A stretch of DNA of 64,000 nt from assembly GCA_903840385.1 (NCBI GenBank), contig CAIMFT010000158.1:1-64000 (forward strand), read 5' to 3'. Shown here piece after piece: positions 1 to 64,000 of the stretch; positions within the stretch are counted from its first letter, which is position 1, and the number at the start of each line of letters is the position of its first letter. A model generated the notes under the pieces. That model made no database searches and was not told the origin of the DNA. It was given only the letters and a program-made list of their open reading frames with translations. Origin of the DNA: an uncultured Holophagaceae bacterium (GTDB lineage Bacteria; Acidobacteriota; Holophagae; Holophagales; Holophagaceae). Position numbers and translations under genes: made by a program.

Positions 1-246
1 CTGCGGGAGAAGGCCATCGAGCGCTACGGCCTCACCCGCTGTGCCATCCACCACCGCCTCGGTGTGGTGCCCCTCACCGAGGCGGCTGTCATCGTGGCCA
101 CCAGCAGCGCCCACCGCGCCGAGAGCTTTCAGGCCGCCGCCTGGGTCATGGACGAGATCAAGCAGCGCGTGCCCATCTGGAAGCGCGAGAAGTATCGGGA
201 TGGGTCCGAGAGCTGGGTGGAGTGCACCCACCGGTTTCAGATGTAG
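1..246 (+). CDS. moaE: Molybdopterin synthase catalytic subunit MoaE, C-terminal part (5' end outside window)
   Basis: The first 81 codons are open from the window edge to a TAG stop. The translation carries the MoaE signatures IHHRLG, VPLTEAAVIVA and SSAHRAE, and the lysine-bearing VPIWKRE motif near the C-terminus. MoaE is the large subunit of the cytosolic MPT synthase; it moves sulfur from the thiocarboxylated MoaD tail onto precursor Z to make molybdopterin. Only about the last 60% of a normal protein (about 140-150 residues) is present, so the start, promoter and any moaD neighbour lie upstream. Family identity is clear from the motifs; cofactor use by this organism is inferred. Confidence 0.9.
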   Translation: MREKAIERYGLTRCAIHHRLGVVPLTEAAVIVATSSAHRAESFQAAAWVMDEIKQRVPIWKREKYRDGSESWVECTHRFQM

Positions 247-276
247 CTGCGGCTTCGGCTCCGAGTCTATGTTCGC

Positions 277-309
277 CACACCGCAAACCGCGCAGCGGTT
301 TGCGGTGTG
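277..309 (+). terminator. Perfect 15-bp hairpin after moaE (terminator-like, no T-run)
   Basis: CACACCGCAAACCGC and GCGGTTTGCGGTGTG pair perfectly around a GCA loop, about 30 bases after the moaE stop. No T-tract follows, so it may be a factor-assisted terminator or an mRNA-stabilising hairpin rather than a classic intrinsic terminator. Confidence 0.5.
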
Positions 310-736
310 AGCTTCGCTCTGATTAATTCTTAAGTGATTCGATTTTATGTATTGACAATCTCTCTTCTGAACGGAAGATGGGTGTGTCGGGCCGTCTGCC
401 CACTCGCTCTGGAGTCCCTCTTGCGCTGCCTGTGCTGCTGTTGATGCCTCTGGGACCCCCGGGGCCTAGCTGTCGTTGCAGGGCAAGCACCACGGCCAAG
501 GACCTCGCATTTATTGCCTTAGGGGTCGGATATGGTCTCTGGCGACTCGCAAGTAATGTATAGATATCGTCTTTTGATATATAAAATCGCTTAAGAAATA
601 AATGGACGAAATGGGAACCTCGACTATTATTTCGTCACTTGGTCCCCCACAGTCCATCCAGTGACACTGAGTCTCAATCAGTAACACCCCCCCCCCGAAT
701 CAGCGGCGACCGCCGCTCCTCATGAAGGAGTCCCTC
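310..736. other. Gene-free stretch between moaE and the TonB receptor
   Basis: About 430 bases with no convincing gene. AT-rich islands at about 320-360 and 555-605 contrast with the GC-rich surroundings and probably hold promoter elements. TTGACA at 352-357 is a good -35 match but no clear -10 lies 16-18 bases downstream, so no promoter is called. A small frame at 378-563 has no recognisable domain or ribosome-binding site. The 3' part contains a C10 tract (687-696), a 6-bp hairpin AGCGGC/GCCGCT, and the leader of the receptor gene. Confidence 0.5.
687..696 (+). repeat. Homopolymeric C10 tract upstream of the TonB receptor
   Basis: Ten consecutive C residues end 40 bases before the chosen ATG of the receptor. 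Poly-C or poly-G tracts of this length are prone to slipped-strand mispairing. In other bacteria, tracts placed in promoters or leaders of outer-membrane proteins cause phase-variable expression. Whether this one varies is not visible from one sequence. Confidence 0.7.
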
Positions 737-3700
737 ATGTACCTCTCACCCTCCAGGATGGCCCGCACAACGGCCCTCCTTGTGGCGATGGGCGCTACGC
801 TCACCGCCGCTGGTGACGGTGGCATCGCCGTCACTGTGAACAGCACCGCAGGCGCTCCTGTTGCGGGCGCCGTGGTCACGATCTCCAGCGCCACCCAGAT
901 CGGTGGTGCCCGCTCCGAGGTCACGGACGCCCAGGGCAAGGCCCGCTTCCTGCGCCTGACCCCTGGCCGCTTCAAGATCACCGTCACGGCCAAGGACCAC
1001 CAGGCCGCCACCATCGAGAAGGTGGACGTGCTGGTGGACCAGACCCAGAGCGTGAACGCCCGGATCGCCCCCGTCGGGGCGGCCATCGTGGAAGTGGTCA
1101 GCTCGGTCTCTGCGGTGGACATGTCCACCATCACGGCCGGCACCCAGATCACCCAGGAAGAGCTCTCCAGCCTGCCCATTGCCCGCAACCAGCTGGCCAC
1201 CATCACCCTGGCCCCCGGTGTCATCAGTGTGGGTGGCAACCCCTCCCTGGCGGCCGGCCTGAACCGCGATAACTTCGGCAACAACGGTGCCCGCAACAAC
1301 ACCTACATGGTGGACGGCGTGGACGTGACCAGCCCCGAGGCTGGCACCTACCGCACCACCATCGCCCCGGAGCTCATCTCCACCCAGGACATCAAGACCG
1401 GCGCCATCACGGCGGAGTACACCGCCCGCGCCGGCCTGTTCTCCAACGTGACCACCATCTCCGGCTCCAACGAGTACACCGGCGGCCTCACCACCGCCTA
1501 CCGCAGCTCCTCCATGTGGAGCAAGGTCGGCATCAACCGCCTCACGGTGGTGCCCTCCCAGCTCCTGGACCAGACCCTCTTCTACTCTGGCCCGATCCTG
1601 AAGGACACCCTCTGGTTCGTGGCCTCGGCCCAGAAGGTCAAGGAGACCGGCGAGATCACCGTGGATCCCACCGCCACCCTGACGCCCGGAGAGACCCGGA
1701 CTGCCACGATCAACGACGAGCAGCGCTACTTCTTCAAGCTGACCTACGCCCCCGCCCCCGGCCACACCGTGGTAGCGGGCGTCAGTCGCAACCCAGGCAA
1801 GTTCAACAACCTCAGCAACCCGGTCACGCCCACCTTCTGGGCCACCCAGACGGAGCGGGGCGGCAACAACTACAACCTGTCCTACACCTGGCAGGAGTCC
1901 AAGTGGATCCTGGACGCCCGCTTCCTGCGCCATGAGGAAGCTGACACGACCCTGGCCGCCTACTCCTCTGCTGGCCCCAACATCACCCTGGAGACGGACA
2001 ACACCGCTGGCGCCGTGCCAGCCATTCAGCGCTCCTTCGGCAACAGCTCCGCCGGCACGGGCCGCAAGTACACGGTCGACAATGGCCGGGTGGACCTGAC
2101 CTATCTCTTCGACGGAGCTGGCACCCACACCCTGAAGCTGGGCCTGCAGACGGGCAAGTCTCAGCTCGCCCAGTCCATCTTCATCTCCGGGGGCTCCTTC
2201 TACGACAACCTCAGCGCAGTGGGCAACGTGGCCGCCAACGGCGGACCCACCTTCGCCTACGCCAACCTGAACTACAACGGCTTCGTCCCGGGCACCGGCA
2301 GCCGCATGGTCTCCGCCATCAACAACCAGAGCGCCTACGCCACCGTGAAGACCCTGCTGGACACCAACCACGACGGCACGGTGGATCAGACCGAGCTGGG
2401 TGCCTACCGGTTCAATGAGCTCTACGATCCTGCCCGTCCCTACCTTGGCTACTACGGCTACCGCCGGGCTCTGGCCTCCCAGGCCACCTCGGTGCCCAAG
2501 CTGGAGACCCAGGGCGGCTATGTCCAGGACTCCTGGCAGATCGACCACTTCACCTTCACCCCTGGCATTCGCTTCGACAGCTACGAGTACAAGGCTGACA
2601 ACGGCCAGAGCCTCTTCAAGACCGGCCTCAACTGGGCACCCCGCATCGGCCTGACCTGGGATGTGAACGGTGATGGCCGCACCAAGGCCTACGCCTATGC
2701 CGGCCGCTACATCGATCCCATCAAGCTGGACATGGTGCGCTTCACCGGCAGCCTCACCAGCTCGGTGCAGACCGAGGACATCCGCATCGGCGGTGTGTGG
2801 GTGACGGAAAACACCCGCGGCGGCAGCAAGGTCGTGGACGCGGTCTTCGCCGATAGCTTCAAGCTCCCCAAGACCGACGAGCTGCGGGTCGGCCTGGCTC
2901 GGGACTTCGGCAACAACTGGTCCATCGAAGGCACCTACACCTACCGCCGGGACTTCGACATCGTCGAGGACTGGGATCCCACCCTCTACACCGATGCCAG
3001 TGCGCTGGAGGCTGAGGCCCGCTCGATCTGGACCCTCGCCAACGGCAACACGGCGGCTGGCATTGCCAAGGCCGTGGCGGCCTTCCGCGGCCTGGTCATC
3101 GATCCCAGCTACTTTGCGGGCGGTGGCTTCACGGGGGCCCAGAACGTGGCCCGCGTGAACGCCGGCACCCTCAACTTCGTGCTGGCCAACCTCCCCGGCG
3201 GCTTCCGCGTCTTCAACAGCTTCGACCTGACGCTGACCAAGAAGTACTCGGATCACTGGGGCGGCTTTGCCACCTACACGCGCACCCGGGCCACCGGCAA
3301 CACCAACAGCTCTGGCAATGCCGACTTCCAGGGTGACCTGGCCCGCTTCGACCCCCGCCTGGCCTACAACAACGGCGCCCTCGAGGGCTCCGTGGACTGG
3401 ATGGGCAAGGGCTACGGCTACTACAAGTGGGACAGCGGCCTGCTGATCGGTGCCACCTACAACGTGGTCTCCGGCTACCACTACACCTCGAACGCCCAGA
3501 TCCTCTCGACCCGCCTCCTGGTGAAGCCGCCCACGGACGCCAACCTCATCAACACCGAGACCCTGGGCTCCGCCATGAGTCCCCGCTACGACACGATGGA
3601 TGTCCACGTCCAGTTCGACTTCAAGGCCTTCGGCAAGATCAGGCCTTCCGTCAGCCTGGATGTCTTCAACTTCTTCAACCGGCAGTCGGTGACGGACCTC

Positions 3701-3802
3701 GCCGCGGTCAGCAACTTCCCCGTGAGCGGGAAGGCCGTGGGCGAAGCCTACGGCTGGATTCCGCCCCGCCGCTACAACCTGGGCGTGAAGATTCTCTTCT
3801 AG
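737..3802 (+). CDS. TonB-dependent outer-membrane receptor with N-terminal carboxypeptidase-regulatory-like domain
   Basis: A 1021-residue Oar-like receptor. A short signal sequence (to about residue 25) is followed by a CarboxypepD_reg-like beta-sandwich (about 25-110, GAPVAGAVVTI), a plug domain (about 125-240, with NNTYMVDGVDV) and a long 22-strand barrel ending in aromatic F (YNLGVKILF), the usual BAM recognition end. It would import large ligands across the outer membrane with TonB-ExbBD energy; the substrate is unknown. Start chosen at 737: AAGGAG at 725-730 is six bases upstream, while the in-frame ATG at 722 has no such site. CTCCT (716-720) can pair with AGGAG (726-730), possibly hiding the ribosome site. 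Residues 542-553 form a perfect EF-hand loop, unusual in this family. It is monocistronic. Confidence 0.9.
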   Translation: MYLSPSRMARTTALLVAMGATLTAAGDGGIAVTVNSTAGAPVAGAVVTISSATQIGGARSEVTDAQGKARFLRLTPGRFKITVTAKDHQAATIEKVDVLVDQTQSVNARIAPVGAAIVEVVSSVSAVDMSTITAGTQITQEELSSLPIARNQLATITLAPGVISVGGNPSLAAGLNRDNFGNNGARNNTYMVDGVDVTSPEAGTYRTTIAPELISTQDIKTGAITAEYTARAGLFSNVTTISGSNEYTGGLTTAYRSSSMWSKVGINRLTVVPSQLLDQTLFYSGPILKDTLWFVASAQKVKETGEITVDPTATLTPGETRTATINDEQRYFFKLTYAPAPGHTVVAGVSRNPGKFNNLSNPVTPTFWATQTERGGNNYNLSYTWQESKWILDARFLRHEEADTTLAAYSSAGPNITLETDNTAGAVPAIQRSFGNSSAGTGRKYTVDNGRVDLTYLFDGAGTHTLKLGLQTGKSQLAQSIFISGGSFYDNLSAVGNVAANGGPTFAYANLNYNGFVPGTGSRMVSAINNQSAYATVKTLLDTNHDGTVDQTELGAYRFNELYDPARPYLGYYGYRRALASQATSVPKLETQGGYVQDSWQIDHFTFTPGIRFDSYEYKADNGQSLFKTGLNWAPRIGLTWDVNGDGRTKAYAYAGRYIDPIKLDMVRFTGSLTSSVQTEDIRIGGVWVTENTRGGSKVVDAVFADSFKLPKTDELRVGLARDFGNNWSIEGTYTYRRDFDIVEDWDPTLYTDASALEAEARSIWTLANGNTAAGIAKAVAAFRGLVIDPSYFAGGGFTGAQNVARVNAGTLNFVLANLPGGFRVFNSFDLTLTKKYSDHWGGFATYTRTRATGNTNSSGNADFQGDLARFDPRLAYNNGALEGSVDWMGKGYGYYKWDSGLLIGATYNVVSGYHYTSNAQILSTRLLVKPPTDANLINTETLGSAMSPRYDTMDVHVQFDFKAFGKIRPSVSLDVFNFFNRQSVTDLAAVSNFPVSGKAVGEAYGWIPPRRYNLGVKILF

Positions 3803-3822
3803 CCTTGGGCCCAAACATAAAG

Positions 3823-3851
3823 AAGGGGAGGCTCCGGCCTCCCTTTTTTTT
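3823..3851 (+). terminator. Intrinsic terminator of the TonB receptor gene
   Basis: GGGAGGC/GCCTCCC stem with a TCCG loop, followed by eight T residues, about 20 bases after the stop codon. Confidence 0.92.
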
Positions 3852-3891
3852 GGCTTCGTCCCCCGCCGGAACCAGCGGATCATTCCCGCAG

Positions 3892-5115
3892 ATGATTCCC
3901 TACCTCCGTGCTGTTTCCTCGGACCTGCGTGGGCTGGCACGGCTGGCTGTGGAGGGGACTGTCGGCGTGACCGACCTGGTGGAGTCCATGCACGAGGGCA
4001 TCCAGCATCCGCTGTCGGCGGGCAAGCCCCGCCATGCGGTGGGGGGCCGGGGCCTCAGTGGGCTGGTCTATGGGACCATCCGCGCCCTGACCCGGACCGT
4101 GGGCCTTGGGGTGGAGGCGGCCCTGGCGCCCCTGGACACGCTGGAGGGGGCACCGCTGCCCTCGCCCCAGCGCGAGACCCTGCTGGCGGCCCTGAACGGC
4201 GTGCTGGGTGATCACCTCGCCGCCACAGGCAACCCCCTGGCCACGCCCATGCGCCTGTACCACGCGGGCCTGCCCCTGGTCTTGGAGGCCGCCGCCCTTC
4301 GCGCCGCCCTACCCAAGCCTGGCACCCACCTGCTGGTTCTGATTCATGGGCTGTGCCACAACGAGCGGCAGTGGGGCCAGAGTGGGTTCGATCACGGGGT
4401 GGCCCTGGCCCGGGACCTGGGCTGCACGGTGCTCTACCTGCGCTACAACACGGGCCTGCACATCTCCACCAATGGGAAGGCCCTGGCCGACCTGCTGGAG
4501 ACCCTGCTCACCCAGTGGCCGGAGCCTGTGGCCCGCCTGGACCTCCTCGCCCACAGCATGGGCGGTCTGGTGGCCCGCAGCGCCTGCCACCAGGCCCAGG
4601 TGGCCGGGCTGGCCTGGCCAGCCACCCTGCGCCACCTCGTCTTCCTGGGCACCCCCCACCATGGGGCCCCCCTGGAGCGGTGGGGGCACTGGTTCGAGCG
4701 GGTCCTGGAGGCCAGCCCTTTCGCCAGCCCCTTGGCGCGCCTGGGCAAGGTCCGCAGCGCCGGCATCACCGACCTGCGCTACGGCAACCTCCTGGAGGCG
4801 GACTGGCAGGGCCAGGACCCCCACGCCGAGGGCAAGGACCGGCGCGTGCCGGTGCCCCTTCCCGCCGGGGTGCGCTGCTGCGCCGTGGCGGGGACAGCGG
4901 GAGCGGATGCCGACTCCTGGAAGGGCCGCCTGTGGGGCGACGGCCTCGTCTCCGTGGACAGCGCCCTCGGCCGTCACCCGGACCCCCAGCACGACCTGGC
5001 CTTTCCTGAGAACCAAACCTGGACCGGCCAAGGCCTGGGCCACCTGGACCTGCTGACCCGGCCGGAAGTGTATGCGCAGGTTCGGAGATGGCTGGAGGGG
5101 GCGGGGACGGGATGA
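3892..5115 (+). CDS. Alpha/beta hydrolase, lipase/esterase-like
   Basis: A 407-residue protein. The first about 140 residues are helical and not recognised. The rest is an alpha/beta-hydrolase fold with an oxyanion motif LVLIHGLCHNERQWG, the nucleophile elbow AHSMGG (Ser222), FLGTPHHGAP after it, and a candidate catalytic His in GLGHLDLL near the end. Layout resembles PGAP1/lipase-class acylhydrolases acting on ester substrates. No signal peptide is evident, so it is probably cytosolic. The ATG at 3892 was chosen because the frame upstream runs into the preceding gene; no strong ribosome-binding site is visible, so the exact start is uncertain. Substrate unknown. Confidence 0.75.
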   Translation: MIPYLRAVSSDLRGLARLAVEGTVGVTDLVESMHEGIQHPLSAGKPRHAVGGRGLSGLVYGTIRALTRTVGLGVEAALAPLDTLEGAPLPSPQRETLLAALNGVLGDHLAATGNPLATPMRLYHAGLPLVLEAAALRAALPKPGTHLLVLIHGLCHNERQWGQSGFDHGVALARDLGCTVLYLRYNTGLHISTNGKALADLLETLLTQWPEPVARLDLLAHSMGGLVARSACHQAQVAGLAWPATLRHLVFLGTPHHGAPLERWGHWFERVLEASPFASPLARLGKVRSAGITDLRYGNLLEADWQGQDPHAEGKDRRVPVPLPAGVRCCAVAGTAGADADSWKGRLWGDGLVSVDSALGRHPDPQHDLAFPENQTWTGQGLGHLDLLTRPEVYAQVRRWLEGAGTG

Positions 5116-5202
5116 ACTAGGCCCCCTAACCAGGTAGTTTTAAAATCGCAGGTTGTATTTCGCTAAATTTTCGCCATACTTGGATCCCCTCTGGAGGTTC
5201 TG

Positions 5203-6354
5203 GTGCTGGCGATGTGGGTTCCTGAGCTGCCGTTCCAGCTGGCCTGCGGGCGGGATGGGGCCCTGCGGGAGCGGCCCCTGGCCTTCCTGAACCCGGAGAC
5301 GCCCCGCACCCCCAGCCTCTGGTTTGTGAACCGCCTGGGCCGCGCCGAGGGCCTGGCGCCGGGCCTGCCGCTGGACCAGGCCCTGCGGACCCTGCCGAGC
5401 CTGCGGGTGCTGGACCCGGCCCCCCAGGTCTGGTGGGAGGCCCAGGTCTCCCTGGGGGACTTCCTGCAGCAGTGGACCCCCCAGGGGCAGCTGCTGCGGC
5501 TGGGGGAGGCCCTGGTGGAGCTGCAGGGCACCCAGGGGCTCTTCGGGCCCCTGCCAGACACTGCCGAGCGCATCCGCCAGGAGCTGAGCCGGCGGCATGG
5601 CTGGGAGGGCCATGGGGGGCTGTCCCTGAGCGCCACCGCCGCCCAGTTCGCCGCCCGCACCGAGCATGGGCTGGCCTGCGTGGGGGAGGGGGCTGAGGCC
5701 GTCTTCCTGGCCCCCCAGCCCCTGGTCCGCCTGGCCGACCTGGCCCCGCGCCTGCGGGAGCGCCTGCACCGCCTGGGGCTGCGGTCTTTCGGCGACCTGC
5801 AGCCCGTGCCCCTGCCCGTGCTGGTGGAGCTGACGAACCCCAAGCTGGCGCCGGACCTGCGGGCCCGGGTGCGGGGCGAGGACCGGCCCCGCCTGCCCCT
5901 GCTGGCGGAGCGCCCGGGCCACGCCCGCCACGGCTGGCGCCTCCAGCCCCCCTGCCTCCCCGAGGAGGCGGGCCTCGCCGCTCGCTGCCTCCACTGGCTC
6001 TGGTCCGATCCCCGCAGCCCCCGCCGCCTGGCCCTCCGCTGGTGGGATGTGGATGGGGAGCTGCACAGCTGGCGGGCCGCCTCGGAGGACCTGGCGGCGC
6101 CGCCCCTGGCCCTGGCCCGCCGCATCCAGGAGGCCTTCCTGGCGGGGGCCACCCGCCGGGTGCTGGTGCGGGAGGCGGAGCTGCGCCTGGCCTGGGGCCT
6201 GGGGCAGGAGCGGGCGCTCTTCCAGGACCCCCTGCAGGCCCGCCTCGACCGCCTGGAGCCCGTCCTGGCCCGCCTCCGCCGCCGCTTCCCCGACCAGGCC
6301 ATCCTCCCGGGCTGGGCCGGACGGGGTGACACGACGCTTGAAACAAGCCAATAA
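5203..6354 (+). CDS. imuB: ImuB-like, catalytically dead Y-family polymerase homologue
   Basis: A 383-residue protein with the ImuB start pattern (AMWVPELPFQLA), a degenerate Y-family core (LVELQGTQGLFGPL) and the helix-hairpin-helix part (LGLRSFGDLQPVP). The acidic catalytic residues of active Y-family polymerases are missing, as in known ImuB proteins, which act as adaptors linking the beta clamp, ImuA and the error-prone polymerase DnaE2/ImuC. A GTG start at 5203 is preferred: GGAGG at 5193-5197 is five bases away. It is shorter than many ImuB proteins (about 500 residues). dnaE2 begins six bases after the stop, giving a two-gene operon; no imuA is next to it. An AT-rich leader (5130-5180) may hold the promoter, but no LexA box was recognised. 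Confidence 0.85.
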   Translation: MLAMWVPELPFQLACGRDGALRERPLAFLNPETPRTPSLWFVNRLGRAEGLAPGLPLDQALRTLPSLRVLDPAPQVWWEAQVSLGDFLQQWTPQGQLLRLGEALVELQGTQGLFGPLPDTAERIRQELSRRHGWEGHGGLSLSATAAQFAARTEHGLACVGEGAEAVFLAPQPLVRLADLAPRLRERLHRLGLRSFGDLQPVPLPVLVELTNPKLAPDLRARVRGEDRPRLPLLAERPGHARHGWRLQPPCLPEEAGLAARCLHWLWSDPRSPRRLALRWWDVDGELHSWRAASEDLAAPPLALARRIQEAFLAGATRRVLVREAELRLAWGLGQERALFQDPLQARLDRLEPVLARLRRRFPDQAILPGWAGRGDTTLETSQ

Positions 6355-6359
6355 AAGCC

Positions 6360-9284
6360 ATGTTCGCCCTCGGCATCTCCGACTTCAGCACCGGTGAAGG
6401 TGTGTACCAGACTTCCCAGCTGCTGCGGGTGGCCCGGGGCTTGGGCTACCGGGACCTGGTCTGCTGGGACCGGGGCACGGCGGCCTACCCGAAGCTGCGG
6501 GAGAGCCTGGCCTGGTTCCACCGCTCCCGGGAGCTGGAGGGTCTGCCCCCGGACCCGGCCTGGACGGGCTTCCGCCTGCACCTGGGCTGTCGCTTCAGCT
6601 GGCGGGGCCACGGCTACGGTGCCATCCCCAGTACCGATGCCGGCCACGGCGCCCTGAACCGCCTGCTGTCGGCCCAGGCCCACGGGGCGCGGCCGGAGCT
6701 GGCGGTGCCGGGCCTGGGGGTTGGCGAGCCGCCCCGGGACTGCCTGCTGCTGGCGGAGGACCGGGCGGGCCTGGACGCCCTGCTGCGGGAGGGCTTCGAG
6801 GCGGCGCTGCTGGGTCATCCCCTGCGGGTGCAGGAGGCCCGGGCCGCCCTGGCCCAGGGCCTGACGGTGGTGGCCCCCCAGGTGCTGCGCTTCCGCACGC
6901 CTGAGGGCCTGGCGCTGCACCGCCTCAAGCGGGCCATCGCCGGGCAGTCCACCCTGGTGCGCACCGAGAGCCTGTGGGCCCCCGCCGAGGCTGCCGTGCC
7001 CCGGGCCGAGTGGGAGGCGCGCTTCCCCGCCGCCGAGCCCGCCGTGGCCCGGAGCACCGCCGCCCTGCTGGCGCGCCTGGGGGACTGGGCCATCCCCTGG
7101 GGCACGTGGGTGGTGGCCCGCCCCCTGGGCCTCGAGGACGCCGACCTGGACGCCCTGCTGCGGGAGCGGGCGCAGGCGGGTCTGGTGACCCGCTTCCTGC
7201 GGCCAAGCGGGGCGCACCTGGCCCGCCTGGACCAGGAGCTGGACCTCATCTCCCGCAAGGGCTTCGCCCGCTACTTCCTGCTGGTGCAGGACATCGTCCA
7301 GGCCCTGAAGCACGAGGGCATCCCCAGCCGCATCTGTGGGCGGGGCAGCGGGGCGGCCTCCCTGGTGGGCTATGCCCTGGACCTCAGCAACGTGGACCCC
7401 GTGGACACGAACCTGCTGTTCGAGCGCTTCCTCACCATGGAGCGGAAGGACCCGCCGGACATGGACATCGACTTCCCCTGGGATGAGCGGGACCGGGTCA
7501 TCCAGGCGGTCTTCGAGCGCTACGGCCGGGAGCGGGTGGCCATGGTGTCCAACCACACCTTCTTCAAGGCCAAGGGGGCCCTGCGGAGCGTGGCTCAGGC
7601 GCATGGGCGGCCCGCCAACGAGCTGAAGCAGCTGGCCCGGCTGGTGCGGGGCTGGGAAGGGGGGCTGGGCCGCGCCGGGGAGAACCCCGCCTGGGCGGTG
7701 CTCCTCCACCAGGCCGCGGCCCTGGAGGGCCACTTCCACCAGTTCTCCGTGCACCCCGGCGGCACCCTGGTGACGCCGGGGCCCCTGTGGTCCCACGTGG
7801 CCTTCCAGCCTGCTCCGGCCAAGGAGGGTGTGTCCATCACGGCCTGGGACAAGGATGGCGTGGAGAACTACGGCCTGGTGAAGATCGACCTGCTGGGCAA
7901 CCGCAGCCTCGCCGTGCTGCGGGATGCCTACGCCGTGCTGGGCGACGCCGTGCCCCGGGACCCCGGCACCCACTCCCGGAAGGACCCCGCCACCCAGGCC
8001 CTGCTGGCCCGGGGCGACAGCATCGGCGTCTTCTACGTGGAGAGCCCCGCCACCCGCCAGCTGCAGCAGCGGGTGGGGAAGGGCGACTTCGAGACCCTGG
8101 TGATCCACTCCAGCCTCATCCGCCCCGCTGCGCACCGCTGGGTGGACCGCTACGTGCGGCGCTCCCGGGGCGAGGAGGCCTGGACGCCCAGCGATCCGGT
8201 TTTTGGACAGTTGCTGTCGGAAAGCCACGGCGTGCTCGTCTATCAGGAGGATGTGCTGAAGGTGTGCGTGGCGCTGGCGGGGTGGACCCACCACGAGGCC
8301 GATCAGCTGCGCAAGCTGCTGGGCAAGCCCGGCTGCGAGGGGCGTCTGCCGGCCTTCGAGGCCCGCTTCCGGCGGGGCTGTGCGGACCGCGGGGTGCGTC
8401 CGGAGGTGGTGGAGGAGGCCTGGGACATGATCCGCACCTTCACGGGCTACTCCTTCTGCAAGCCGCACTCCGCCAGCTATGCCCAGGTGAGCTTCGAGAG
8501 CGCCTGGGTCAAGGCCCACCACCCGGCGGCGTTCTTCGCGGCGGTGATCACCAACCAGGGCGGCTTCTACCCGGCCATCGCCTACCTGGGGGACGCCCGC
8601 CGCCACCGCCTGGTGGTGCGGGGCCCGGATGTGAACGCCTCCGCCTGGCCCTTCACGGCCGAGGGCGAGCAGGGCCTGCGGGTGGGCCTCATGCAGGTGC
8701 ACAGCGCCCTGGAGAAGGAGGTCCGCGCCCTGCTGGAAGAGCGGGAGCGGCACGGCCCCTTCGTCAGCCTGGACGACCTGCTGGGCCGGGTGGCGCTATC
8801 GCTGCCTACTGCGGAGGCCCTCTGCGCCGCCGGGGCCTTTGACCGCTGGGCCCCGGACGGTGACCGCACCCGCCTGCTGTGGACCCGCCTGGGGGGCGTG
8901 CCACCGGGCGTGCGGCCGCGTCCCACGGACCCCTTCGACCGGGCCGACCTGGAGCTGGCCACCCTGGGCCTTACTCTGGAGCTCCATCCAGCTGCCTTGG
9001 CCCGGGTGCGGAAAGGCGGCGGGTCTGACCGCGCCGCCGATGCCGCGCAGCCCGGCCGCCGCCTGCAGTTCTGGGCCCTGGTGGTGGCCGATAAGGACGT
9101 GGCGACGGAAAAGGGCGAGCGCATGCAGTTCATCACTTTTGAAGATGAAACGGGCCTTTGCGAGGCGGTGGCCTTCCCAGATGTGCTCCGCCGCCGCCAG
9201 CGGCCCTTCCGGGTGGGGGACCTGGTCCCCGTGGCGGGCAAGAGCACCCTCCAGGATGGCCTTCCAGTGCTTGAAGTGGGCTGA
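6360..9284 (+). CDS. dnaE2: Error-prone DNA polymerase DnaE2 (ImuC)
   Basis: A 974-residue C-family polymerase alpha subunit. The palm carries GRGSGAASLVGY and PDMDIDF (Asp369 and Asp371 as likely catalytic pair), with the third acidic residue in VKIDLLGNRSL. FCKPHSASYAQVSF and the HPGG motif are typical of DnaE2, and an OB-fold lies at the C-terminus. Position directly after imuB supports translesion synthesis during damage response. The N-terminal PHP region (about 1-100) is degenerate: the usual HxH and DHD metal ligands are replaced (ISDFSTGEG, CWDRGTAAY), so this domain should not bind metal. The protein is somewhat shorter than typical DnaE2 (about 1030-1080). The start follows imuB closely; its ribosome site is weak, suggesting translational coupling. 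Confidence 0.92.
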   Translation: MFALGISDFSTGEGVYQTSQLLRVARGLGYRDLVCWDRGTAAYPKLRESLAWFHRSRELEGLPPDPAWTGFRLHLGCRFSWRGHGYGAIPSTDAGHGALNRLLSAQAHGARPELAVPGLGVGEPPRDCLLLAEDRAGLDALLREGFEAALLGHPLRVQEARAALAQGLTVVAPQVLRFRTPEGLALHRLKRAIAGQSTLVRTESLWAPAEAAVPRAEWEARFPAAEPAVARSTAALLARLGDWAIPWGTWVVARPLGLEDADLDALLRERAQAGLVTRFLRPSGAHLARLDQELDLISRKGFARYFLLVQDIVQALKHEGIPSRICGRGSGAASLVGYALDLSNVDPVDTNLLFERFLTMERKDPPDMDIDFPWDERDRVIQAVFERYGRERVAMVSNHTFFKAKGALRSVAQAHGRPANELKQLARLVRGWEGGLGRAGENPAWAVLLHQAAALEGHFHQFSVHPGGTLVTPGPLWSHVAFQPAPAKEGVSITAWDKDGVENYGLVKIDLLGNRSLAVLRDAYAVLGDAVPRDPGTHSRKDPATQALLARGDSIGVFYVESPATRQLQQRVGKGDFETLVIHSSLIRPAAHRWVDRYVRRSRGEEAWTPSDPVFGQLLSESHGVLVYQEDVLKVCVALAGWTHHEADQLRKLLGKPGCEGRLPAFEARFRRGCADRGVRPEVVEEAWDMIRTFTGYSFCKPHSASYAQVSFESAWVKAHHPAAFFAAVITNQGGFYPAIAYLGDARRHRLVVRGPDVNASAWPFTAEGEQGLRVGLMQVHSALEKEVRALLEERERHGPFVSLDDLLGRVALSLPTAEALCAAGAFDRWAPDGDRTRLLWTRLGGVPPGVRPRPTDPFDRADLELATLGLTLELHPAALARVRKGGGSDRAADAAQPGRRLQFWALVVADKDVATEKGERMQFITFEDETGLCEAVAFPDVLRRRQRPFRVGDLVPVAGKSTLQDGLPVLEVG

Positions 9285-9646
9285 TTTATCCCCAGGCGCA
9301 CCGGCGTAACTGCCTCGGAAATGTAGCAATACAGATGCGTTGCGTGTCCAGGAATACATCGAAAAGGAATTATGAAAAAACAATGATCAAACCGTAACAG
9401 GTTTAATTAAATCCTACCGATAACGTTCGATTGTAAGGAATTGCTAGAACCCTGCATTGTCAATCATAAGTCAAATTTAATTAGTAATTTGCATTGCTTG
9501 TTCAAGGTTGTATTGGTAGTAAAAAAAATACAAAACACCGATGAATCGATTGAAAAATTTACATAATGTCGAGATTTATTGTGTGGATAATGCGTCAAGG
9601 AATCCTGAGTCTATCCGAACTAAATTTATGGACGGAGGACCAAAAA
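9285..9646. other. AT-rich spacer between dnaE2 and the MerR/B12 regulator
   Basis: About 360 bases, far richer in A+T than any neighbouring gene. No gene was recognised. It holds TTATCCCCA (9286-9294, one mismatch to the DnaA box), an exact DnaA-box consensus on the minus strand (TGTGGATAA, 9582-9590), the 13-mer AAATCCTACCGAT (9409-9421) that recurs at 51236-51248, and a MerR-type promoter candidate at 9550-9580. It is the natural place for operators of the downstream regulator. Confidence 0.6.
9550..9580 (+). promoter_or_regulatory. Candidate MerR-type promoter with central dyad
   Basis: TTGAAA (9550-9555) and TTTATT (9575-9580) are separated by 19 bases, the long spacing used by MerR-family promoters. 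The perfect dyad ACATAATGT (9561-9569) sits exactly in the middle of the spacer. The -10 match is weak (4 of 6), so this is a proposal only. Confidence 0.35.
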
Positions 9647-10489
9647 ATGAAAGACGGCACACTGCTCAGCATCGGGGATATCTGCTCTGAGACGGGTCTG
9701 ACTGTGGATGTGATTCGTGCCTGGGAGCGCCGCTATGGCTTCCCTGTGCCCCTGCGTCTGCCCTCGGGGCACCGGCGCTATACGGAGGCCGACTTGGCCA
9801 GGCTGCGCCTCATGGCCCAGGCCGTGTCCAATGGCCACCGGGCCAATCGGGTGGCGAAGGCGGAGGATGTCGGCCTGCGCCACATGATCCTCCCGGCCTC
9901 GAACCCCAACGTGGAAGCCCTGTTTACCCATGTGCTGGCCATGGACGGCGAGGCGGTCGGGGCCTGCCTGCGGGAGCACCTGCTGGTAGCGGAGTGGGAC
10001 GAGGTCCTCCGGGACCTGGTCGCCCCCCTGCTGGACCGGTTCAGTGTTGCCTGGGCCGATGGCCTCGTCGAGCCCCACCATGAGCACCTGCTGTCCGAGG
10101 TCCTGGAGGACTTCCTGCGCAACCTGCGGCGGGAGTACCACCCCCTGCCGGGGCGGGGCAAGGTCCTGCTCTGTACCCTGCCCGGAGAGCGGCACCGCCT
10201 GGGCCTGCTCATGGCCGCCATGGCCTACGCGGCCAATGGGGCGCGGACAAATGTGCTGGGACTGGACCTGCCCCTTGCCAGCATCGCCCATGCGGCCAAG
10301 GCCCTGGGGGTGGATCGGGTGGCGGTGTACATGTCCGTCCAGTCCTCGGGCGAGACCGTCCGGCGCATGCTCGATGACCTGCGGGCTCGCCTGCCGGAGG
10401 ACTGCCGGCTCCTGCTGGGGGGCAAGGGTGCGGCCCGCACCCGCAAGGTCAAGGGCGCTGAGAGGGTCGATGACCTGAACGTGGCCTAG
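9647..10489 (+). CDS. MerR-family regulator with CarH/LitR-type cobalamin-binding domain (putative B12 photoreceptor)
   Basis: A 280-residue protein with an N-terminal MerR winged-helix (residues 9-50: TVDVIRAWERRYGFP, SGHRRYTEADL), a four-helix cap (about 85-165) and a B12-binding Rossmann domain (about 170-265). The cap has Trp136, nine residues, then Glu146-His147, exactly the W-x9-EH signature of light-sensing CarH proteins. The Rossmann part has E181-x-H183-x-x-G186, the ExHxxG variant that places the lower cobalt ligand. In known relatives, adenosylcobalamin-bound tetramers repress in the dark and fall apart in light. Start at 9647 follows GGAGGA (9634-9639); the longer in-frame start at 9566 lies inside the AT-rich spacer. 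Targets are not shown by the sequence; dnaE2 lies just upstream and mazG downstream. Confidence 0.85.
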   Translation: MKDGTLLSIGDICSETGLTVDVIRAWERRYGFPVPLRLPSGHRRYTEADLARLRLMAQAVSNGHRANRVAKAEDVGLRHMILPASNPNVEALFTHVLAMDGEAVGACLREHLLVAEWDEVLRDLVAPLLDRFSVAWADGLVEPHHEHLLSEVLEDFLRNLRREYHPLPGRGKVLLCTLPGERHRLGLLMAAMAYAANGARTNVLGLDLPLASIAHAAKALGVDRVAVYMSVQSSGETVRRMLDDLRARLPEDCRLLLGGKGAARTRKVKGAERVDDLNVA

Positions 10490-10523
10490 CCCGCCGGGGG
10501 TCGAGTCTCGCTACCCTCGGTAC

Positions 10524-11306
10524 ATGGAACCCGCCACCCTCCGCGCTGTCATGGCCGTCCTCCGGAACCCGGAGAACGGCTGTCCCTGGGACCTGAAGCA
10601 GGACCACCAGAGCCTCGCCCGCTACCTCCGGGAGGAGGCTGCGGAGGTGCTGGAGGCCCTGGCGGCCCACCGCCCGGGCGACCCGGCCACGGAGGCCCAC
10701 CTCTGCGAAGAGCTGGGTGACCTCTGGCTGCAGGTCGCCTTCCATGCCCAGATGGCTGCGGACCGCGGTGCCTGGGACCTCCATGACGTGGAGCAGGGCG
10801 TGGTAGACAAGCTCGTGCGGCGGCATCCACACATCTTTGGCGAGACGGCGGTGGCGGGGGCTGAGGAGGTCCTCACCAGCTGGGCGGCCATCAAGCGCGA
10901 AGAAAAAGGTGAGGTGTCCGAGCCTCGCCTGCTGGCGAGCATCCCCGCCACCCTCTCGCCCCTGGACGAGGCCCTGGAGATCGGCCGGCGCTGCGCCAAG
11001 GTGGGCTTCGAGTGGCCCGACCTCGAAGGGGTGCTGGACAAGGTGAAGGAGGAGGTGGCTGAGCTGCAGGCCGAGTCCGATCCCGTGCGGGTGGAGGAGG
11101 AGTTCGGCGACGTGCTGTTCAGCCTCATGCAGTGGGCCCGCAAGAAGGGTGTGGACCCCGATGCCGCCCTGCGCAGCCAGATGCTGCGCTTCCGCACGCG
11201 GTTCGCGGCCGTTGAGGACGACGCCCGGGCCAATGGCGGCTGGGAAGCCCGCACCCTCGACCAGATGGAGGCCGCCTGGCAGGCCGCCAAGCGGCGCAGC
11301 GGCTGA
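10524..11306 (+). CDS. mazG: Nucleoside triphosphate pyrophosphohydrolase MazG
   Basis: A 260-residue MazG with two tandem all-alpha MazG domains. The N-terminal one shows the family hallmark CPWDLKQDHQSL followed by EEAAEVLEAL and EELGDLWLQVAFHAQMA; the second (about 145-240) shows KVGFEWPDLEGVLDKVKEEV and EEFGDVLFSLM. The ExxE and ExxD acidic clusters that bind Mg are present in both. MazG hydrolyses (d)NTPs to monophosphates and pyrophosphate, cleaning damaged nucleotides and adjusting alarmone levels. It begins 34 bases after the B12 regulator in the same direction, so co-transcription is possible. Length fits E. coli MazG (263). Confidence 0.92.
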   Translation: MEPATLRAVMAVLRNPENGCPWDLKQDHQSLARYLREEAAEVLEALAAHRPGDPATEAHLCEELGDLWLQVAFHAQMAADRGAWDLHDVEQGVVDKLVRRHPHIFGETAVAGAEEVLTSWAAIKREEKGEVSEPRLLASIPATLSPLDEALEIGRRCAKVGFEWPDLEGVLDKVKEEVAELQAESDPVRVEEEFGDVLFSLMQWARKKGVDPDAALRSQMLRFRTRFAAVEDDARANGGWEARTLDQMEAAWQAAKRRSG

Positions 11307-11309
11307 TTC

Positions 11310-12419
11310 CTACCCCTTGCCCTGGGCCTTCATTTCCACCAGGCGCTTGGCCTCGCGGCGGAGCAGGTCGGCCACGTTCCGGTCCTTCATCAGCAGCTTG
11401 AGGTCGCTCTCGAACAGCCGCTTGAAGTGAGTCATGGCCACGGGCAGCGGCGTGCGCGGGTTGAGGACCAAGGACTTGGTGATGGGGTACTTCTTCATCC
11501 ACTCCCGGCTGTTGGAGATGATGCGGAGGACCTCTTCGTTGATGGTGCGCATCTGGGCGATGTGCGCCACCTCTCCCTCGGTGATGCGGCCATTGCGGAG
11601 GACGTTGACCTGCACCAGGCGGTTGGCTTCGCGGATCAGGAGGGTGCGCTCCTCCTTCCCGCCCTTGATGGCCAGCATGATCTTCTGGTTGGTGCTGAGG
11701 CGGGCCACCCGCTGGGTGATGGTGAGGTTGATCTCCTGGCCATCGTCGCCCAGGGGTGGTCGCAGCGCCAGCAGGCGCCGCTCGGCCGCCATCTCTTCGG
11801 TCTCGTACTCAGCCTCGGCCTCCTCCGGCGTGGGGGTCATGGGCAGGGGCAGCTCCGCCCAGGCCCGGTCCAGGCGGCCGGCTTCCACCTCGGCGATGAT
11901 CTCGAGGCGCTCCCGCTTGACCTCTTCCGGGATGAGGCGCAGCACCTCGAAGCGGAACTCATTGATGCGCCGCTTGATGGTGTAGTCGCCCTCGGGGTGC
12001 TCCTCCAGCAGGTCAAGGATGAGGGGGCGCTCCATCCACAGCACCTGGTTGTTGACCACGATCTCCAGCACGCTCCCCGGCAGGCTGGGAATGGAGGCCT
12101 CGACGATCGCAGCCGTCAGACCCGGGTTCAGCAGCGCCATCTCGAGGACGGCCGGCTCTGGCCGGTGGCACAGGATGAGCTGTAGGGGCGCCGGCGGCTG
12201 GATGGGCTGATCCAGGAGCCCGGACAGGAGAGACTCAGGCAGGGTCTGCAGGGTCTCCACGGCCGCCTTAGCCTGCGAGGTTCCGGAGAGAGCGGCGTGG
12301 GCCAGGGCCTGCAGCAGGTCCGGGGTGGGGACCGGCAGGCGCCCCCCCACCAGGGCCTGGGCGATGGGTTCCGGGAGGCTGCCCTGGAGGTAGCGGTCAA
12401 CGAAGGGATGCAGGCTCAT
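11310..12419 (-). CDS. Conserved hypothetical protein (helical repeat-like)
   Basis: A 369-residue soluble protein, last gene of a four-gene minus-strand operon, overlapping the RodZ-like gene by ATGA. The N-terminal third has HEAT/leucine-rich-like helices (ALLNPGLTAAIVEAS); an acidic linker (about 205-235) is followed by a conserved block (about 245-350) with LSTNQKIMLAIKGGKEERTLLIREANRLV and LRNGRITEGEV. This C-terminal pattern recurs, from memory, in uncharacterised proteins of Deltaproteobacteria and Acidobacteria. No enzyme motif, signal peptide or membrane segment is seen. Function unknown; the operon suggests a link with the MoxR ATPase. Confidence 0.75.
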   Translation of the reverse strand: MSLHPFVDRYLQGSLPEPIAQALVGGRLPVPTPDLLQALAHAALSGTSQAKAAVETLQTLPESLLSGLLDQPIQPPAPLQLILCHRPEPAVLEMALLNPGLTAAIVEASIPSLPGSVLEIVVNNQVLWMERPLILDLLEEHPEGDYTIKRRINEFRFEVLRLIPEEVKRERLEIIAEVEAGRLDRAWAELPLPMTPTPEEAEAEYETEEMAAERRLLALRPPLGDDGQEINLTITQRVARLSTNQKIMLAIKGGKEERTLLIREANRLVQVNVLRNGRITEGEVAHIAQMRTINEEVLRIISNSREWMKKYPITKSLVLNPRTPLPVAMTHFKRLFESDLKLLMKDRNVADLLRREAKRLVEMKAQGKG

Positions 12420-13240
12420 GGGGCTTCGTCCTCGTCATCCGGAACCGGGGGCTCGTCCGGCGCTGGCGTGGGTGCTGGTCGCAGCCACCGGCCTTCGGCA
12501 TCGAAGCGACCCGTCCAGGGCTCCCCCTCGTGCTGGCCATGGCGGATCCGCCGTCCGGCCACATCGAGGAAGGCCACGCCAGCGTTGGCGAGGGTGACCA
12601 CGAAGGCACCCTTCACCCGGAGGCGCAGGGGATCGGACACCTGGAGGGTCTTGTCCAGGGGCGGCAGGCCCCCTTCCAGGAACTCGATGTGCACGCCGCA
12701 GGCATCCATGGCCCGGAGGGTCAGCAGGGCCCCCTGGTCGTTCAGGGGGGCCTCCGGCAGGTACTCGCCCAGCACCGGATAGGGCGAGGCCGTGGGCTGG
12801 GGCGGGGGCGGCAAGGCTGGGCGGCCCATGGCCAGGGTGCGGGCCGGGGTGGGCCGGCGGCCCAGGGAGGGGCCCGGCACCACCAGCCAGAGGCCGATGG
12901 CCACGGAGGCCACCATCAGCCCGACCTGCACGAGGTGCTCCTGGCGCTCCCGGCGGGGGTCCGGTGGGGGCGGGGGCTCCGGGGCACCGGGCACCACCCG
13001 GTAGGAGCTGGTTCCGAAGTCAATGGTGGTGCCGAGGCGTTCGGCCATCTGGCGCGCCAGGGGGCGGATCCGCCCCGGGGGGATCAGCTCCCAGGCATCG
13101 TCCTCGATGGCCACCACATGGCGGAGGGGCAGGCTGAGGTCCTGGGCCAGCTCTTCCCGGGTGAGTTTCCGGGCTTCCCGGGCCTGCCGGAGCAGGGTCC
13201 CCATGGAGGGCTGGGGGTCCTGGAGGGGGACCTCGCTCAT
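12416..13240 (-). CDS. RodZ-like protein: cytoplasmic helix-turn-helix plus one membrane segment
   Basis: A 274-residue protein. Residues about 13-75 form a RodZ/HTH_25-type helix-turn-helix (GTLLRQAREARKLTREELA), followed by a Pro-rich linker, one transmembrane helix (about 103-122), and an outer region that includes a beta-rich DUF4115-like module (LRAMDACGVHIEFLEG), then an acidic Pro-rich tail. RodZ proteins link cytoskeletal MreB to the envelope; here no mreB is nearby, so a different envelope role is possible. The start at 13240 overlaps the moxR stop (ATGA), and its own stop overlaps the next start in the same way. The longer upstream frame only shadows moxR. Confidence 0.7.
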   Translation of the reverse strand: MSEVPLQDPQPSMGTLLRQAREARKLTREELAQDLSLPLRHVVAIEDDAWELIPPGRIRPLARQMAERLGTTIDFGTSSYRVVPGAPEPPPPPDPRRERQEHLVQVGLMVASVAIGLWLVVPGPSLGRRPTPARTLAMGRPALPPPPQPTASPYPVLGEYLPEAPLNDQGALLTLRAMDACGVHIEFLEGGLPPLDKTLQVSDPLRLRVKGAFVVTLANAGVAFLDVAGRRIRHGQHEGEPWTGRFDAEGRWLRPAPTPAPDEPPVPDDEDEAP

Positions 13241-14208
13241 GGGGCCCACCCCACAGGCACATCGCGGAGGACCTTGGCCAGCTGCTCCCGGCGCTCGCTG
13301 CGGCTGAGGCGGCGGTCGTCCAGGCTGCCCCGGTGGGCCAGGGTGTCTGCCAGGGTCTGCTGCAGGTCGTCTGGTGTGACGAAGCCTCGCCCGGCCAGCC
13401 AGGCCTCGGCCTGAGCCAGGCCCAGCCAGTGCTTGGCCGCCCGGGTGGAGCAGAACGCCCCGCTGGCCCGGACCCGCTCCACCACGCGCTCCACGTAGTC
13501 CAGCACGGCGTCCCCGGTGGTCACGCCCCGCACGCCCGCCCGGGCCTGGCGCCACCCCTCCAGGGGCATGGCCGGGACGAGGGTGTCCAGACGGCCGGCA
13601 CCGGCCTCCTCCTTGAGGATGCGGCGCTCGGCGGCCCGGTCTGGGTAGCCCAGGTGGACGGTACAGGAGAAGCGATCCAGCTGGCTCTCAGGCAAGGGGA
13701 AGGTGCCGGCGTGATCCAGCGGGTTCTGGGTGGCAACCACGAAGAACGGCTCAGGCAGGGCATGGGTGCTGCGGTCCAGGGTGACCTGTCCCTCTACCAT
13801 GGCCTCCATCATGGCGCTCTGGGTCTTGGGGCCGATGCGGTTCAGCTCGTCCAGCAGGAGCACATGGCAGAAGATGGGGCCCGGCTGGAAGCGGAAGGTC
13901 TGGGCCTGGGCATCCCAGAGGTGGACGCCCAGGAGGTCAGAGGGCAGCAGGTCGTTGGTGCCCTGGACCCGCTGGAAGGTGCCGCCCAGGATGCGGGACA
14001 GTCCCTTCGCGAGGGTGGTCTTGCCCACGCCCGGCAGGTCCTCCAGCAGCACGTGGCCCCCGGCCAGCATGGCGGCAAAGGCCCGACGCACCTGGGCATC
14101 CTTCCCCACCACCACGCCCTGGAGCGCCGCCAGCCCGGCCTGGGCGGCACGGCGCACCGACTCAGGGGCGGGGACTGCGGGAAGGGGGTGCTGGGACAGC
14201 TCGGTCAT
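13237..14208 (-). CDS. MoxR-family AAA+ ATPase
   Basis: A 323-residue AAA+ ATPase with Walker A LPGVGKTT (about 58-65), Walker B LLLDELNRIGPKTQSAMMEAM, sensor 1 VVATQNPLDHAGTFPLPESQLDRF, and a C-terminal lid. These are hallmarks of MoxR proteins, which act as chaperones for assembly or metal insertion, usually with a VWA-domain partner. No VWA or DUF58 gene is present here; instead it sits between a response-regulator-like gene and a RodZ-like gene, with ATGA overlaps on both sides. This makes a tightly coupled operon, and the client is unknown. Confidence 0.92.
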   Translation of the reverse strand: MTELSQHPLPAVPAPESVRRAAQAGLAALQGVVVGKDAQVRRAFAAMLAGGHVLLEDLPGVGKTTLAKGLSRILGGTFQRVQGTNDLLPSDLLGVHLWDAQAQTFRFQPGPIFCHVLLLDELNRIGPKTQSAMMEAMVEGQVTLDRSTHALPEPFFVVATQNPLDHAGTFPLPESQLDRFSCTVHLGYPDRAAERRILKEEAGAGRLDTLVPAMPLEGWRQARAGVRGVTTGDAVLDYVERVVERVRASGAFCSTRAAKHWLGLAQAEAWLAGRGFVTPDDLQQTLADTLAHRGSLDDRRLSRSERREQLAKVLRDVPVGWAP

Positions 14209-15458
14209 GGGGTCATCCCAGTGGGTGGGGCAGACCCATCTTCCAAAGGGATGCCCTGGTCCCGCAAGCGCTGAGTGAGGACTCGCAGGCTCACGCCCAG
14301 GTGCTCGGCGGTGCGGGGCAGGCTGCCCCGGGCCTGGAGCAGGGCCCGCTGCAGCAGGTCCCGCTCGGCACTGTGGGCGATGGTGCGGAGCATGGCCTCC
14401 AGGGACCCCGCCTCGGGCCAGGGCAGACAGAGGGGCCGGTTCTCCAGGCCCAGGTCCGGGAAGCCACGGATGGCCGGGCTCGGGCTGGCGAGGAGGGTCC
14501 GCTCGACGACCTCTTCCAGCTCCTGGACATTGCCGGGCCAGCGGTGGTCCAGCAGCTGCCGCTCGGCAGCCCGCTCCAGCCAGGGGGCGGTGCGGCCCAG
14601 GCGCCGGGCGCCCCGCTCCAGGAGGAGGCGGGCCAGGGCCAGGATGTCCTCCCGGCGGTCCCGCAGGGGCGGCACCCGCAGCTCAAGGGCATCGAGGCGA
14701 TGGGCGAGCTCAGGGGGCAGCGCGGCATCCGAAGCGATGCCGCCCATCCAGGTCAGGGCCTGGCCCGCCGGGGAGGCCATGGCCTGGGCCAGCGGCGCGG
14801 TGGCCTGGGCGGAGAGGTGCTCCAGGCCCGCCAGATAGAGACTCCCCCCCCGGAGCAGCTCCAGGAGGATGGGGTCAGGACCGGCCGGCCCCAGCTCCGA
14901 GGCGGGTAGCGAGCGGAAGGGCAGGGCCGGGTGGCGGAGGGTGTGGAGGCGGCGAGCCGAGCGGGCCCGGCCCGCCCCCTGGTCGCCTCGGATGAGCACC
15001 GGCAGGGTGGTGCTGGCGGCCTTCCCCAGGGCCTTGTCCAGGGCCTTCATGGGGCCACTGTGGGCCACCCAGAGCTCCGCGGGGTCCGGCGGCGGCGCCC
15101 CCACCAGGGCCCCCAGGCGCTCCAGCAGGGCCAGGAAGGCGTCAAGGTCAAAAGGCTTGGCCAGGAAATCGTCGGCCCCCAGGCGCATGGCCTCCACGAT
15201 GTCCCGGGGCTCGGCAAAGGCCGACATGAGCACCACCCGCAGGGACGGCTGCAACTGCCGGGCGCGCCGGATGAGCTCGAGGCCACTCATGCCCGGCAGG
15301 CGGAGGTCGGTGACCATCAGCTGGACCGGGTCTGCCTCGAGCAGACGCAGCGCCTCCAGGGGATCGGCTGCGGCCGCCACCGTCCACGCAGACCCTTCCA
15401 GCGCCTGGGCCAGGAGGCGGCGGAAGCTGTCCTTGTCCTCGACCAGCAGAAGGCGCAT
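14205..15458 (-). CDS. NtrC-type response regulator with degenerate AAA+ domain
   Basis: A 417-residue protein with a receiver domain (1-120; acidic pocket E7-D8, phospho-acceptor Asp51 in TDLRLPGMSG, Lys in FLAKPFD), a central region aligned with sigma-54 activator AAA+ domains (about 130-330; LRVPPLRDRREDILALA and WPGNVQELEEVVERTL), and a Fis-type HTH (about 365-405). The AAA+ part is broken for ATP use: Walker A reads GDQGAGRAR, Walker B reads GGSLYLAGLEHL without the DE pair, and the GAFTGA sigma-54 loop is absent. It probably works without activating sigma-54. No sensor kinase is adjacent. First gene of the operon with moxR. Confidence 0.85.
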   Translation of the reverse strand: MRLLLVEDKDSFRRLLAQALEGSAWTVAAAADPLEALRLLEADPVQLMVTDLRLPGMSGLELIRRARQLQPSLRVVLMSAFAEPRDIVEAMRLGADDFLAKPFDLDAFLALLERLGALVGAPPPDPAELWVAHSGPMKALDKALGKAASTTLPVLIRGDQGAGRARSARRLHTLRHPALPFRSLPASELGPAGPDPILLELLRGGSLYLAGLEHLSAQATAPLAQAMASPAGQALTWMGGIASDAALPPELAHRLDALELRVPPLRDRREDILALARLLLERGARRLGRTAPWLERAAERQLLDHRWPGNVQELEEVVERTLLASPSPAIRGFPDLGLENRPLCLPWPEAGSLEAMLRTIAHSAERDLLQRALLQARGSLPRTAEHLGVSLRVLTQRLRDQGIPLEDGSAPPTGMTP

Positions 15459-15465
15459 GTATTAA

Positions 15466-15652
15466 AGCTATCAGCTGTCGGCGGTCGGCTGTCAGGTGTT
15501 GGCTGTCAGCTATCAGCTATCGGCTAAAGCTCCCGCAACGATCGGGCAAGCCTAGCCTCGGCGATCTTGGCATTAGCTGGCCGGTTCCAGAGCGGCCCCT
15601 CAATCCCGCCGAGCCCATCTTGGCTGATAGCTGACAGCTGACAGCCGATAGC
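15466..15652. repeat. Inverted pair of short repeats (REP-like), 210-base spacer
   Basis: The left part (15467-15526) is a run of related units such as GCTATCAGCTGTC, GGCTGTCAGCTATCAGC and TATCGGCT. The right part (15621-15652) is an inverted copy (GGCTGATAGCTGACAGCTG, GCCGATAGCC). The two sides can fold into a large imperfect hairpin between aroDE and the regulator gene. This looks like a REP/MITE-type intergenic element; no transposase is nearby. Confidence 0.75.
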
Positions 15653-15668
15653 CCCTAACAGCGGGCTC

Positions 15669-17045
15669 TCAGCCATCCGCTGGCAGTCCGCCACAACCCT
15701 CAATAAACCGTCGGCTCTGGGCCTCCGCCTGGGCGTCGAAGAGGTCCGCGCCGGCTACCAGCTGCAGGCCGGCTTGCCGGGCCCAGAGGGCGAAGGCGGT
15801 ATCCTCTTTGTAGATCCACTCCACGGCCCAGTGGGCGGTGGTGCGGGCTGCGGCCAGGAGCTCGGGGAAGGGGGCCGGATCTTCCGCAGCCATGCCCAGG
15901 CTGGTGGCCTGCACCAGGCCTACAGGGCCAAAGGCCGCCACGGTCTCGGGAGCAAGGGCGGTGCGGCGGGAGGCCTGCAGGACCGTGCGTCCGGCGGCTT
16001 CCAGGAGGGTGCGGGTGGTGCGGCCCACCCCGCCATCCCCCAGGACCAGCACCGGTCCGGGTTCCAGGTCAGCCAGGGCCGCCTGGAAGGCCTCGGCATC
16101 GGTGTTGGCGCCCTGCCAGGGCGCGCCGGGCGTGCGCCGCCAGAGCGTGTTCAGGGGGCCTTCCAGTCCGAGGGCCTGGGGCAGGGCGAGCTTCAGGGGG
16201 GCCGTGATGCTGAGCCCCAGAACCCCGAGGGCCTCCAGGGCTGCCACGGCCTCCTGGGCATCGCCGGAGAGCAGGGGCAGGTAGATCAGGTCCTTCAGGG
16301 CCCGCTGGAAGCGGGGATTGTGGAAGGCCGGGCCCCGGGAGTGCAGGACGGGATCGCCGATGACGCCGCAGAGGCTGAAGCCCCCGTGAAGACGGGAGCA
16401 GCGCCACTCCCGGAGCAGGGCGAGGGGCAGCTGTCCCGGTGCGGCCGGGGGCCCATCGTCCGGCGCGGCGTAGGTGAAGGCGCCGCCCCAGGCGGCTTGC
16501 AGGGCACGGGTAGCCAGGCCCTTGGGTCCCATAAGGAAGGCGGCGAGGGGGATGCCGCGATCCCGGGCCCAGGCCAGCGGCCCCCGCAGGCGGCCCCCAT
16601 CGGCCAGGCTGCCGGCCCAGCCCACCCACTTGAAGGCCTCGCCCTCGGGCAGGTTCTGCAGGCGGTCCTCCAGGTCGAAGACGCCGGGGGCGACATGCAC
16701 AGAGCGGAGCAGACGCAGGTAGGTGCGGGCGGTCTGGAGCTCGGGAGGAATGGGCAGATCCCACTCCAGGTCCAGCCACTGGGGCTTGCCCTTGAGAGCC
16801 TGCACCAGGCGGGCAATGCGGCCGGCCTCATCGGCATCGGGCCAGCGCCCCCCTTCGGAGACCCGGCGACAGGTGACCAGGCAGTGCCGCCGCAGGGCGT
16901 CCACCATGGCCTCGGGATCCAGGTCGGGGAACAGGTCCAGGCGCAGCTCCGGCAGGGCATCATCGCCCAGGCTGCGGGCGCAGGCCAGGGCATCCTCCCA
17001 GGTGGGGTGCGTGAGGGTGACCAGGTGGAAGGGGAGGGTGTTCAA
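15669..17045 (-). CDS. aroDE: Fused 3-dehydroquinate dehydratase (type I) and shikimate dehydrogenase
   Basis: A 458-residue two-domain shikimate-pathway enzyme. Residues about 1-215 are a type I dehydroquinase barrel (ELRLDLFPD, candidate catalytic His in LRSVHVAP, a Lys in EAFKWVGWAG for the Schiff base). Residues about 220-458 are AroE (CGVIGDPVLHSRGPAFHN, catalytic Lys in SITAPLK, NTD in GANTDAEAF, glycine-rich VLGDGGVGRT for NADP). It would turn 3-dehydroquinate into shikimate through 3-dehydroshikimate in the cytosol. Plants use the same domain order. The AroD half is quite divergent, so its activity needs care. The start is TTG (17045); no in-frame ATG or GTG precedes the first conserved strand. 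Confidence 0.85.
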   Translation of the reverse strand: MNTLPFHLVTLTHPTWEDALACARSLGDDALPELRLDLFPDLDPEAMVDALRRHCLVTCRRVSEGGRWPDADEAGRIARLVQALKGKPQWLDLEWDLPIPPELQTARTYLRLLRSVHVAPGVFDLEDRLQNLPEGEAFKWVGWAGSLADGGRLRGPLAWARDRGIPLAAFLMGPKGLATRALQAAWGGAFTYAAPDDGPPAAPGQLPLALLREWRCSRLHGGFSLCGVIGDPVLHSRGPAFHNPRFQRALKDLIYLPLLSGDAQEAVAALEALGVLGLSITAPLKLALPQALGLEGPLNTLWRRTPGAPWQGANTDAEAFQAALADLEPGPVLVLGDGGVGRTTRTLLEAAGRTVLQASRRTALAPETVAAFGPVGLVQATSLGMAAEDPAPFPELLAAARTTAHWAVEWIYKEDTAFALWARQAGLQLVAGADLFDAQAEAQSRRFIEGCGGLPADG

Positions 17046-17200
17046 GGGGGCATCCGGCTAAGGTCATCCTACCCGAATACGCTGGAATCCAGGACAGGTG
17101 CGGCTCCGCGAGTCTCGGCTGAGCGAATGAGCAGCGGGGACAGCTAGCAGCAAAGCAAACCGCAGATGACGCAGATTTCGCCGATGGCCAGTCGTCCAAG

Positions 17201-17242
17201 CACAGAAAAAAGCCCCACCACTCAGTGGGGCTTTTTTCTGTG
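17201..17242 (-). terminator. Terminator, 18-bp perfect stem
   Basis: CACAGAAAAAAGCCCCAC pairs perfectly with GTGGGGCTTTTTTCTGTG around a six-base loop. Read on the minus strand it follows the dicarboxylate transporter stop and ends in T6; it could also work in the other direction. Confidence 0.9.
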
Positions 17243-17252
17243 CGGCGGTTGA

Positions 17253-19022
17253 CTACCAGAGGCCCAGGACCTTCCACCACAGGCCGCCCACGCCCACCCA
17301 GATGACGATGTTCACGACGCTGATGAGCAGGCCCATGCGCCACCAGGTACCCAGCTCCACATAGCCTGTGCCGAAGAGCACCGGCGCTGGTCCCGTCCCG
17401 TAGTGCGTCATGCCGGCGAACAGGTTGCTGAAGAAGGCCAGCACCAGGGCGGCCAGCACCGGGGGAGCGCCGGCGACGATGGAGACGCCCAGGAAGGCCG
17501 CATACATGGAGGCCACGTGGGCCGTGTTGCTGGCGAAGAAGTAGTGGCTGTAGAAGTACACCAGCGCCAGCACCAGGAAGGCGAAGAGCCAGCCGTGTCC
17601 GGCGACCATGCCGCCCATGGTCTTGCTGAACCAGGGCACCATGCCCAGCTTGTTGAGGAAGCTGGCCATCATCACCAGGGCCGCAAACCACACCAGCGTG
17701 TCCCAGGCACCGGTCTCAGCCTTGATGTCCTCCCAGTTGAGGACGCCCGTGAGCAGCAGCACCGCCAGGCCTGCCAGGGCAGAGGTGGTGGCGTTGATGT
17801 CCCCCAGCTGCTTGGCGAAGATCCAGAGCACCAGCAGCATCACGAAGACGCCGAGCATCATCCACTCCTGGCGCTTGATGGGGCCCAGGTCGCGCAGGTG
17901 GCCCTTGGCCATTTCCACCGCCTCGGGGGTCTCGGTGATCTCCGGGCGCATGAGCTTGTAGATCAGGAGGGGGACCAGGATCAGGGCCACGAGGCCCGGA
18001 ACCAGGGCCGCCAGGGCCCACCCGCCCCAGGTGATGTTCACCTTGAGGTCGCCCGCCAGCTTCTGGGCCAGAGGATTGGCAGCCATGGCCGTGAGGAACA
18101 TGGCGCTGGTGATGCAGTTCACCTGATAGGCCGTCAGGGTCAGGAAGGCGCCCATCTTCTTTGAGCTGGCGTCCCCGGGGTTGCTGCCGTAGGCGCGGGC
18201 CAGGGAGGCCATGATGGGCATGATGATGCCGCCACCCCGGGCCGTGTTGCTGGGGATGGCGGGAGCCAGAACGAGGTCCGTGGCCGCCAGGCCGTAGCTG
18301 AGGCCGAGGGTGCGCCGGCCCAGCAGGGCCATGAAGGAATAGGCGATGCGGGCGCCGAGGCCGGTCTTGATGAAGCCGCGGGAAATAAAGAACGCCAGCA
18401 CAATGAGCCAGATCACCACGTCTGAGAAACCACTCATGGAGTCGGCGATGCTGAGGGTGCCGCTGAGGGCCGTCACGGCGATGCCGATCATGGCCACGGC
18501 GCCCATGGGCAGGGCCTTCAGGATGATGCCGGCGATGGTGGTAACGAAGATGGCGAAGAGGTGGAGGCCCTTTACCCAGTCCGCCTTGCGCTTGGTCTCG
18601 GCTTCCACCTTGGCCTTGGCATCGGCCTCGGCCTTCACCTTGGCGTCTGCGTCAGCCTTGACCTTGGCGGCGGCTTCCACCTTCAGGCGGGCCTCGTCAT
18701 CGGCCTGGGCCTTGGCGGCGAGCTGGGCCTTGGTCAGGGGCTTGGCCGGTGCGGCAGGTGCTGCCGCAGGCTTGGCCGGGGCCGCCGCTGCGGGCTTGGC
18801 TTCGGGTTTGGGTGCGGGCTTGGCTGCTGGGGGGGCGGCGGGCTTGGCGGCCACCGGCACACCGGCAAAGACCTTCGCATCGGGTACAGGGACCACGCCG
18901 GGCAGCCCAAAGTAGAGCACCAGGCCCAGGGCCAGGGTGGCCAGGGCGGGCAGGGGGCGGGCGCCCTGCCAGCCGGGCAGGTCTCCAGACGGAACCGCTC
19001 CGGAATTGGAATCAACACGCAT
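17253..19022 (-). CDS. DASS-family (SLC13/CitT) sodium or anion-exchange dicarboxylate transporter with Ala/Lys/Pro-rich insertion
   Basis: A 589-residue inner-membrane protein. After TM1 (about 27-45) comes a low-complexity insert (about 53-147) rich in Ala, Lys and Pro that turns into a predicted charged coiled coil (KVKAEADAKAKVEAETK). TM2 then starts at GLHLFAIFVTTIAGIILK. The remainder is a classic DASS transporter with both Ser-Asn-Thr motifs (APAIPSNTARGG and FFASNTAHV) that form the carboxylate and cation sites. Likely substrates are C4-dicarboxylates, tartrate or citrate. The start at 19022 has GAGGAGG (19029-19035) in front; the longer frame lacks support. It is divergent from a tartrate/D-malate-type dehydrogenase, supporting the substrate guess. 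Confidence 0.88.
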   Translation of the reverse strand: MRVDSNSGAVPSGDLPGWQGARPLPALATLALGLVLYFGLPGVVPVPDAKVFAGVPVAAKPAAPPAAKPAPKPEAKPAAAAPAKPAAAPAAPAKPLTKAQLAAKAQADDEARLKVEAAAKVKADADAKVKAEADAKAKVEAETKRKADWVKGLHLFAIFVTTIAGIILKALPMGAVAMIGIAVTALSGTLSIADSMSGFSDVVIWLIVLAFFISRGFIKTGLGARIAYSFMALLGRRTLGLSYGLAATDLVLAPAIPSNTARGGGIIMPIMASLARAYGSNPGDASSKKMGAFLTLTAYQVNCITSAMFLTAMAANPLAQKLAGDLKVNITWGGWALAALVPGLVALILVPLLIYKLMRPEITETPEAVEMAKGHLRDLGPIKRQEWMMLGVFVMLLVLWIFAKQLGDINATTSALAGLAVLLLTGVLNWEDIKAETGAWDTLVWFAALVMMASFLNKLGMVPWFSKTMGGMVAGHGWLFAFLVLALVYFYSHYFFASNTAHVASMYAAFLGVSIVAGAPPVLAALVLAFFSNLFAGMTHYGTGPAPVLFGTGYVELGTWWRMGLLISVVNIVIWVGVGGLWWKVLGLW

Positions 19023-19158
19023 GGGTGTCCTCCTCGGGAAGGCTTGCGGGGCATACTTTACTCTTTTAATGCATGCAGGGAAGTCCATTTCCTACTTTCC
19101 GGTAATCTTTAAGCTGCGCCTCTGGCGCACGCTCCGTTTTTCTTCTGAGGAGGTCCCT

Positions 19159-20214
19159 GTGCGTGACTACCGCATCGCTGTGATTCCGGGTGATGGCATC
19201 GGCAAGGAAGTTGTGCCCGAAGGCATCCGTGTGCTGGACGCCGCAGCAGACAAGCATGGGCTTCGCTTCCACTGGGAGGCCTTCCCCTGGTCCTGCGAGA
19301 CCTACCTCGAGACCGGCCGCATGATGCCCGAGGATGGCCTGGACCAGATCCGCCACCACGATGCCATCTTCCTCGGCGCCGTGGGCTTTCCGGGCGTCCC
19401 GGACCATGTCTCCCTGTGGGGCCTGCTCATCCCCATCCGCCGGGGCTTCCGGCAGTACGCCAACCTGCGGCCCGTGAAGCTCATGCCTGGTGTGCCCTGC
19501 CCCCTGGCGGGGCGGCAGGTGGGCGACATCGACTTCATGGTGGTGCGGGAGAACAACGAGGGCGAGTACTCCAGCATCGGTGGGCGCCTCTACGAGGGCA
19601 CGGACCAGGAGATGGCCGTGCAGCAGAGTGTCTTCACCCGCCAGGGCGTGGACCGCATCCTGAAGGTGGCCTTCGACATCGCCCAGTCGCGGCCGAAGAA
19701 GCACCTCACGTCGGCCACCAAGTCCAACGGCATCGCCATCACCATGCCCTACTGGGATGAGCGCGTGAAGGCCATGGGGGCAGCCTATCCCGAGGTGAAG
19801 GTCGATCAGTTCCATGTGGACATCCTCACCGCCCACTTCGTGCGCAACCCCCACTGGTTTGACGTGGTGGTGGGGTCGAACCTCTTCGGCGACATCCTGT
19901 CGGATCTGGGCCCCGCCTGCACGGGCACCATCGCCATCGCCCCCAGCGCGAACCTCAACCCCGAGCGGGAGTATCCCTCCATGTTTGAACCGGTCCATGG
20001 CTCGGCGCCGGACATCTACGGCAAGGGCATCGCCAACCCCGTGGGCCAGATCTGGGCCGGGGCCATGATGCTCGACCACCTGGGCTGTCCCGAGGCCGCC
20101 GCCTCCGTCATGGCGGCCATCGAGAAGGTGCTGGCCGAAGGTCCCCGCACCCCCGACATGGGCGGCACGGCCTCCACCGCCGACATGGGCAAGGCCATCG
20201 CCGCCGCCGTCTAG
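19159..20214 (+). CDS. Tartrate/D-malate dehydrogenase-type beta-decarboxylating dehydrogenase
   Basis: A 351-residue member of the isocitrate/isopropylmalate dehydrogenase family. It has the start motif YRIAVIPGDGIGKEV, LGAVGFPGVPDHVSLWG, an arginine-rich substrate stretch (RRGFRQYANLRP), the Tyr-containing GEYSSIGGRLYEG, Lys in TSATKSNG, and metal-binding VVGSNLFGDILSDL. The DHVSLWGLLIPIRR segment is typical of the TtuC/DmlA group (tartrate or D-malate, NAD, giving pyruvate or oxaloglycolate and CO2) rather than LeuB. GTG at 19159 is preceded by GAGGAGG (19147-19153). The divergent DASS transporter fits uptake of its substrate. LeuB activity cannot be excluded by sequence alone. Confidence 0.85.
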   Translation: MRDYRIAVIPGDGIGKEVVPEGIRVLDAAADKHGLRFHWEAFPWSCETYLETGRMMPEDGLDQIRHHDAIFLGAVGFPGVPDHVSLWGLLIPIRRGFRQYANLRPVKLMPGVPCPLAGRQVGDIDFMVVRENNEGEYSSIGGRLYEGTDQEMAVQQSVFTRQGVDRILKVAFDIAQSRPKKHLTSATKSNGIAITMPYWDERVKAMGAAYPEVKVDQFHVDILTAHFVRNPHWFDVVVGSNLFGDILSDLGPACTGTIAIAPSANLNPEREYPSMFEPVHGSAPDIYGKGIANPVGQIWAGAMMLDHLGCPEAAASVMAAIEKVLAEGPRTPDMGGTASTADMGKAIAAAV

Positions 20215-20267
20215 CCTCCCAAGGGGGCGGCCTACACCGGAGGGATTTCAACCCCAGCCATTTCCAC

Positions 20268-20313
20268 CTCCAAATCAATAGGCCCCCAACAACGGGGGCC
20301 TATTGATTTGGAG
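20268..20313. terminator. Long perfect hairpin between the dehydrogenase gene and tRNA-Gly
   Basis: A 20-bp perfect stem (CTCCAAATCAATAGGCCCCC and its complement) with an AACAAC loop. It lies between convergent genes, so it probably terminates both. Its right arm includes the encoded 3' CCA of tRNA-Gly. Confidence 0.8.
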
Positions 20314-20383
20314 CGGGCGATCGGGATTGAACCGACGACATTCAGCTTGGGAAGCTGACGTTCTACCACTGAACTACGCCCGC
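20309..20383 (-). tRNA. tRNA-Gly (CCC anticodon)
   Basis: A 75-base cloverleaf including an encoded CCA. The acceptor stem GCGGGCG/CGCCCGC is perfect, the D arm reads GTTCAGTGGTAGAAC, the anticodon stem TCAGC/GCTGA encloses TTCCCAA (anticodon CCC, reading GGG), and the T arm contains GGTTCAATCCC. The 3' CCA is shared with the terminator hairpin. Confidence 0.95.
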
Positions 20384-20429
20384 GGCAGGGGTCCATCCTA
20401 GCGCAGGTGGCCTCCCGAGGGCCAGCCCA

Positions 20430-21146
20430 TCAGCCCAGGTAGGCGGCGATGACGCGCTCGTTGCGGCTCAGCTCGGCGGGGGTGCCCTCGACGGCGATGC
20501 GGCCGCGCTCCATGACGTAGGCGTAGTCAGCCACTTCCAATGCGCTCTTGGCGAACTGCTCCACCAGCAGGAGGGTGATGCCCTCGGCCTTGAGGCGGCT
20601 GATGGTGCGGAAGACCTCCTGCACGATCACGGGGGCGAGGCCCATGGAGGGCTCATCCAGCAGCATGACCTTGGGGCGGGCCATGAGGGCGCGGCCAATG
20701 GCGAGCATCTGCTGCTCGCCGCCAGAGAGGGTGCCGGCGGCCTGGCCGCTGCGCTCCCGGAGCTTCGGGAACAGGTCGTAGACCCGGTCCAGATCGGCGC
20801 TGGCCTTGGCCCGGTAGCCCAGGAAGCGGGGCAGGCGGGAGTAGGCTCCCAGCAGCAGGTTGTCCTCCACCGAGAGCGGTCCGAAGACCTTGCGCCCCTC
20901 GGGGGAGTGGGCTAGGCCCAGGCGGGCGATGGCGGAGGCGTCGAGGCCCTGCACTTCCTTGCCATCCAGCACCACCCGGCCCTTGGTGGGGTGGATGCCG
21001 CCGGAGATGGCCCGCATGGTGGTGGTCTTGCCGGCGCCATTGGCGCCGATGAGGGCCACCACGGTACCGGGCTTCACCGCCAGGGTGGTGCCGGTCAGCA
21101 CCTCGCTGGCACCGTAGCCCGCATGGAGATCTTCCACCAGCAGCAT
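20430..21146 (-). CDS. livF: Branched-chain amino acid-type ABC transporter, ATP-binding protein LivF
   Basis: A 238-residue ABC ATPase with Walker A GANGAGKTT, the LivF-type signature LSGGEQQMLAIGRALMARPK, Walker B MLLDEPSMGLAP and an H-loop equivalent in LLLVEQFAKSAL. These are typical LivF features. It energises uptake of branched-chain amino acids or related small carboxylates or amides through the inner membrane, pairing with the LivG-like ATPase fused to the permease upstream. Last gene of the four-gene minus-strand transport operon; a ten-base gap separates it from livMG. Confidence 0.93.
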   Translation of the reverse strand: MLLVEDLHAGYGASEVLTGTTLAVKPGTVVALIGANGAGKTTTMRAISGGIHPTKGRVVLDGKEVQGLDASAIARLGLAHSPEGRKVFGPLSVEDNLLLGAYSRLPRFLGYRAKASADLDRVYDLFPKLRERSGQAAGTLSGGEQQMLAIGRALMARPKVMLLDEPSMGLAPVIVQEVFRTISRLKAEGITLLLVEQFAKSALEVADYAYVMERGRIAVEGTPAELSRNERVIAAYLG

Positions 21147-21156
21147 GGGAGCCTCC

Positions 21157-23112
21157 TTAGGCGGGCTGCGGCGCAGGGCCGCCGTCGAGTTGGGGTTCTG
21201 GCGGCTGGCCCAGGTAGGCCTCCACCACCTTGGGGTGGCGCTTGACCTCTTCCGGTGTGCCCTCGGCGATGATCCTGCCGCCGTCCAGCACCGTCACCAT
21301 GTCACAGAGCTCGCTGACCACATCCATGTGGTGCTCGATGAGGATGATCGAGACGCCCCGCTGGTGGATCTTCTGGATGATGGCGATCTGCTGGAGCATG
21401 TCCGGATGGGCCAGGCCGGCGGCGGGCTCGTCAAGGATGAGCAGGTCAGGCTTGCGGGCCAGGGCCCGGGCGATCTCGAGGAAGCGCTGGGCGCCGTAGG
21501 TGAGGTCCTTGGCCTTGGTGAGGGCCTGGTCGCGCAGACCGATGAGCTCCAGGAGGGCCAGGGCTTCGGCCTGGGCCCGGCGCTCCTCGCCCCTGGCCAA
21601 GCCGAAGAGCACCATGGGCAGGGAGCTCTGGTAGACACCCTTGAGGGCCACCAGGATGTTCTCCATGGCCGTGAGCTCACCGAAGAGCTGGAGGTTCTGG
21701 AAGGTGCGGGCCACCCCGGCCTGGGCCACCCGGAAGAGGCTGCCGGAGGGCAGCACCACGCCACGCAGGGCGATGGTGCCGTCGGTGGGGGTGTAGAGCC
21801 CGGAGATCACATTCACGACGGTGCTCTTGCCGGAGCCGTTGGGGCCGATGAGGCCGTGGATGCTGCCGGAGCGGACCGTCATGGTGAGGCCATCCACGGC
21901 CTTCACGCCCCCGAAGTAGCGCTTGAGGTCGTCGATGACGAGCAGGGGGGTGCCATCCGAAGGCCGCAGGGGCAGGACCGCATCGATGTCGGCGGGCTCG
22001 GGCAGGGGGGCATGGGGCACGCGGAAGAGCTTGGCCAGGAAGATGGCCAGGAAGCCCATGAGGCCCTCGGGCAGGCCCACCACGACGGAGAAGAGCATCA
22101 GGGAGAAGATGGCCTTGCGCCAGTCTTCGGTGTTTGGCACGAAGAGCCCACCCACCACGAGGATGCCCATGGCCACCACCGGTGCGAGGGCCTGGAAGGG
22201 CCGGGTGGTCTTCTTGTAGAGCCCCTGCAGGCCCGCCGCCAGGGCCGCTGCGAAGCCCAGGCCGGAGAAGACCTGGAAGAGCAGGCGGTTCGAGAGCAGG
22301 TTGGGCAACAGGACGATGACCGAGGCACCGACAAAGGCACCCCAGAGGCTCTTGCGGCCCCCCAGCACCACGCCCAGCAGCAGGATGATCATCAGGTCGT
22401 AGGTGAAGCTCTGGGGCTGGAGGTACTGGAAGTTGAAGGCATAGAGGCCACCGGCCAGGCCGCCCAGGCCAGAGCCCAGGGCGAAGGCCGCCACCTTGTG
22501 CCGGTATGTCCCCACACCCATGGCGTCCGTGGCGATGGGGCTGTCCCGCAGGGCCTCGAAGGCCCGCCCCCACTGAGAGGCCAGCAGGTTCCGCATGAGC
22601 ATCCACACCACGGCCAGGAGCGCCATGCAGAGCCAGTAGAAGAGGGGCGGCGTCAGGACCTGGCCGAAGATGGGAGGACGGTTCAAGCTGAGGCCCTGGG
22701 CACCGCCGGTGAGTCCTTCCAGTTCGTTCAGTGCCGTGGTGCTGAGGGCGGAGAAGCTGAGGGTGGCCAGGGCGAACTGAGGCCCTTCCAGGCGCAGGGC
22801 AGGGAGGGCCAGCAGGCCACCCAGCAGCAGGCCAACGGCCAGGGCCGCAAGGAGGGCGGGGGCCATGCCCAGGCCCAGCTTGGTGACCACGAGGCCGGCC
22901 GTGTAGGCGCCCAGGCCGAGGAAGGCGACATGGGCGAGGTTCACCTGGCCCAGGTAGCCCACGGTGACATCCAGCCCGATGAGGAGGATGCCGTAGATGG
23001 CCAGCAGCGTGAGCAGGCCCAGGGCGTAGGGGTTCACCACCCACAGGGGGATCATGGCCAGGAGGCCAAAGACCACAAGCTCGGCACCGCGGAGGAGGAG
23101 GATGCGCTTCAT
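21157..23112 (-). CDS. livMG: Fused ABC permease and ATPase (LivM-LivG)
   Basis: A 651-residue fusion. Residues about 1-365 are the LivM permease, with multiple membrane helices and the coupling motif around WGRAFEALRDSPIATDAMGV (EAA-like loop). Residues about 390-640 are the LivG ATPase (Walker A GPNGSGKST at about 423-431, signature LTYGAQRFLEIARALARKPD, Walker B LLILDEPAAGLAHPD). LivM normally is about 300-430 residues and LivG about 255; the sum fits a simple fusion. The reading frame is uninterrupted, with no frameshift sign. It is the middle of the liv operon and is required for transport by the same complex. Confidence 0.93.
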   Translation of the reverse strand: MKRILLLRGAELVVFGLLAMIPLWVVNPYALGLLTLLAIYGILLIGLDVTVGYLGQVNLAHVAFLGLGAYTAGLVVTKLGLGMAPALLAALAVGLLLGGLLALPALRLEGPQFALATLSFSALSTTALNELEGLTGGAQGLSLNRPPIFGQVLTPPLFYWLCMALLAVVWMLMRNLLASQWGRAFEALRDSPIATDAMGVGTYRHKVAAFALGSGLGGLAGGLYAFNFQYLQPQSFTYDLMIILLLGVVLGGRKSLWGAFVGASVIVLLPNLLSNRLLFQVFSGLGFAAALAAGLQGLYKKTTRPFQALAPVVAMGILVVGGLFVPNTEDWRKAIFSLMLFSVVVGLPEGLMGFLAIFLAKLFRVPHAPLPEPADIDAVLPLRPSDGTPLLVIDDLKRYFGGVKAVDGLTMTVRSGSIHGLIGPNGSGKSTVVNVISGLYTPTDGTIALRGVVLPSGSLFRVAQAGVARTFQNLQLFGELTAMENILVALKGVYQSSLPMVLFGLARGEERRAQAEALALLELIGLRDQALTKAKDLTYGAQRFLEIARALARKPDLLILDEPAAGLAHPDMLQQIAIIQKIHQRGVSIILIEHHMDVVSELCDMVTVLDGGRIIAEGTPEEVKRHPKVVEAYLGQPPEPQLDGGPAPQPA

Positions 23113-23122
23113 CGACGTCTCC

Positions 23123-24025
23123 TCACACTTTCCGGATCGTGGCTTTGCCGAACACGCCCGTGGGCCGCAGGGCCAGGGCGAGGATCAGCAGGACCAGGCC
23201 AGGTGCTTCGCGCCAGCCGCTACCCAGGTAGAAGCTCGCCAGGCTCTCCAGGGCCCCCAGGAACATGCCCACGAGGACCACGCCGAAGCCCGAGTCCAGG
23301 CCCGCCACAACGGCCACGGAGAACGCCTTGAGGATGATGGCCGAGGCCATGGTGGGACCCACGGTGGTGATGGGGGAGACCAGGATGCCGGCCAGGGCTG
23401 CCACCGAGCCGGACAGGCCATAGGACAGCATGACCGTACGAGTGGCGCTGATGCCCATGAGCTCAGCGGCATCGCGGTCGGCAGACACCGCCTCGAAGGC
23501 CTTGCCCAGCAGGGTCTTGCGCTTGAGCAGCTCGATGAGACCCATGATGCCGAGGACGCCAACGGCTACGGCCACCTCTCGGGGACCAATGGCAAGACCC
23601 AGCACATGGAAGGGCTCTTCCGGAATCGGAGTGGGGAAGGGGCGGTCATCCCGACCCCAGATGTTTTCGGCCGCCGAGAAGAAGAACAGGCCGAGGATGA
23701 TGCTGAGCAGGATCCAGCCTTCGCTCTTCTGCTCCAGGGCGAGCCGCACGCCGGCCCGCTCCACCACGAGGCCCATGATGGCCCCGAAGATCAGCCCGCC
23801 GGGGACCATCAACCCATAGGAAAGGCCCAGGCCCCAGTGCTGGGAGAGGCCCAGGTTAGTGAGGGTCAGGCTGAAGAACGCCGACACCATGACCAGCTCG
23901 CCCTGGCCGAAGTTGATGCTCTTGCTGGTGGCGTAGGTGAGCTGGAAGCCGTAGGCAATGAGGGCGTAGACCAGCCCCATCAGCGCGCCGCTGATGGCCA
24001 TCTGTCCAATGATCGCTGCGTTCAT
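23123..24025 (-). CDS. livH: ABC transporter permease LivH
   Basis: A 300-residue integral membrane permease with LivH hallmarks: ALMGLVYALIAYGFQLTYATSKSINFGQGELVM at the start, KRKTLLGKAFEAVSADRDAAELMGI as the coupling loop, and SGSVAALAGILVSPITTVGPTMA. It forms the transmembrane channel together with the LivM half of the next gene. The start at 24025 was chosen because the conserved N-terminus begins there; the upstream extension is a frame artefact. Gap to livMG is ten bases, and 70 bases separate it from the binding-protein gene. Confidence 0.92.
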   Translation of the reverse strand: MNAAIIGQMAISGALMGLVYALIAYGFQLTYATSKSINFGQGELVMVSAFFSLTLTNLGLSQHWGLGLSYGLMVPGGLIFGAIMGLVVERAGVRLALEQKSEGWILLSIILGLFFFSAAENIWGRDDRPFPTPIPEEPFHVLGLAIGPREVAVAVGVLGIMGLIELLKRKTLLGKAFEAVSADRDAAELMGISATRTVMLSYGLSGSVAALAGILVSPITTVGPTMASAIILKAFSVAVVAGLDSGFGVVLVGMFLGALESLASFYLGSGWREAPGLVLLILALALRPTGVFGKATIRKV

Positions 24026-24095
24026 AACAGGCCCATTTCTGGAAGCAGAGGAAAATCCGGGGGGCCGAAGCCCCCCGGATCGGCGAGTGCGGGAC

Positions 24096-25343
24096 CTACT
24101 TCTTCTTGGTCTTGGCAGGGGTCGCCGTGGTGGCCGACTTGATGAGGCGGGCGCGGTCGGCATCGTTACCGAACACCACCTTGCCGTCCTTGACCATGCC
24201 CATGACCGTCTGCTCGCGGCGGAAGGCCTCGTGAGTTGTCACGTCCGCGGGATCCCACTTGGTGAAGGGGTGGTTCCAGGTGGCGATGACACCCTTCACT
24301 GGCTCCTTCAGGTCTTCCAGGGCTTCCTTGATCTTCTTGGTGTCCGTGCTGCCGGCCTGCTTGATGGCGGCGGCCATGAGGTAGACGCTGTCGTAGCCCT
24401 GGGCAGCGGCCACGGGGGAGGGGATGCGGTCCACCTTGTAGGTCTTGTGGTAGCCATCGATGAAGGCCTTGGCCTTGGGGGTGATGGGCTCTTCAATGAA
24501 GGTCTGGGGCATGAGGGTGCCGTTGCCGTTCTTGCCGGCGTTGTCGATGAAGTTGGACATGGAGAGCGTCCAGCCGCCGATGAGGGGAGCCTTGATGCCG
24601 ATCTTGGCCATGCCATTGGAGACGGCGGCCAGCTCAGGGCCGATGCCCCAGATCAGGATCGCCTGGGCGCCGGCCGACTTGGCCCGCAGCAGCTGGGCGG
24701 TCATGTCCTTGTCGCCGATGTTGAACTTCTCCTGGGCCACCACCTCGAGCTTGTTGCCCTGCTTCTTGATCTGGTCCAGCATGTCGTCGCGGCCGGAGAC
24801 GCCGTAGTTGGTGGAGTCGAAGACCACGGCCACCTTGGTGAACTTGCGGTTGATGGCTTCCTCGACCACCATGGCCGCCTGGATGCCGTCATGGGCGGCG
24901 AAGCGGAAGATGGAGAGATCCTTGACGCCGGCCTTGCTCCACTGGGTCATGGAGGCGGAGCCTGCGGCGGGGCAGATGATCTTGGTGACGCCCTTTTCCA
25001 TCAGGTGCTTGTCGCCGGCCATGCAGACGCCGGTGTTCACGGTGCCAATGACGCCGGAGAGGTCGCTCATGGCGGCCAGCTCCTGGGCGATGAGGGCGCC
25101 GCGCTCGTTCTTGGCCTCGTCATCGCGCTCGATGATCTCGATCTTCATCTTCTTGGCGCCCACCTGGATGCCACCCGCCGCATTGATCTCGGCAATGGCG
25201 AGCTTGGAGCCGTCCCGAGCGGACACGCCCATGGGCGCGGAGCCGCCGCTGAAGGGGCCGGTGAGGGCGATCTTGACGGTGTCGGCTGCGCTCAGGCCAC
25301 TGGCGGCCAGCAGCATCATGGCGACTGCGGTTTGTCTGATCAT
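24096..25343 (-). CDS. livJ: Periplasmic substrate-binding protein of the Liv-type transporter
   Basis: A 415-residue Peripla_BP_6 family protein. A signal peptide (MIRQTAVAMMLLAASGLSAA) is followed by the mature start DTVKIALTGPFSGGSAPMG, the canonical LivJ/LivK-type strand, and two Rossmann-like lobes (INAAGGIQVGAKKMKIEI; VVFDSTNYGVSGRDDML). A Lys-rich tail (PAKTKKK) ends the protein. It would capture a branched-chain amino acid or a related ligand and deliver it to LivH-LivMG-LivF encoded downstream. Exact ligand cannot be told from sequence. A strong GGAGG ribosome site lies just before the ATG. Confidence 0.92.
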   Translation of the reverse strand: MIRQTAVAMMLLAASGLSAADTVKIALTGPFSGGSAPMGVSARDGSKLAIAEINAAGGIQVGAKKMKIEIIERDDEAKNERGALIAQELAAMSDLSGVIGTVNTGVCMAGDKHLMEKGVTKIICPAAGSASMTQWSKAGVKDLSIFRFAAHDGIQAAMVVEEAINRKFTKVAVVFDSTNYGVSGRDDMLDQIKKQGNKLEVVAQEKFNIGDKDMTAQLLRAKSAGAQAILIWGIGPELAAVSNGMAKIGIKAPLIGGWTLSMSNFIDNAGKNGNGTLMPQTFIEEPITPKAKAFIDGYHKTYKVDRIPSPVAAAQGYDSVYLMAAAIKQAGSTDTKKIKEALEDLKEPVKGVIATWNHPFTKWDPADVTTHEAFRREQTVMGMVKDGKVVFGNDADRARLIKSATTATPAKTKKK

Positions 25344-25430
25344 GGTTCCTCCTTGGAGGCGGAAGGTGGAAGGGGACAGTTGGGCGCAAGCATAGCCTCC
25401 CCTGGGGTTGCCGGGAAGGCTAGGGATTCA

Positions 25431-26474
25431 CTACGAAGGGGTGATTTGCTCCAGGCGGGTGATCACCCAACCCAGCAGGTCACTGCCACCCAGGACCGAC
25501 TGCTCCGCCACCCAGAGCGGCAGGTTCAGAACTGCCGCGTGGGCGGGGCCGAGTTTTACGGAGTCCTTCGCCGTGCAGACTAGCCATTCTGCGCCCTCGG
25601 CCTGGGCGCGATACTGGAAGCGGCGGAGGTCCACAGTGGACGGCGCCCGGTGATCCGGCAGGCTGTGGGTGCCCACCCAGGCCTGGCCAGCCAGGAGCAG
25701 GTCTGCATAAAAAGCTTCCGGGTGACCCAGGCCGCACCAGGCGAAGGCCGGTCCGGCCTCGGGCAGGGGCAGGGGGGCCACCTCGCCAGAGGGCCACCGT
25801 CGGAGGCCGCCCAGGGCAAAGTCGATCCAGAAGATGGGGCCACCGGAGCCAACCTTTTCCCACCAGGCCAGGACGGCCGCGCGGTCCTCCACGCGGGCCG
25901 CCCGGGTCACCACCAGGGCGTGGGCGCGGCGGGCGCTGGTCTGGGGCTCCCGCAGGTCCCCGAGGGGCAGCATGTGGCCGTCTCCCCAGAGCCGGACGCC
26001 ATCCAGGAGCAGCAGGTCCAGGTCCCGGTGGAGGGCCCGGTGCTGGAAGCCATCGTCCAGCAACAGGGTGCGCAGACCCGGTCGCTGGGCCAGGGCCCTC
26101 AGGGCTGCTGCATGGCGCTGCCGTCCCACCACGACCCGCTCAGGGCCCAGGGCGCGGGCCAGCAGGAGGGGCTCGTCCCCCGTCAGGCTGGGGTCCGAGT
26201 CCGGCTCGACACTCATGGGATCCACCGGCCTCCGGCCACCATAGCCCCGGGACAGGACGGCATTGGACCACCCGGCGGCCTCCAGGCCCTGGGCCAGGAA
26301 GAGCGTGAGGGGTGTCTTGCCTGTGCCACCAGCGCTGAGGTTGCCCAGAGAGACCACGGGCACCGCCGCCCGGGTGGCCCGGCTGGGGTGGGCATCGAAG
26401 CTCCAGTTCCGGGCGCGCACCACGGCCCCATAGAGGGGAGCCAGGGGCGCGGCCATTAGGCGCAGAATGGACAT
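25431..26474 (-). CDS. lpxK: Tetraacyldisaccharide 4'-kinase LpxK
   Basis: A 347-residue lipid A biosynthesis kinase with a P-loop in LSAGGTGKTPLTLFLA, the LpxK-specific LLLDDGFQHRALHRDLDLLL (catalytic Asp of DDGFQH), and LVCTAKDSVKL near the C-terminus. It phosphorylates the 4' position of the lipid A disaccharide at the inner membrane, showing that the host makes lipid A and has an outer membrane. It stands alone on the minus strand, divergent from the fRMsr gene. Length matches the family (about 330-350). Confidence 0.95.
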   Translation of the reverse strand: MSILRLMAAPLAPLYGAVVRARNWSFDAHPSRATRAAVPVVSLGNLSAGGTGKTPLTLFLAQGLEAAGWSNAVLSRGYGGRRPVDPMSVEPDSDPSLTGDEPLLLARALGPERVVVGRQRHAAALRALAQRPGLRTLLLDDGFQHRALHRDLDLLLLDGVRLWGDGHMLPLGDLREPQTSARRAHALVVTRAARVEDRAAVLAWWEKVGSGGPIFWIDFALGGLRRWPSGEVAPLPLPEAGPAFAWCGLGHPEAFYADLLLAGQAWVGTHSLPDHRAPSTVDLRRFQYRAQAEGAEWLVCTAKDSVKLGPAHAAVLNLPLWVAEQSVLGGSDLLGWVITRLEQITPS

Positions 26475-26551
26475 GGACTAGAGTGTCCAACCAAATCCCG
26501 ACGAGGTCACGAGGGGTTTTGATTGAACACCCTTGCTGTACCGGAGGAACC

Positions 26552-27073
26552 ATGAGCGAAGGCATCCTGCTGCCCAAGGTGGTCCGGGGCACCTTGCTGC
26601 CAGAGGCGGCCCGGGTGGCTCGGCTGCGGGAGGCCCTGCCCCAGATCGAGGCCGCCGTGGCGGGCGAGACGGATGTCGTGGCTGTGGAGGCCACCCTGGC
26701 CTGCCTGCTGTGGGAGGCCCTCCCTCAGGCCAACTGGTGCGGCTTCTACCGCCGCGTGGGTGATCGGATGCTGGCAGTGGGACCCTACCAGGGCGGCATG
26801 GGTTGCCTGCGCATCTCCTACGAGCGGGGCGTGTGCGGGGCCTGCGCTCGTTCCGGAGAGACCCAGCGGGTGCCTGACGTTCACGCCTTCCCGGGGCACA
26901 TCGCTTGCGATGGGGCCACTCGGAGCGAGCTGGTGCTGCCCCTGCGGCTGGCGGGCGAGGTGGTCGGCGTGCTCGACCTGGACAGCCCCCACCTCGACGG
27001 CTTCTCGGAAGCAGAGGCCAGGATCCTGGAGGAGCTGCTGCTCCGGGCCTTCGCCCGGGTTGCCAGCGTCTGA
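26552..27073 (+). CDS. msrC: Free methionine-(R)-sulfoxide reductase (GAF domain)
   Basis: A 173-residue single-GAF enzyme of the fRMsr family. Visible signatures are NWCGFYRR, GPYQGGMGCLRISYERGVCGACA and DVHAFPGHIACDGATRSELVLPL. The three cysteines at the expected places (MGCLRI, GVCGAC, HIACD) form the redox centre. It reduces free methionine-R-sulfoxide with thioredoxin as donor in the cytosol. The start at 26552 follows GGAGGA (26543-26548); an upstream in-frame start lacks a ribosome site. The next gene, a cNMP/FHA protein, follows in the same direction after 53 bases, so a small operon is possible. Confidence 0.93.
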   Translation: MSEGILLPKVVRGTLLPEAARVARLREALPQIEAAVAGETDVVAVEATLACLLWEALPQANWCGFYRRVGDRMLAVGPYQGGMGCLRISYERGVCGACARSGETQRVPDVHAFPGHIACDGATRSELVLPLRLAGEVVGVLDLDSPHLDGFSEAEARILEELLLRAFARVASV

Positions 27074-27126
27074 GATCCCCGCAGGCTTGGGGCATGGGGT
27101 AACCTAGGGGCCACCCCGGGACGTCC

Positions 27127-27849
27127 ATGGCTGAACCCAGCTTCATCGAGCAGAGCAAGCTGCGCTTTCGAGAAGGCGAAGTGGTGTTCCGCAAGAACGA
27201 GATGGCCCAGCAGATGTATGTCATCCTCTCGGGCCGCGTGCGGCTCTATGTCTCAGAGGAGCCCAAGGGCGATTGGGTTGAGGAGCTGACCAAGGGTGAC
27301 TTCTTCGGCGAGGCCAGCCTGCTGGAGGCGCTGCCGCGGCAGCACACCGCCATCGCCCTGGAGGACTCGGACCTCATCGCCATCAACCGGGGGACCTTTC
27401 TCCGCATGATCCGGCAGAGCCCGGAAGTCGCCGTGAAGATGATGCAGCGCCTGGTCCAGCGGCACCGGGAGCTGGGCGAGCGGGTGGAGGCCCTGGATGC
27501 CACCCGGCCCGCCAAGGCCACCAACGGTCCGGTGGCCAACCTCGTGTCCGTGTTGAGTGGCAATCCCTTTCCGATCCTGTCCCACGGCTCCCTCGTCGGT
27601 CGCTTCGATCCCGCCACCGGCGTGCACCCGGACATCGACCTCACGGAGGAGGACCACAACCTCAGCGTGTCCCGGCGCCATGCCCGCATTCTCTGTGAGC
27701 ACGGGCTCTACTTCCTGCTGGAGGAACCCGGCGTGGCCAACGGCACCTTCGTGCGCGGCGAGCGCATCCTGCCGGGCGAGCCCCGCGAGCTCAAGCATGG
27801 CGACCGGGTCGGCTTCGGGATGGTGGTGCTGTTCTTCGAAAAGACCTAA
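27127..27849 (+). CDS. Cyclic-nucleotide-binding domain fused to FHA domain
   Basis: A 240-residue signalling protein. Residues about 10-120 are a CRP-like cyclic-nucleotide-binding fold (EVVFRKNEMAQQMYVILSGRVRLY, phosphate-binding cassette GDFFGEASLLEALPRQHTA). Residues about 145-240 are a forkhead-associated domain (SLVGRFDP, NLSVSRRHARI, NGTFVRGERI), which usually binds phosphothreonine. There is no DNA-binding helix, so it is not a CRP-type transcription factor; it more likely passes a second-messenger signal to a phosphoprotein partner. No Ser/Thr kinase gene is present nearby. It is followed closely by two small genes of unknown function. Confidence 0.9.
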   Translation: MAEPSFIEQSKLRFREGEVVFRKNEMAQQMYVILSGRVRLYVSEEPKGDWVEELTKGDFFGEASLLEALPRQHTAIALEDSDLIAINRGTFLRMIRQSPEVAVKMMQRLVQRHRELGERVEALDATRPAKATNGPVANLVSVLSGNPFPILSHGSLVGRFDPATGVHPDIDLTEEDHNLSVSRRHARILCEHGLYFLLEEPGVANGTFVRGERILPGEPRELKHGDRVGFGMVVLFFEKT

Positions 27850-27884
27850 CCTTGCGTGGGCTGGGCCCAGGCGGGGAGGAGACC

Positions 27885-28112
27885 ATGGGAACCGATCTGC
27901 GCGTGGAAGTGTGGCGGGATGAGCTGGGGATCATCCGGGAGATCGTCCAGTTCGGGCTGGATGAGATCGGCGGCTCCTGCATCATCCGAGAGCGCAACAC
28001 CCTGGATGCCCTCGACGGCGATGGCTATGAGGGCGATGAGGTCGTGGCCCGCTTCGGGGACCTGGAAGCGGCCCGGGACTTCCTCCTGGACGAAGGCTTC
28101 GAGCCCCTCTGA
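27885..28112 (+). CDS. Small hypothetical protein
   Basis: A 75-residue acidic protein starting at ATG 27885, preceded by GGGGAGGA (27873-27880). The sequence shows a beta-strand start (TDLRVEVWRDELGII) and a central LDALDGDGYEGDEVVARF, then a helix. No family was recognised. The good ribosome-binding site, compact placement between two coding genes (35 bases after the FHA gene) and GC-skewed third positions support it as a real gene. Function unknown. Confidence 0.65.
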   Translation: MGTDLRVEVWRDELGIIREIVQFGLDEIGGSCIIRERNTLDALDGDGYEGDEVVARFGDLEAARDFLLDEGFEPL

Positions 28113-28148
28113 GGGGTCCCCCATCCCATACGACCCTGGAGGCTCCTG

Positions 28149-28598
28149 ATGCATTCCCTCTTCGTTCCCGCCGATCGGGAGGCCTTGGCCCTGCGCCTGG
28201 CTTCCCTCCAACCGGACACGGCCCGCCGCTGGGGCACCATGGACCCCGCCCAGATGCTGCTGCACTGTGCCCTGGCTCTGGAGGTGGCCACGGGCGACCG
28301 CCCGGCCCAGCAGACCTTCCTGGGCAAGCTCTTCACGCCCTTCATCCGGAGCCTGGTGCTGGGCGACAAGCCATTCAAGAAAAAGGTGCCGACAGACCCT
28401 GGCTTCGTGGCCTCCGGCGCCCGGGATTTCGAGGTGGAACGCACCCGCTTTGCCACGATCCTCGACCGCTTTGTCCGCCGGGGTCCCGAGCAGGCGGCCC
28501 AGGCCACCCACCCCTTCTTTGGCCGCCTCAGCGGCGAAGAGTGGGGCCGCCTGGGCTACAAGCACCTTGATCATCATTTGCGGCAGTTTGGGCTTTAG
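28149..28598 (+). CDS. DUF1569-family protein (DinB-like four-helix bundle)
   Basis: A 149-residue protein with the DUF1569 pattern: LQPDTARRWGTMDPAQMLLHCALALEVATG at the start, KLFTPFIRSLVLGDKPFKKKVPTDPGF in the middle, and HPFFGRLSGEEWGRLGYKHLDHHLRQFGL at the end. The three His positions (MLLHC, KHLDHH) match the DinB/YfiT metal-binding bundle. Enzymatic role unknown; thiol-dependent transfer is one possibility known for related folds. It is preceded by a weak GGAGG-type site and followed by a strong terminator. Confidence 0.85.
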   Translation: MHSLFVPADREALALRLASLQPDTARRWGTMDPAQMLLHCALALEVATGDRPAQQTFLGKLFTPFIRSLVLGDKPFKKKVPTDPGFVASGARDFEVERTRFATILDRFVRRGPEQAAQATHPFFGRLSGEEWGRLGYKHLDHHLRQFGL

Positions 28599-28610
28599 GT
28601 CTGTCCTCTG

Positions 28611-28654
28611 CTCCAAAACAATGGCCCGGCAGTCGCCGGGCCATTGTTTTGGAG
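28611..28654. terminator. Bidirectional terminator with 20-bp perfect stem
   Basis: CTCCAAAACAATGGCCCGGC pairs perfectly with its complement around an AGTC loop, between the convergent DUF1569 gene and etfA. The T-rich ATTGTTTT arm makes it active in either direction. Confidence 0.9.
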
Positions 28655-28667
28655 ATGGGAAGAATCC

Positions 28668-29639
28668 TTAGTTGGAACCGATGCCCATCCCTTGGGCGGA
28701 CTTGGTGAGCTCGGGGACGACTTCGAAGAGGTCGCCGACGATCCCATAGTCCGCCAGCTTGAAGATGGGGGCCTCGGGGTCCTTGTTGATGGCGACGATG
28801 AACTTCGAGCCGCTCATGCCAGCGATGTGCTGGATGGCGCCGCTGATGCCGCAGGCGATGTAGAGGGTGGGGCTGACGACCTTGCCAGTCTGGCCCACCT
28901 GCATGCTGTGGGGCAGGCCCCAGCCCGCATCCACGGCGGCCCGGGAGGCACCCACCACGCCGCCGATGGCGTCGGCCAGGGCTTCGAGCAGGCCAAAGTT
29001 GGCACCGTCCTTCATGCCGCGGCCACCGCTGACGATGATGTTGGCTTCACTGAGGTCCACCTTGCCGGACGCCTTGGCGAGGATCTCCTTGACCACGGAC
29101 TTGAAGCCGCCAGCAGGCGCGGCGACAGCTTCAGCCGCACCGGCACCGGCCTTCTCGGCCAGGGGGAAGACGTTGGGTCGGGTGGTGGCCACCTGAACCG
29201 CACTGGCGAAGCTGGTGGTGGCGAAGGCCTTGCCGGCATAGACCGGGCGCACGGCCTGGAGCTTGCCGCCGACCATGGCCAGACCGGTCACGTCGGAGGC
29301 ATAGCCAGCACCCAGGCGGGCGGCGGCGCGGGGGGCCACATCCTTGCCCACGGCCGTGGCGGCCGCCAGCAGGACGGTGGCGCCCTTGGCCTGGACGGTG
29401 TCGGCCAGGACCTGGGCGAAGCCATCGCTGGAGTAGGAGGCCAGGGAGGCGCCCTCGGCGCAGTAGATCACGTCGGCACCGTACTTGGCGGCATCGGCGG
29501 AGCCCGCGCAGGAGGCTCCTGCGAAGATCGCGCCGAGCTTCAGCCCGGCGGCGTCGGCCAAGCGGCGGCCTTCGCTGAGGGCCTCCGCGCTGGGCTTGCG
29601 GATCGTGCCTTCTTTGAGCTCACAGAATACGAGAATCAT
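28668..29639 (-). CDS. etfA: Electron transfer flavoprotein, alpha subunit
   Basis: A 323-residue EtfA. The C-terminal FAD domain is clear: [67 protein letters not shown] and [14 protein letters not shown]. It forms a heterodimer with EtfB and passes electrons from acyl-CoA or other dehydrogenases to ETF:quinone oxidoreductase. It lies 38 bases after etfB in the same operon. No fix-type ferredoxin fusion or bifurcating partner is seen next to it. Confidence 0.96.
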
Positions 29640-29677
29640 GGGGTTTCCTTATCAGTCGGAGGTTCGCTGGAGGGGAG

Positions 29678-30427
29678 CTAGAAGACCTTGGCTTCGTCCT
29701 TGAGGGCCTGGAGCAGGGCTGCGGCCTGGGCCGGGGCCTCGCCCTCGAGGCGGCGCCCGGCGGCGCGCTCCGGAGGCAGGGCCAGGGTGGTGACGCAGGA
29801 ACCGGCGGTGGTCGGAGCCGCATCGGCTTCCTCGATGGTCTTCTTCTTGGCGGCCATGATGCCCTTGAGGCTGGCGTAGCGGGGCTCGTTCAGGCCCTTC
29901 TGGGCGGTGATCACGGCGGGCAGGGCGCCTTCCACCACTTCGCTGCCACCCTCGACCTCGCGCTCGGCCCGGAAGGTGCCATCACCCAGCTCGAGCTTCA
30001 CCACCACATTGGCCTGGGCCACGTTGAGCAGCTCCGCCAGCATGGGGCCCATGGCGGCATTGTCCCCGCCCAGTCCCTTGTTGCCGCAGAGGAACAGGTC
30101 AAAGCCCTTGTCCTTGGCATAGGCGGCGATCATCTGAGCCACCGCATAGGCGTCGCCCTGGCCATCGCCCTTGAGAAGCACCGCCGAGTCGGCGCCGAGG
30201 GCGAGGGCGTTCTTCAGCACATCGCGGGCGGCCTCGCCGCCCACGGTCAGGGCAACGACTTCAGCGCCCTTGCCCTCCTTGATGCGGATGGCCTCTTCCA
30301 GTGCGTATTCGTCGTAGGGGCTGATGATCCACTTCACATCAGCAGGATCGAGGGAACAGCCGTCGGCGGCGACCTTGATCCGGGACTCGGTGTCGGGGAC
30401 CTGCTTGATGGCGACGAGGATCTTCAT
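29678..30427 (-). CDS. etfB: Electron transfer flavoprotein, beta subunit
   Basis: A 249-residue EtfB with MKILVAIKQVPDTESRIKV, ISPYDEYALEEAIRIKEG, LGADSAVLL and the AMP-binding GLGGDNAAMGPMLAELL. It binds AMP and forms the ETF heterodimer with the product of the next gene. Start set at 30427, where the conserved MKILVAIKQ begins after GGGAG; the longer frame upstream is not conserved. First gene of the etfBA operon, with a 186-base spacer to divergent murG. Confidence 0.95.
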   Translation of the reverse strand: MKILVAIKQVPDTESRIKVAADGCSLDPADVKWIISPYDEYALEEAIRIKEGKGAEVVALTVGGEAARDVLKNALALGADSAVLLKGDGQGDAYAVAQMIAAYAKDKGFDLFLCGNKGLGGDNAAMGPMLAELLNVAQANVVVKLELGDGTFRAEREVEGGSEVVEGALPAVITAQKGLNEPRYASLKGIMAAKKKTIEEADAAPTTAGSCVTTLALPPERAAGRRLEGEAPAQAAALLQALKDEAKVF

Positions 30428-30613
30428 GGGCACTCCCAGGGGCGTTTCGGACCGGTCGGACAATCGCCGACGCATAGGTAGAGTTTAGCCCGAGGGAGGC
30501 CTCGGACTCACCTCCCAACACGGAATTTTGTGTCCAGCGTCATGCTGCCTTGGGGTAGGGTCCAGCCCGGGCCCTGGGTCGGAAGCCAGGCTCTGCGTTA
30601 AGGTGAAGAAAGC

Positions 30614-31696
30614 ATGAGCGATGCCTTGCCCAGATTCCGGGATGCGCTCGTCCTCACCGGGGGCGGGACCGGGGGGCATTTCTACCCGGCCATCGCCCTG
30701 GCAGAAGGTGCCCGGGCCCGGTGGCCGGCGCGTCCCATCGCCTTTGTGGGGGCCCAGCGGGGCATCGAGGCCCGGGAGCTGCCAGCCAGTCCCTGGCCTC
30801 ACCTGCTGCTGGATGTCGAAGGGTTCCTCGGGCGCTCTCCCCTGCGGGTGGCCAGGTCCGCCTGGAAGCTCTGGCGGGCCATGGCCCACCTCAAGGCCCT
30901 CTGGCGCCAGGAGCGGCCCTGGGCCGTGGTGGGCACCGGCGGTTATGGCGCTGCCCCGGCCCTGCTGGCGGCCCGCACCCTGGGCATCCCCTTCTTCCTG
31001 CACGAGAGCAATGCCGCCCCCGGCGCCCTGATCAAGCACCTGGCTCCCGCCGCTGGCCGGGTGTGGTGCGGCATGGAGGCCGTGCGGCCCCTCCTGCCCA
31101 AGGCGGACTGCCGGGTGGTGGGGACGCCGGTGCGAGATGCCTTCCTGCGCAGCTTCCCCCCTGCGGACGCCTTGACAGGCCCCTGCCGCCTGCTGGTGCT
31201 GGGGGGCAGCGGCGGCGCCCGGGCCATCAACGAGGCGGTCCTGGGGCTGGCTCCGGTCCTGCTGGAGGCCTTCCCCGAGTGGGAGGTGCTCCACCAGGCC
31301 GGCCCCGCAGAGTTCGCCCGCTTGGCCGAGCGACCCCGCCACGCCCGCCACACCCTGGTGCCCTTCATCGCCCGGGTGGATGAGGCCATGGCAGCGGCCA
31401 GCCTGGTGCTGAGCCGCTCCGGGGCCAGCACCTGTGCCGAGCTCAAAGCCGCGGGCCGGGGCTCGGTCCTGGTGCCCCTGCCCACCAGCGCCAACGATCA
31501 CCAGCGCCAGAACGCCGAGGCCATGGTCGCCGAAGGGCGGGCCCGCCTGGTGGAACAGGGCGAGGGCTTTACCGTGCAACTGGAGGAGGCGCTGCGGGGG
31601 TTGCTGAACAGTGCCTCGGAGCGACAGCTCCTATCGAAGGCGCCAGAGATAAACCGCTCCGTGGCTCAGTGCCTGGATGACCTCGAGGGACTCTAG
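30614..31696 (+). CDS. murG: UDP-N-acetylglucosamine transferase MurG
   Basis: A 360-residue GT28-family glycosyltransferase. The N-terminal glycine loop LTGGGTGGHFYPAIALAE, the second loop VVGTGGYGAAPALLAA, HESNAAPG and the donor-binding LVLGGSGGARAINEAV are all present, with SRSGASTCAEL and LPTSANDHQRQNAE at the nucleotide site. It adds GlcNAc to lipid I to give lipid II at the inner membrane face. Unusually it is not in a mur/fts cluster here. The gene stands between divergent etfBA and the convergent tatC. Confidence 0.95.
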   Translation: MSDALPRFRDALVLTGGGTGGHFYPAIALAEGARARWPARPIAFVGAQRGIEARELPASPWPHLLLDVEGFLGRSPLRVARSAWKLWRAMAHLKALWRQERPWAVVGTGGYGAAPALLAARTLGIPFFLHESNAAPGALIKHLAPAAGRVWCGMEAVRPLLPKADCRVVGTPVRDAFLRSFPPADALTGPCRLLVLGGSGGARAINEAVLGLAPVLLEAFPEWEVLHQAGPAEFARLAERPRHARHTLVPFIARVDEAMAAASLVLSRSGASTCAELKAAGRGSVLVPLPTSANDHQRQNAEAMVAEGRARLVEQGEGFTVQLEEALRGLLNSASERQLLSKAPEINRSVAQCLDDLEGL

Positions 31697-31812
31697 GGGT
31701 TGTACCGGTTTGGGCCCTCCCTGTTTCTTGTGTCTTTCTTTGAAAACAGGGATGAAGGGGATAGGACGGGCTTCCCGCTTATCCGGTCTTGTTAACCTGA
31801 CCCTGTGTCCCG

Positions 31813-32583
31813 CTACTTGGGCTGGCGGGGTTCGGCGAGCCAGGCCACGATGACGGAGACGAAGTAGAGGCCCAGCAGCACCACACTGAAGAACAGGGTG
31901 GTGACCACCACATCGCCCGGGGTGAAGAAGGCGCTGAAGATCAGGATGGCCATGGTGGCGTGGCGCCAGTACTTCAGCATCAGCCTGGCGGTCACGATGC
32001 GGAACCGGGCCAGGAAGAAGAACAGCACTGGCAGCTCGAACATGATGCCGGTGATGAGCAGGGTGGAGATGAACAGGTCCAGGTAGTCCGAGACGTGCAG
32101 GTTGGCCCGGAGGCCGGCGGTGGCGGCTTCCTGGAAGAGGATGTCGCCCAGGAACTTGAAGGCCTGGCTGTAGGCGAAGGCGGCGCCCCCGAGGAAGCAG
32201 CCAGAGGTCACCACCACGAAGGGGATGACGAGGCGGCGCTCCTTGGGCAGCAGGCCGGGTCGGATGAAGGCCCAGAGCTGGTAGAAGAGGAAGGGCGCAA
32301 CAAGGAAGGCGGCGGCCCACAGAGAGAGCCGCATCATGCTGAAGAAGGGCTCCGTGAGGTCGGTAAAGGCGAAGGGATCCAGCGCAGCGACGGGCTTCTG
32401 GGTCTGGCGGGCCATGGCCTCCAGGAAAGGCTTCTGCGCCCAGAGCCAGAGCTTGAAGCGGAAGGCGTAGGTCACCGCAAAGCCCACGGCCACGATGAGC
32501 AGGGAGCGGACGATGCGCACCCGCAGCTCCTGCAGGTGCTCCCAGAAGCTCATCTTGTCGGGAGGCGTATCGGGTAGGCCCAT
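31813..32583 (-). CDS. tatC: Twin-arginine translocase subunit TatC
   Basis: A 256-residue six-helix membrane protein with FWEHLQELRVRIVRSL, LTEPFFSMMRLSLWAAAFLVAPFLFYQLWAFIRPGL and the conserved C-terminal ARFRIVTARLMLKYWRHATMAILIFSAFFTPGD. TatC recognises twin-arginine signal peptides and exports folded proteins. It sits 57 bases downstream of tatA. There is no tatB between them, so this may be a minimal TatAC system or TatB may be elsewhere. Confidence 0.96.
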   Translation of the reverse strand: MGLPDTPPDKMSFWEHLQELRVRIVRSLLIVAVGFAVTYAFRFKLWLWAQKPFLEAMARQTQKPVAALDPFAFTDLTEPFFSMMRLSLWAAAFLVAPFLFYQLWAFIRPGLLPKERRLVIPFVVVTSGCFLGGAAFAYSQAFKFLGDILFQEAATAGLRANLHVSDYLDLFISTLLITGIMFELPVLFFFLARFRIVTARLMLKYWRHATMAILIFSAFFTPGDVVVTTLFFSVVLLGLYFVSVIVAWLAEPRQPK

Positions 32584-32640
32584 GGTCCTCGCGCAGTCAG
32601 GGGGCCGGTCCAGCCGGCAGGCAGTGGACGAAGGCCGGTG

Positions 32641-32838
32641 CTACTTCTTGTCGTGGTCCTTGTCCTTATCTGCCACGACGTCATCCTTGACGGCGTCGGT
32701 CAGTTCCTTGCTGGCCTTCTTGAACTCCTGGATGCCCTTGCCCAGGCTCTTGCCCAGCTCCGGCAGGCGCGAGGGCCCGAAGAAGATCAGCAGGGCGATG
32801 CCGATCAGCAGAATCTCCATCATTCCGAGGTTGCCCAT
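32641..32838 (-). CDS. tatA: Twin-arginine translocase subunit TatA
   Basis: A 65-residue protein with one N-terminal membrane helix (MMEILLIGIALLIFFGPSRLPELGKSLGKGIQEFKKA) including the FGP hinge, an amphipathic helix and a charged Lys/Asp-rich tail. It forms the Tat pore. The Leu at the place of the polar Glu8 favours a TatA over TatB call. It leads the tatAC operon, about 140 bases after ugd. Confidence 0.93.
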   Translation of the reverse strand: MGNLGMMEILLIGIALLIFFGPSRLPELGKSLGKGIQEFKKASKELTDAVKDDVVADKDKDHDKK

Positions 32839-32977
32839 GGGGGTCTCCGTATCGGGTGGTGCCGGTTCAGGTGGGTGGCCGCTTCAGCGCAGGGTGGCCG
32901 AAGGGGCTGGGTCCATTCTAAGCACGAGGAGTCGGTGACGTTGCCCCGCAAAGCCACTTTTCTCAGGCAGGCGCGAG

Positions 32978-34333
32978 TCAGGGCCCCTGCACAGCCCGGC
33001 GACCCAGGGAGTGGTAGGTCCAGCCGGCGGCCTCCATGACCTCTGGCCGGAACAGGTTGCGGCCGTCAAAGATGCGACGGGCCTTGAGGGCCTTGCCCAC
33101 GGCCTCCAGGTCGGCCTTGCGGTAGTCCGCCCACTCGGTGGCGATGAGCAGGGCATCGGCGCCCTCACAGGCCTCCAGCGGCGTGGCGGCATAGCGCACC
33201 CGGTCGCCGATGCGCGCCTGCACGGCTTCCATGGCGGCGAAGTCGTGCACCACCACCTCGGCCCCCAGGTTCACCAGGCCATCGATCAGCTCCAGGGCCA
33301 TGCTCTCCCGGATGTCGTCGGTGTCGGCCTTGAAGGCCAGTCCCCACAGGGCGAAGCGGCGGCCCTTGAGGGGCGCGGGCGTGCCGCCCTGCACGCCGAA
33401 GTGGGCCTTCACCTTGCGCAGCAGGACCTGCTTCTGGTGGCGGTTGGCTTCCACAGTGGCCGCCAGGGTCATGAGCGGATGCCCCTGCTCCCGGCCGACC
33501 TTGAGGAGGGCCTGCAGGTCCTTGGGGAAGCAGGAGCCGCCGAAGCCCGGGCCCGGATTCAGGAAGGCCGGGCCAATGCGGTGATCGGCACCGATGGCGG
33601 TCTTCACATGGTCCACATCGGCCCCAACGGACTCCGCCAGGTTGGCGATCTCATTGATGAAGCTGATGCGCAGGGCCAGCATGGCATTGGCGGCGTATTT
33701 GGTGAGCTCGGCACTGGGGGGATCCATGCGGAACCACTTGCCGCCGCTGCGGTCCAGGAAGGGCTGGTAGAGGGCCTTCATGAGGGTCTCGGCGAAGTCC
33801 GTGCGGCAGCCCACCACCACCCGGTCAGGCTCCAGGAAGTCGCCCAGGGCCGAGCCTTCCCGCAGGAACTCGGGATTGCTGACCACCTCGAAGGCCCGGT
33901 TCGTATGGCGGGCAATCTCCGCATGGACCCGGGCCGCGGTGCCCACGGGCACGGTGCTCTTGTCCACCACCACCAGGGGCGGGGCGTCCGGAGAGCGCAG
34001 GGCCATGCCCTGGCCGATCTCTCCTGCGACAGCCAGAACGTACTTCATGTCGGCGCTGCCGTCTTCGCTCTGGGGCGTGCCCACGCAGATGAAGGCCACA
34101 TCCACATCGCCCATGGCGGGCATCAGCTCCGTGCTGAAGCGCAGGGTCTTGGCAACCAGGTGCTTCGCCAGCAGCTCCTCCAGGCCCGGCTCAAAGATGG
34201 GGGACTTGCCCTTGGACAGGGCAGCCACCTTGGCTCCGTCCACATCCACCCCGAGGACCTGGTGCCCGCCCTCGGCAAAGCAGACGGCGGCCACCAGCCC
34301 CACATACCCCGAACCGATGACCAAGACCCGCAT
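32978..34333 (-). CDS. ugd: UDP-glucose 6-dehydrogenase
   Basis: A 451-residue UDPGDH. The N-terminal NAD fold starts MRVLVIGSGYVGLVAAVCFAEGGHQVLGVDVD; FICVGTPQSEDGSADM, VVDKSTVPVGTA, NPEFLREGSALGDFLEPDRVVVG and the catalytic Cys in GPGFGGSCFPKDLQAL follow, with GLAFKADTDDIRESMALEL at the C-terminal domain. It oxidises UDP-glucose to UDP-glucuronate for capsule, exopolysaccharide or lipid A sugars. Start at 34333 has a GAGG-type site and matches the family start; a TTG 15 bases upstream is less likely. It is divergent from the TolQ-like gene. Confidence 0.95.
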   Translation of the reverse strand: MRVLVIGSGYVGLVAAVCFAEGGHQVLGVDVDGAKVAALSKGKSPIFEPGLEELLAKHLVAKTLRFSTELMPAMGDVDVAFICVGTPQSEDGSADMKYVLAVAGEIGQGMALRSPDAPPLVVVDKSTVPVGTAARVHAEIARHTNRAFEVVSNPEFLREGSALGDFLEPDRVVVGCRTDFAETLMKALYQPFLDRSGGKWFRMDPPSAELTKYAANAMLALRISFINEIANLAESVGADVDHVKTAIGADHRIGPAFLNPGPGFGGSCFPKDLQALLKVGREQGHPLMTLAATVEANRHQKQVLLRKVKAHFGVQGGTPAPLKGRRFALWGLAFKADTDDIRESMALELIDGLVNLGAEVVVHDFAAMEAVQARIGDRVRYAATPLEACEGADALLIATEWADYRKADLEAVGKALKARRIFDGRNLFRPEVMEAAGWTYHSLGRRAVQGP

Positions 34334-34400
34334 GGCTACCTCACGCAAACCTGTCGAGTGTAGCGCATTAGAGCCGCTATGATGACCTCACGGAGGCGGC

Positions 34401-35096
34401 ATGGCGATGCTGGCAGCACCCACGGGTGGCGAGGTCAATCTGCTGGAGGTCATGCTCCATGCGGGCTTGGTTTCGAAGGCCGTGCTCCTGATCCTGATGG
34501 TCTTTTCCCTCCTGAGCTGGGTGGTGATCATCCGCAAGGGCCTGCTCTATCACCGCAGCCGAGCTGTCTCCGAGACCTTCCGGACCGCCTTCAAGCAGTC
34601 CACGGACTGGCGCGAGTTCAAGCAGCAGGTGGAGGGCTACGCCCTGAGTCCCCTGGTGGGCCTCTTCATGGCGGGCTACAGCGAAGTGACCTATCAGCTG
34701 AAGCAGGTGGGCCAGGACGGCCGGGCGACGCTGCGCAGCATGGAGGCCGTCGAACGGAGCCTGCAGCGAGCCAGCGTGGTGGAGATGGGTCGGCTGGAGC
34801 GCTCGCTGGGAGGCCTGGCCACGGTGGCTGCAGTGAGCCCCTTCATCGGCCTCTTCGGCACCGTGTGGGGCATCATCGATGCTTTCCGCGGCATCGGCGC
34901 CACGGGCAACGCAAACTTAGCCACGGTTGCCCCCGGCATCTCCGAGGCCCTGGTGGCCACGGCCATCGGCCTGGTGGCGGCCATTCCGGCCCTCATGGCC
35001 TACAACTTCTTTCAGGGTCAGCTGAAGCAGTTCCAGACCGAGCTGGATGACTTCTCGCTGGAGTTCATCAGCCTCTCCGAGCGGAACTTCACCTGA
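34401..35096 (+). CDS. TolQ/ExbB/MotA-family proton channel protein
   Basis: A 231-residue inner-membrane protein with three membrane helices: one near residues 20-40 and two in SLGGLATVAAVSPFIGLFGTVWGIIDAF and ALVATAIGLVAAIPALMAYNFFQ. These match the TolQ/ExbB motor, which forms a pentamer that harvests the proton gradient for TonB or Tol-Pal. The GTVWGI and TAIGLVAAIPA stretches favour TolQ. The usual TolR/ExbD partner is absent; the next gene is a polysaccharide deacetylase overlapped by four bases. GGAGG precedes the ATG. Confidence 0.88.
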   Translation: MAMLAAPTGGEVNLLEVMLHAGLVSKAVLLILMVFSLLSWVVIIRKGLLYHRSRAVSETFRTAFKQSTDWREFKQQVEGYALSPLVGLFMAGYSEVTYQLKQVGQDGRATLRSMEAVERSLQRASVVEMGRLERSLGGLATVAAVSPFIGLFGTVWGIIDAFRGIGATGNANLATVAPGISEALVATAIGLVAAIPALMAYNFFQGQLKQFQTELDDFSLEFISLSERNFT

Positions 35097-35911
35097 GCCT
35101 GCGTCGCCTCCCGCTCTCCCTGGACTGGGAGGACTGGTTCCAGCTCTGCTGCCCGCCCTTCGACGCCCCGGGTGCCCTGGACCACTTCGAGTGCCGTCTG
35201 CCCCTGGCCACGGAGCGGGCCTTGGCGCTGTGTGCGGACCTGGGGGCCACGGCCACCTGGTTCTGCCTGGGGGACCAGGCGCGGCGCCATCCGGACCTGC
35301 TCCGGAGCATCACCGCAGCGGGCCACACCGTGGCCCTCCACGGCCTCTCTCATCGCCGGGCCTTCCTCCTAGACCGCTCGGCCTGGCGGGACTCCCTGCA
35401 GGATGGCAAGGCCCTGCTGGAGGACCTGACCGGGACCCCCGTGGTGGGCTACCGGGCACCGGAGTGGAGCCTGCGCGGGCCGGCCGCCGAGTGGTGGCAG
35501 GACCTGCCGGAGCTGGGCTTCCGCTACGACGCCAGCCGGGCGCCGCTGGCGGTCATCGGGGACAGCACCTGGCCCCGGCGCCCCTACCTTCTGACCGAGG
35601 GCTTCTGGGAGCTGCCGCCGCCGGTGCTCTGGCGCGGTCCACTGCAGTCGCCGCTGTGGGGCTGGGGCCCTCGGGTCCTGCCCTTCGGGCTGGTGCGCCG
35701 GGCCCTGGAGACCCTGGCCCTGGAGGACGCCGGCACCCCGCTGGTGCTCCATCCCTGGGAGCTGGACGACGCCCAGCCGGACCTGCCCGGCGCCAGCCTC
35801 GGCCATCGCTTTGCCCACAGTGCCGGCCTGCGCGGCTATGGGGATCGCCTCCGCGACCTGCTGGCGGGATTCCACCTGGTGAGTCTGGAAGCCTGGGTGG
35901 CCTCCCGATGA
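35093..35911 (+). CDS. Polysaccharide deacetylase, with probable CTG start
   Basis: A NodB-type carbohydrate esterase (CE4). The conserved start LSLDWEDWF carries the metal-binding acidic pair; AAGHTVALHGLSHRR holds the His ligands, and GYRAPEWSL and RYDASRAP follow. The frame is open from 35051, but no ATG, GTG or TTG lies upstream of the catalytic LSLDWEDWF block: only CTG codons at 35093 and 35099. CTG at 35093 overlaps the TolQ-like stop as CTGA, copying the ATGA coupling used all around here. The first ordinary alternative, TTG at 35222, would delete the catalytic Asp. Predicted length 272. It deacetylates an envelope sugar polymer; substrate unknown. Confidence 0.82.
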   Translation: MSLRRLPLSLDWEDWFQLCCPPFDAPGALDHFECRLPLATERALALCADLGATATWFCLGDQARRHPDLLRSITAAGHTVALHGLSHRRAFLLDRSAWRDSLQDGKALLEDLTGTPVVGYRAPEWSLRGPAAEWWQDLPELGFRYDASRAPLAVIGDSTWPRRPYLLTEGFWELPPPVLWRGPLQSPLWGWGPRVLPFGLVRRALETLALEDAGTPLVLHPWELDDAQPDLPGASLGHRFAHSAGLRGYGDRLRDLLAGFHLVSLEAWVASR

Positions 35912-36630
35912 AAGCAAAGCCCCTCATCCTCCTGGCGCCCTCCGAGGACAAGGCCCCGGGCGGCGCACCGGGCCGCCTGCGGGAGACGCCGGCCCAGCGC
36001 TGGGTACGCGAGGCCCTGGTGGACCTGGCGCAGACCGCCTCCCCCGCCGCCCTGCAGAAGGCCCTGCAGGTGAAGGGTCTGGCTCTGGACCGGGCCCGCG
36101 CCGAAGCCCTGGCCCTGGGAGTCCGGGTGCCCCTGCTGCCCGCCCTGGCCCGCTACACCGGCGTGGCTTTTCAGGCCCTGGATGCCGCCACGCTGCCGCC
36201 GGCTGCCTGGGGCCAGGTCCACATCCTGTCCAGCCTGCGGGGGCTGGTGCGGGGCGATGAGCTGGTGCCGCCCTACAAGCTGAAGCTGAGCGCCCTGCCG
36301 GGCCTCAAGGCCCACTGGCGGCGAGCCCTGCCGGCCCAGCTGGACGCCCTGCCAGAGGGCCCCCTCTGGGAGCTATTGCCGGGCGATGCAGCGGACCTGC
36401 TCAAGGGCTGGACTCGCCCCCGGCACTCCGTGGAGATCTACGAAGCCGAGGGCCGCGCCATGGGGCACTTCTCCAAGAAGTTTCGGGGCCTGGTGGCCCG
36501 CTGGCTCCTGAGCAGCGGGCAGGGGGATCCCCACCAGGTCCTGCGGGGCCGCATCCCCGGCTGTTCCTGGGTGGGCGTGGTGGACAATGACCAGGGTGGC
36601 TTGACCCTGAAGCTGCTGGTGGACCCATGA
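35908..36630 (+). CDS. yaaA: YaaA/DUF328-family peroxide-stress protein
   Basis: A 240-residue YaaA homologue of the form with LLAPSEDKAPGG at the start (compare the PPSEGK version in Actinobacteria), RYTGVAFQALDAATLP, ILSSLRGLVRGDELVPPYKLKLSALPGL in the middle, and FSKKFRGLVARWLLSSG near the end. The E. coli protein reduces intracellular iron during H2O2 stress and binds DNA with a HhH-like fold. ATGA overlap with the deacetylase upstream and DUF309 gene downstream indicates one operon running to nadB. Confidence 0.88.
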   Translation: MKAKPLILLAPSEDKAPGGAPGRLRETPAQRWVREALVDLAQTASPAALQKALQVKGLALDRARAEALALGVRVPLLPALARYTGVAFQALDAATLPPAAWGQVHILSSLRGLVRGDELVPPYKLKLSALPGLKAHWRRALPAQLDALPEGPLWELLPGDAADLLKGWTRPRHSVEIYEAEGRAMGHFSKKFRGLVARWLLSSGQGDPHQVLRGRIPGCSWVGVVDNDQGGLTLKLLVDP

Positions 36631-37403
36631 GCGACGCGTGCAACCGCACCCCCTTCTGGCAGCGCCAGCCGCTGCTGCCGGTGGCCATCCACGAGGTCCT
36701 GCGGGAGCGCCTGGAGGCCGCCCTGGCGGCCCCGGCCGCCCGGGAGGGCCTGATCTGGCCCACCATCCTGGGGGCACCTTCCCTGCGCGGCGAGCACCCG
36801 GAAGGCCTGCCGCAGGACCACCTCCTGGCCCATGCGGCGCGCCTGCTGGCCCCCCTGGGCTGCACGGAGCCGGCGGCCGCCTGGCAGCGGGAGCAGGCCG
36901 CCCGACCGGACACCGCCCTGGCTGGTCCTGGCGGCTGGCTTCCTGGGGCCACCTGGGGGGCCTGGGGTCCCCTGGTGAGCCTCCGCTGTGGGTGGACGCT
37001 GGCGGCCCTCACGCCGCTCGCGCCGGGGGAGTCCTACCCGCTGGCCTGCGGGGTCTCCCTCTTCAACCACGGCCTCTTCCACGAGTGCCACGACGCCCTG
37101 GAGCCGCTCTGGGGCGCCGCTTCAGGTCCGCTGCGGGAGGGCCTCCAGGGCTTGATCCTCATGGCCGGCGGCTACCACCACCTGCAGCAGCACAACCGCT
37201 CCGGTCTGCTGGCCCTGTGGGAGGAAGCCCGGGTCCGACTGGAGGCCTGCGGCGGGGTCGTGGGCACGCCCTGGGGCCAGGTGCGGGCCGATGTCGCCCT
37301 GGACCTGACCATCCGTCGACTGGACGAGGGTCGGCGCATGAACGATGATTCGGATCTGGCACCCCTGTGGGCGCTGGATCGCCCCACCTGGGAGCTGGCA
37401 TGA
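36627..37403 (+). CDS. DUF309-domain protein with extra N-terminal region
   Basis: A 258-residue protein. The C-terminal half (about 145-245) is DUF309: LFNHGLFHECHDALEPLWGAASGPLREGLQGLILMAGGYHHLQQHN, a helical domain with conserved His/Glu. The first about 140 residues (RTPFWQRQPLLPV, AWGPLVSLRCGWTLAAL) have no recognised family and are not present in ordinary short DUF309 proteins (about 100-150 residues). Function is unknown. It overlaps yaaA (ATGA) and nadB (ATGA), so it is translated with them. Confidence 0.8.
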   Translation: MSDACNRTPFWQRQPLLPVAIHEVLRERLEAALAAPAAREGLIWPTILGAPSLRGEHPEGLPQDHLLAHAARLLAPLGCTEPAAAWQREQAARPDTALAGPGGWLPGATWGAWGPLVSLRCGWTLAALTPLAPGESYPLACGVSLFNHGLFHECHDALEPLWGAASGPLREGLQGLILMAGGYHHLQQHNRSGLLALWEEARVRLEACGGVVGTPWGQVRADVALDLTIRRLDEGRRMNDDSDLAPLWALDRPTWELA

Positions 37404-38974
37404 CCATCAAGGCAGACCTGCTGGTGCTGGGCGGCGGCATTGCCGGCTGCGCTGCCGCCTTGCGAGCCGCTGATCTGGGTGCCTCGGTGGTCCTGGTGGC
37501 CAAGGACGAGCTGGGTCAGACCAACACCGCCTGGGCCCAGGGCGGAATCATCGGCCTGGCGCCGCCGGAGGAAGGGGACTCCCCGGACCTGCTGGCCGCT
37601 GACATCGAGGCAGCCGGTGGCGGCCTCTGCCGCTCGGAGGCCGTGCGCCTGCTGGCGGAGGAGGGGCCCCGCCTCTGCCGCAGCTTCCTCTGGGAGCGCC
37701 TGGGTGTGCCCTTTGATCTGGGCAGCACCGGCACGCCGGACCCCACCGCCGAGGCCGCCCACAGCGCCCGGCGCATCTACCATGCCAAGGACGCCACCGG
37801 GCTGGCCATCCAGAGTGCCCTCAGCGAGGCCGTCCGCAGCCACCCCAACATCCAGGTGCGGGAGCACCTCGTGCTGGTGGACCTGATCACCAGCCCCCAC
37901 CACTGCCTCAATCCCGTGCGGGTCTACGAGCCCATCCGGGTGCACGGTGCCTTCCTGTTCGACCCCGCCACTGGGGCCGTGGAAGGCCTCCTGGCCCGGC
38001 GCACCCTGCTGGCCACCGGCGGCCTGGGCTACCTCTACCTGCACACCACCAACCCCCCCAGCGCCACCGGGGATGGCCTGGCGGCGGCCTACCGGGCCAG
38101 CGCCCGCATCGTGAACTGCGAGTACATCCAGTTCCATCCCACGGCCCTCTATGTGCCGGGCAAGCCTCGCACCCTGCTCACCGAGGCCCTGCGCGGCGAG
38201 GGGGCTCGCCTGCTGAACCGCAAGGGCGAGCGGTTCATGGCGAAGTACGCTCCGGAGCACCTGGAGCTGGCTCCCCGCGATGTGGTGAGCCGAGCCATCT
38301 TCCAGGAGATGGCCTCCAGCGGCGAGGCCTGTGTCTACCTGGACCTGGGCCCTGTGGCCGCCCGGCTGGACCTGGAGACCCACTTCCCGACGGTGCTGGC
38401 CGCCTGCCGCGCCGAGGGCCTGGACCCCCACCGCCAGCCCATCCCCGTGGTGCCCGCCGCCCACTACTTCTGCGGCGGCGTCCTGGTGGACCTGGAAGGC
38501 CGCACCAGCCTATCGGGACTCTTTGCGGCGGGGGAGGTGGCCTGCACAGGCCTCCACGGCGCCAACCGCCTGGCCTCCACCAGCCTGCTGGAGGGCCTGC
38601 TCTGGGGCTTCCGGGGCGCCGAGGCCATCGTGGCGGAGCTGGCCGGCCCGGCGGATCCGGACCCGGGTGAGCTGGCCCACTGGCACACGCCGGAGGCACC
38701 GGAGAGCACCGATCCCCTGCTCATCGACCAGGACTGGGGTCTCATCCGCAGCACCCTCTGGAACTACGCCGGCATCGTCCGGACCGGTGGGCGCCTGCAC
38801 CGCGCCAAGGCCGATCTGCACTACCTGGCGCACCGCATCGAGCGCTTCTACCACGAGTCCCTGCTCAGCCGGGAGCTGCTGGAGCTGCGCAGCGGGATCC
38901 TCTGCGCAAAGCTCATCCTGAACGCCGCCCTGCAGAACCCCGAGAGCCGGGGCTGCCACTACCGGGTGGACTGA
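37400..38974 (+). CDS. nadB: L-aspartate oxidase NadB
   Basis: A 524-residue FAD enzyme of the succinate dehydrogenase/fumarate reductase flavoprotein family. The FAD loop LLVLGGGIAGCAAALRAADLGASVVLVAK, TAWAQGGI, LLATGGLGYLYLHTTNPPSATGDG, EYIQFHPTALY, the active-site RNA-type stretch LLTEALRGEGARLLN, HYFCGGVLVDLEGRTSLSGLFAAGEVACTGLHGANRLASTSLLEGL and a helical C-terminus fit NadB. It makes iminoaspartate for NAD synthesis. Start 37400 overlaps the DUF309 stop as ATGA. nadA and nadC are not in the window. Length matches NadB (about 530). Confidence 0.95.
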   Translation: MTIKADLLVLGGGIAGCAAALRAADLGASVVLVAKDELGQTNTAWAQGGIIGLAPPEEGDSPDLLAADIEAAGGGLCRSEAVRLLAEEGPRLCRSFLWERLGVPFDLGSTGTPDPTAEAAHSARRIYHAKDATGLAIQSALSEAVRSHPNIQVREHLVLVDLITSPHHCLNPVRVYEPIRVHGAFLFDPATGAVEGLLARRTLLATGGLGYLYLHTTNPPSATGDGLAAAYRASARIVNCEYIQFHPTALYVPGKPRTLLTEALRGEGARLLNRKGERFMAKYAPEHLELAPRDVVSRAIFQEMASSGEACVYLDLGPVAARLDLETHFPTVLAACRAEGLDPHRQPIPVVPAAHYFCGGVLVDLEGRTSLSGLFAAGEVACTGLHGANRLASTSLLEGLLWGFRGAEAIVAELAGPADPDPGELAHWHTPEAPESTDPLLIDQDWGLIRSTLWNYAGIVRTGGRLHRAKADLHYLAHRIERFYHESLLSRELLELRSGILCAKLILNAALQNPESRGCHYRVD

Positions 38975-38995
38975 GCCGCCCTGGCTGGAGTGACC

Positions 38996-39745
38996 ATGCG
39001 AACTCTTTCCGCTCTCCTGCTGGCTGTTCCTGCCCTCCTGGTGGGGCAGGCCGCTCCGCTGGACGGCGGCCGCCTCGATCCCGCCTGGTTCGGCTCGGCT
39101 GCGGTGTTCACCCCCTCCACCGCCCTCGGCCTGCAGTGGGTCAAGCCGGGCCTGGATCTGAAGGGTCGCACCCTCCACGTGCGGGACTGGCAGCCTGCGA
39201 TCTGGCTGCTGGGAAAGCGGGCCACCCATGACGAGCACCTGCTGATGCGCATGGCGCCCAGCCTCGTCCCGGGGCTGGCGAAGGGCCTCGCCAAGGGCCT
39301 CAAGGGGGCGCTGCCGGTCTCCCACACCGCCGGGGACCTGTTCCTCCTGGGCCGAGTGGTGGATGCCACCGGAGGCTCAGGCGATGAGCAGTTCGCCACC
39401 CAGCCCTGCACCCTCACCTTCGACCTGAAGCTGGTGGATGCCGACTCCGGTGAGCTCCTTGCAGCCTTCCACCACACGCTGGAGGCGGCGAACGCAGACT
39501 ATATGGCCCTCCGGCACACCCGCTGGAGCGAGGATCTGGGCCGCCTGCTGAGCCAGTCCGTGGGAGCCCGCCCTGCAGCGCCACCCAAAGCCGCTGCTCC
39601 AGCCCCGGTCCATCCCGCCGAGCCGCCCTTCGACCTGGAGGGGGCCCTGCGCCGCATCGAGGGGCTCAAGCGGGATGGCCTGCTCAGCGAGGCCGAGTGC
39701 GAGGCCCTGCGCCGGAAGGCTACCGCACGAGGCAAGCCGTCATAG
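38996..39745 (+). CDS. Secreted or periplasmic protein with C-terminal SHOCT-like motif
   Basis: A 249-residue protein with a signal peptide (RTLSALLLAVPALLVGQAAP), an unrecognised beta-rich body (GRTLHVRDWQPAIWLLG, DEQFATQPCTLTFDLKLVDADSGELLAAFHHTLE) and, after a Pro/Ala linker, a SHOCT-type short helix pair (EGALRRIEGLKRDGLLSEAECEALRRKA). ATG 38996 is used with GGAG upstream. It overlaps the convergent Sua5/YciO gene by six bases. Function unknown; the body resembles other periplasmic proteins that measure or use GldG/CsgG-like folds only weakly, so no name is given. Confidence 0.7.
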   Translation: MRTLSALLLAVPALLVGQAAPLDGGRLDPAWFGSAAVFTPSTALGLQWVKPGLDLKGRTLHVRDWQPAIWLLGKRATHDEHLLMRMAPSLVPGLAKGLAKGLKGALPVSHTAGDLFLLGRVVDATGGSGDEQFATQPCTLTFDLKLVDADSGELLAAFHHTLEAANADYMALRHTRWSEDLGRLLSQSVGARPAAPPKAAAPAPVHPAEPPFDLEGALRRIEGLKRDGLLSEAECEALRRKATARGKPS

Positions 39746-40342
39746 AGGCCAGGGCCCGGCTCCCAGCCGAACCAGCTCGGGCTCGTCCCCACAGAGGTCC
39801 AGGATGGTGCTGGGGATGCCCTCGGGCTGGCCGCAGTCTACGATGAGCTCCAGGGCGTGCCCCAGCTCCTCTTCCAGCTCCCAGGCGGTGTTGAGCATGG
39901 CCTGGCCCGGCAGCACCACGCTCGTGGTGATGATGGGCTCGCCCAGCAGGGTCAGCAGGGCCTTGCAGAAGGGGCTGTCCGGGATGCGCAGCCCGACCAC
40001 CTGCTTGTTCTGCAGGTACCGGGGGACCTCCCGGCTGGCTGGCAGGAGCACCGTGTAGGGTCCGGGCAGCAGCTGCTTGAGGATGCGGAAGGTGGGCGTG
40101 TCCAGGTGTCGCGCGTAGCGGGAGAGCATCTCCAGGTCGGCGCAGAGCATGGACATGGGCTTCTTGGGATCCCGGACCTTGAGCTGCTGCACGCGGTCCA
40201 CGGCCTTCTTGCGCGAGGCCAGACAGCCCAGGCCAAACAGGGTGTCCGTGGGGTAGGCGATGACCCCATCCCGCTGCAACACCTCGGCGATGCGCTCGAG
40301 GTGGCGCACCTGCGGGGTGTCGGGGTGGAGGGTGAGGATCAT
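39740..40342 (-). CDS. Sua5/YciO/YrdC-family protein (threonylcarbamoyl-AMP synthase-like)
   Basis: A 200-residue YrdC-fold protein. Visible family residues: GVIAYPTDTLFGLGCLASRKKAVDRVQQLKVRDPKKPMSMLC at the active-site start, LPGPYTVLLPAS, VVGLRIPDSPFCKALLTLLGEPIITTS and STILDLCGDEPELVRLGAGPW. TsaC/Sua5 makes threonylcarbamoyl-AMP for t6A37 of tRNAs. The form with QLKVRDPKKPMSML looks closer to YciO than to TsaC, so its in vivo role may differ. Start 40342 overlaps the Nudix stop as ATGA; a GTG 21 bases upstream is less likely. Confidence 0.88.
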   Translation of the reverse strand: MILTLHPDTPQVRHLERIAEVLQRDGVIAYPTDTLFGLGCLASRKKAVDRVQQLKVRDPKKPMSMLCADLEMLSRYARHLDTPTFRILKQLLPGPYTVLLPASREVPRYLQNKQVVGLRIPDSPFCKALLTLLGEPIITTSVVLPGQAMLNTAWELEEELGHALELIVDCGQPEGIPSTILDLCGDEPELVRLGAGPWPL

Positions 40343-41013
40343 GCGGGGTCCAGGTTCTGCCACCGGGCTCGTCCCGGGGCCGGGTGCTCCGTGGGGCGCT
40401 GGAAGAAGCGCTCTGCCAGGGCTGGCTCCAGAGCGGCTGCGATGCCCGTGCGCCGGGCCTGCAGGGCCAGCAGCGCCACCACGGTGGGGCCGTCCGTGAG
40501 CTCACCGCGGAGGACCCGCCGCAGGCAGTCCGCAAAGGGCTCGCGGTGGACCAGGAGTTCCTCGTCGTCCTCGGGCTGGTGGGTCAGCGCCGGCGCCAGG
40601 TCCGTGGCCAGGAAGAGGAAGGCCTCCTCATCCGTGGAGGAGTTGCTGGGATGGAAGAAGGCCAGGGGCTCCCAGAACCGGGCCGTCAAGCCCGCCTCTT
40701 CAGTCAGCTCCCGGCGCATGGCCTCGAAGGGGCTCTCGGAGGGATCGCCGCCGCCCTCCGGCAGCTCCCGGGAGTAGGTCTCCAGGGGGTAGCGCCACTG
40801 GCCCACCAGCACCACGCGGTCCTCCGCATCCAGAGCCAGGACGCCGCAGGCCGAGCGCACGAAGCCGCAGACGGCGTAGCGCCCCTCGGCGCCCCGCCGA
40901 TGGCGGAAGCGGTCTTCCCGCAGACGGATCCAGGGCGAGTCATAGAGGGGCTGCCGGTCGGACACCGTGTACGGATCGGGCTGGGCGGGGCGGGGCAGGG
41001 GCTGCAGGTCCAT
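40339..41013 (-). CDS. Nudix hydrolase, ADP-ribose pyrophosphatase-like
   Basis: A 224-residue Nudix protein with an exact Nudix box: Gly, five residues, Glu, seven residues, REL, then TEEAGL (GGGDPSESPFEAMRRELTEEAGL region). The upstream VVLVGQWRYPLETYSRELPEGG and downstream FFHPSNSSTDEEAFLFLATDL are typical of the ADP-ribose pyrophosphatase (NudF-type) group. It would hydrolyse ADP-ribose or related NDP-sugars in the cytosol. It lies after rpsO and a terminator, and overlaps the Sua5/YciO gene (ATGA). Confidence 0.9.
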   Translation of the reverse strand: MDLQPLPRPAQPDPYTVSDRQPLYDSPWIRLREDRFRHRRGAEGRYAVCGFVRSACGVLALDAEDRVVLVGQWRYPLETYSRELPEGGGDPSESPFEAMRRELTEEAGLTARFWEPLAFFHPSNSSTDEEAFLFLATDLAPALTHQPEDDEELLVHREPFADCLRRVLRGELTDGPTVVALLALQARRTGIAAALEPALAERFFQRPTEHPAPGRARWQNLDPA

Positions 41014-41030
41014 CCTTCGAACATAACGAA

Positions 41031-41056
41031 AAAACGCCCGCGGATGCGGGCGTTTT
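41031..41056 (-). terminator. rpsO terminator
   Basis: AAAACGCCCGC/GCGGGCGTTTT stem with a GGAT loop. On the minus strand it follows the rpsO stop and runs into T6. Confidence 0.9.
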
Positions 41057-41073
41057 CAAGGAACCGGAAGGGC

Positions 41074-41343
41074 CTAGCGGCGGAGGCCGAGGCGCTCGAT
41101 GAGGGTGGCGTAGCGCTCCTTGCTCTTCTTCTTGAGATAGTCGAGCAGGCGGCGGCGCTGGCCGACCATGATCATGAGGCCGCGGCGGCTGTGGTAGTCC
41201 TTGGTGTGGATCTTGAAGTGCTCGGTCAGGTCATTGATGCGCTTGGTGAGGATGGCCACCTGCACCTCGGGCGAACCCGTGTCCGACTCGTGCTGCTTGA
41301 AGTCGTCGATGATGATCTTCTTCTGGTCTACGTTGAGGGCCAT
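41074..41343 (-). CDS. rpsO: 30S ribosomal protein S15
   Basis: An 89-residue S15 with [50 protein letters not shown] and [14 protein letters not shown]15 binds the 16S rRNA central domain. Start at 41343 follows AAGGAG. It is alone before the Nudix gene and just after tRNA-Leu, not followed by pnp, the usual neighbour. Confidence 0.98.
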
Positions 41344-41500
41344 GGTGGCTCCTTTTCGGGGGTCGCTCCCGTCACCCGCTGCCAACGCTGCGCGTTGCCA
41401 GATATCGCCTGCGGCGAAAATCCTCAGTCCCGTACCAAGGAAGGGTCGAACCTGGGAAAGGCCAGGTACCTGTTATCAACTGCATTTTTGCTGTTCTGCT

Positions 41501-41537
41501 CACCAAATTTTGTCGGCAAAGCCGCCAAAATTTGGTG
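41501..41537 (-). terminator. Hairpin at the 3' end of tRNA-Leu
   Basis: CACCAAATTTTG and CAAAATTTGGTG pair, a T/C mismatch follows, then CGGC/GCCG closes on an AAA loop. The arm includes the tRNA 3' ACCA. T-rich arms but no following T-run. Confidence 0.65.
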
Positions 41538-41618
41538 CGGATAGAGGGACTCGAACCCCCACGTCTTGTGAACACTAGCACCTGAAGCTAGCGCGTCTAC
41601 CAATTCCGCCATATCCGC
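41533..41618 (-). tRNA. tRNA-Leu (CAG anticodon)
   Basis: An 86-base class II tRNA with encoded CCA. Acceptor GCGGATA/TATCCGC is perfect, the D arm has GGCGGAATTGGTAGACGC, the anticodon stem CTAGC/GCTAG encloses TTCAGGT (anticodon CAG, reading CUG), a long variable arm follows, and the T arm has GGTTCGAGTCCC. Confidence 0.96.
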
Positions 41619-41704
41619 TTGAAAGAGCACTCCAGTCCCCGCAGGTTCCGGAATATGCGAACCCCAAGCCTAGCGTGATTGGCCGATGGAGGCAACCGCC
41701 ATTC

Positions 41705-42163
41705 TCACCACTCCCGGTAGGGTATGCCGTTCATCCCCGTGCCCTGGTTGAGGGTGTAGACGTCGTAGACATGGCCTCCGCCCCAGGAAGTGCTGGTGGC
41801 TTCGTCGCTGGTGTTGCGCATGCCCCACTCCGCCTTGCCGGTGAGGGGATCCATGGGGATGCGCCGCAGGAAGCGCATCTTTCGGCTCAGGGAGCCGCTG
41901 ACGGGCACGCCGTCCACCAGGACCTCCAGGCTCTCCGGGTAGAAGTTGGCATCCGCCGGGGGCGGCTTGATCTTCATCTGCTCGGCGGCTTTCTTGTAGG
42001 TGTCGATGGCCAAGCGCATCTCCCGAAGGGACCGCCGCAGCTCGAGCTCCGACTGCCGCCGCAGGCCATTCTTGGCCAGGGGGACCACCACGGAAGCCAG
42101 GATCATCAGCACGGTGGCGGTGACCACCAGCTCCAGCAGGGTGAAGCCGCGCTGGGACTTCAC
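41705..42163 (-). CDS. Type IV prepilin-like/pseudopilin (GspG-like)
   Basis: A 152-residue prepilin. MKSQRG then FTLLELVVTATVLMILASVVVPLA is a clear class III signal: cleavage after Gly6 by PilD, Glu at position 5 of the mature protein, hydrophobic helix. The globular part has DTYKKAAEQMK, IPMDPLTGKAEWGMRN and a C-terminal AGG-type beta region (GGGHVYDVYTL), as in major pseudopilins of type II systems. It is the last gene of the secretin operon and overlaps it by ATGA. It resembles the OxpG-type pseudopilins of Geobacter by context only. Confidence 0.88.
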   Translation of the reverse strand: MKSQRGFTLLELVVTATVLMILASVVVPLAKNGLRRQSELELRRSLREMRLAIDTYKKAAEQMKIKPPPADANFYPESLEVLVDGVPVSGSLSRKMRFLRRIPMDPLTGKAEWGMRNTSDEATSTSWGGGHVYDVYTLNQGTGMNGIPYREW

Positions 42164-44520
42164 TGCACCGTCACGAGGGCGTTGGACCAGCGCCCTGAGA
42201 CGGGGCTGGTGCCGGCCATGAACTGACCGCTCTGGATGAGCACCGGGGCGTTCCCGGCGGTGAGGCCCTCCAGCTCAAGGGTGGCGAAGGGACCACTGTC
42301 GGAGCCAGCGGGACTGCGCCGGAAGGTCACCTTCAGGATGCCGTCCTTGCCTGGAAACTGCTCCAGTCCGCCGCCATCGCCCGTGAGGAAGTCGCCGGGG
42401 GTCAGGTTGTTGAGACGCAGGCCCGGGGGCAGGCGGATCTCCAGGGTGCCCGAGCTGATGCCCTTGCCACCGCTCACGGTGAGGGTGATGCGGGCCTTCT
42501 CGCCGGCCTTGATCTCCGACACCGTGGGGGCCATGAAGATCACCAGATCGGAGGGGACAGGCGCCACCTCGGCGGCGCCAGCGGGCTTCTTCTCCTGGAT
42601 GGCCTCAGAGGGCTGGACCGGGGCCGCTGCGGGGCTAGGCGGGGCCACCTGGGGGGTCTGGGCTGGCGTCTGTGGGCCGGGCTTGGTCGCTGGCGCTGGG
42701 GCAGAGGCTGCGGGGTTGGTGGAGCCAGGCTGGGGCGCCACGGCCGGGGCTGCCGTTGGGGGCTTGGCCGCTGGGGTCGTCGGCGCCTTCTTGGAGGCTT
42801 CGGCTGTGAAGGGGCCAGAGCGGGAGTTGGCATCCTCGGGGTTGAAGGGGGCCATGTCCTGATCGGTGAGCACAGGCTTGCGGACCAGCACGGCGCGGAT
42901 GGTGAGGATCACATCGGTCTTGGCCTGGCTGTTGTGGGTGTTGCCGAAGAGACGACCCAGGAAGGGAATGTCAGCGAGGCCCCAGATGCCCTGGAGGCTC
43001 TTCTGCTCCTCGTCCTTGAGGAGGCCGCCGAAGATGGCCGTCTCGCCGTCCCGCAGGCGGGCGGAGGTCTTGATCTCGCGCTGGCCCAGGTCGGGGCGAC
43101 CCGGCGTGGAGCCGGACTTCAGGGTGGTGACCGTGCTGTCGATCTTGAGCGTGATCTCGCCGTTGTGGTGGACCCGGGGCTCCACCTTGATCTTCACGCC
43201 CACGTTCTCGTAGGAGAAGGAGGTCTGGCCCACGCCGCCCAGCAGGGAGGAGGACAGGGCTGACGTGCCGGTGCTGCCCGTGGAGGGCATGGACAGCTGG
43301 CTCTGGGTGGTGGAGATCTTCTCGCCGATGTTGACCTCGCCGGTCTCCCCGGACAGCACCCGCACATTGGGGCTGGCCACCAGGCGGGCATCCCCATTGC
43401 CCTTGAGGAAGTCGAGGGCCAGGTTGGGGAAGAGCACCCGCAGGTCAGCGGTGTGGATCTTGGTGAACCCGGAGTTGGTGTTCATGCCCGAGGTGTTGTT
43501 TACCGTGGTGGCACCCATGCGGTAGGTGCCGGAGGTGTCGGAAGCATTGAGCACGGGCAGCAGGCCCACCTGCTCCAGGCTGTTCTCGGTGACTTCCATC
43601 AGCTCGAGGTAGACCATGACTTCGGCCTTGGGCTTGTCCAGCGTGCGGATGACCTGGTCCACGATGGCCAGCTCCAGGGGCTTGGCCTTCACGATGAGGG
43701 CATTGACCCGCTTGTCCGTGAAGACGCGCAGCTGGGGGTTGATGGTGGTCAGGGTGGAGCGCAGCTCGTTGGGATCGGCGTTGGACAGGTAGTAGGTCTT
43801 GATGATCTGGTTCTCGTACTGCTCGCGGTTCTGCGGGGTGGCCTTGAAGACCATGATGGTGTTCTTGTCGATGACCTTGTAGAACAGGTCGTTCTGCAGC
43901 ATGAGGGTGTCCAGCACGCGCTGGAAGGGCAGCCCCCGCAGGTCGATGGAGACCGTCGCATCCTGGAAGGAGGTGTGGGGGATGATGTTCACGCCGGAGG
44001 CCTTGCTCAGGGTCGCGAAGATCTCCCGGATGCTGGTGCGGCGGGCGAAGTTGAGGTCGATGCCATCGATGGTGCGGGGGTTCAGCTGGAGGGCATTGAC
44101 CGCATCGGCCTTGGTCTTCATGGCCTCCAGGTCTTCCAGGGAGTCCGACTCGGCCCGGTCCCGGGCGGCCTTCTGCTCCAGCTTGAGGAGCCAGTCCTGG
44201 GCGATCTGGTTGTCCGGATCCAGGACCAGGGCCTTGCGCACTTCCGCCAGGATGGTGTCCGTGAAGCCCCGGCTCTCGGCCTGCCGGGCCAGGGACAGGT
44301 GCAGCTCGGCAGCCCGCTGGGAGGCCCGCTTGATGCCGATGCGCGCCTTCGTGTTGGTGGGATCGCTCCGGAGGGCGTTGCGGTATTCGGTGACAGATTC
44401 GTCGTAGCGCCCTTCCTCGAAGGCCTTGTTGGCCCGGTGGAGGGAGCAGCCGAGCGCCATGAGCAGGACTGCCGCCACCAGAAGGCAGCGGCGAAGGAGG
44501 GCGAAGGAGGGAATCAGCAT
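42160..44520 (-). CDS. Secretin (PilQ/GspD family) with N-terminal TPR and C-terminal cohesin-like domain
   Basis: A 786-residue outer-membrane channel. A lipoprotein-like signal ends at Cys25 (LMALGC); residues 30-130 form TPR-like repeats (AFEEGRYDESVTEYRNALRSDP). An STN/N0-type block (NFARRTSIREIFATLSKASGVNIIPH) and N1 domains precede the secretin core (VRVLSGETGEVNIGEKIS, KVEPRVHHNGEITLKI, LRDGETAIFGGLLKDEEQ). A Pro/Ala-rich linker (about 575-640) leads to a cohesin-like domain (SEIKAGEKARITLTVSGG, LPPGLRLNNLTPGDF). ATG 44520 is used because GAAGGA precedes it; ATG 44529 has no room for a site. It would be the gate for pilus extension or protein secretion. Confidence 0.9.
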   Translation of the reverse strand: MLIPSFALLRRCLLVAAVLLMALGCSLHRANKAFEEGRYDESVTEYRNALRSDPTNTKARIGIKRASQRAAELHLSLARQAESRGFTDTILAEVRKALVLDPDNQIAQDWLLKLEQKAARDRAESDSLEDLEAMKTKADAVNALQLNPRTIDGIDLNFARRTSIREIFATLSKASGVNIIPHTSFQDATVSIDLRGLPFQRVLDTLMLQNDLFYKVIDKNTIMVFKATPQNREQYENQIIKTYYLSNADPNELRSTLTTINPQLRVFTDKRVNALIVKAKPLELAIVDQVIRTLDKPKAEVMVYLELMEVTENSLEQVGLLPVLNASDTSGTYRMGATTVNNTSGMNTNSGFTKIHTADLRVLFPNLALDFLKGNGDARLVASPNVRVLSGETGEVNIGEKISTTQSQLSMPSTGSTGTSALSSSLLGGVGQTSFSYENVGVKIKVEPRVHHNGEITLKIDSTVTTLKSGSTPGRPDLGQREIKTSARLRDGETAIFGGLLKDEEQKSLQGIWGLADIPFLGRLFGNTHNSQAKTDVILTIRAVLVRKPVLTDQDMAPFNPEDANSRSGPFTAEASKKAPTTPAAKPPTAAPAVAPQPGSTNPAASAPAPATKPGPQTPAQTPQVAPPSPAAAPVQPSEAIQEKKPAGAAEVAPVPSDLVIFMAPTVSEIKAGEKARITLTVSGGKGISSGTLEIRLPPGLRLNNLTPGDFLTGDGGGLEQFPGKDGILKVTFRRSPAGSDSGPFATLELEGLTAGNAPVLIQSGQFMAGTSPVSGRWSNALVTVQ

Positions 44521-44537
44521 CGGGGGCATCCTTCGGT

Positions 44538-45185
44538 TCAGAATTGGTTCGAAGCCGCGCCGCCAGAGGCTTCGCGGGTCTCCAGGACCAACTTCAGGTC
44601 CGGGTAGGTCAGGTTCTGGAACTCGGCACGGGTATCAAGGACGGCAACCAGCTTCCAGCGCTCCCGGACCACCGTTCCCGGGGTCAGGGTGACGGCCTCT
44701 TCGCCCTTCATGAAGGCACCGACAATGCCCGAGGGCGTGCCCTTGAAGAAGCCGAGGTACCGCAAGTCCTGGGGCCGGGTGGCGAACTCAGCAGCCTTGG
44801 CCTGGGCCTTGCGCTGAGCCTCGACGTCCGCCGGGGTGGGCGGTGGTGGAGGCGGTGGGGGTGGGGGCGGCTTCACCGGCACGGGCGGGGCTTCAAACAT
44901 GAAGACATCCCGCAGCACCTTGGGCTTGGGTGGGAGCTCCCCCGCGAGGTCCAGGGCGGCGAGGTCCGGCAGCTTGCGGAGGCCTTGAATCTGCCGGGAG
45001 TCCAGGTTGGCACCCGTGCGCCCATCGGCCGCGCGGCGGCTCTTGGGGGCGTCTGGGACAAACACGGTGTAGATCAGCAGGCCCAGCGTGAGCGCAAAGG
45101 CCGCCAGGGCCGCCTGGGTCTTGCGGTTGCTGCGCAGCTCCTGGAGCATGCCCTGGACATCGGTGCCGCGGGGGGAGGTGCTCAT
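44538..45185 (-). CDS. PilP/GspC-like inner-membrane protein
   Basis: A 215-residue protein with one membrane helix (about 25-45, TQAALAAFALTLGLLIYTVFV), a polyproline stretch (PPPPPPPPPPP near 110-120) that could span part of the periplasm, and a C-terminal beta domain (LRYLGFFKGTPSGIVGAFMKGEEAVTLTPGTVVRERWKLVAV) like the HR/PilP domain that docks onto secretin N0. Position between PilO-like and secretin genes supports the call. It overlaps the PilO-like gene (ATGA). Confidence 0.78.
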   Translation of the reverse strand: MSTSPRGTDVQGMLQELRSNRKTQAALAAFALTLGLLIYTVFVPDAPKSRRAADGRTGANLDSRQIQGLRKLPDLAALDLAGELPPKPKVLRDVFMFEAPPVPVKPPPPPPPPPPPTPADVEAQRKAQAKAAEFATRPQDLRYLGFFKGTPSGIVGAFMKGEEAVTLTPGTVVRERWKLVAVLDTRAEFQNLTYPDLKLVLETREASGGAASNQF

Positions 45186-45763
45186 GCCTCACCCTCCTCT
45201 CGGTCCGGCGTACCGGTCTTGCGGAAGGCGCGGAGGATGATGTTCAGGCGGGCGCCCTCGGGGCTCTCCTCCAGGCGGCCATCTCGCACGGCAAAGGGCA
45301 GGCCCGAGCCTTCCAGCTCCAGCATGAAGCTCTTGTGGTCGGCGTAGAGGCCCAGGGCGACGAACTCCACCTCGACGGCCTCCAGGTCGGAGCCGCGTGC
45401 ACCCTCCTTGCTGGGCAGGCCGTACTTCACGGTCATCAGGCGGAGGTTGTGCTTCTTGGCCAGCTGATGGAGGGTCTTGCTAAGGCTCCACTGCAGCTCG
45501 CCGGCAGACCCGCGGGGCAGGCGGGCCTCCAGCCCAGCCAGGGCCTGCTGGCCGCGGCGGAGGCGATCGGCCAGGGTCTGGAGCTCCTTGAGGTGCTCGA
45601 CCTGCTGGTTGCGGCCCTGCTCGGCATCCCGTCGGGCCTTCAGCTGCTGAGAGAGCTGCTGGGAGGCGTTCGGCAGCAGAAAGAGGGCCACGGCCAAGCC
45701 CAGCGTGGTCCCCAGGATGCCCAGGGCCAAGCGGAGGCGGCTCGCGCGGAGGGGACTGGTCAT
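45182..45763 (-). CDS. PilO/GspM-like inner-membrane protein
   Basis: A 193-residue protein: one membrane helix (about 11-30), a coiled coil (about 35-80, LKARRDAEQGRNQQVEHLKELQTLADRLRRG) and a ferredoxin-like C-terminal domain (LHQLAKKHNLRLMTVKYGLP, VEVEFVALGLYADHKSFMLELEGS). This is the PilO layout; PilO pairs with PilN to link the cytoplasmic platform to PilP and the secretin. It overlaps both neighbours by ATGA. Confidence 0.8.
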   Translation of the reverse strand: MTSPLRASRLRLALGILGTTLGLAVALFLLPNASQQLSQQLKARRDAEQGRNQQVEHLKELQTLADRLRRGQQALAGLEARLPRGSAGELQWSLSKTLHQLAKKHNLRLMTVKYGLPSKEGARGSDLEAVEVEFVALGLYADHKSFMLELEGSGLPFAVRDGRLEESPEGARLNIILRAFRKTGTPDREEGEA

Positions 45764-46647
45764 CGGGGGGGCCTCGGAGCGGTGGGACGGATGCGGGTCT
45801 GGCGGACGCGGCCGGTTTCCTCCTCCTCGGCGGGCGGCAGAGCGGCCGCCTGGGGCGGTGGCTGGGGTGCCTGAGGCGCCAGGCCTGCAGCAGGGCGGCC
45901 TTGGGCGGGCTGCACCGAACCGCTGGAAGGCTGGGTGGGCCGAATGGGCTTCACAGGCTGGGGCGGGGTTGGCAGAGCCACGGCCACGGGACGGCTGGGC
46001 TTCGCTGCCACCGATACCCGGGCTGGGGCAGGGGCTTGGCCAGCGGGAGCCTGGTTGATGGCCTTGATCTTGAAGGGCGGGGGGACGGCTGCCGCGGGGA
46101 GGGTGACCTCGAAGTCCCAGCCGCCGCCGTTGCGCTCGGACTCGCGCTCCAGGACCACCTGGGCGAACACTGGCGTCCCGCGCAGGGCCTCCACGAAGGC
46201 CGCCTCAGCCTCCCGGGTGCGGGCCTCGGCCTTGAGCTTGAGGACCACCTGCTGGGCGCTGCTGCGGGCCCGCTGCAGGCCCTTCAGCCGCATGTCTGGC
46301 ACCATGCACTGCTCCAGCTCCGCCGTGAGGCGGGACCAGGGCAGGGCGCGCTCCTGGAGGATGCGCTCCGCCAGCTTCCAGCGGGCCTGCTCCTTGGCGG
46401 CGTCCATCTCCTGGAGCGAGGCCTGGATCTGCTGCTCCTGGCGGGAGGCCCGCCGGGCTTCCTCGGTGAGGCTGACGGCATCCCGGCCGGCGCGGTCCGC
46501 CTGGTGGTAGGCCCGCCAGGTGAAGCCGATGCTCCCCAGCAGGACCGCAGTGCCGAAGGCCAGGGCCGCCCAGCCCAGGCTCCGGTGGCGCTGCCGCCAG
46601 AGGCTGGGGCGCGGGGCCAGGTTGAGGGAAAGGACCGGTACGGCCAT
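45760..46647 (-). CDS. PilN/GspL-like protein with long Pro/Ala-rich tail
   Basis: A 295-residue protein. It starts with LSLNLAPRP (PilN hallmark, binds PilM), one membrane helix (about 25-45), a coiled coil and a ferredoxin-like domain up to about residue 195. The last 100 residues are a Pro/Ala/Gln-rich disordered tail ending in basic PTAPRPPR, which normal PilN (about 180-200 residues) lacks. It overlaps the PilM-like stop by one base. Confidence 0.78.
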   Translation of the reverse strand: MAVPVLSLNLAPRPSLWRQRHRSLGWAALAFGTAVLLGSIGFTWRAYHQADRAGRDAVSLTEEARRASRQEQQIQASLQEMDAAKEQARWKLAERILQERALPWSRLTAELEQCMVPDMRLKGLQRARSSAQQVVLKLKAEARTREAEAAFVEALRGTPVFAQVVLERESERNGGGWDFEVTLPAAAVPPPFKIKAINQAPAGQAPAPARVSVAAKPSRPVAVALPTPPQPVKPIRPTQPSSGSVQPAQGRPAAGLAPQAPQPPPQAAALPPAEEEETGRVRQTRIRPTAPRPPR

Positions 46648-47378
46648 CAGCGCACCTCGCCCAGGACCGCACGGTCATCGAGGAAGCGGATGGGCAGGTC
46701 GGCCTGGGGCCAGGTGGCGGCGCCCCAGATGTAGAGCTGCTGAGGCTTGCGGGACTCCCGCTGGAGGAAGGCTGCGCTGGGCGCAATGCGCTCCTCCAGC
46801 CAGCCTTCGGGGGAGAGGGGCTCGGTCCACTGCCGCAGCAGGCAGAGCGTGCGGCCCCAGGCCACCAGGGTGCCCGCGAAGAGGCCGGGCTCCATGGGGC
46901 TCAGGCTCAGAAGCAGGCCCGGCATGGTGAGAGAGGGGGCGAGCTGGTTGTAGAGGTGCAGCCAGCGCGGGGTCAGGGCATGGACGACGCGGTCGGTGCG
47001 CAGGGCTACCTGCAGCAGCTCGTCGCGGAAGTCCTGGCGGATCCCGGCGGTCAGCCAGAGGCCGGACTCGACCTCCAGGGCCTGCACGAAGTGCGGCTCT
47101 TCCAGGGAGAGGATCTGTGCGAACCGCCACCGGAAGAAGGCCTCCTGCGCCTCAGCGCCCTTGGGGAGCTCCGGGATGTCGCGGATCAGGACCGAGGGGC
47201 ACCACAGGTCGTCCACCACCCACCGAGAGGGGCCCGGGGGCAGGGCGGCGAGGGCCTGGAGCAGCACATCTTCGCTGGGCGGCCCCTGGATGACGTGGTT
47301 GAAGGATCCCGCCAGCACCCGGTGGGCCTCCAGCCAAAGCAGCGATGCCTCGGGGGTGGTGAACAGGGGGTTCTTCAC
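46647..47378 (-). CDS. PilM-like protein (divergent)
   Basis: A 243-residue protein in the place of PilM. The order of the next genes (PilN, PilO, PilP, secretin) and the FRWRFAQILSLEEPHFVQAL region suggest an actin-fold PilM/GspL cytoplasmic domain, but it is shorter than PilM (about 350) and the ATP-binding phosphate loops are not evident. The start is GTG (47378). First gene of the operon, divergent from smc with a 232-base spacer. Family call rests mainly on context. Confidence 0.6.
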   Translation of the reverse strand: MKNPLFTTPEASLLWLEAHRVLAGSFNHVIQGPPSEDVLLQALAALPPGPSRWVVDDLWCPSVLIRDIPELPKGAEAQEAFFRWRFAQILSLEEPHFVQALEVESGLWLTAGIRQDFRDELLQVALRTDRVVHALTPRWLHLYNQLAPSLTMPGLLLSLSPMEPGLFAGTLVAWGRTLCLLRQWTEPLSPEGWLEERIAPSAAFLQRESRKPQQLYIWGAATWPQADLPIRFLDDRAVLGEVR

Positions 47379-47610
47379 GGCTGGACCCCATCTTCATGCC
47401 CTCGCTGGCGGCCAGGGGCCGCAGGGTCCTGCTCGAGGGCTTGGCAAGGCTGCACAGGTGGCTCCGGACATGGCCTGGGAAGAACCGAGTCTACCGGGCT
47501 TCGGGCCGATTCCCAAGGGGACCCCCGCTGGATAGCGGACCCGGATTCCTCTTCCGTTATGGGATGATGAATGGGAATGTTCCCCACCCCCTCACCGGAG
47601 CACTGACTCT

Positions 47611-50600
47611 GTGCGTCTGATTTCTCTCGAACTTCACGGATTCAAGTCCTTCGCCGATGCCCAGAAGCTCAGCTTCCCGGGGGGCATGACGGCGGTGGTG
47701 GGGCCGAACGGCTGTGGCAAGTCCAACATCTCGGACAGCCTGGCCTGGGTGCTGGGCGAGCAGCGGCCCTCCATGCTCCGGGGCGCTGAGATGTCAGATG
47801 TGATCTTTGGCGGGACCGCCCAGCGGCGCCCCATGGGCCTGGCCGAGGTGAAGCTGGTCCTGGAGATGCCCGATCCCACCCTGCCCGGTGCCGTTCGCGA
47901 GGTGGGCATCTCCCGCCGGCTCTACCGGGACACGGGGAGCGAGTACCGCATCAATGGCCGCGAGGCCCGCCTCAAGGATGTCCAGGATCTGCTGCTGGAC
48001 ACGGGCATGGGCACCCGGGCCTACAGCTTCATCCAGCAGGGCCAGATTGACCTCATCCTCAGCAGCCGCCCCAAAGACCGCCGCCTCCTGCTGGAAGAGG
48101 CCGCGGGCATTACCCGCTACAAGCTGCGCCGGGGCGAGGCGGAGCGCCGCCTGGATGAGACCCGGGCCAACCTGCAGCGGCTGGATGACATCCTCTTCGA
48201 GCTCAACAAGCAGATGGAGTCCCTGCGCCGCCAGGCCGCCCGGGCCCGGAAGGCCAAGGAGCTGGACAGCGAGATCAAGGCCACCCAGCGCATCCTGCTG
48301 GCGGGCAAGGCCGTGGAGCTGGAAGCCGCCAAGGAGCGCATCCTGGACCAGCTGGACCAGGCCGAGCGGCGGGTCGCCGAGCTCACGGCCCAGGTCTCTG
48401 AGAAGGCCTCCGAGGTTGAGACCCTCCGGCTGTCCGTGGATGAGCAGCAGCAGGCCCAGGCCCGCCGGGCCGCCGCCATGCTGGGGCTCGACCAGAGGCT
48501 GCAGCTGGCGGACCAGGAGCGCGGCTTCCAGATCGAGCGCCGGGAGGAGGCTCAGGCCCAGGGCCAGCGCCTCAGTGAGCGGATCCAGGCCCTGACGGAC
48601 CGCCTGTCCGAGACCGGGGACTCCTTCACCGCCCTGGAGGCCCTGGTCCTGGAGGCCGGTGCTCGGCTGGCGACCTGTGAGGGCAGGCTGGCGGCCGCGG
48701 AGGAAGCCGTGGGCCTGGCCCAGGGAGCCCTGCGCCACGAGGAGGCCGGCCTCCAGGGGCTGAAGAACCAGAAGGCCGCCAGCCAGCAGGAGGCCCTGGT
48801 GCGCCAGCGGCAGCGGCTGGGTTTCCAGAGCCAGATCGCCCAGCTGGAAGGCCGGCTGGATGCCCTCAACCACGAGGAGTCCATTCGGGCCCCGCGCCTG
48901 GACGGCCTGCTGGCGGAGGCCGCCACCCTGGCCCGCAGCCTGGAGGGGCTGCAGAGCCAGCTGGAGGGAGCCGAGGACGGCGCCCTGGAGCAGCGCAGGC
49001 AGGCCGAGACCCTCGAGGAAGCCCAGCGGACTCTGGAGCAGGAGCGCCAGCGCACCGAAGGTGAGCTGGAAGCCAGCGAGCGCCGCCTGCGCCAGCTGTC
49101 GGACCTGCTCTCCCGGGCCTTCGGGGATGCGGAGCTGCAGAAGGGCCTGGGCTGGCTGAAGGAGCAGGGCCTGCGCCCCTCCGCCCTGGTGGAACTGCTC
49201 TCCGTGGACGAAGCCCAGCGCCCTGACCTGGAGCGGCTGCTGGGAGTGTGGCTGCAGGCCCTCGGTGCCGATGCGGCCCTGGCGGCCCGCTCTGCCGGAG
49301 CCCCGGGGCACCTGCTGCTGGCCCTGGAGGCCACTGCGCCGGTCCCGGAGACGCCCCCGGGCTGCGAGCCTCTCCGTGCCCACCTGCGCTGGGCCTCCAG
49401 CCAGCGGCCTCTGGGCGTCCTGCTGGACCGCGCCTTCCGCTGCGCCGACGCCGACCTGCCGGCCCTGGCCCAGCTTCACCCAGACCTCGCCTTGGTCTCC
49501 CCAGCCTTCATCCGCCTCCCCTACGGCCCGCTCCAGCTGGGCGTCTCGGCGCCCGCCGCCTCGCCCCTGAAGCTTCGGGCCGAGCAGGAAGCGGCCCAGA
49601 CCAGCCGGGAAGCCCTGCTGGACCAGCTGGAGGCCCTGGAGGCCCGCCGCAGCCAGGCCGGTGCCGAGGCCCGGGCGGCCCGGGCGCGGTCCCTGGAAAT
49701 CGACGAGGACCTGCGCGGCCTGCGGCGCCGGGTGGAGACCCTCAAGGGCCAGGGCACCTCGGTGCAGGCTCAGCTGGGCGAGATCCAGGCCGCCAGCGAG
49801 CGGGCGGATGCTCTGTGGGAACAGATTGAGACGGAGATCCAGCGCCTCCAGGACCTGCTGCGGGAGCTGGACAGCCACCCAGAGGAGGCCGTGGACGCCG
49901 CCCTGGAAGAGGCGATTCACCAGGCTGAGGATGGCGTTCGACAGGCGCGGCTCCGCATGGATGAGCGCCGGGACGAGCGACTTGAGGCCGCCCGCAGCCG
50001 GGATGCCGCCTGGGCCGAGCGGGATGGGCACGAGCGCCACCTGCAGCTGACCCAGCGGGGCCGCTTTGATCTGGAGACCGAGCGCCAGGGCCTGGAGGCC
50101 GAGGTTGCGGGCCAGACCGAGCGTGGGGAAGGCTGCACCCGCCGCCTGACGGAGCTGGAGACCGAGTCCCAGACCCTGCTGGAGGAGCGGGCCGGGATCC
50201 AGGCCCAGGCGCAGGAGGCCCAGCCCAAGCTAGAGCTGGCTCAGGAGGCCCTGAGGGTCCAGGAGCGAGGCGCTCGGGAGTTCCAGGAGGCCCTGGAGAA
50301 CGCCCGGGCCCAGCACCAGGAAGTGCTCCTCCATGGGGCCCAGGTGCAGGGCAGCCAGGAGGCCCTGTCCAAGGAAGTCGAGCTGGCCCTGGGGCTGGAG
50401 GTGCCGGCCTTCCTGGCGGGTCTGGACGAGGCGGAGCGCCTCGCATGGGAAGAGGGCGAGCTGATCCACCAGACGCACCTCAATGAGCTGCAGGGCCGCC
50501 GCCTGGAGCTGGGTGGGGTGAACCCCCTGGCCATCCAGGAACTGGAAGAGGCAGAGGCCCGTCTGGCCTTCATGAATGAGCAGCGGGCCGATGTCACCGC

Positions 50601-51120
50601 TGCCATCGGCAACCTCGAGACCACCATCCAGGAGATCAACGCCACCAGTGAGGAGCGCTTCCAGGAAGCCTTCGACTACATCAATCTGCGCTTCCAGGAA
50701 GTCTTCCGGGAAGCCTTCGGCGGTGGGAGTGCGCAGCTGATCCTGGAGGATCCCCGCAACCTGCTGGAGTGCGGCATTGAGATCACCGCCCAGCCGCCGG
50801 GCAAGTCCGCCAAGTCCCTCACCCTGCTCAGCGGTGGTGAGAAGGCTCTCACGGCCATCTCCCTGCTCTTTGCCATCTTCCACTTCAAGCCCAGCCCCTT
50901 CTGTGTACTGGACGAGGTGGATGCGCCCCTTGATGAAGCCAATGTGGGCCGGTTCGCCGCCATGGTGCAGAAGATGAAAGCCGACACGCAGTTCATCGTC
51001 ATCACCCACCAGAAGCCCACCATGGTGGCCGCCGACACCCTCTACGGCGTGACCATGGAGGAGGCCGGGTGCTCCCGGTTGGTCAGTGTTCAGCTGCGCG
51101 AGGCCGAATCCCTCGTATGA
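47611..51120 (+). CDS. smc: Chromosome segregation protein SMC
   Basis: A 1169-residue SMC ATPase. The N-terminal head has FKSFADAQKLSFPGGMTAVVGPNGCGKSN (Walker A at 31-38) and VIFGG; two long coiled-coil arms (about 170-500 and 670-1000) flank a hinge (about 505-660, LGWLKEQGLRPSALVELL). The C-terminal head has LLSGGEKALTAISLLFAI (signature), FCVLDEVDAPLDEANVGRF (Walker B) and the D-loop. It compacts and segregates the chromosome with ScpAB. The start is GTG; upstream the AT-poor spacer gives no better option. scpA/scpB and ftsY are not next to it. Confidence 0.96.
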   Translation: MRLISLELHGFKSFADAQKLSFPGGMTAVVGPNGCGKSNISDSLAWVLGEQRPSMLRGAEMSDVIFGGTAQRRPMGLAEVKLVLEMPDPTLPGAVREVGISRRLYRDTGSEYRINGREARLKDVQDLLLDTGMGTRAYSFIQQGQIDLILSSRPKDRRLLLEEAAGITRYKLRRGEAERRLDETRANLQRLDDILFELNKQMESLRRQAARARKAKELDSEIKATQRILLAGKAVELEAAKERILDQLDQAERRVAELTAQVSEKASEVETLRLSVDEQQQAQARRAAAMLGLDQRLQLADQERGFQIERREEAQAQGQRLSERIQALTDRLSETGDSFTALEALVLEAGARLATCEGRLAAAEEAVGLAQGALRHEEAGLQGLKNQKAASQQEALVRQRQRLGFQSQIAQLEGRLDALNHEESIRAPRLDGLLAEAATLARSLEGLQSQLEGAEDGALEQRRQAETLEEAQRTLEQERQRTEGELEASERRLRQLSDLLSRAFGDAELQKGLGWLKEQGLRPSALVELLSVDEAQRPDLERLLGVWLQALGADAALAARSAGAPGHLLLALEATAPVPETPPGCEPLRAHLRWASSQRPLGVLLDRAFRCADADLPALAQLHPDLALVSPAFIRLPYGPLQLGVSAPAASPLKLRAEQEAAQTSREALLDQLEALEARRSQAGAEARAARARSLEIDEDLRGLRRRVETLKGQGTSVQAQLGEIQAASERADALWEQIETEIQRLQDLLRELDSHPEEAVDAALEEAIHQAEDGVRQARLRMDERRDERLEAARSRDAAWAERDGHERHLQLTQRGRFDLETERQGLEAEVAGQTERGEGCTRRLTELETESQTLLEERAGIQAQAQEAQPKLELAQEALRVQERGAREFQEALENARAQHQEVLLHGAQVQGSQEALSKEVELALGLEVPAFLAGLDEAERLAWEEGELIHQTHLNELQGRRLELGGVNPLAIQELEEAEARLAFMNEQRADVTAAIGNLETTIQEINATSEERFQEAFDYINLRFQEVFREAFGGGSAQLILEDPRNLLECGIEITAQPPGKSAKSLTLLSGGEKALTAISLLFAIFHFKPSPFCVLDEVDAPLDEANVGRFAAMVQKMKADTQFIVITHQKPTMVAADTLYGVTMEEAGCSRLVSVQLREAESLV

Positions 51121-51438
51121 CGAAGCAGAAAAATTTGCGGATGTTTTGGTGACCTGCCGGGCGTGATTTCAGCCTTCCCCATGGCATTGCTGGGGAAAAG
51201 TCATTGTGGAAAACCCAGAATCTGGCCAAATTTTCAAATCCTACCGATGTAATCTATACAAACAATGCAAACAATAAAGATGCATAGACTACAACACATT
51301 GCTATTGAGGTAGGAAACCTATACCTGGACAGGGTTTAGGCTGTTCCAATTGGCCATATCCGCAGGCTTTTCCACAGGGGACTGGAGCCCGTCTGTAAGT
51401 ATTTGGCAACGTTCATGTGACAGAGTCGTGACGGGAAA
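51121..51438. other. AT-rich spacer after smc
   Basis: 318 bases between convergent smc and the TPR gene, clearly richer in A+T than its surroundings. No gene was recognised. It contains two DnaA-box-like sites in opposite orientation (TGTGGAAAA at 51205-51213 and TTTTCCACA at 51368-51376, each one base from consensus) and the 13-mer AAATCCTACCGAT at 51236-51248, which also occurs in the AT-rich spacer at 9409-9421. No intrinsic terminator stands out. Confidence 0.55.
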
Positions 51439-52980
51439 TCAGGACCCCACTTCGCCTTCCAGGAACTCCACCCGGACCCACTCGGCCAGGGTGCTCTCGG
51501 GGACTCCCAGCATGGTCAGGTGCTCCATGGCCATCTTCATGCTCTGGCCTTCCTCCTGGCAGATGAGGAGGCGCTGCTTCCAGGCTTGAACGGCCAGAGG
51601 CCGCAGCTCAGGCTCGCCCTGGTCCATGCGCTTTTCGAGGATGAAGCCCAGGTTGTTGGCGGCCTTCCGGTGCTGGGGCTCCAGGGCCAGGGCCCGCTCG
51701 TAGGCGTCCGTGCCCTCCTTCAGGTGCCCGGTGACTTCCAGGGCCACGCCCTTGGCATTCCAAACGTCAGCGTCCTGGGGGGCCAGGGCAAGGGCCTTCT
51801 CCACCATGGCCATCTGGTCTTCCCGGCGGTTGGCGAAGCGGTACACCTCGGAGAGGCCCAGGTAGGCGCTGTACTCACCGGGATCCTGCTCCAGGGCCTC
51901 CAGGAAGGTCTGCTCGGCGGCCTGGGACTGCTGGGTCTCCAGCAGGACGTAGCCCAGCTGAACCTGGAGGTCCGCGGCGTCGGGTTCCCGCAGCAGGGCC
52001 TCGCGGTAGCAGCGCATGGCATCGTCCCAGCGGCTCTCCTCGCGGGCCATGTCACCCAGGGCGGCCCAGGGGTTGGCAGCCTCAGGGTCGGTCTCGGCGG
52101 CGAGGGTGAAGTAGGACAGGGCTCCCTCCCGGTCGCCCTGGTCCCGCTTCAGCTCACCCAGCAGAGCCTGGGCCTCGGCCAGCACGGGAGCAGGAGGGGC
52201 AAGCAGCATGAGCGTGTGCAGCTGACCCTGGGCCAGCTCCAGGTGCCCCTGCTCGCTGAAGGTCTCCGCCAGGATGAAGTAGCTGGCGGGATCCGTGACA
52301 TGCAGGCTGCGGGCCCGCTGGATGCAGCGCAGCCCCTCGGCCAGCTCGCCACGGTTGAGCAGCAGCTCGCCCAGGGCATGCCAGCCCCAGTAGTAGCACT
52401 CCTCGGCCTGGAGGGCCGCCACCAGCTGGGCCTCAGCGCTGGGGTGGTCGCCCAGCTGCTCCATGGCGATGGCCAGGAGGCGCAGGGTGCGGGGGTCCTT
52501 GGGGTTGAGGCTCAGGGCCTTGAGCAGCCAGGCCTTCCCCTCAGCGGGGTGGTTCAGGTGCAGCTGGACCAGCCCTGTGAGCTCGAGGGCCTTGGCATCC
52601 TGGCCATTGCGCACCAGGGACTGCCGGAGGTCTTCCTCAGCGCCTTCGGGATCTTGCATGAGCAGGCGCAGGTAGCCCAGGTTGCGCAGGTGGCCGCCCT
52701 CGGCAGGATGCTCGTCCCGGAGGGACTCGAGCTGGCCCAGGAGCTCCGGACCCTCCCCGCTGCGGTCATGGTCGCTGAGGCAGAGGAGGCGCTCGAACCA
52801 GGCCTCCACGTGACTCCGGTCTTCGGCCAGGAGCTGGTCCAGGATCTCCCGGGCCTCCTCGTGGCGAGCGCGGCTGTTGAGGGCGCGGGCGTAGGTCAGC
52901 CGGCCGTCGAAACCAGTTCCCGTGGCAGCTTTCAGAGCCGTCAGTGCGGGGTCCAGCAGCTTGATCCAGGGTCGTGCCAT
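51439..52980 (-). CDS. Tetratricopeptide-repeat protein
   Basis: A 513-residue protein made almost fully of TPR units of about 34 residues, for example ALLREPDAADLQVQLGYVLLETQQSQAAEQTFLEALEQDP and ALALEPQHRKAANNLGFILEKRMDQ. No signal peptide or enzyme domain is visible, so it is a cytosolic scaffold or adaptor. Partners are unknown. A spacer of 110 bases separates it from ruvA, which reads the same way. Confidence 0.9.
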   Translation of the reverse strand: MARPWIKLLDPALTALKAATGTGFDGRLTYARALNSRARHEEAREILDQLLAEDRSHVEAWFERLLCLSDHDRSGEGPELLGQLESLRDEHPAEGGHLRNLGYLRLLMQDPEGAEEDLRQSLVRNGQDAKALELTGLVQLHLNHPAEGKAWLLKALSLNPKDPRTLRLLAIAMEQLGDHPSAEAQLVAALQAEECYYWGWHALGELLLNRGELAEGLRCIQRARSLHVTDPASYFILAETFSEQGHLELAQGQLHTLMLLAPPAPVLAEAQALLGELKRDQGDREGALSYFTLAAETDPEAANPWAALGDMAREESRWDDAMRCYREALLREPDAADLQVQLGYVLLETQQSQAAEQTFLEALEQDPGEYSAYLGLSEVYRFANRREDQMAMVEKALALAPQDADVWNAKGVALEVTGHLKEGTDAYERALALEPQHRKAANNLGFILEKRMDQGEPELRPLAVQAWKQRLLICQEEGQSMKMAMEHLTMLGVPESTLAEWVRVEFLEGEVGS

Positions 52981-53090
52981 GGGATGCCTCTCAGTGACAG
53001 TCAGGGTAGCACCTGGGCGGGAAAGGAACGATGGGCCCCACGGCGCCTAGCGGGCCAGGCCGGCGGAAGTACGGTCAGGGACCCGCGGAC

Positions 53091-53678
53091 TCACCGCTGC
53101 AGGGCTTTCAGGGCCTGCCGGATGGCGTCGGCCAGGGGCGGCTTGGCGGCGCGCATGCTGGCCACGATGGGCAGCACGGCGTCCTCGCGGAAGCCGAGGT
53201 TGGTGAGGGCTGAGCGCAGGCTCTCTTCCCATGGATCACCGCCAGGGCCGATGGCAAGGCCGTCCAGGCCGGAGAGCCCGCCCAGCTTCTCGGAGAGCTC
53301 GAAGCAGACCTTCTCGGCGGTCTTCTTGCCCACCCCCGGGATGCGCGTAAGGGTCTTGACGTCCCGGCCTCGGATGGCCTGCACCAGGTCCTCGAGGGAG
53401 AGGGCGCCCAGGGCCGCCAGGGCCAACCTGGGGCCCACACCATCCACCTTCACCAGCAGGCGGTAGAGCTCCCGCTCCTGGGGGGCGGAGAAGCCCAGCA
53501 GGGAGATGTCGTTCTCCCGCACCAGCAGCTCGGTGTGCAGGACCACCTGGCTGCCCACCTCCGGCAGCAGGCCATAGGTGGAGAGGCTGATGGCGGCGGC
53601 GTAGCCCACCCCTGCACACTCCACGAGGGCAAGGTTGGGCAGCTTCTGGATGAGTTCCCCGCGGAGGCGTCCGATCAT
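53091..53678 (-). CDS. ruvA: Holliday junction branch-migration protein RuvA
   Basis: A 195-residue RuvA with the OB-fold start MIGRLRGELIQK, VECAGVGYAAAISLSTYGLLP, the two HhH motifs (LVKVDGVGPRLALAALGAL; LTRIPGVGKKTAEKVCFEL) and the flexible linker plus RuvB-binding domain III at the end. It forms tetramers on Holliday junctions and recruits RuvB. ATG at 53678 is the family start; the frame upstream is not conserved. ruvB and ruvC are not adjacent. Confidence 0.97.
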   Translation of the reverse strand: MIGRLRGELIQKLPNLALVECAGVGYAAAISLSTYGLLPEVGSQVVLHTELLVRENDISLLGFSAPQERELYRLLVKVDGVGPRLALAALGALSLEDLVQAIRGRDVKTLTRIPGVGKKTAEKVCFELSEKLGGLSGLDGLAIGPGGDPWEESLRSALTNLGFREDAVLPIVASMRAAKPPLADAIRQALKALQR

Positions 53679-53845
53679 GCTCCGAGGATACCGGAACCGA
53701 CGGCGGCGGCGCGGCTGCCTAGCCACCTTGGATGCAGCACTTCGACAGGGGGCCGGCGCGGGTGGACGGTTATTGGTCACAAGTCCCAGTGGTTGCAGCG
53801 CCGCCTTGCTAGGATCACAGCCAATTCCTTCTCAGAGCGTGCCCC

Positions 53846-55246
53846 ATGGCCCAGCAGGCATTTGTCCAATCCCTTCGGCAGATTGTTGGGGACGCCAACG
53901 TCCTCGACTCGGATGTCCACCTCCAGCTGTATCAGTACGACGCCTATCTGGAGGAGCGCCGTCCGGACGCCGTGGTCTTCGTGCACTCCACGGAGGAAGT
54001 GGCCCGCGTGGTGAAGGTCTGCCATGACTATGGCGTGCCCTTCGTCCCTCGGGGCGGGGGCACCAACCTGAGCGGCGGCACCATCCCCTTCAAGGGCGGC
54101 GTGGTGCTGGAGATGATCCGCATGAACCGCCTCCTCGAGGTGGACAAGGCCAACCTGCGGGCTCGTGTTCAGCCGGGCATGTTCAACCTGGAGCTGGGCA
54201 ATGCCCTGGCGCCCCTGGGCTACCAGTACCTGCCGGATCCCGCCAGCCAGAAGGCCGCCACGCTGGGTGGCAACGTGGCCGAAAACTCCGGTGGGCCGCA
54301 CTGCTTCAAGTACGGCGTGACCACCAACCATGTCACGGGCCTCACGGTGGTGCTCTCGGACGGTGCCGTTGTGACGCTCGGGGGCGAGGCCCCCGATGAG
54401 CCCGGCTACGACCTGACGGGGGTCTTCGTGGGGAGCGAAGGCACCTTCGGGGTGTGCACCGAGGTGGTGGTGCGCATCGTGCGCCAGGCCGAGGGCGTGA
54501 AGACCATGCTCGCCATCTACGACAGCATCGAGAAGGGCAGCGAGACCGTGTCTGCCATCGTGGCCGCCGGCATGGTTCCGGCGACGCTGGAGATGATGGA
54601 TCAGCTCGTCATCCAGGCCGTGGAGAAGTCCCTCTCCTGCGGCCTGCCCCTGGACTGTGCGACGGTGCTCATCATCGAGGTGGACGGACTGAAGGACGAC
54701 CTCGAAGCCCAGACCGAGGCCATTGAGCGCCTCTGCCTGGCCCACGGTGCCCGCGAGGTGCGGGTCGCCAAGAATGATGCGGAGCGGGCCCTGCTGTGGG
54801 CCGGGCGGCGCGGGGCTTTCGGGGCCGTGGCCCGCCTCACGCCCAGCTACCTGGTGTGCGATGGCACCGTGCCCCGCACGGCCCTGCCCGAAGTCCTGCG
54901 GAAGGTCGCCGAAGTCGGCGAGAAGTACGACCTGCGCATTCCCAATGTCTTCCATGCGGGCGACGGCAACCTGCATCCCCTGATCCTGTTCGACTGGCGG
55001 GATGCGGAGCAGAAGGAGCGGGTCATGAAGGCCGGGATGGAGATCCTCGCCCTCTGCGTGCAGCTGGGCGGCACCATCAGCGGGGAGCACGGCGTGGGCC
55101 TGGAGAAGATGGACGCCATGCGTCTGGTCCTCAGCGAGGCCGACATCCGCTGCCAGCTGAAGCTGAAGCAGGCCTTTGATCCCAGCGACCTGGCGAACCC
55201 GGGGAAGATCTTCCCAGCTCCCCTGGAGGTGGCCCATGTCCAGTGA
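53846..55246 (+). CDS. glcD: Glycolate oxidase subunit GlcD (FAD-binding)
   Basis: A 466-residue flavoprotein of the FAD-linked oxidase family. The PCMH FAD domain holds VPFVPRGGGTNLSGGTIPFKGG, LGGNVAENSGGPHCFKYGVTTNHV and VFVGSEGTFGVCTEV; the C-terminal cap has VFHAGDGNLHPLILFD and ISGEHGVGLEK, containing the substrate and FAD-contact residues. It oxidises glycolate (or lactate in close relatives) to glyoxylate, passing electrons to GlcF. The next gene starts eleven bases before its stop. Confidence 0.93.
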   Translation: MAQQAFVQSLRQIVGDANVLDSDVHLQLYQYDAYLEERRPDAVVFVHSTEEVARVVKVCHDYGVPFVPRGGGTNLSGGTIPFKGGVVLEMIRMNRLLEVDKANLRARVQPGMFNLELGNALAPLGYQYLPDPASQKAATLGGNVAENSGGPHCFKYGVTTNHVTGLTVVLSDGAVVTLGGEAPDEPGYDLTGVFVGSEGTFGVCTEVVVRIVRQAEGVKTMLAIYDSIEKGSETVSAIVAAGMVPATLEMMDQLVIQAVEKSLSCGLPLDCATVLIIEVDGLKDDLEAQTEAIERLCLAHGAREVRVAKNDAERALLWAGRRGAFGAVARLTPSYLVCDGTVPRTALPEVLRKVAEVGEKYDLRIPNVFHAGDGNLHPLILFDWRDAEQKERVMKAGMEILALCVQLGGTISGEHGVGLEKMDAMRLVLSEADIRCQLKLKQAFDPSDLANPGKIFPAPLEVAHVQ

Positions 55247-56603
55247 GCTCGCTGCCTTCCGCGCCACCCTTGCCCAAGCCATCGGTGAGGACCATGTCCT
55301 GGCCGCCGTTGAGTCCACCGCCCCATACGCGGTGGACGGTGTCTGCCCGGCCCTGGTGCTCCGGCCCGGCACCCAGGACGAAGTCGCCCAGGTGGTCACG
55401 GCCTGCGCTGCCGCCAGAGTGGCTCTTGTCCCCTGGGGTGGCGGGACCTCCATGACTGCGGGGAATCCCCCCAAGCGGCTGGATGCAGTGCTCTCGCTGG
55501 AGCGCCTGGACCGGGTCGTGGAGTTCGACGCCGACAACCTCTGCATCACCGTCGAGGCTGGCCTGACTCTGGCCCGCCTTCAGGCCCTGGTGGCTGCGAA
55601 ACAGGAGATCCTGCCCCTCGATCCACCCGCGTCTGACCGAGTCACCCTCGGGGGCCTGGTGGCCGCCAACCTGAGTGGACCCTCGCGCCTGCTCCACGGC
55701 ACCGCGCGGGACTGGGTGCTGGGCCTGCGAGTGGTGCTCCCCAGCGGAGAGCAGATCCGCTGCGGTGGCCGAGTCATCAAGAACGTCACGGGCTACGACA
55801 TGAACAAGCTGTTCATCCGCAGCTTCGGGACCCTGGGAGTCATCACGGAGGTCACCCTCAAGCTGCTGCCCATGCCCGAGACCCGGGCCAGCGTGCTGGG
55901 CCTGTTCCCGACCCTGGCGGCGGCGAAGGCTGTGCTGGAGGCTGTGCAGGCCTCCTTCCTGCTGCCCGAGGCCATGGACCTGCTGGACCCCGCCGCCGCC
56001 GGCCTTCTGCTACCGGCCCTGGGCCTGGCGTCCCCCACGGGCCATCTCCTGGCCACGGCCTTCTCCGGCAGCCAAGCCACAGTGGACCGCCAGGTGCGGG
56101 ACCTGGAGGCGCTCGTCGCCGAGCAGGGTGGACGGGGGCTGACGCTCCGGGAAGCTGCGTCGACCCAGGCTTGGCAGGCCATCACCAACGTGCTGGGCAG
56201 CGTGCCCCCCGCTTCCCTGCGGGTGCTGATCCAGGTGTCTGTACCCATCGGTCGCACTGCGGGGATGCTGGCCAGTGTCTCTGCCCGGGCAGCAGAACAG
56301 GGCCTCAGCGCCGCCGTGACCTGCCACGCCGCCAGTGGCCTCCTGCGGGCGGCCCTCCTGCCCGCCCCTGAGCTGCCAGCAGACGCTGCCCTCGAGGCCC
56401 TGGCCGCCGCCACCCTGGCCCTGCGGGACGAGGCTGTGGCCCTGGGTGGCAGCCTCACCGTCCAGGCGGGCGTGCCCGCCTTCAAGGCCCGGGTGGACGC
56501 CTGGGGCACGCCGGGCTCCGGCTTTGCCACCATGCGCCGGATCAAGGATGCCTTCGACCCTCATGGTCTCTGCAGTCCAGGGCGCTTCCTGGGCGGAATC
56601 TGA
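55236..56603 (+). CDS. glcE: Glycolate oxidase subunit GlcE (second FAD-domain subunit)
   Basis: A 455-residue homologue of GlcD/GlcE: VALVPWGGGTSMTAG, DRVTLGGLVAANLSGPSRLLHGTARDWVLGLRVVLPSGE, CGGRVIKNVTGYDMNKLFIRSFGTLGVITEVTLKLLP (typical GlcE), and a C-terminal LCSPGRFLGGI. It is longer than E. coli GlcE (350) and keeps much of the cap domain. Start chosen at 55236 inside glcD; the longer frame is unlikely. Part of the glcDEF operon. Confidence 0.88.
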   Translation: MSSELAAFRATLAQAIGEDHVLAAVESTAPYAVDGVCPALVLRPGTQDEVAQVVTACAAARVALVPWGGGTSMTAGNPPKRLDAVLSLERLDRVVEFDADNLCITVEAGLTLARLQALVAAKQEILPLDPPASDRVTLGGLVAANLSGPSRLLHGTARDWVLGLRVVLPSGEQIRCGGRVIKNVTGYDMNKLFIRSFGTLGVITEVTLKLLPMPETRASVLGLFPTLAAAKAVLEAVQASFLLPEAMDLLDPAAAGLLLPALGLASPTGHLLATAFSGSQATVDRQVRDLEALVAEQGGRGLTLREAASTQAWQAITNVLGSVPPASLRVLIQVSVPIGRTAGMLASVSARAAEQGLSAAVTCHAASGLLRAALLPAPELPADAALEALAAATLALRDEAVALGGSLTVQAGVPAFKARVDAWGTPGSGFATMRRIKDAFDPHGLCSPGRFLGGI

Positions 56604-56617
56604 AGCGGAGGCCCACC

Positions 56618-57892
56618 ATGGCGACCCCTGAACTCCTTCCCCTCTTCGACACCATCGCCCAGTGCAACCGCTGCGGCTTCTGCCAGGCGGGCTGTCCGGT
56701 CTTCCGGGTCAGCGGCCAGGAACACTCCCTGGGGCGGGGGCGCCAGTCCATCGCCCGCAGCCTCATCCTCGGGAACATGGAACTCAACGCAGAGGTCATC
56801 GAGGCCCTGGACGACTGCCTCCTCTGCCGCGGCTGCACCGCCCACTGCTTCCCGGGCATCCGCACCGACCAGATCGTCACGGCCATGCGCCACGCCTACA
56901 TCAAGCGGAACGGCCAGCCCACCTGGCGGCGCCTCCTCTTCCGGAAGATCCTCTCGGACAGCAGCCGGCTCGAGTCTGCCGGTCGGATGGCCCTCTGGGC
57001 GAAGCGGCATGGACTGTCAGCCCTGGCCTCGAAGGTCACCCTGGGTGGCCTGGACCAGCAGGTGAAGGCCGCTGAAATGAAGCTCCCCCCCATGGCTGGC
57101 CTCCCCTTCCTGCGGGGCGACAAGGCCTCGGTGCCGCAGCCCAGGAGGCGGCTCCACAAGGTCGGCTACTTCGTCTCCTGTGGCCTCAGCTTCCAGTACC
57201 CAGAGGTGGTGGCAGCCACCCTGCGGGTGCTCGCCCGCCACGGCTGCGAGACTGTGGTGCTGGACAACACCTGCTGTGGCCGACCTGCCCACGCCTATGG
57301 GGACCTGGACTCGGCCCAGGACATCGCCCGCAAGAACCTGGACCGCATGACCGAGGCCCTGGGCTACGACGCCATCCTCTCGGAGTGCGGCAGCTGCAGC
57401 AGCTTCCTCAAGGAGTACGGCGAGCTGCTCAAGGACGACCCCACCTATGCCCGGAAGGCCGAAGCCCTGGCTGCCAAGGTCCGGAGCTTCAGCGAGTTCC
57501 TGGTGGCGGCCAACACCGGGGATCCCATGGGTGCCCTGGCCGGCACGGTCACCTACCACGACCCCTGCCACCTCTCAAACCGGTTCTCCAAGGTCACGGC
57601 CCAGCCCCGGGCCCTCCTCAAGGCCATCCCCGGCCTCACCTACAAGGAGATGCCCGAGGCCGACTGGTGCTGCGGGGCCGCCGGCAGCTACACCTTCCGC
57701 CACCCCACCGAGGCCAAGGGCGTCCTGGACCGCAAGATGGGCAACGTCGCCAAGACCGGGGCCACCATCCTGGCCACCGAGTGCCCCGCCTGCATGATGC
57801 ACCTGGACTACGGCGTCCGGGACCATGCCCTCGGCATGCAGGTGCGACACCTGAGCCAGCTCCTGGACGAGGCCCACCAAGCCGCAGACTGA
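56618..57892 (+). CDS. glcF: Glycolate oxidase iron-sulfur subunit GlcF
   Basis: A 424-residue protein with two 4Fe-4S ferredoxin motifs (CNRCGFCQAGCPVF; CLLCRGCTAHCFPG) and two CCG domains (NTCCGRPAHAYG; DWCCGAAGSYTF), the heterodisulfide-reductase-like units that hold further clusters. It moves electrons from the GlcD/E flavins to the quinone pool. GGAGG lies before the ATG at 56618. Last gene of the operon; a 16-bp terminator follows. Confidence 0.93.
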   Translation: MATPELLPLFDTIAQCNRCGFCQAGCPVFRVSGQEHSLGRGRQSIARSLILGNMELNAEVIEALDDCLLCRGCTAHCFPGIRTDQIVTAMRHAYIKRNGQPTWRRLLFRKILSDSSRLESAGRMALWAKRHGLSALASKVTLGGLDQQVKAAEMKLPPMAGLPFLRGDKASVPQPRRRLHKVGYFVSCGLSFQYPEVVAATLRVLARHGCETVVLDNTCCGRPAHAYGDLDSAQDIARKNLDRMTEALGYDAILSECGSCSSFLKEYGELLKDDPTYARKAEALAAKVRSFSEFLVAANTGDPMGALAGTVTYHDPCHLSNRFSKVTAQPRALLKAIPGLTYKEMPEADWCCGAAGSYTFRHPTEAKGVLDRKMGNVAKTGATILATECPACMMHLDYGVRDHALGMQVRHLSQLLDEAHQAAD

Positions 57893-57913
57893 CCCCAATA
57901 GGCTTTTCCCCAG

Positions 57914-57949
57914 CAAAGAAACGCCCGGCATTCGCCGGGCGTTTCTTTG
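57914..57949. terminator. Bidirectional terminator between glcF and the aminotransferase gene
   Basis: CAAAGAAACGCCCGGC/GCCGGGCGTTTCTTTG, a perfect 16-bp stem with an ATTC loop, between convergent genes. Confidence 0.92.
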
Positions 57950-57964
57950 TCAGGAAAAACCAGA

Positions 57965-59116
57965 CTAGCGAGTCTGTACTGGCTCGCGGAGCCCCACTTC
58001 GGTCAGCGCGGTCGCGAGGAACGCCACGGTGCGGTCCACGTTGTGGAGCTTCTCCAGGCCGAAGAGGCCGATGCGGAAGGTCCTGAAGTCCGCAGGCTCA
58101 TCGCACTGCAGGGGGACGCCTGCGGCCACCTGCAGGCCGGCGGCGAGGAACTTCTTCCCGCTCTGGATGTCAGGGTCGGTGGTGTAGCTGACCACCACGC
58201 CCGGGGCCTGGAAGCCCTCGGCGGCCACGCTGGGCAGGCCGCAGCTCACCAGCAGGGCGCGGGCCTTGGCGCCCAGGTCAGCCTGCTCAGCCCGCAGCTT
58301 CTCGAAGCCGTAGGCCTCCATCTCCTGCATCACCGCACAGTCCTTGGTCAGGGCGTCGGTGGGCATGGTGGCGTGGTAGGCATGGCCACCGGCGAGGTAG
58401 GCATCCATGATCGCGGACCACTTCTTCAGGTCGGCAGCGAAGCTGGTGCTGGTGGTGGTACCCATGACGACCTTGGCCCGCTCGGAGAGCATCACCATGG
58501 CGGCGCAGGGGGAGCCGCTCCAGCCCTTCTGGGGGGCACTCACCAGGACATCGACCCCGATGGCTTCCATGTCGATCCACATGCAGCCCGAGGCGATGCA
58601 GTCGAGCACGAACAGGCCGCCCACGGCATGGGTGGCCTCGGCCACGGCCTTGAGGTAGTCATCCGGCAGGATGATGCCGGCGGCGGTCTCCACATGCGGG
58701 GCAATCACCACCTCGGGGCGCTCATAAGAGATGGCGGCCACGACCTCGGCGATGGGGGTCGGCACCCAGGGCGACTGACTGTCCGTGCCCGTGCGGCGGG
58801 CCTTCAGCACGATGTGGGAGGAGGGAATTCCACCCATGTCGAAGATCTGGGTCCAGCGGTAGCTGAAGAACCCATCCCGGATCACCAGGGCCTTCTTGCC
58901 GGTAGCAAACTGCCGGGCCACGGCCTCCATGCCGAAGGTGCCGCCGCCGGGCACCAGCACGGCAGCATCCGCGTGGTAGACGGACTTGAGGATGCGGTTC
59001 ATCTCCCGCATGACCTGCTGGAACTTCTTGGACATGTGGTTCAGGGCGCGGTCGGTGTAGACGACGGAGAACTCCAGCAGTCCGTCGGGGTCGATGTTGG
59101 GGAGCAGTGCGGTCAT
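57965..59116 (-). CDS. Class V aminotransferase (alanine/serine-glyoxylate type)
   Basis: A 383-residue PLP enzyme. AAVLVPGGGTFGMEAVARQF binds the PLP phosphate, PHVETAAGIILPDDYLKAVAE and FVLDCIASGCMWIDMEAIGVDVLVSAPQKGWSG carry the Asp and the PLP Lys (Lys197). This is the fold and motif set of alanine- or serine-glyoxylate aminotransferases and phosphonate transaminases. The convergent glcDEF operon makes glyoxylate, so conversion to glycine is the likely job. Start at 59116 with AGAGGA upstream; the longer frame overlaps the cupin gene and is unlikely. Amino donor not known. Confidence 0.85.
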   Translation of the reverse strand: MTALLPNIDPDGLLEFSVVYTDRALNHMSKKFQQVMREMNRILKSVYHADAAVLVPGGGTFGMEAVARQFATGKKALVIRDGFFSYRWTQIFDMGGIPSSHIVLKARRTGTDSQSPWVPTPIAEVVAAISYERPEVVIAPHVETAAGIILPDDYLKAVAEATHAVGGLFVLDCIASGCMWIDMEAIGVDVLVSAPQKGWSGSPCAAMVMLSERAKVVMGTTTSTSFAADLKKWSAIMDAYLAGGHAYHATMPTDALTKDCAVMQEMEAYGFEKLRAEQADLGAKARALLVSCGLPSVAAEGFQAPGVVVSYTTDPDIQSGKKFLAAGLQVAAGVPLQCDEPADFRTFRIGLFGLEKLHNVDRTVAFLATALTEVGLREPVQTR

Positions 59117-59139
59117 GGTTGATCCTCTTGAGAGTGGGC

Positions 59140-59547
59140 TCAGAGCCAGTTGATGTCGGTGCCGGTGGGCAGATGGGGCGCGAAGATGGAGATGAACTGG
59201 AGGTCCGCCTCCGGGGCCCGGGTGCTGTGGACGATGCCGCGGGGGCAGACATGGACGTCGCCCGCCCGGACGGGTTTCCACTCGCCATTGATGAGGAGCT
59301 CGCCACGCCCACCTGTGATGACCACGACCTCGTCGCACACCGTGTGGAAGTGGCCCGCGATGGTGGAACCCTTGACGAGGGTGCGGATCATCAGCTGGGT
59401 GCGCGGGGATTCGAAAGCAAGGTGGCTGTCCACTCCGGTGTCGGGCAGGGTCCGACCCGCATGGTGCTGCGCCAACTCAACGAGCAATGACTCGCTGGGA
59501 GTGGAATCAATCAGGCCTTTTAAATCCCCAGGGGCGTAAGCCAGCAT
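59140..59547 (-). CDS. Cupin-domain protein
   Basis: A 135-residue single-domain cupin. HFHTVCDEVVVITGGRGELLINGEWKPVRAGDVHVCPRGIVHST contains both cupin motifs with HxH, Glu and His as metal ligands. It is 23 bases upstream of the aminotransferase gene in the same direction, with AAGGAGGTG before the ATG, so a two-gene operon is likely. Possible roles are ureidoglycolate- or oxalate-type chemistry or sensing; nothing in the sequence decides. Confidence 0.88.
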   Translation of the reverse strand: MLAYAPGDLKGLIDSTPSESLLVELAQHHAGRTLPDTGVDSHLAFESPRTQLMIRTLVKGSTIAGHFHTVCDEVVVITGGRGELLINGEWKPVRAGDVHVCPRGIVHSTRAPEADLQFISIFAPHLPTGTDINWL

Positions 59548-59876
59548 GAGGCACCTCCTTCGGCGATAAGGCTGAACCTGATTCCCTTAGAATACAAGTC
59601 CATCAAGAAAGGAATTTCCAGCGGTAAAGAACTGCTCTAAGCCAATCATGCCCGAGTTTCCCCAAGTGGTTGCTGGTGCAACAGACCAGGCAGAAAAAGG
59701 CGGCAAGGCAACCATTCGGTTCACTGCGCTAAAGGTCTGGCCGTGGCCCTCCTGGGTGGAGAAGTGGCTCCCCTGGCGGCAGCGGCCTGGTTTAGGGACG
59801 GTCTCCGCCAGCCGATAGGTATCCATTGCCAGGGGGTGTCGTGGTCCGATCGGCTCGGTACGGTTGGCATGGAAGG
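59548..59876. other. Spacer upstream of the beta-lactamase-fold gene
   Basis: About 330 bases without a recognisable gene. A 79-codon frame on the minus strand (59587-59826) lacks a ribosome site or known domain. Divergent promoters for the cupin gene and the beta-lactamase-fold gene should lie here, but no clear -35/-10 pair was found. Confidence 0.5.
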
Positions 59877-61460
59877 ATGGCCCCCTTCAGCATCCTGATG
59901 TTGATCTGCCTGAGCTTGCTCCGGTGCGGGGGTGGTACGGCCGCTTCTGCTCCAGCGCCCCTACCCACGATTACCCAGTTCACAGCTTCCCCCAGCCTGA
60001 TCACTGCGGGGAGCTCCGCCACCCTTGGGTGGGCGGTCTCCGGCGCCACGACCCTCCGCATTGACCCCAGCGTGGGTGCGGTGAGCGGCACGACCTCTCT
60101 TGTCGTGCCCGGCATCACCACTGCCTACACGCTCACCGCAGCAGGTGCTGGCGGCACCGCAACGGCTCAAGTCACCGTGACCGTGGTCCCATCGACGCCC
60201 TCTCCCATGCTCCCCGCCTCAATCACCAGTGGCATCGATACCATTTATTCGTTCGCCAACGGTGCCAACGCGGGCAAGCCAGGTGGGATGGTCGCCGTAG
60301 CCCTCGATGGCAAGATCATCTATCAGAAAGCCTATGGCATGGCCCAAGTCGCCGAAGGGGTACCCAGCGATGCCGGGGCGCCCTACTATCTGGCCTCCAC
60401 GTCCAAGCAATTCACTGCCATGGCGGTCTTGCTGTGCCAGGAACGCGGCTGGCTCAAGACCACCGATGAGCTGCGAGCCCACTTCCCGGACCTTGATCCG
60501 GTGTTCGACGGCATCAAGCTCCAGAACCTCCTAAACATGAACAGTTCCATCTACGATGTCGGTACTGGGAACCAGACCGCAACCACAGCCCAGATGTACC
60601 AAACCCTCAAGGATGAGGGGGCCTATGGTGTCGTGGTCACCGAACGCCCAGCCGGCAGCGTTTACAAATACACCAACATGAATTACGCACTGTTGGCGTT
60701 GATCGTGGAAAAGGTCTCTGGACAGTCCTTTCGAAGGTTCGTCCAGACGGAGGTTTTCGACAAGCTTGGCATGTCGCATTCCGTTGTCCATGACGATCCG
60801 GCCTTGGCGGTGCCAGGGCAACCCCATGGCTACGATGAGAGTCTGAACCTCTGGTCCACGGCAGCCACCACCTCTCCAGCCTTTGGAATGACTGGGGTGA
60901 TCACCACGGTCAACGATCTGCTGCTTTGGGATGAGAATTTTTACGCCAACCAGCTGGGGAGCCAGAGTCAGGCTTTGATCACGCTCATGGAGAAGCCCTC
61001 CTTGGGAAACTACGCCTGCGGCCTCATCGTCGACACCGCAGGAGGCTACAGGAGGGTTCAACACACCGGTCGCTGGCTGGGCTTCTTGACCGGTCACTAT
61101 CGCTATCCGACCCTGAAAATGACCGTTTTCGTGCTGCTCAACCGTGATGATCAGCGGTTGCAGCTTCCCGGGCACAACATCGCAACGCTATTCATGAATA
61201 CGGTCTGTTTTGTCAGCAGTGTGCCTGCCGCGGCAAAGCTCGCCGTGCCCTATCACCATGCCTACTCAGCCACCGGGGCTCCCCGCCCGACCTATTCCCT
61301 CCTCAGCGGCACCCTACCCCCGGGACTGGTCCTTTCCGCTGCCGGCGTCCTCTCCGGCACGCCCACCACCGCTGGAACCTACAGCGGTGTGGTCCAAGCG
61401 CTGAGTGGCACCAAGTCGGCCACGCAAAATGTGAGCCTGGTGGTAGCCACCAACCCTTGA
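59877..61460 (+). CDS. Beta-lactamase-family serine hydrolase with Ig-like domains
   Basis: A 527-residue exported protein. A hydrophobic start (PFSILMLICLSLLRCGGG) is signal-like, perhaps a lipoprotein; then an Ig-like domain (about 32-105, ITQFTASPSLITAGSSATLGW). The beta-lactamase/class C fold (about 115-440) has the catalytic SxxK as Ser174-Thr-Ser-Lys177, a YTN tripeptide (KYTNMNY) and HTG in QHTGRWLG. A He_PIG-like Ig domain (LSGTLPPGLVLSAAGVLSGTPTTAGTY) ends it. Members are D-aminopeptidases, esterases or PBP-like proteins rather than antibiotic resistance enzymes. Base composition is visibly less GC-rich than in neighbours, hinting at transfer. The start is uncertain; 59877 and a TTG at 59826 are options. 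Confidence 0.8.
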   Translation: MAPFSILMLICLSLLRCGGGTAASAPAPLPTITQFTASPSLITAGSSATLGWAVSGATTLRIDPSVGAVSGTTSLVVPGITTAYTLTAAGAGGTATAQVTVTVVPSTPSPMLPASITSGIDTIYSFANGANAGKPGGMVAVALDGKIIYQKAYGMAQVAEGVPSDAGAPYYLASTSKQFTAMAVLLCQERGWLKTTDELRAHFPDLDPVFDGIKLQNLLNMNSSIYDVGTGNQTATTAQMYQTLKDEGAYGVVVTERPAGSVYKYTNMNYALLALIVEKVSGQSFRRFVQTEVFDKLGMSHSVVHDDPALAVPGQPHGYDESLNLWSTAATTSPAFGMTGVITTVNDLLLWDENFYANQLGSQSQALITLMEKPSLGNYACGLIVDTAGGYRRVQHTGRWLGFLTGHYRYPTLKMTVFVLLNRDDQRLQLPGHNIATLFMNTVCFVSSVPAAAKLAVPYHHAYSATGAPRPTYSLLSGTLPPGLVLSAAGVLSGTPTTAGTYSGVVQALSGTKSATQNVSLVVATNP

Positions 61461-61530
61461 CCAACCCGGACCCATAACGCCTGGGTCTCATCTACGCCTC
61501 ATCGAGCCATTCCTGACCTCGTTGGTTGGC

Positions 61531-61560
61531 AAAAAATAAACCCCCTGACGAATCAGGGGG
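61531..61560 (-). terminator. Terminator downstream of the tRNA-Ala region
   Basis: CCCCCTGA/TCAGGGGG with a CGAA loop; on the minus strand it is followed by TTTATTTTTT. It probably ends the tRNA-Ala transcript. Confidence 0.88.
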
Positions 61561-61562
61561 TT

Positions 61563-61584
61563 ACTGGTGGACCTGATCAGGATC
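61563..61584 (-). repeat. Displaced copy of the tRNA-Ala 3' end (22-bp direct repeat)
   Basis: These 22 bases are identical to 61729-61750, the last part of tRNA-Ala with its CCA. The copy lies two bases from the terminator. A second 13-base match, TGACGACCTCTGC, lies at 61651-61663 (61755-61767 in the tRNA). Between them are palindromes: GCAGGCTCC/GGAGCCTGC (61619-61639). Either an old integration scar at the tRNA 3' end or a ruined tandem tRNA copy. Confidence 0.8.
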
Positions 61585-61730
61585 AAGGGGCCCGCCTCCG
61601 ATCCCGCAGGGAGCGGGAGCAGGCTCCAGTGGAGCCTGCGATAGGTGGGATGACGACCTCTGCCTTCAGAATCGGCGAGGTCGTCCACGAAACGAGAACG
61701 GCGGCCCGAAGACCGCCGCACTGTCTGGAC

Positions 61731-61806
61731 TGGTGGACCTGATCAGGATCGAACTGACGACCTCTGCATTGCGAACGCAGCGCTCTCCCAGCTGAGCTAC
61801 AGGCCC
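61731..61806 (-). tRNA. tRNA-Ala (CGC anticodon)
   Basis: A 76-base tRNA with encoded CCA. The acceptor GGGCCTG/CAGGTCC has the G3:U70 wobble that identifies alanine tRNA. D arm GTAGCTCAGCTGGGAGAGC, anticodon stem CTGCG/TGCAG around TTCGCAA (anticodon CGC), T arm TCAGTTCGATCCTGA. Confidence 0.96.
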
Positions 61807-61890
61807 TGGGCCCTCCAGTCTAACGGACCCCGGATCAGCGTCAATCCGGAGGGTGTGACCGAGCACTGGCTGGGGCCCAAAGGCCGACAA

Positions 61891-61927
61891 AGACAGAGGC
61901 CCGGGAACAGGTCCCGGGCCTCTGTCT
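61891..61927 (-). terminator. Terminator of the second TonB receptor gene
   Basis: AGACAGAGGCCCGGGA/TCCCGGGCCTCTGTCT, a perfect 16-bp stem with an ACAGG loop, 15 bases after the stop codon on the minus strand. Confidence 0.85.
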
Positions 61928-61941
61928 GGGTGCTGCTTTGC

Positions 61942-64000
61942 CTAGAACACGAACCGCAGGCCGAACTGGGTGCGGCGCGGGGCGTAGAGGCTGGTGGGCT
62001 GGCCGAGCGAGCTGCTGTGCATGCTGGGCTGGAAGTTGTACCCGGTCTGCTTATTGGCCACGTTGTAGACATCGATCATGCCCTCCATGCGAGAGAGCTT
62101 GGTCTTGAAGATGGTCTGGATGTAGCTCAGGTCCATCTGGTAGTGGGAGGGCGTGACGCGGGAACCGGCGGGCTCAGAATAGCGGTTGGTGTCGATGGTG
62201 CTGGTGCTGCCCTGGGTGGTGCGGTCCGTCAGGTAGGCCTCATAGCTCGAGTACTGCCAGGGCTGGCCGGACTGGTAGATGAAGTAGGCGCCGATCTTGG
62301 CCTGCCAGGGCAGCTCGTAGGTGCCGAAGACCTTCAGCTTGTGGCGACGGTCGCCGGACAGGTTGCCGTACTTGTTGTTCCACATCTGCCGGCCGAAGTC
62401 GTCACCGATGTTGGAGGAGCCCACGAAGATGTTGGAGTCATTGCCGTTGGCGGCAGTGGAGTTGTCCTGGTCAAAGTTGCCGTAGTAGTGGCTCCAGGAG
62501 TAGGAGGCGTTGAGGTAGGTCTTGGCGCCCTTGTACTCGAGCTCGGCGGTCAGCTCGTAGTACTTGGTGAAGGAGCCATCCAGCTGGGCCACGATGAAGG
62601 TGCTCTTGGTGGCGGCGATGTTGGCCAGGGCTGTGTTGCCGTTGAGCTGGTTCAGCATCAGGTCCAGATTGGGGATGTAGTAGGTCTGGGGGCCGTAGGG
62701 GTTGTTGAACATGACCCGGGCACCGTTGTCGGTGTCTTCCCAGAAGTTGACACTCTTGCGGTAGCGGCCGTAGAAGCGGCCAGAGAGGCCCTTGCCAAAG
62801 TCCTTGGTGGTGCCGAGCAGGAACTCATCCGTGTGGCGGGGCTTCATGCCCGGGGTGAAGAGCTTGCCGGTGGAGGAGGCGTCCGTCTGGTGGTCCACCT
62901 GGGTGCCGGTGGCATTGAAGTACACGTTGACGGTGGCCGCCAGGTTGCGGTCCCAGGAGGCAGCGCGGGGCAGCGAAGACACGGAGGGCACGAAGCGGGC
63001 GTAGTTGCCGTAGACCGTGTCTTCCTTGGCATAGTTCCAGGTCACGCCCAGGCGGGGCTGGAGGGTATCGGCAAACTTGATCTCCTTCTCCAGGTACTTG
63101 TTGCCCCGGGCCAGGACATAGCCCGAGAGCTGGGTGCTGTCTTCCCGCAGGCCGGACCCATAGAGCTTGTCATCGCTGATGACCAGGCCGACGTTGAAGG
63201 TGAAGCTCTGCCACTTGATCTTGTCGTTGATCTCGTAGTTGGTGGCCACGTACTCGGAGTGGATCACGGGCACGCCCGAAATGCCCTGCTGGTTCACGGC
63301 CGCCACGTAGCTGTAGGGCAGGCGGGCGATGGGGGACAGCGGGGGGTAGACGGCGGTGGAGCCGCTGCCCGAGGGCGCTGCCAGGGAGATCAGGCCCCAG
63401 CCGTTGGAGATGCGGTAGAGGTCTTCCGCTTCCTTGGACCACTGGACGCCAGCGTGGATCGTGTGGGTGACGCTGCTGCCAAAGACGCCGTCGTAGGCCA
63501 GTTCGTGGCTGCGGCGGAAGAAGTTCTGGTTGTTGATGGAGTTGTAGCCGCCCACATAGCCGCCACCGGTGGGGAGGCCTGTGGTGGGGCTGATGTAGCC
63601 GTACTTCGTGGTCAGGGGAGCGATGAAGGCGTTGTAGGCCGCCTGGGCGGTGGAGGGCGCGCTGCCACCAAGGGCCGAAGGCACCAGGAACTGGCCCTGG
63701 GTGTTGAGGGCCGTCACGTCGAGGCTACCGGTGAAGGAGGCCGTCACAGGGGAGCGGTAGTCCGGGTGGTCCGCAGCCTTCAGGATGAAGCTGGTGGACT
63801 TGAAGTTGATGAAGCTGTTGTCCGTGACGTTCCAGCTGGCCTCGATGGTGCCGATCTTCATCTTGCTGTTGGCGCCCACGCCGGTGGTGTCGGCATAGGC
63901 GTTGGAGGCATAGCCGGAGTGCTGGACCGTCTCATCCGAGTCCCGGTAGCTGGCGTGGATCAGCAGGTTGGACACCGGCGCATAGGTCAGCTTGCCGAAG
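61942..64000 (-). CDS. TonB-dependent receptor, C-terminal part (5' end outside window)
   Basis: 686 codons are open up to the window edge (frame from 63999). The sequence is a run of amphipathic beta-strands of an outer-membrane barrel (LLIHASYRDSDET, FINFKSTSFIL, YELTAELEYKGAKTYLNASYSWSHYYG) ending in the BAM-type aromatic Phe (RTQFGLRFVF), as in Oar-like receptors of Acidobacteriota. The signal, regulatory-like and plug domains lie outside, so the ligand cannot be judged. It differs from the receptor at 737-3802 in sequence. A hairpin terminator follows. Confidence 0.88.
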   Translation of the reverse strand, partial: FGKLTYAPVSNLLIHASYRDSDETVQHSGYASNAYADTTGVGANSKMKIGTIEASWNVTDNSFINFKSTSFILKAADHPDYRSPVTASFTGSLDVTALNTQGQFLVPSALGGSAPSTAQAAYNAFIAPLTTKYGYISPTTGLPTGGGYVGGYNSINNQNFFRRSHELAYDGVFGSSVTHTIHAGVQWSKEAEDLYRISNGWGLISLAAPSGSGSTAVYPPLSPIARLPYSYVAAVNQQGISGVPVIHSEYVATNYEINDKIKWQSFTFNVGLVISDDKLYGSGLREDSTQLSGYVLARGNKYLEKEIKFADTLQPRLGVTWNYAKEDTVYGNYARFVPSVSSLPRAASWDRNLAATVNVYFNATGTQVDHQTDASSTGKLFTPGMKPRHTDEFLLGTTKDFGKGLSGRFYGRYRKSVNFWEDTDNGARVMFNNPYGPQTYYIPNLDLMLNQLNGNTALANIAATKSTFIVAQLDGSFTKYYELTAELEYKGAKTYLNASYSWSHYYGNFDQDNSTAANGNDSNIFVGSSNIGDDFGRQMWNNKYGNLSGDRRHKLKVFGTYELPWQAKIGAYFIYQSGQPWQYSSYEAYLTDRTTQGSTSTIDTNRYSEPAGSRVTPSHYQMDLSYIQTIFKTKLSRMEGMIDVYNVANKQTGYNFQPSMHSSSLGQPTSLYAPRRTQFGLRFVF

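Follow-up and report, generated by a model that had tools for sequence, protein, structure and literature searches.

CarH of Thermus thermophilus (PDB 5c8d/5c8e) is the closest described relative of the protein considered here. Its upper-ligand histidine, His132, which gives the bis-His light state, is frequent in CarH proteins without being universal, and was not used here to exclude a protein from the family. The H132A variant of the Thermus protein stays mostly tetrameric under light in one study, with which an earlier report disagrees (PMC10442372), and CtMerR (8jbs/8jbt), which has the B12 cap and the lower ligand and carries an Arg at the His132 position, is nevertheless converted from tetramer to monomer by green light (PMC11796333). 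The known CarH operator consists of tandem 11-bp nnnnTnnACAn repeats, but operator design is plastic in the family (PMC9304148). A B12-independent CarH paralogue, CarA of Myxococcus, has lost the Trp of the site but not its His residues (PMC9304148). The other system of relevance is the ImuB-DnaE2 mutasome operon, and a search of the available literature returned no paper linking CarH with DnaE2.

The locus described in the following, found in an uncultured Holophagaceae bacterium, brings these two systems side by side. The window, i.e. the whole stretch of 64,000 nucleotides that was analysed, belongs to a genome of 3.1 Mb (G000), which was compared with those of 46 congeners and of further members of the family; the genus is probably Geothrix-like. 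The features discussed are:

5159..5174, + strand: TTCGCTAAATTTTCGC, promoter element conserved ahead of imuB and not dependent on CarH; putative SOS box
5203..6354, + strand: imuB-like Y-family polymerase gene, 383 amino acids, GTG start, judged to lie outside the CarH unit
6360..9284, + strand: dnaE2-like error-prone polymerase gene, 974 amino acids, judged to lie outside the CarH unit
9285..9646, + strand: AT-rich spacer of 362 bp upstream of carH-B, probable promoter/operator region
9647..10489, + strand: carH-B, 280 amino acids, with a MerR DNA-binding domain, a four-helix cap (W136/E146/H147) and a Rossmann B12 domain (H183)
10524..11306, + strand: mazG nucleotide pyrophosphohydrolase gene, 34 bp downstream of carH-B

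The initial annotation placed a CarH-type regulator directly behind an error-prone polymerase operon, and this arrangement is borne out, with imuB and dnaE2 immediately upstream. The ATG at 9647, preceded by a GGAGG-like ribosome site, is the best choice for the start of the gene, whose stop codon ends at 10489; it is preferred over an alternative in-frame ATG at 9566 because the closest relative does not keep the frame 5′ of 9647. The product is matched by the Pfam MerR_1 profile (8.5e-13) and by the B12-binding (1.3e-6) and B12-binding_2 (2.9e-4) profiles, both slightly under their curated cut-offs, while CarH is by far its best NCBIfam family (4.5e-34, 118 bits, far under an equivalog cut-off of 400 bits that is tuned to close orthologues). 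The Thermus protein is its best sequence relative in the PDB (5c8d, 1.5e-25), at approximately 30% identity, and CtMerR is matched more weakly (E 5e-8). An AlphaFold model (mean pLDDT 84) finds Thermus CarH (5c8e/5c8d) as all of its top Foldseek matches (E 5e-15), its B12 domain superposing with a TM score, normalized to the target, of 0.74 at 3.6 Å. The nearest named relative, with a CarH that is 95% identical, is a metagenome-assembled genome of an uncultured Holophagaceae bacterium, and comparison with the orthologue of genome G031 gives a dN/dS of 0.08. With sequence, profile and predicted fold in agreement, the resemblance is one of homology and not of chance, and the protein is a genuine member of the CarH family.

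For all the CarH copies of the family, which fall into three kinds described below (33 of type A, five of type C and six of type B), the counterparts of the functional residues of the Thermus protein were located. The protein of the window shares with the Thermus protein the domain order, the RxWERRY recognition helix (R24-A-W26-E-R-R-Y30), the Wx9EH cap (W136, E146, H147) and the D/ExHx2G...S...GG motif with its lower ligand (E181-R-H183-R-L-G186, S230, GG258-259), although the distance to the Ser of this motif is of 43 residues rather than 41. The cap and ExHxxG residues named in the initial annotation are thus found as numbered, when counted from ATG 9647, and its view of the protein as of the CarH type is supported by homology, residues and fold alike. 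The four residues proven to contact AdoCbl in CarH are all kept, as are the Arg-Asp dimer pair (R182, D207) and one of the two glycines of the tetramer interface (G198); the position of the other, G160 of Thermus CarH, is taken by P166, and Pro is common there in CarH (PMC9304148).

Three changes set the protein apart from Thermus CarH, namely His132 to Ala137, Gly128 to Ser133 and Val138 to Pro143. Ala occupies the His132 position in every aligned homologue of the family, 44 in total, and Ser133 and Pro143 are restricted to type B, where every copy that spans the two positions has them. Judging from these residues, the adenosyl pocket is unusual for the CarH family. The spacing 'as in light-responsive CarH' claimed earlier holds for the cap and the lower ligand and fails at the His132 equivalent and at the GxxW motif, which reads SxxW (S133-V-A-W136), so that three of the four elements of the SignatureFinder light signature (GxxW, EH, GxxH, GxxxP) are present. 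In CtMerR, the Gly of GxxW contributes a main-chain carbonyl, and a Ser may, therefore, be tolerated in its place. As CtMerR, with an Arg in place of His132, monomerizes in the light, Ala137 weakens the prediction of a light response but does not remove it, and the protein is probably a light-sensitive B12 repressor. The same genome carries a gene for a cobalamin adenosyltransferase.

Sorted by gene context, the CarH proteins of the genus are of three kinds. Type A, the commonest, is surrounded by a response-regulator gene, a YoaK-like membrane gene, asparaginase and serS; type C adjoins cytochrome bd genes; and type B is found at the imuB-dnaE2-carH-mazG locus, whole or partial, in six genomes (G000, G031, G023, G030, G045 and G003; in G023 the two halves lie on separate contigs). 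The genome of the window also holds a type A copy (G000 C11, L074), which is 57% identical to carH-B and has all the AdoCbl contacts, but differs from it in having the type A neighbourhood and an upstream GTCTA-N10-TAGAC palindrome. In trees, all B copies are placed to the same side of a moderately supported branch (93/77 with outgroups, 90/79 without), a grouping that also agrees with their common Ser133 and Pro143 and their common locus. One type C copy (L067, in G030) has Ser for the Trp of Wx9EH with all other B12 contacts intact, which may be a further move away from the sensing of AdoCbl.

The B12 site is intact in the window copy and in its G031 orthologue. In the four other B copies (G023, G030, G045 and G003), the cap His is replaced by Ala, His183 by Arg and Gly186 by Asp, and one of them (L081) carries an internal deletion in addition. 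That these eroded copies might be pseudogenes was considered and rejected, since dN/dS among three of them is 0.17-0.20; by this measure the eroded copies remain under purifying selection. As duplicates of a CarH they recall CarA; however, CarA lost the Trp and kept its His residues, whereas the eroded Holophagaceae copies kept the Trp and lost both His, and in carH-B of the window the site is intact. The most interesting aspect of the locus is, then, a possible second and independent transition from CarH to a CarA-like protein by way of different losses. We offer it tentatively, and hold it to be on the doubtful side: within a single subclade of Holophagaceae, a CarH duplicate placed behind dnaE2 and ahead of mazG would be in the course of conversion, one lineage after another, from a light sensor that depends on B12 (window, G031) to a regulator that does not (G023, G030, G045 and G003). 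Damage tolerance or the cleaning of the nucleotide pool would in this way be tied to light or to its former signal. The locus offers a test case for loss of the chromophore with regulation kept, since its closely related CarH copies include some that have the B12 ligands and others that do not, all under purifying selection.

As to what carH-B may control, the gene is separated from dnaE2 by the AT-rich spacer of about 360 bases that had been singled out at the outset as room for operators, and this description is confirmed, with a GC content of 37% at 9401-9700 against approximately 70% in the surroundings. Spacers of 360-507 bp, likewise AT-rich, separate dnaE2 from carH in the genomes that have both flanks. 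The spacer is 91% identical to that of the relative G031 (CAITBU010000301.1), as compared with synonymous differences (pS) of 0.26 in carH and 0.21 in mazG, which makes it the best candidate for carH-B binding; this conservation rests on one genome pair, in which divergence rises along the locus from a pS of 0.07 in the dnaE2 tail, and recombination may have contributed. Neither the tandem 11-bp CarH operator nor the CarH-A palindrome rises above shuffled sequences in 9285-9646 (nor does the former in the imuB leader), and the scan of the spacer gave no sigma-70 consensus promoter. Rfam reported only tRNAs, hence no RNA family in the spacer, and no strong structure is predicted there (fold z -1.5). 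The main target of carH-B is most likely its own promoter within the spacer, on the evidence of this conservation; autoregulation, likely for CarH-A, is for carH-B a matter of inference.

The mazG gene lies close behind carH-B, at 34 bp in the window and at 49-91 bp in the other B genomes, which makes carH-mazG the likeliest controlled unit, and the two genes are probably co-transcribed. Elsewhere in the genus, mazG stands behind a MurC/Mpl-like gene, usually 4-30 kb further on from dnaE2, so that it appears to have changed promoters in the carH-B locus; in the congeners inspected, no co-inheritance of carH with mazG was seen prior to the rearrangement. From gene order, the dnaE2-carH adjacency is best read as one rearrangement beside mazG in one subclade, and not as a pairing that was repeatedly selected.

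The polymerase genes, for their part, have a conserved promoter of their own. The imuB-dnaE2 junction is only 5 bp long, imuB is found in 40 of the 47 genus genomes and dnaE2 is strongly matched in 62 of the 77 family genomes; in most loci inspected, the gene that follows dnaE2 is not carH, and imuB-dnaE2 is mostly found with no CarH beside it. TTCGC-N6-TTCGC is present in 37 of 39 distinct imuB leaders from the genus and the family, CarH-less genomes included (e.g. G007, G018, G026 and G037), while the CarH half-site TnnACA is present in just two of the 39. The element is a candidate SOS box of Holophagaceae. The only other near-copy in the genome of the window (C57:30333-30348, L313) precedes a radical-SAM gene by approximately 10 bp. 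In about half of the congeners, imuB and dnaE2 are separated by small gene pairs resembling toxin-antitoxin modules (L072, L152, L155, L157, L161-L164, L168, L173 and L184), which are absent from the window.

Taken together, these data suggest a model, to which we give about even chances, in which carH-B is an AdoCbl-binding, CarH-type dark repressor of its own carH-mazG unit, with imuB-dnaE2 driven separately. In the dark, AdoCbl would be clamped between the W136/E146/H147 cap and its lower ligand H183, oligomers would form through contacts at R182-D207 and at G198, and the MerR domains of the protein would sit on DNA, mainly at the carH-B promoter within the 362-bp spacer. Green or white light would cleave the Co-C bond and release carH-B from DNA; expression of carH-mazG would accordingly rise in the light or when AdoCbl is lost, and MazG could then clean a damaged nucleotide pool, while imuB-dnaE2 would respond to its own conserved promoter, probably upon DNA damage. 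Against the model speak Ala137, the SxxW motif, Pro143, a spacer with no recognized operator and the four of six B copies that have no B12 ligands.

Some of these same features would fit a protein that binds B12 with no light switching and senses AdoCbl availability, or redox state or oxygen, through its altered cap (A137, S133, P143). The missing His132 equivalent throughout the family, the Thermus H132A variant, which mostly does not fall apart under light (PMC10442372), and the changes of the B clade around the adenosyl pocket all favour such a sensor, which we nevertheless regard as unlikely, given that CtMerR still monomerizes in green light with no upper-ligand His (PMC11796333), that AdoCbl is itself photolabile and that the W, E, H and H of the site are intact in carH-B. 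A different source of expression is conceivable for carH-B, too. Transcription may run on from dnaE2 into carH, as the scan of 9250-9680 for a terminator-like site after dnaE2 was empty, and in that case carH-B and mazG would be expressed from the damage-induced imuB-dnaE2 operon, with carH-B giving feedback late in the SOS response instead of regulating it. The genes are on the same strand and their order is retained in the subclade; however, an AT-rich spacer of 360-507 bp contrasts with the tight imuB-dnaE2 junction, and the terminator scan covered one simple type only, so that we rate this course of events as quite improbable.

Most tempting was the idea, raised by the initial annotation, that light primes mutagenic repair, carH-B repressing imuB-dnaE2 in the dark, for which speaks the dnaE2-carH adjacency retained in six genomes of one subclade. 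The idea found no support here and we consider it very improbable: the polymerase pair is older and widespread with no adjoining CarH, carH lies downstream of the operon and not in front of it, the adjacency goes back, as it seems, to a single rearrangement next to mazG, and binding of B12 by the normal ligands is impossible in four of the six B copies. Nor does 5116-5202, put forward as a second CarH target, contain any TnnACA half-site, holding instead the TTCGC-N6-TTCGC element, which occurs genus-wide and independently of CarH. Light control of imuB-dnaE2 was, therefore, rejected, and an attractive link from light to mutagenic repair is removed. The preferred reading remains that of a dark repressor of carH-mazG.

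The wider photoprotection context also differs from that of Thermus CarH. The initial annotation had noted that no carotenoid gene is present in the window, which holds and extends to the whole genome and to the 46 congeners, none of the 47 having a phytoene/squalene synthase (SQS_PSY, PF00494). Photolyase was considered as a CarH-linked gene and rejected, being similarly present in genomes with CarH (26 of 31) and without it (13 of 16), with no CarH-A palindrome, up to one mismatch allowed, at the 18 photolyase loci checked.

The palindrome GTCTA-N10-TAGAC precedes CarH-A in most genomes, mostly at approximately 62 bp upstream and at approximately 123 bp in the lineage of the window's genome (L074/L212, G000 C11:19848-19867, besides about 20 other CarH-A loci). 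Its arms are inverted TnnACA half-sites, in contrast with the tandem repeats known for CarH, and its position is consistent with autoregulation as the rule in the family. It also adjoins ribA (GTP cyclohydrolase II) in three genomes (L299, L309 and L311) and lies upstream of an epimerase (DUF1731)-SRPBCC gene pair in two (L305 and L310), pointing to a small light regulon under CarH-A, with ribA and the epimerase-SRPBCC pair as candidate targets. Together with these candidates, the palindrome would mark out a light regulon among bacteria that lack carotenoid synthase genes. In the Holophagaceae genus g8, with small genomes of 0.9-1.2 Mb, CarH proteins with His142 replaced by Lys have two tandem palindromes upstream (L077-L079). 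In the genome of the window, two overlapping palindromes (C136:194-225, L226) and a third (C82:3508-3527, L221) all precede genes for similar small proteins with no Pfam match.
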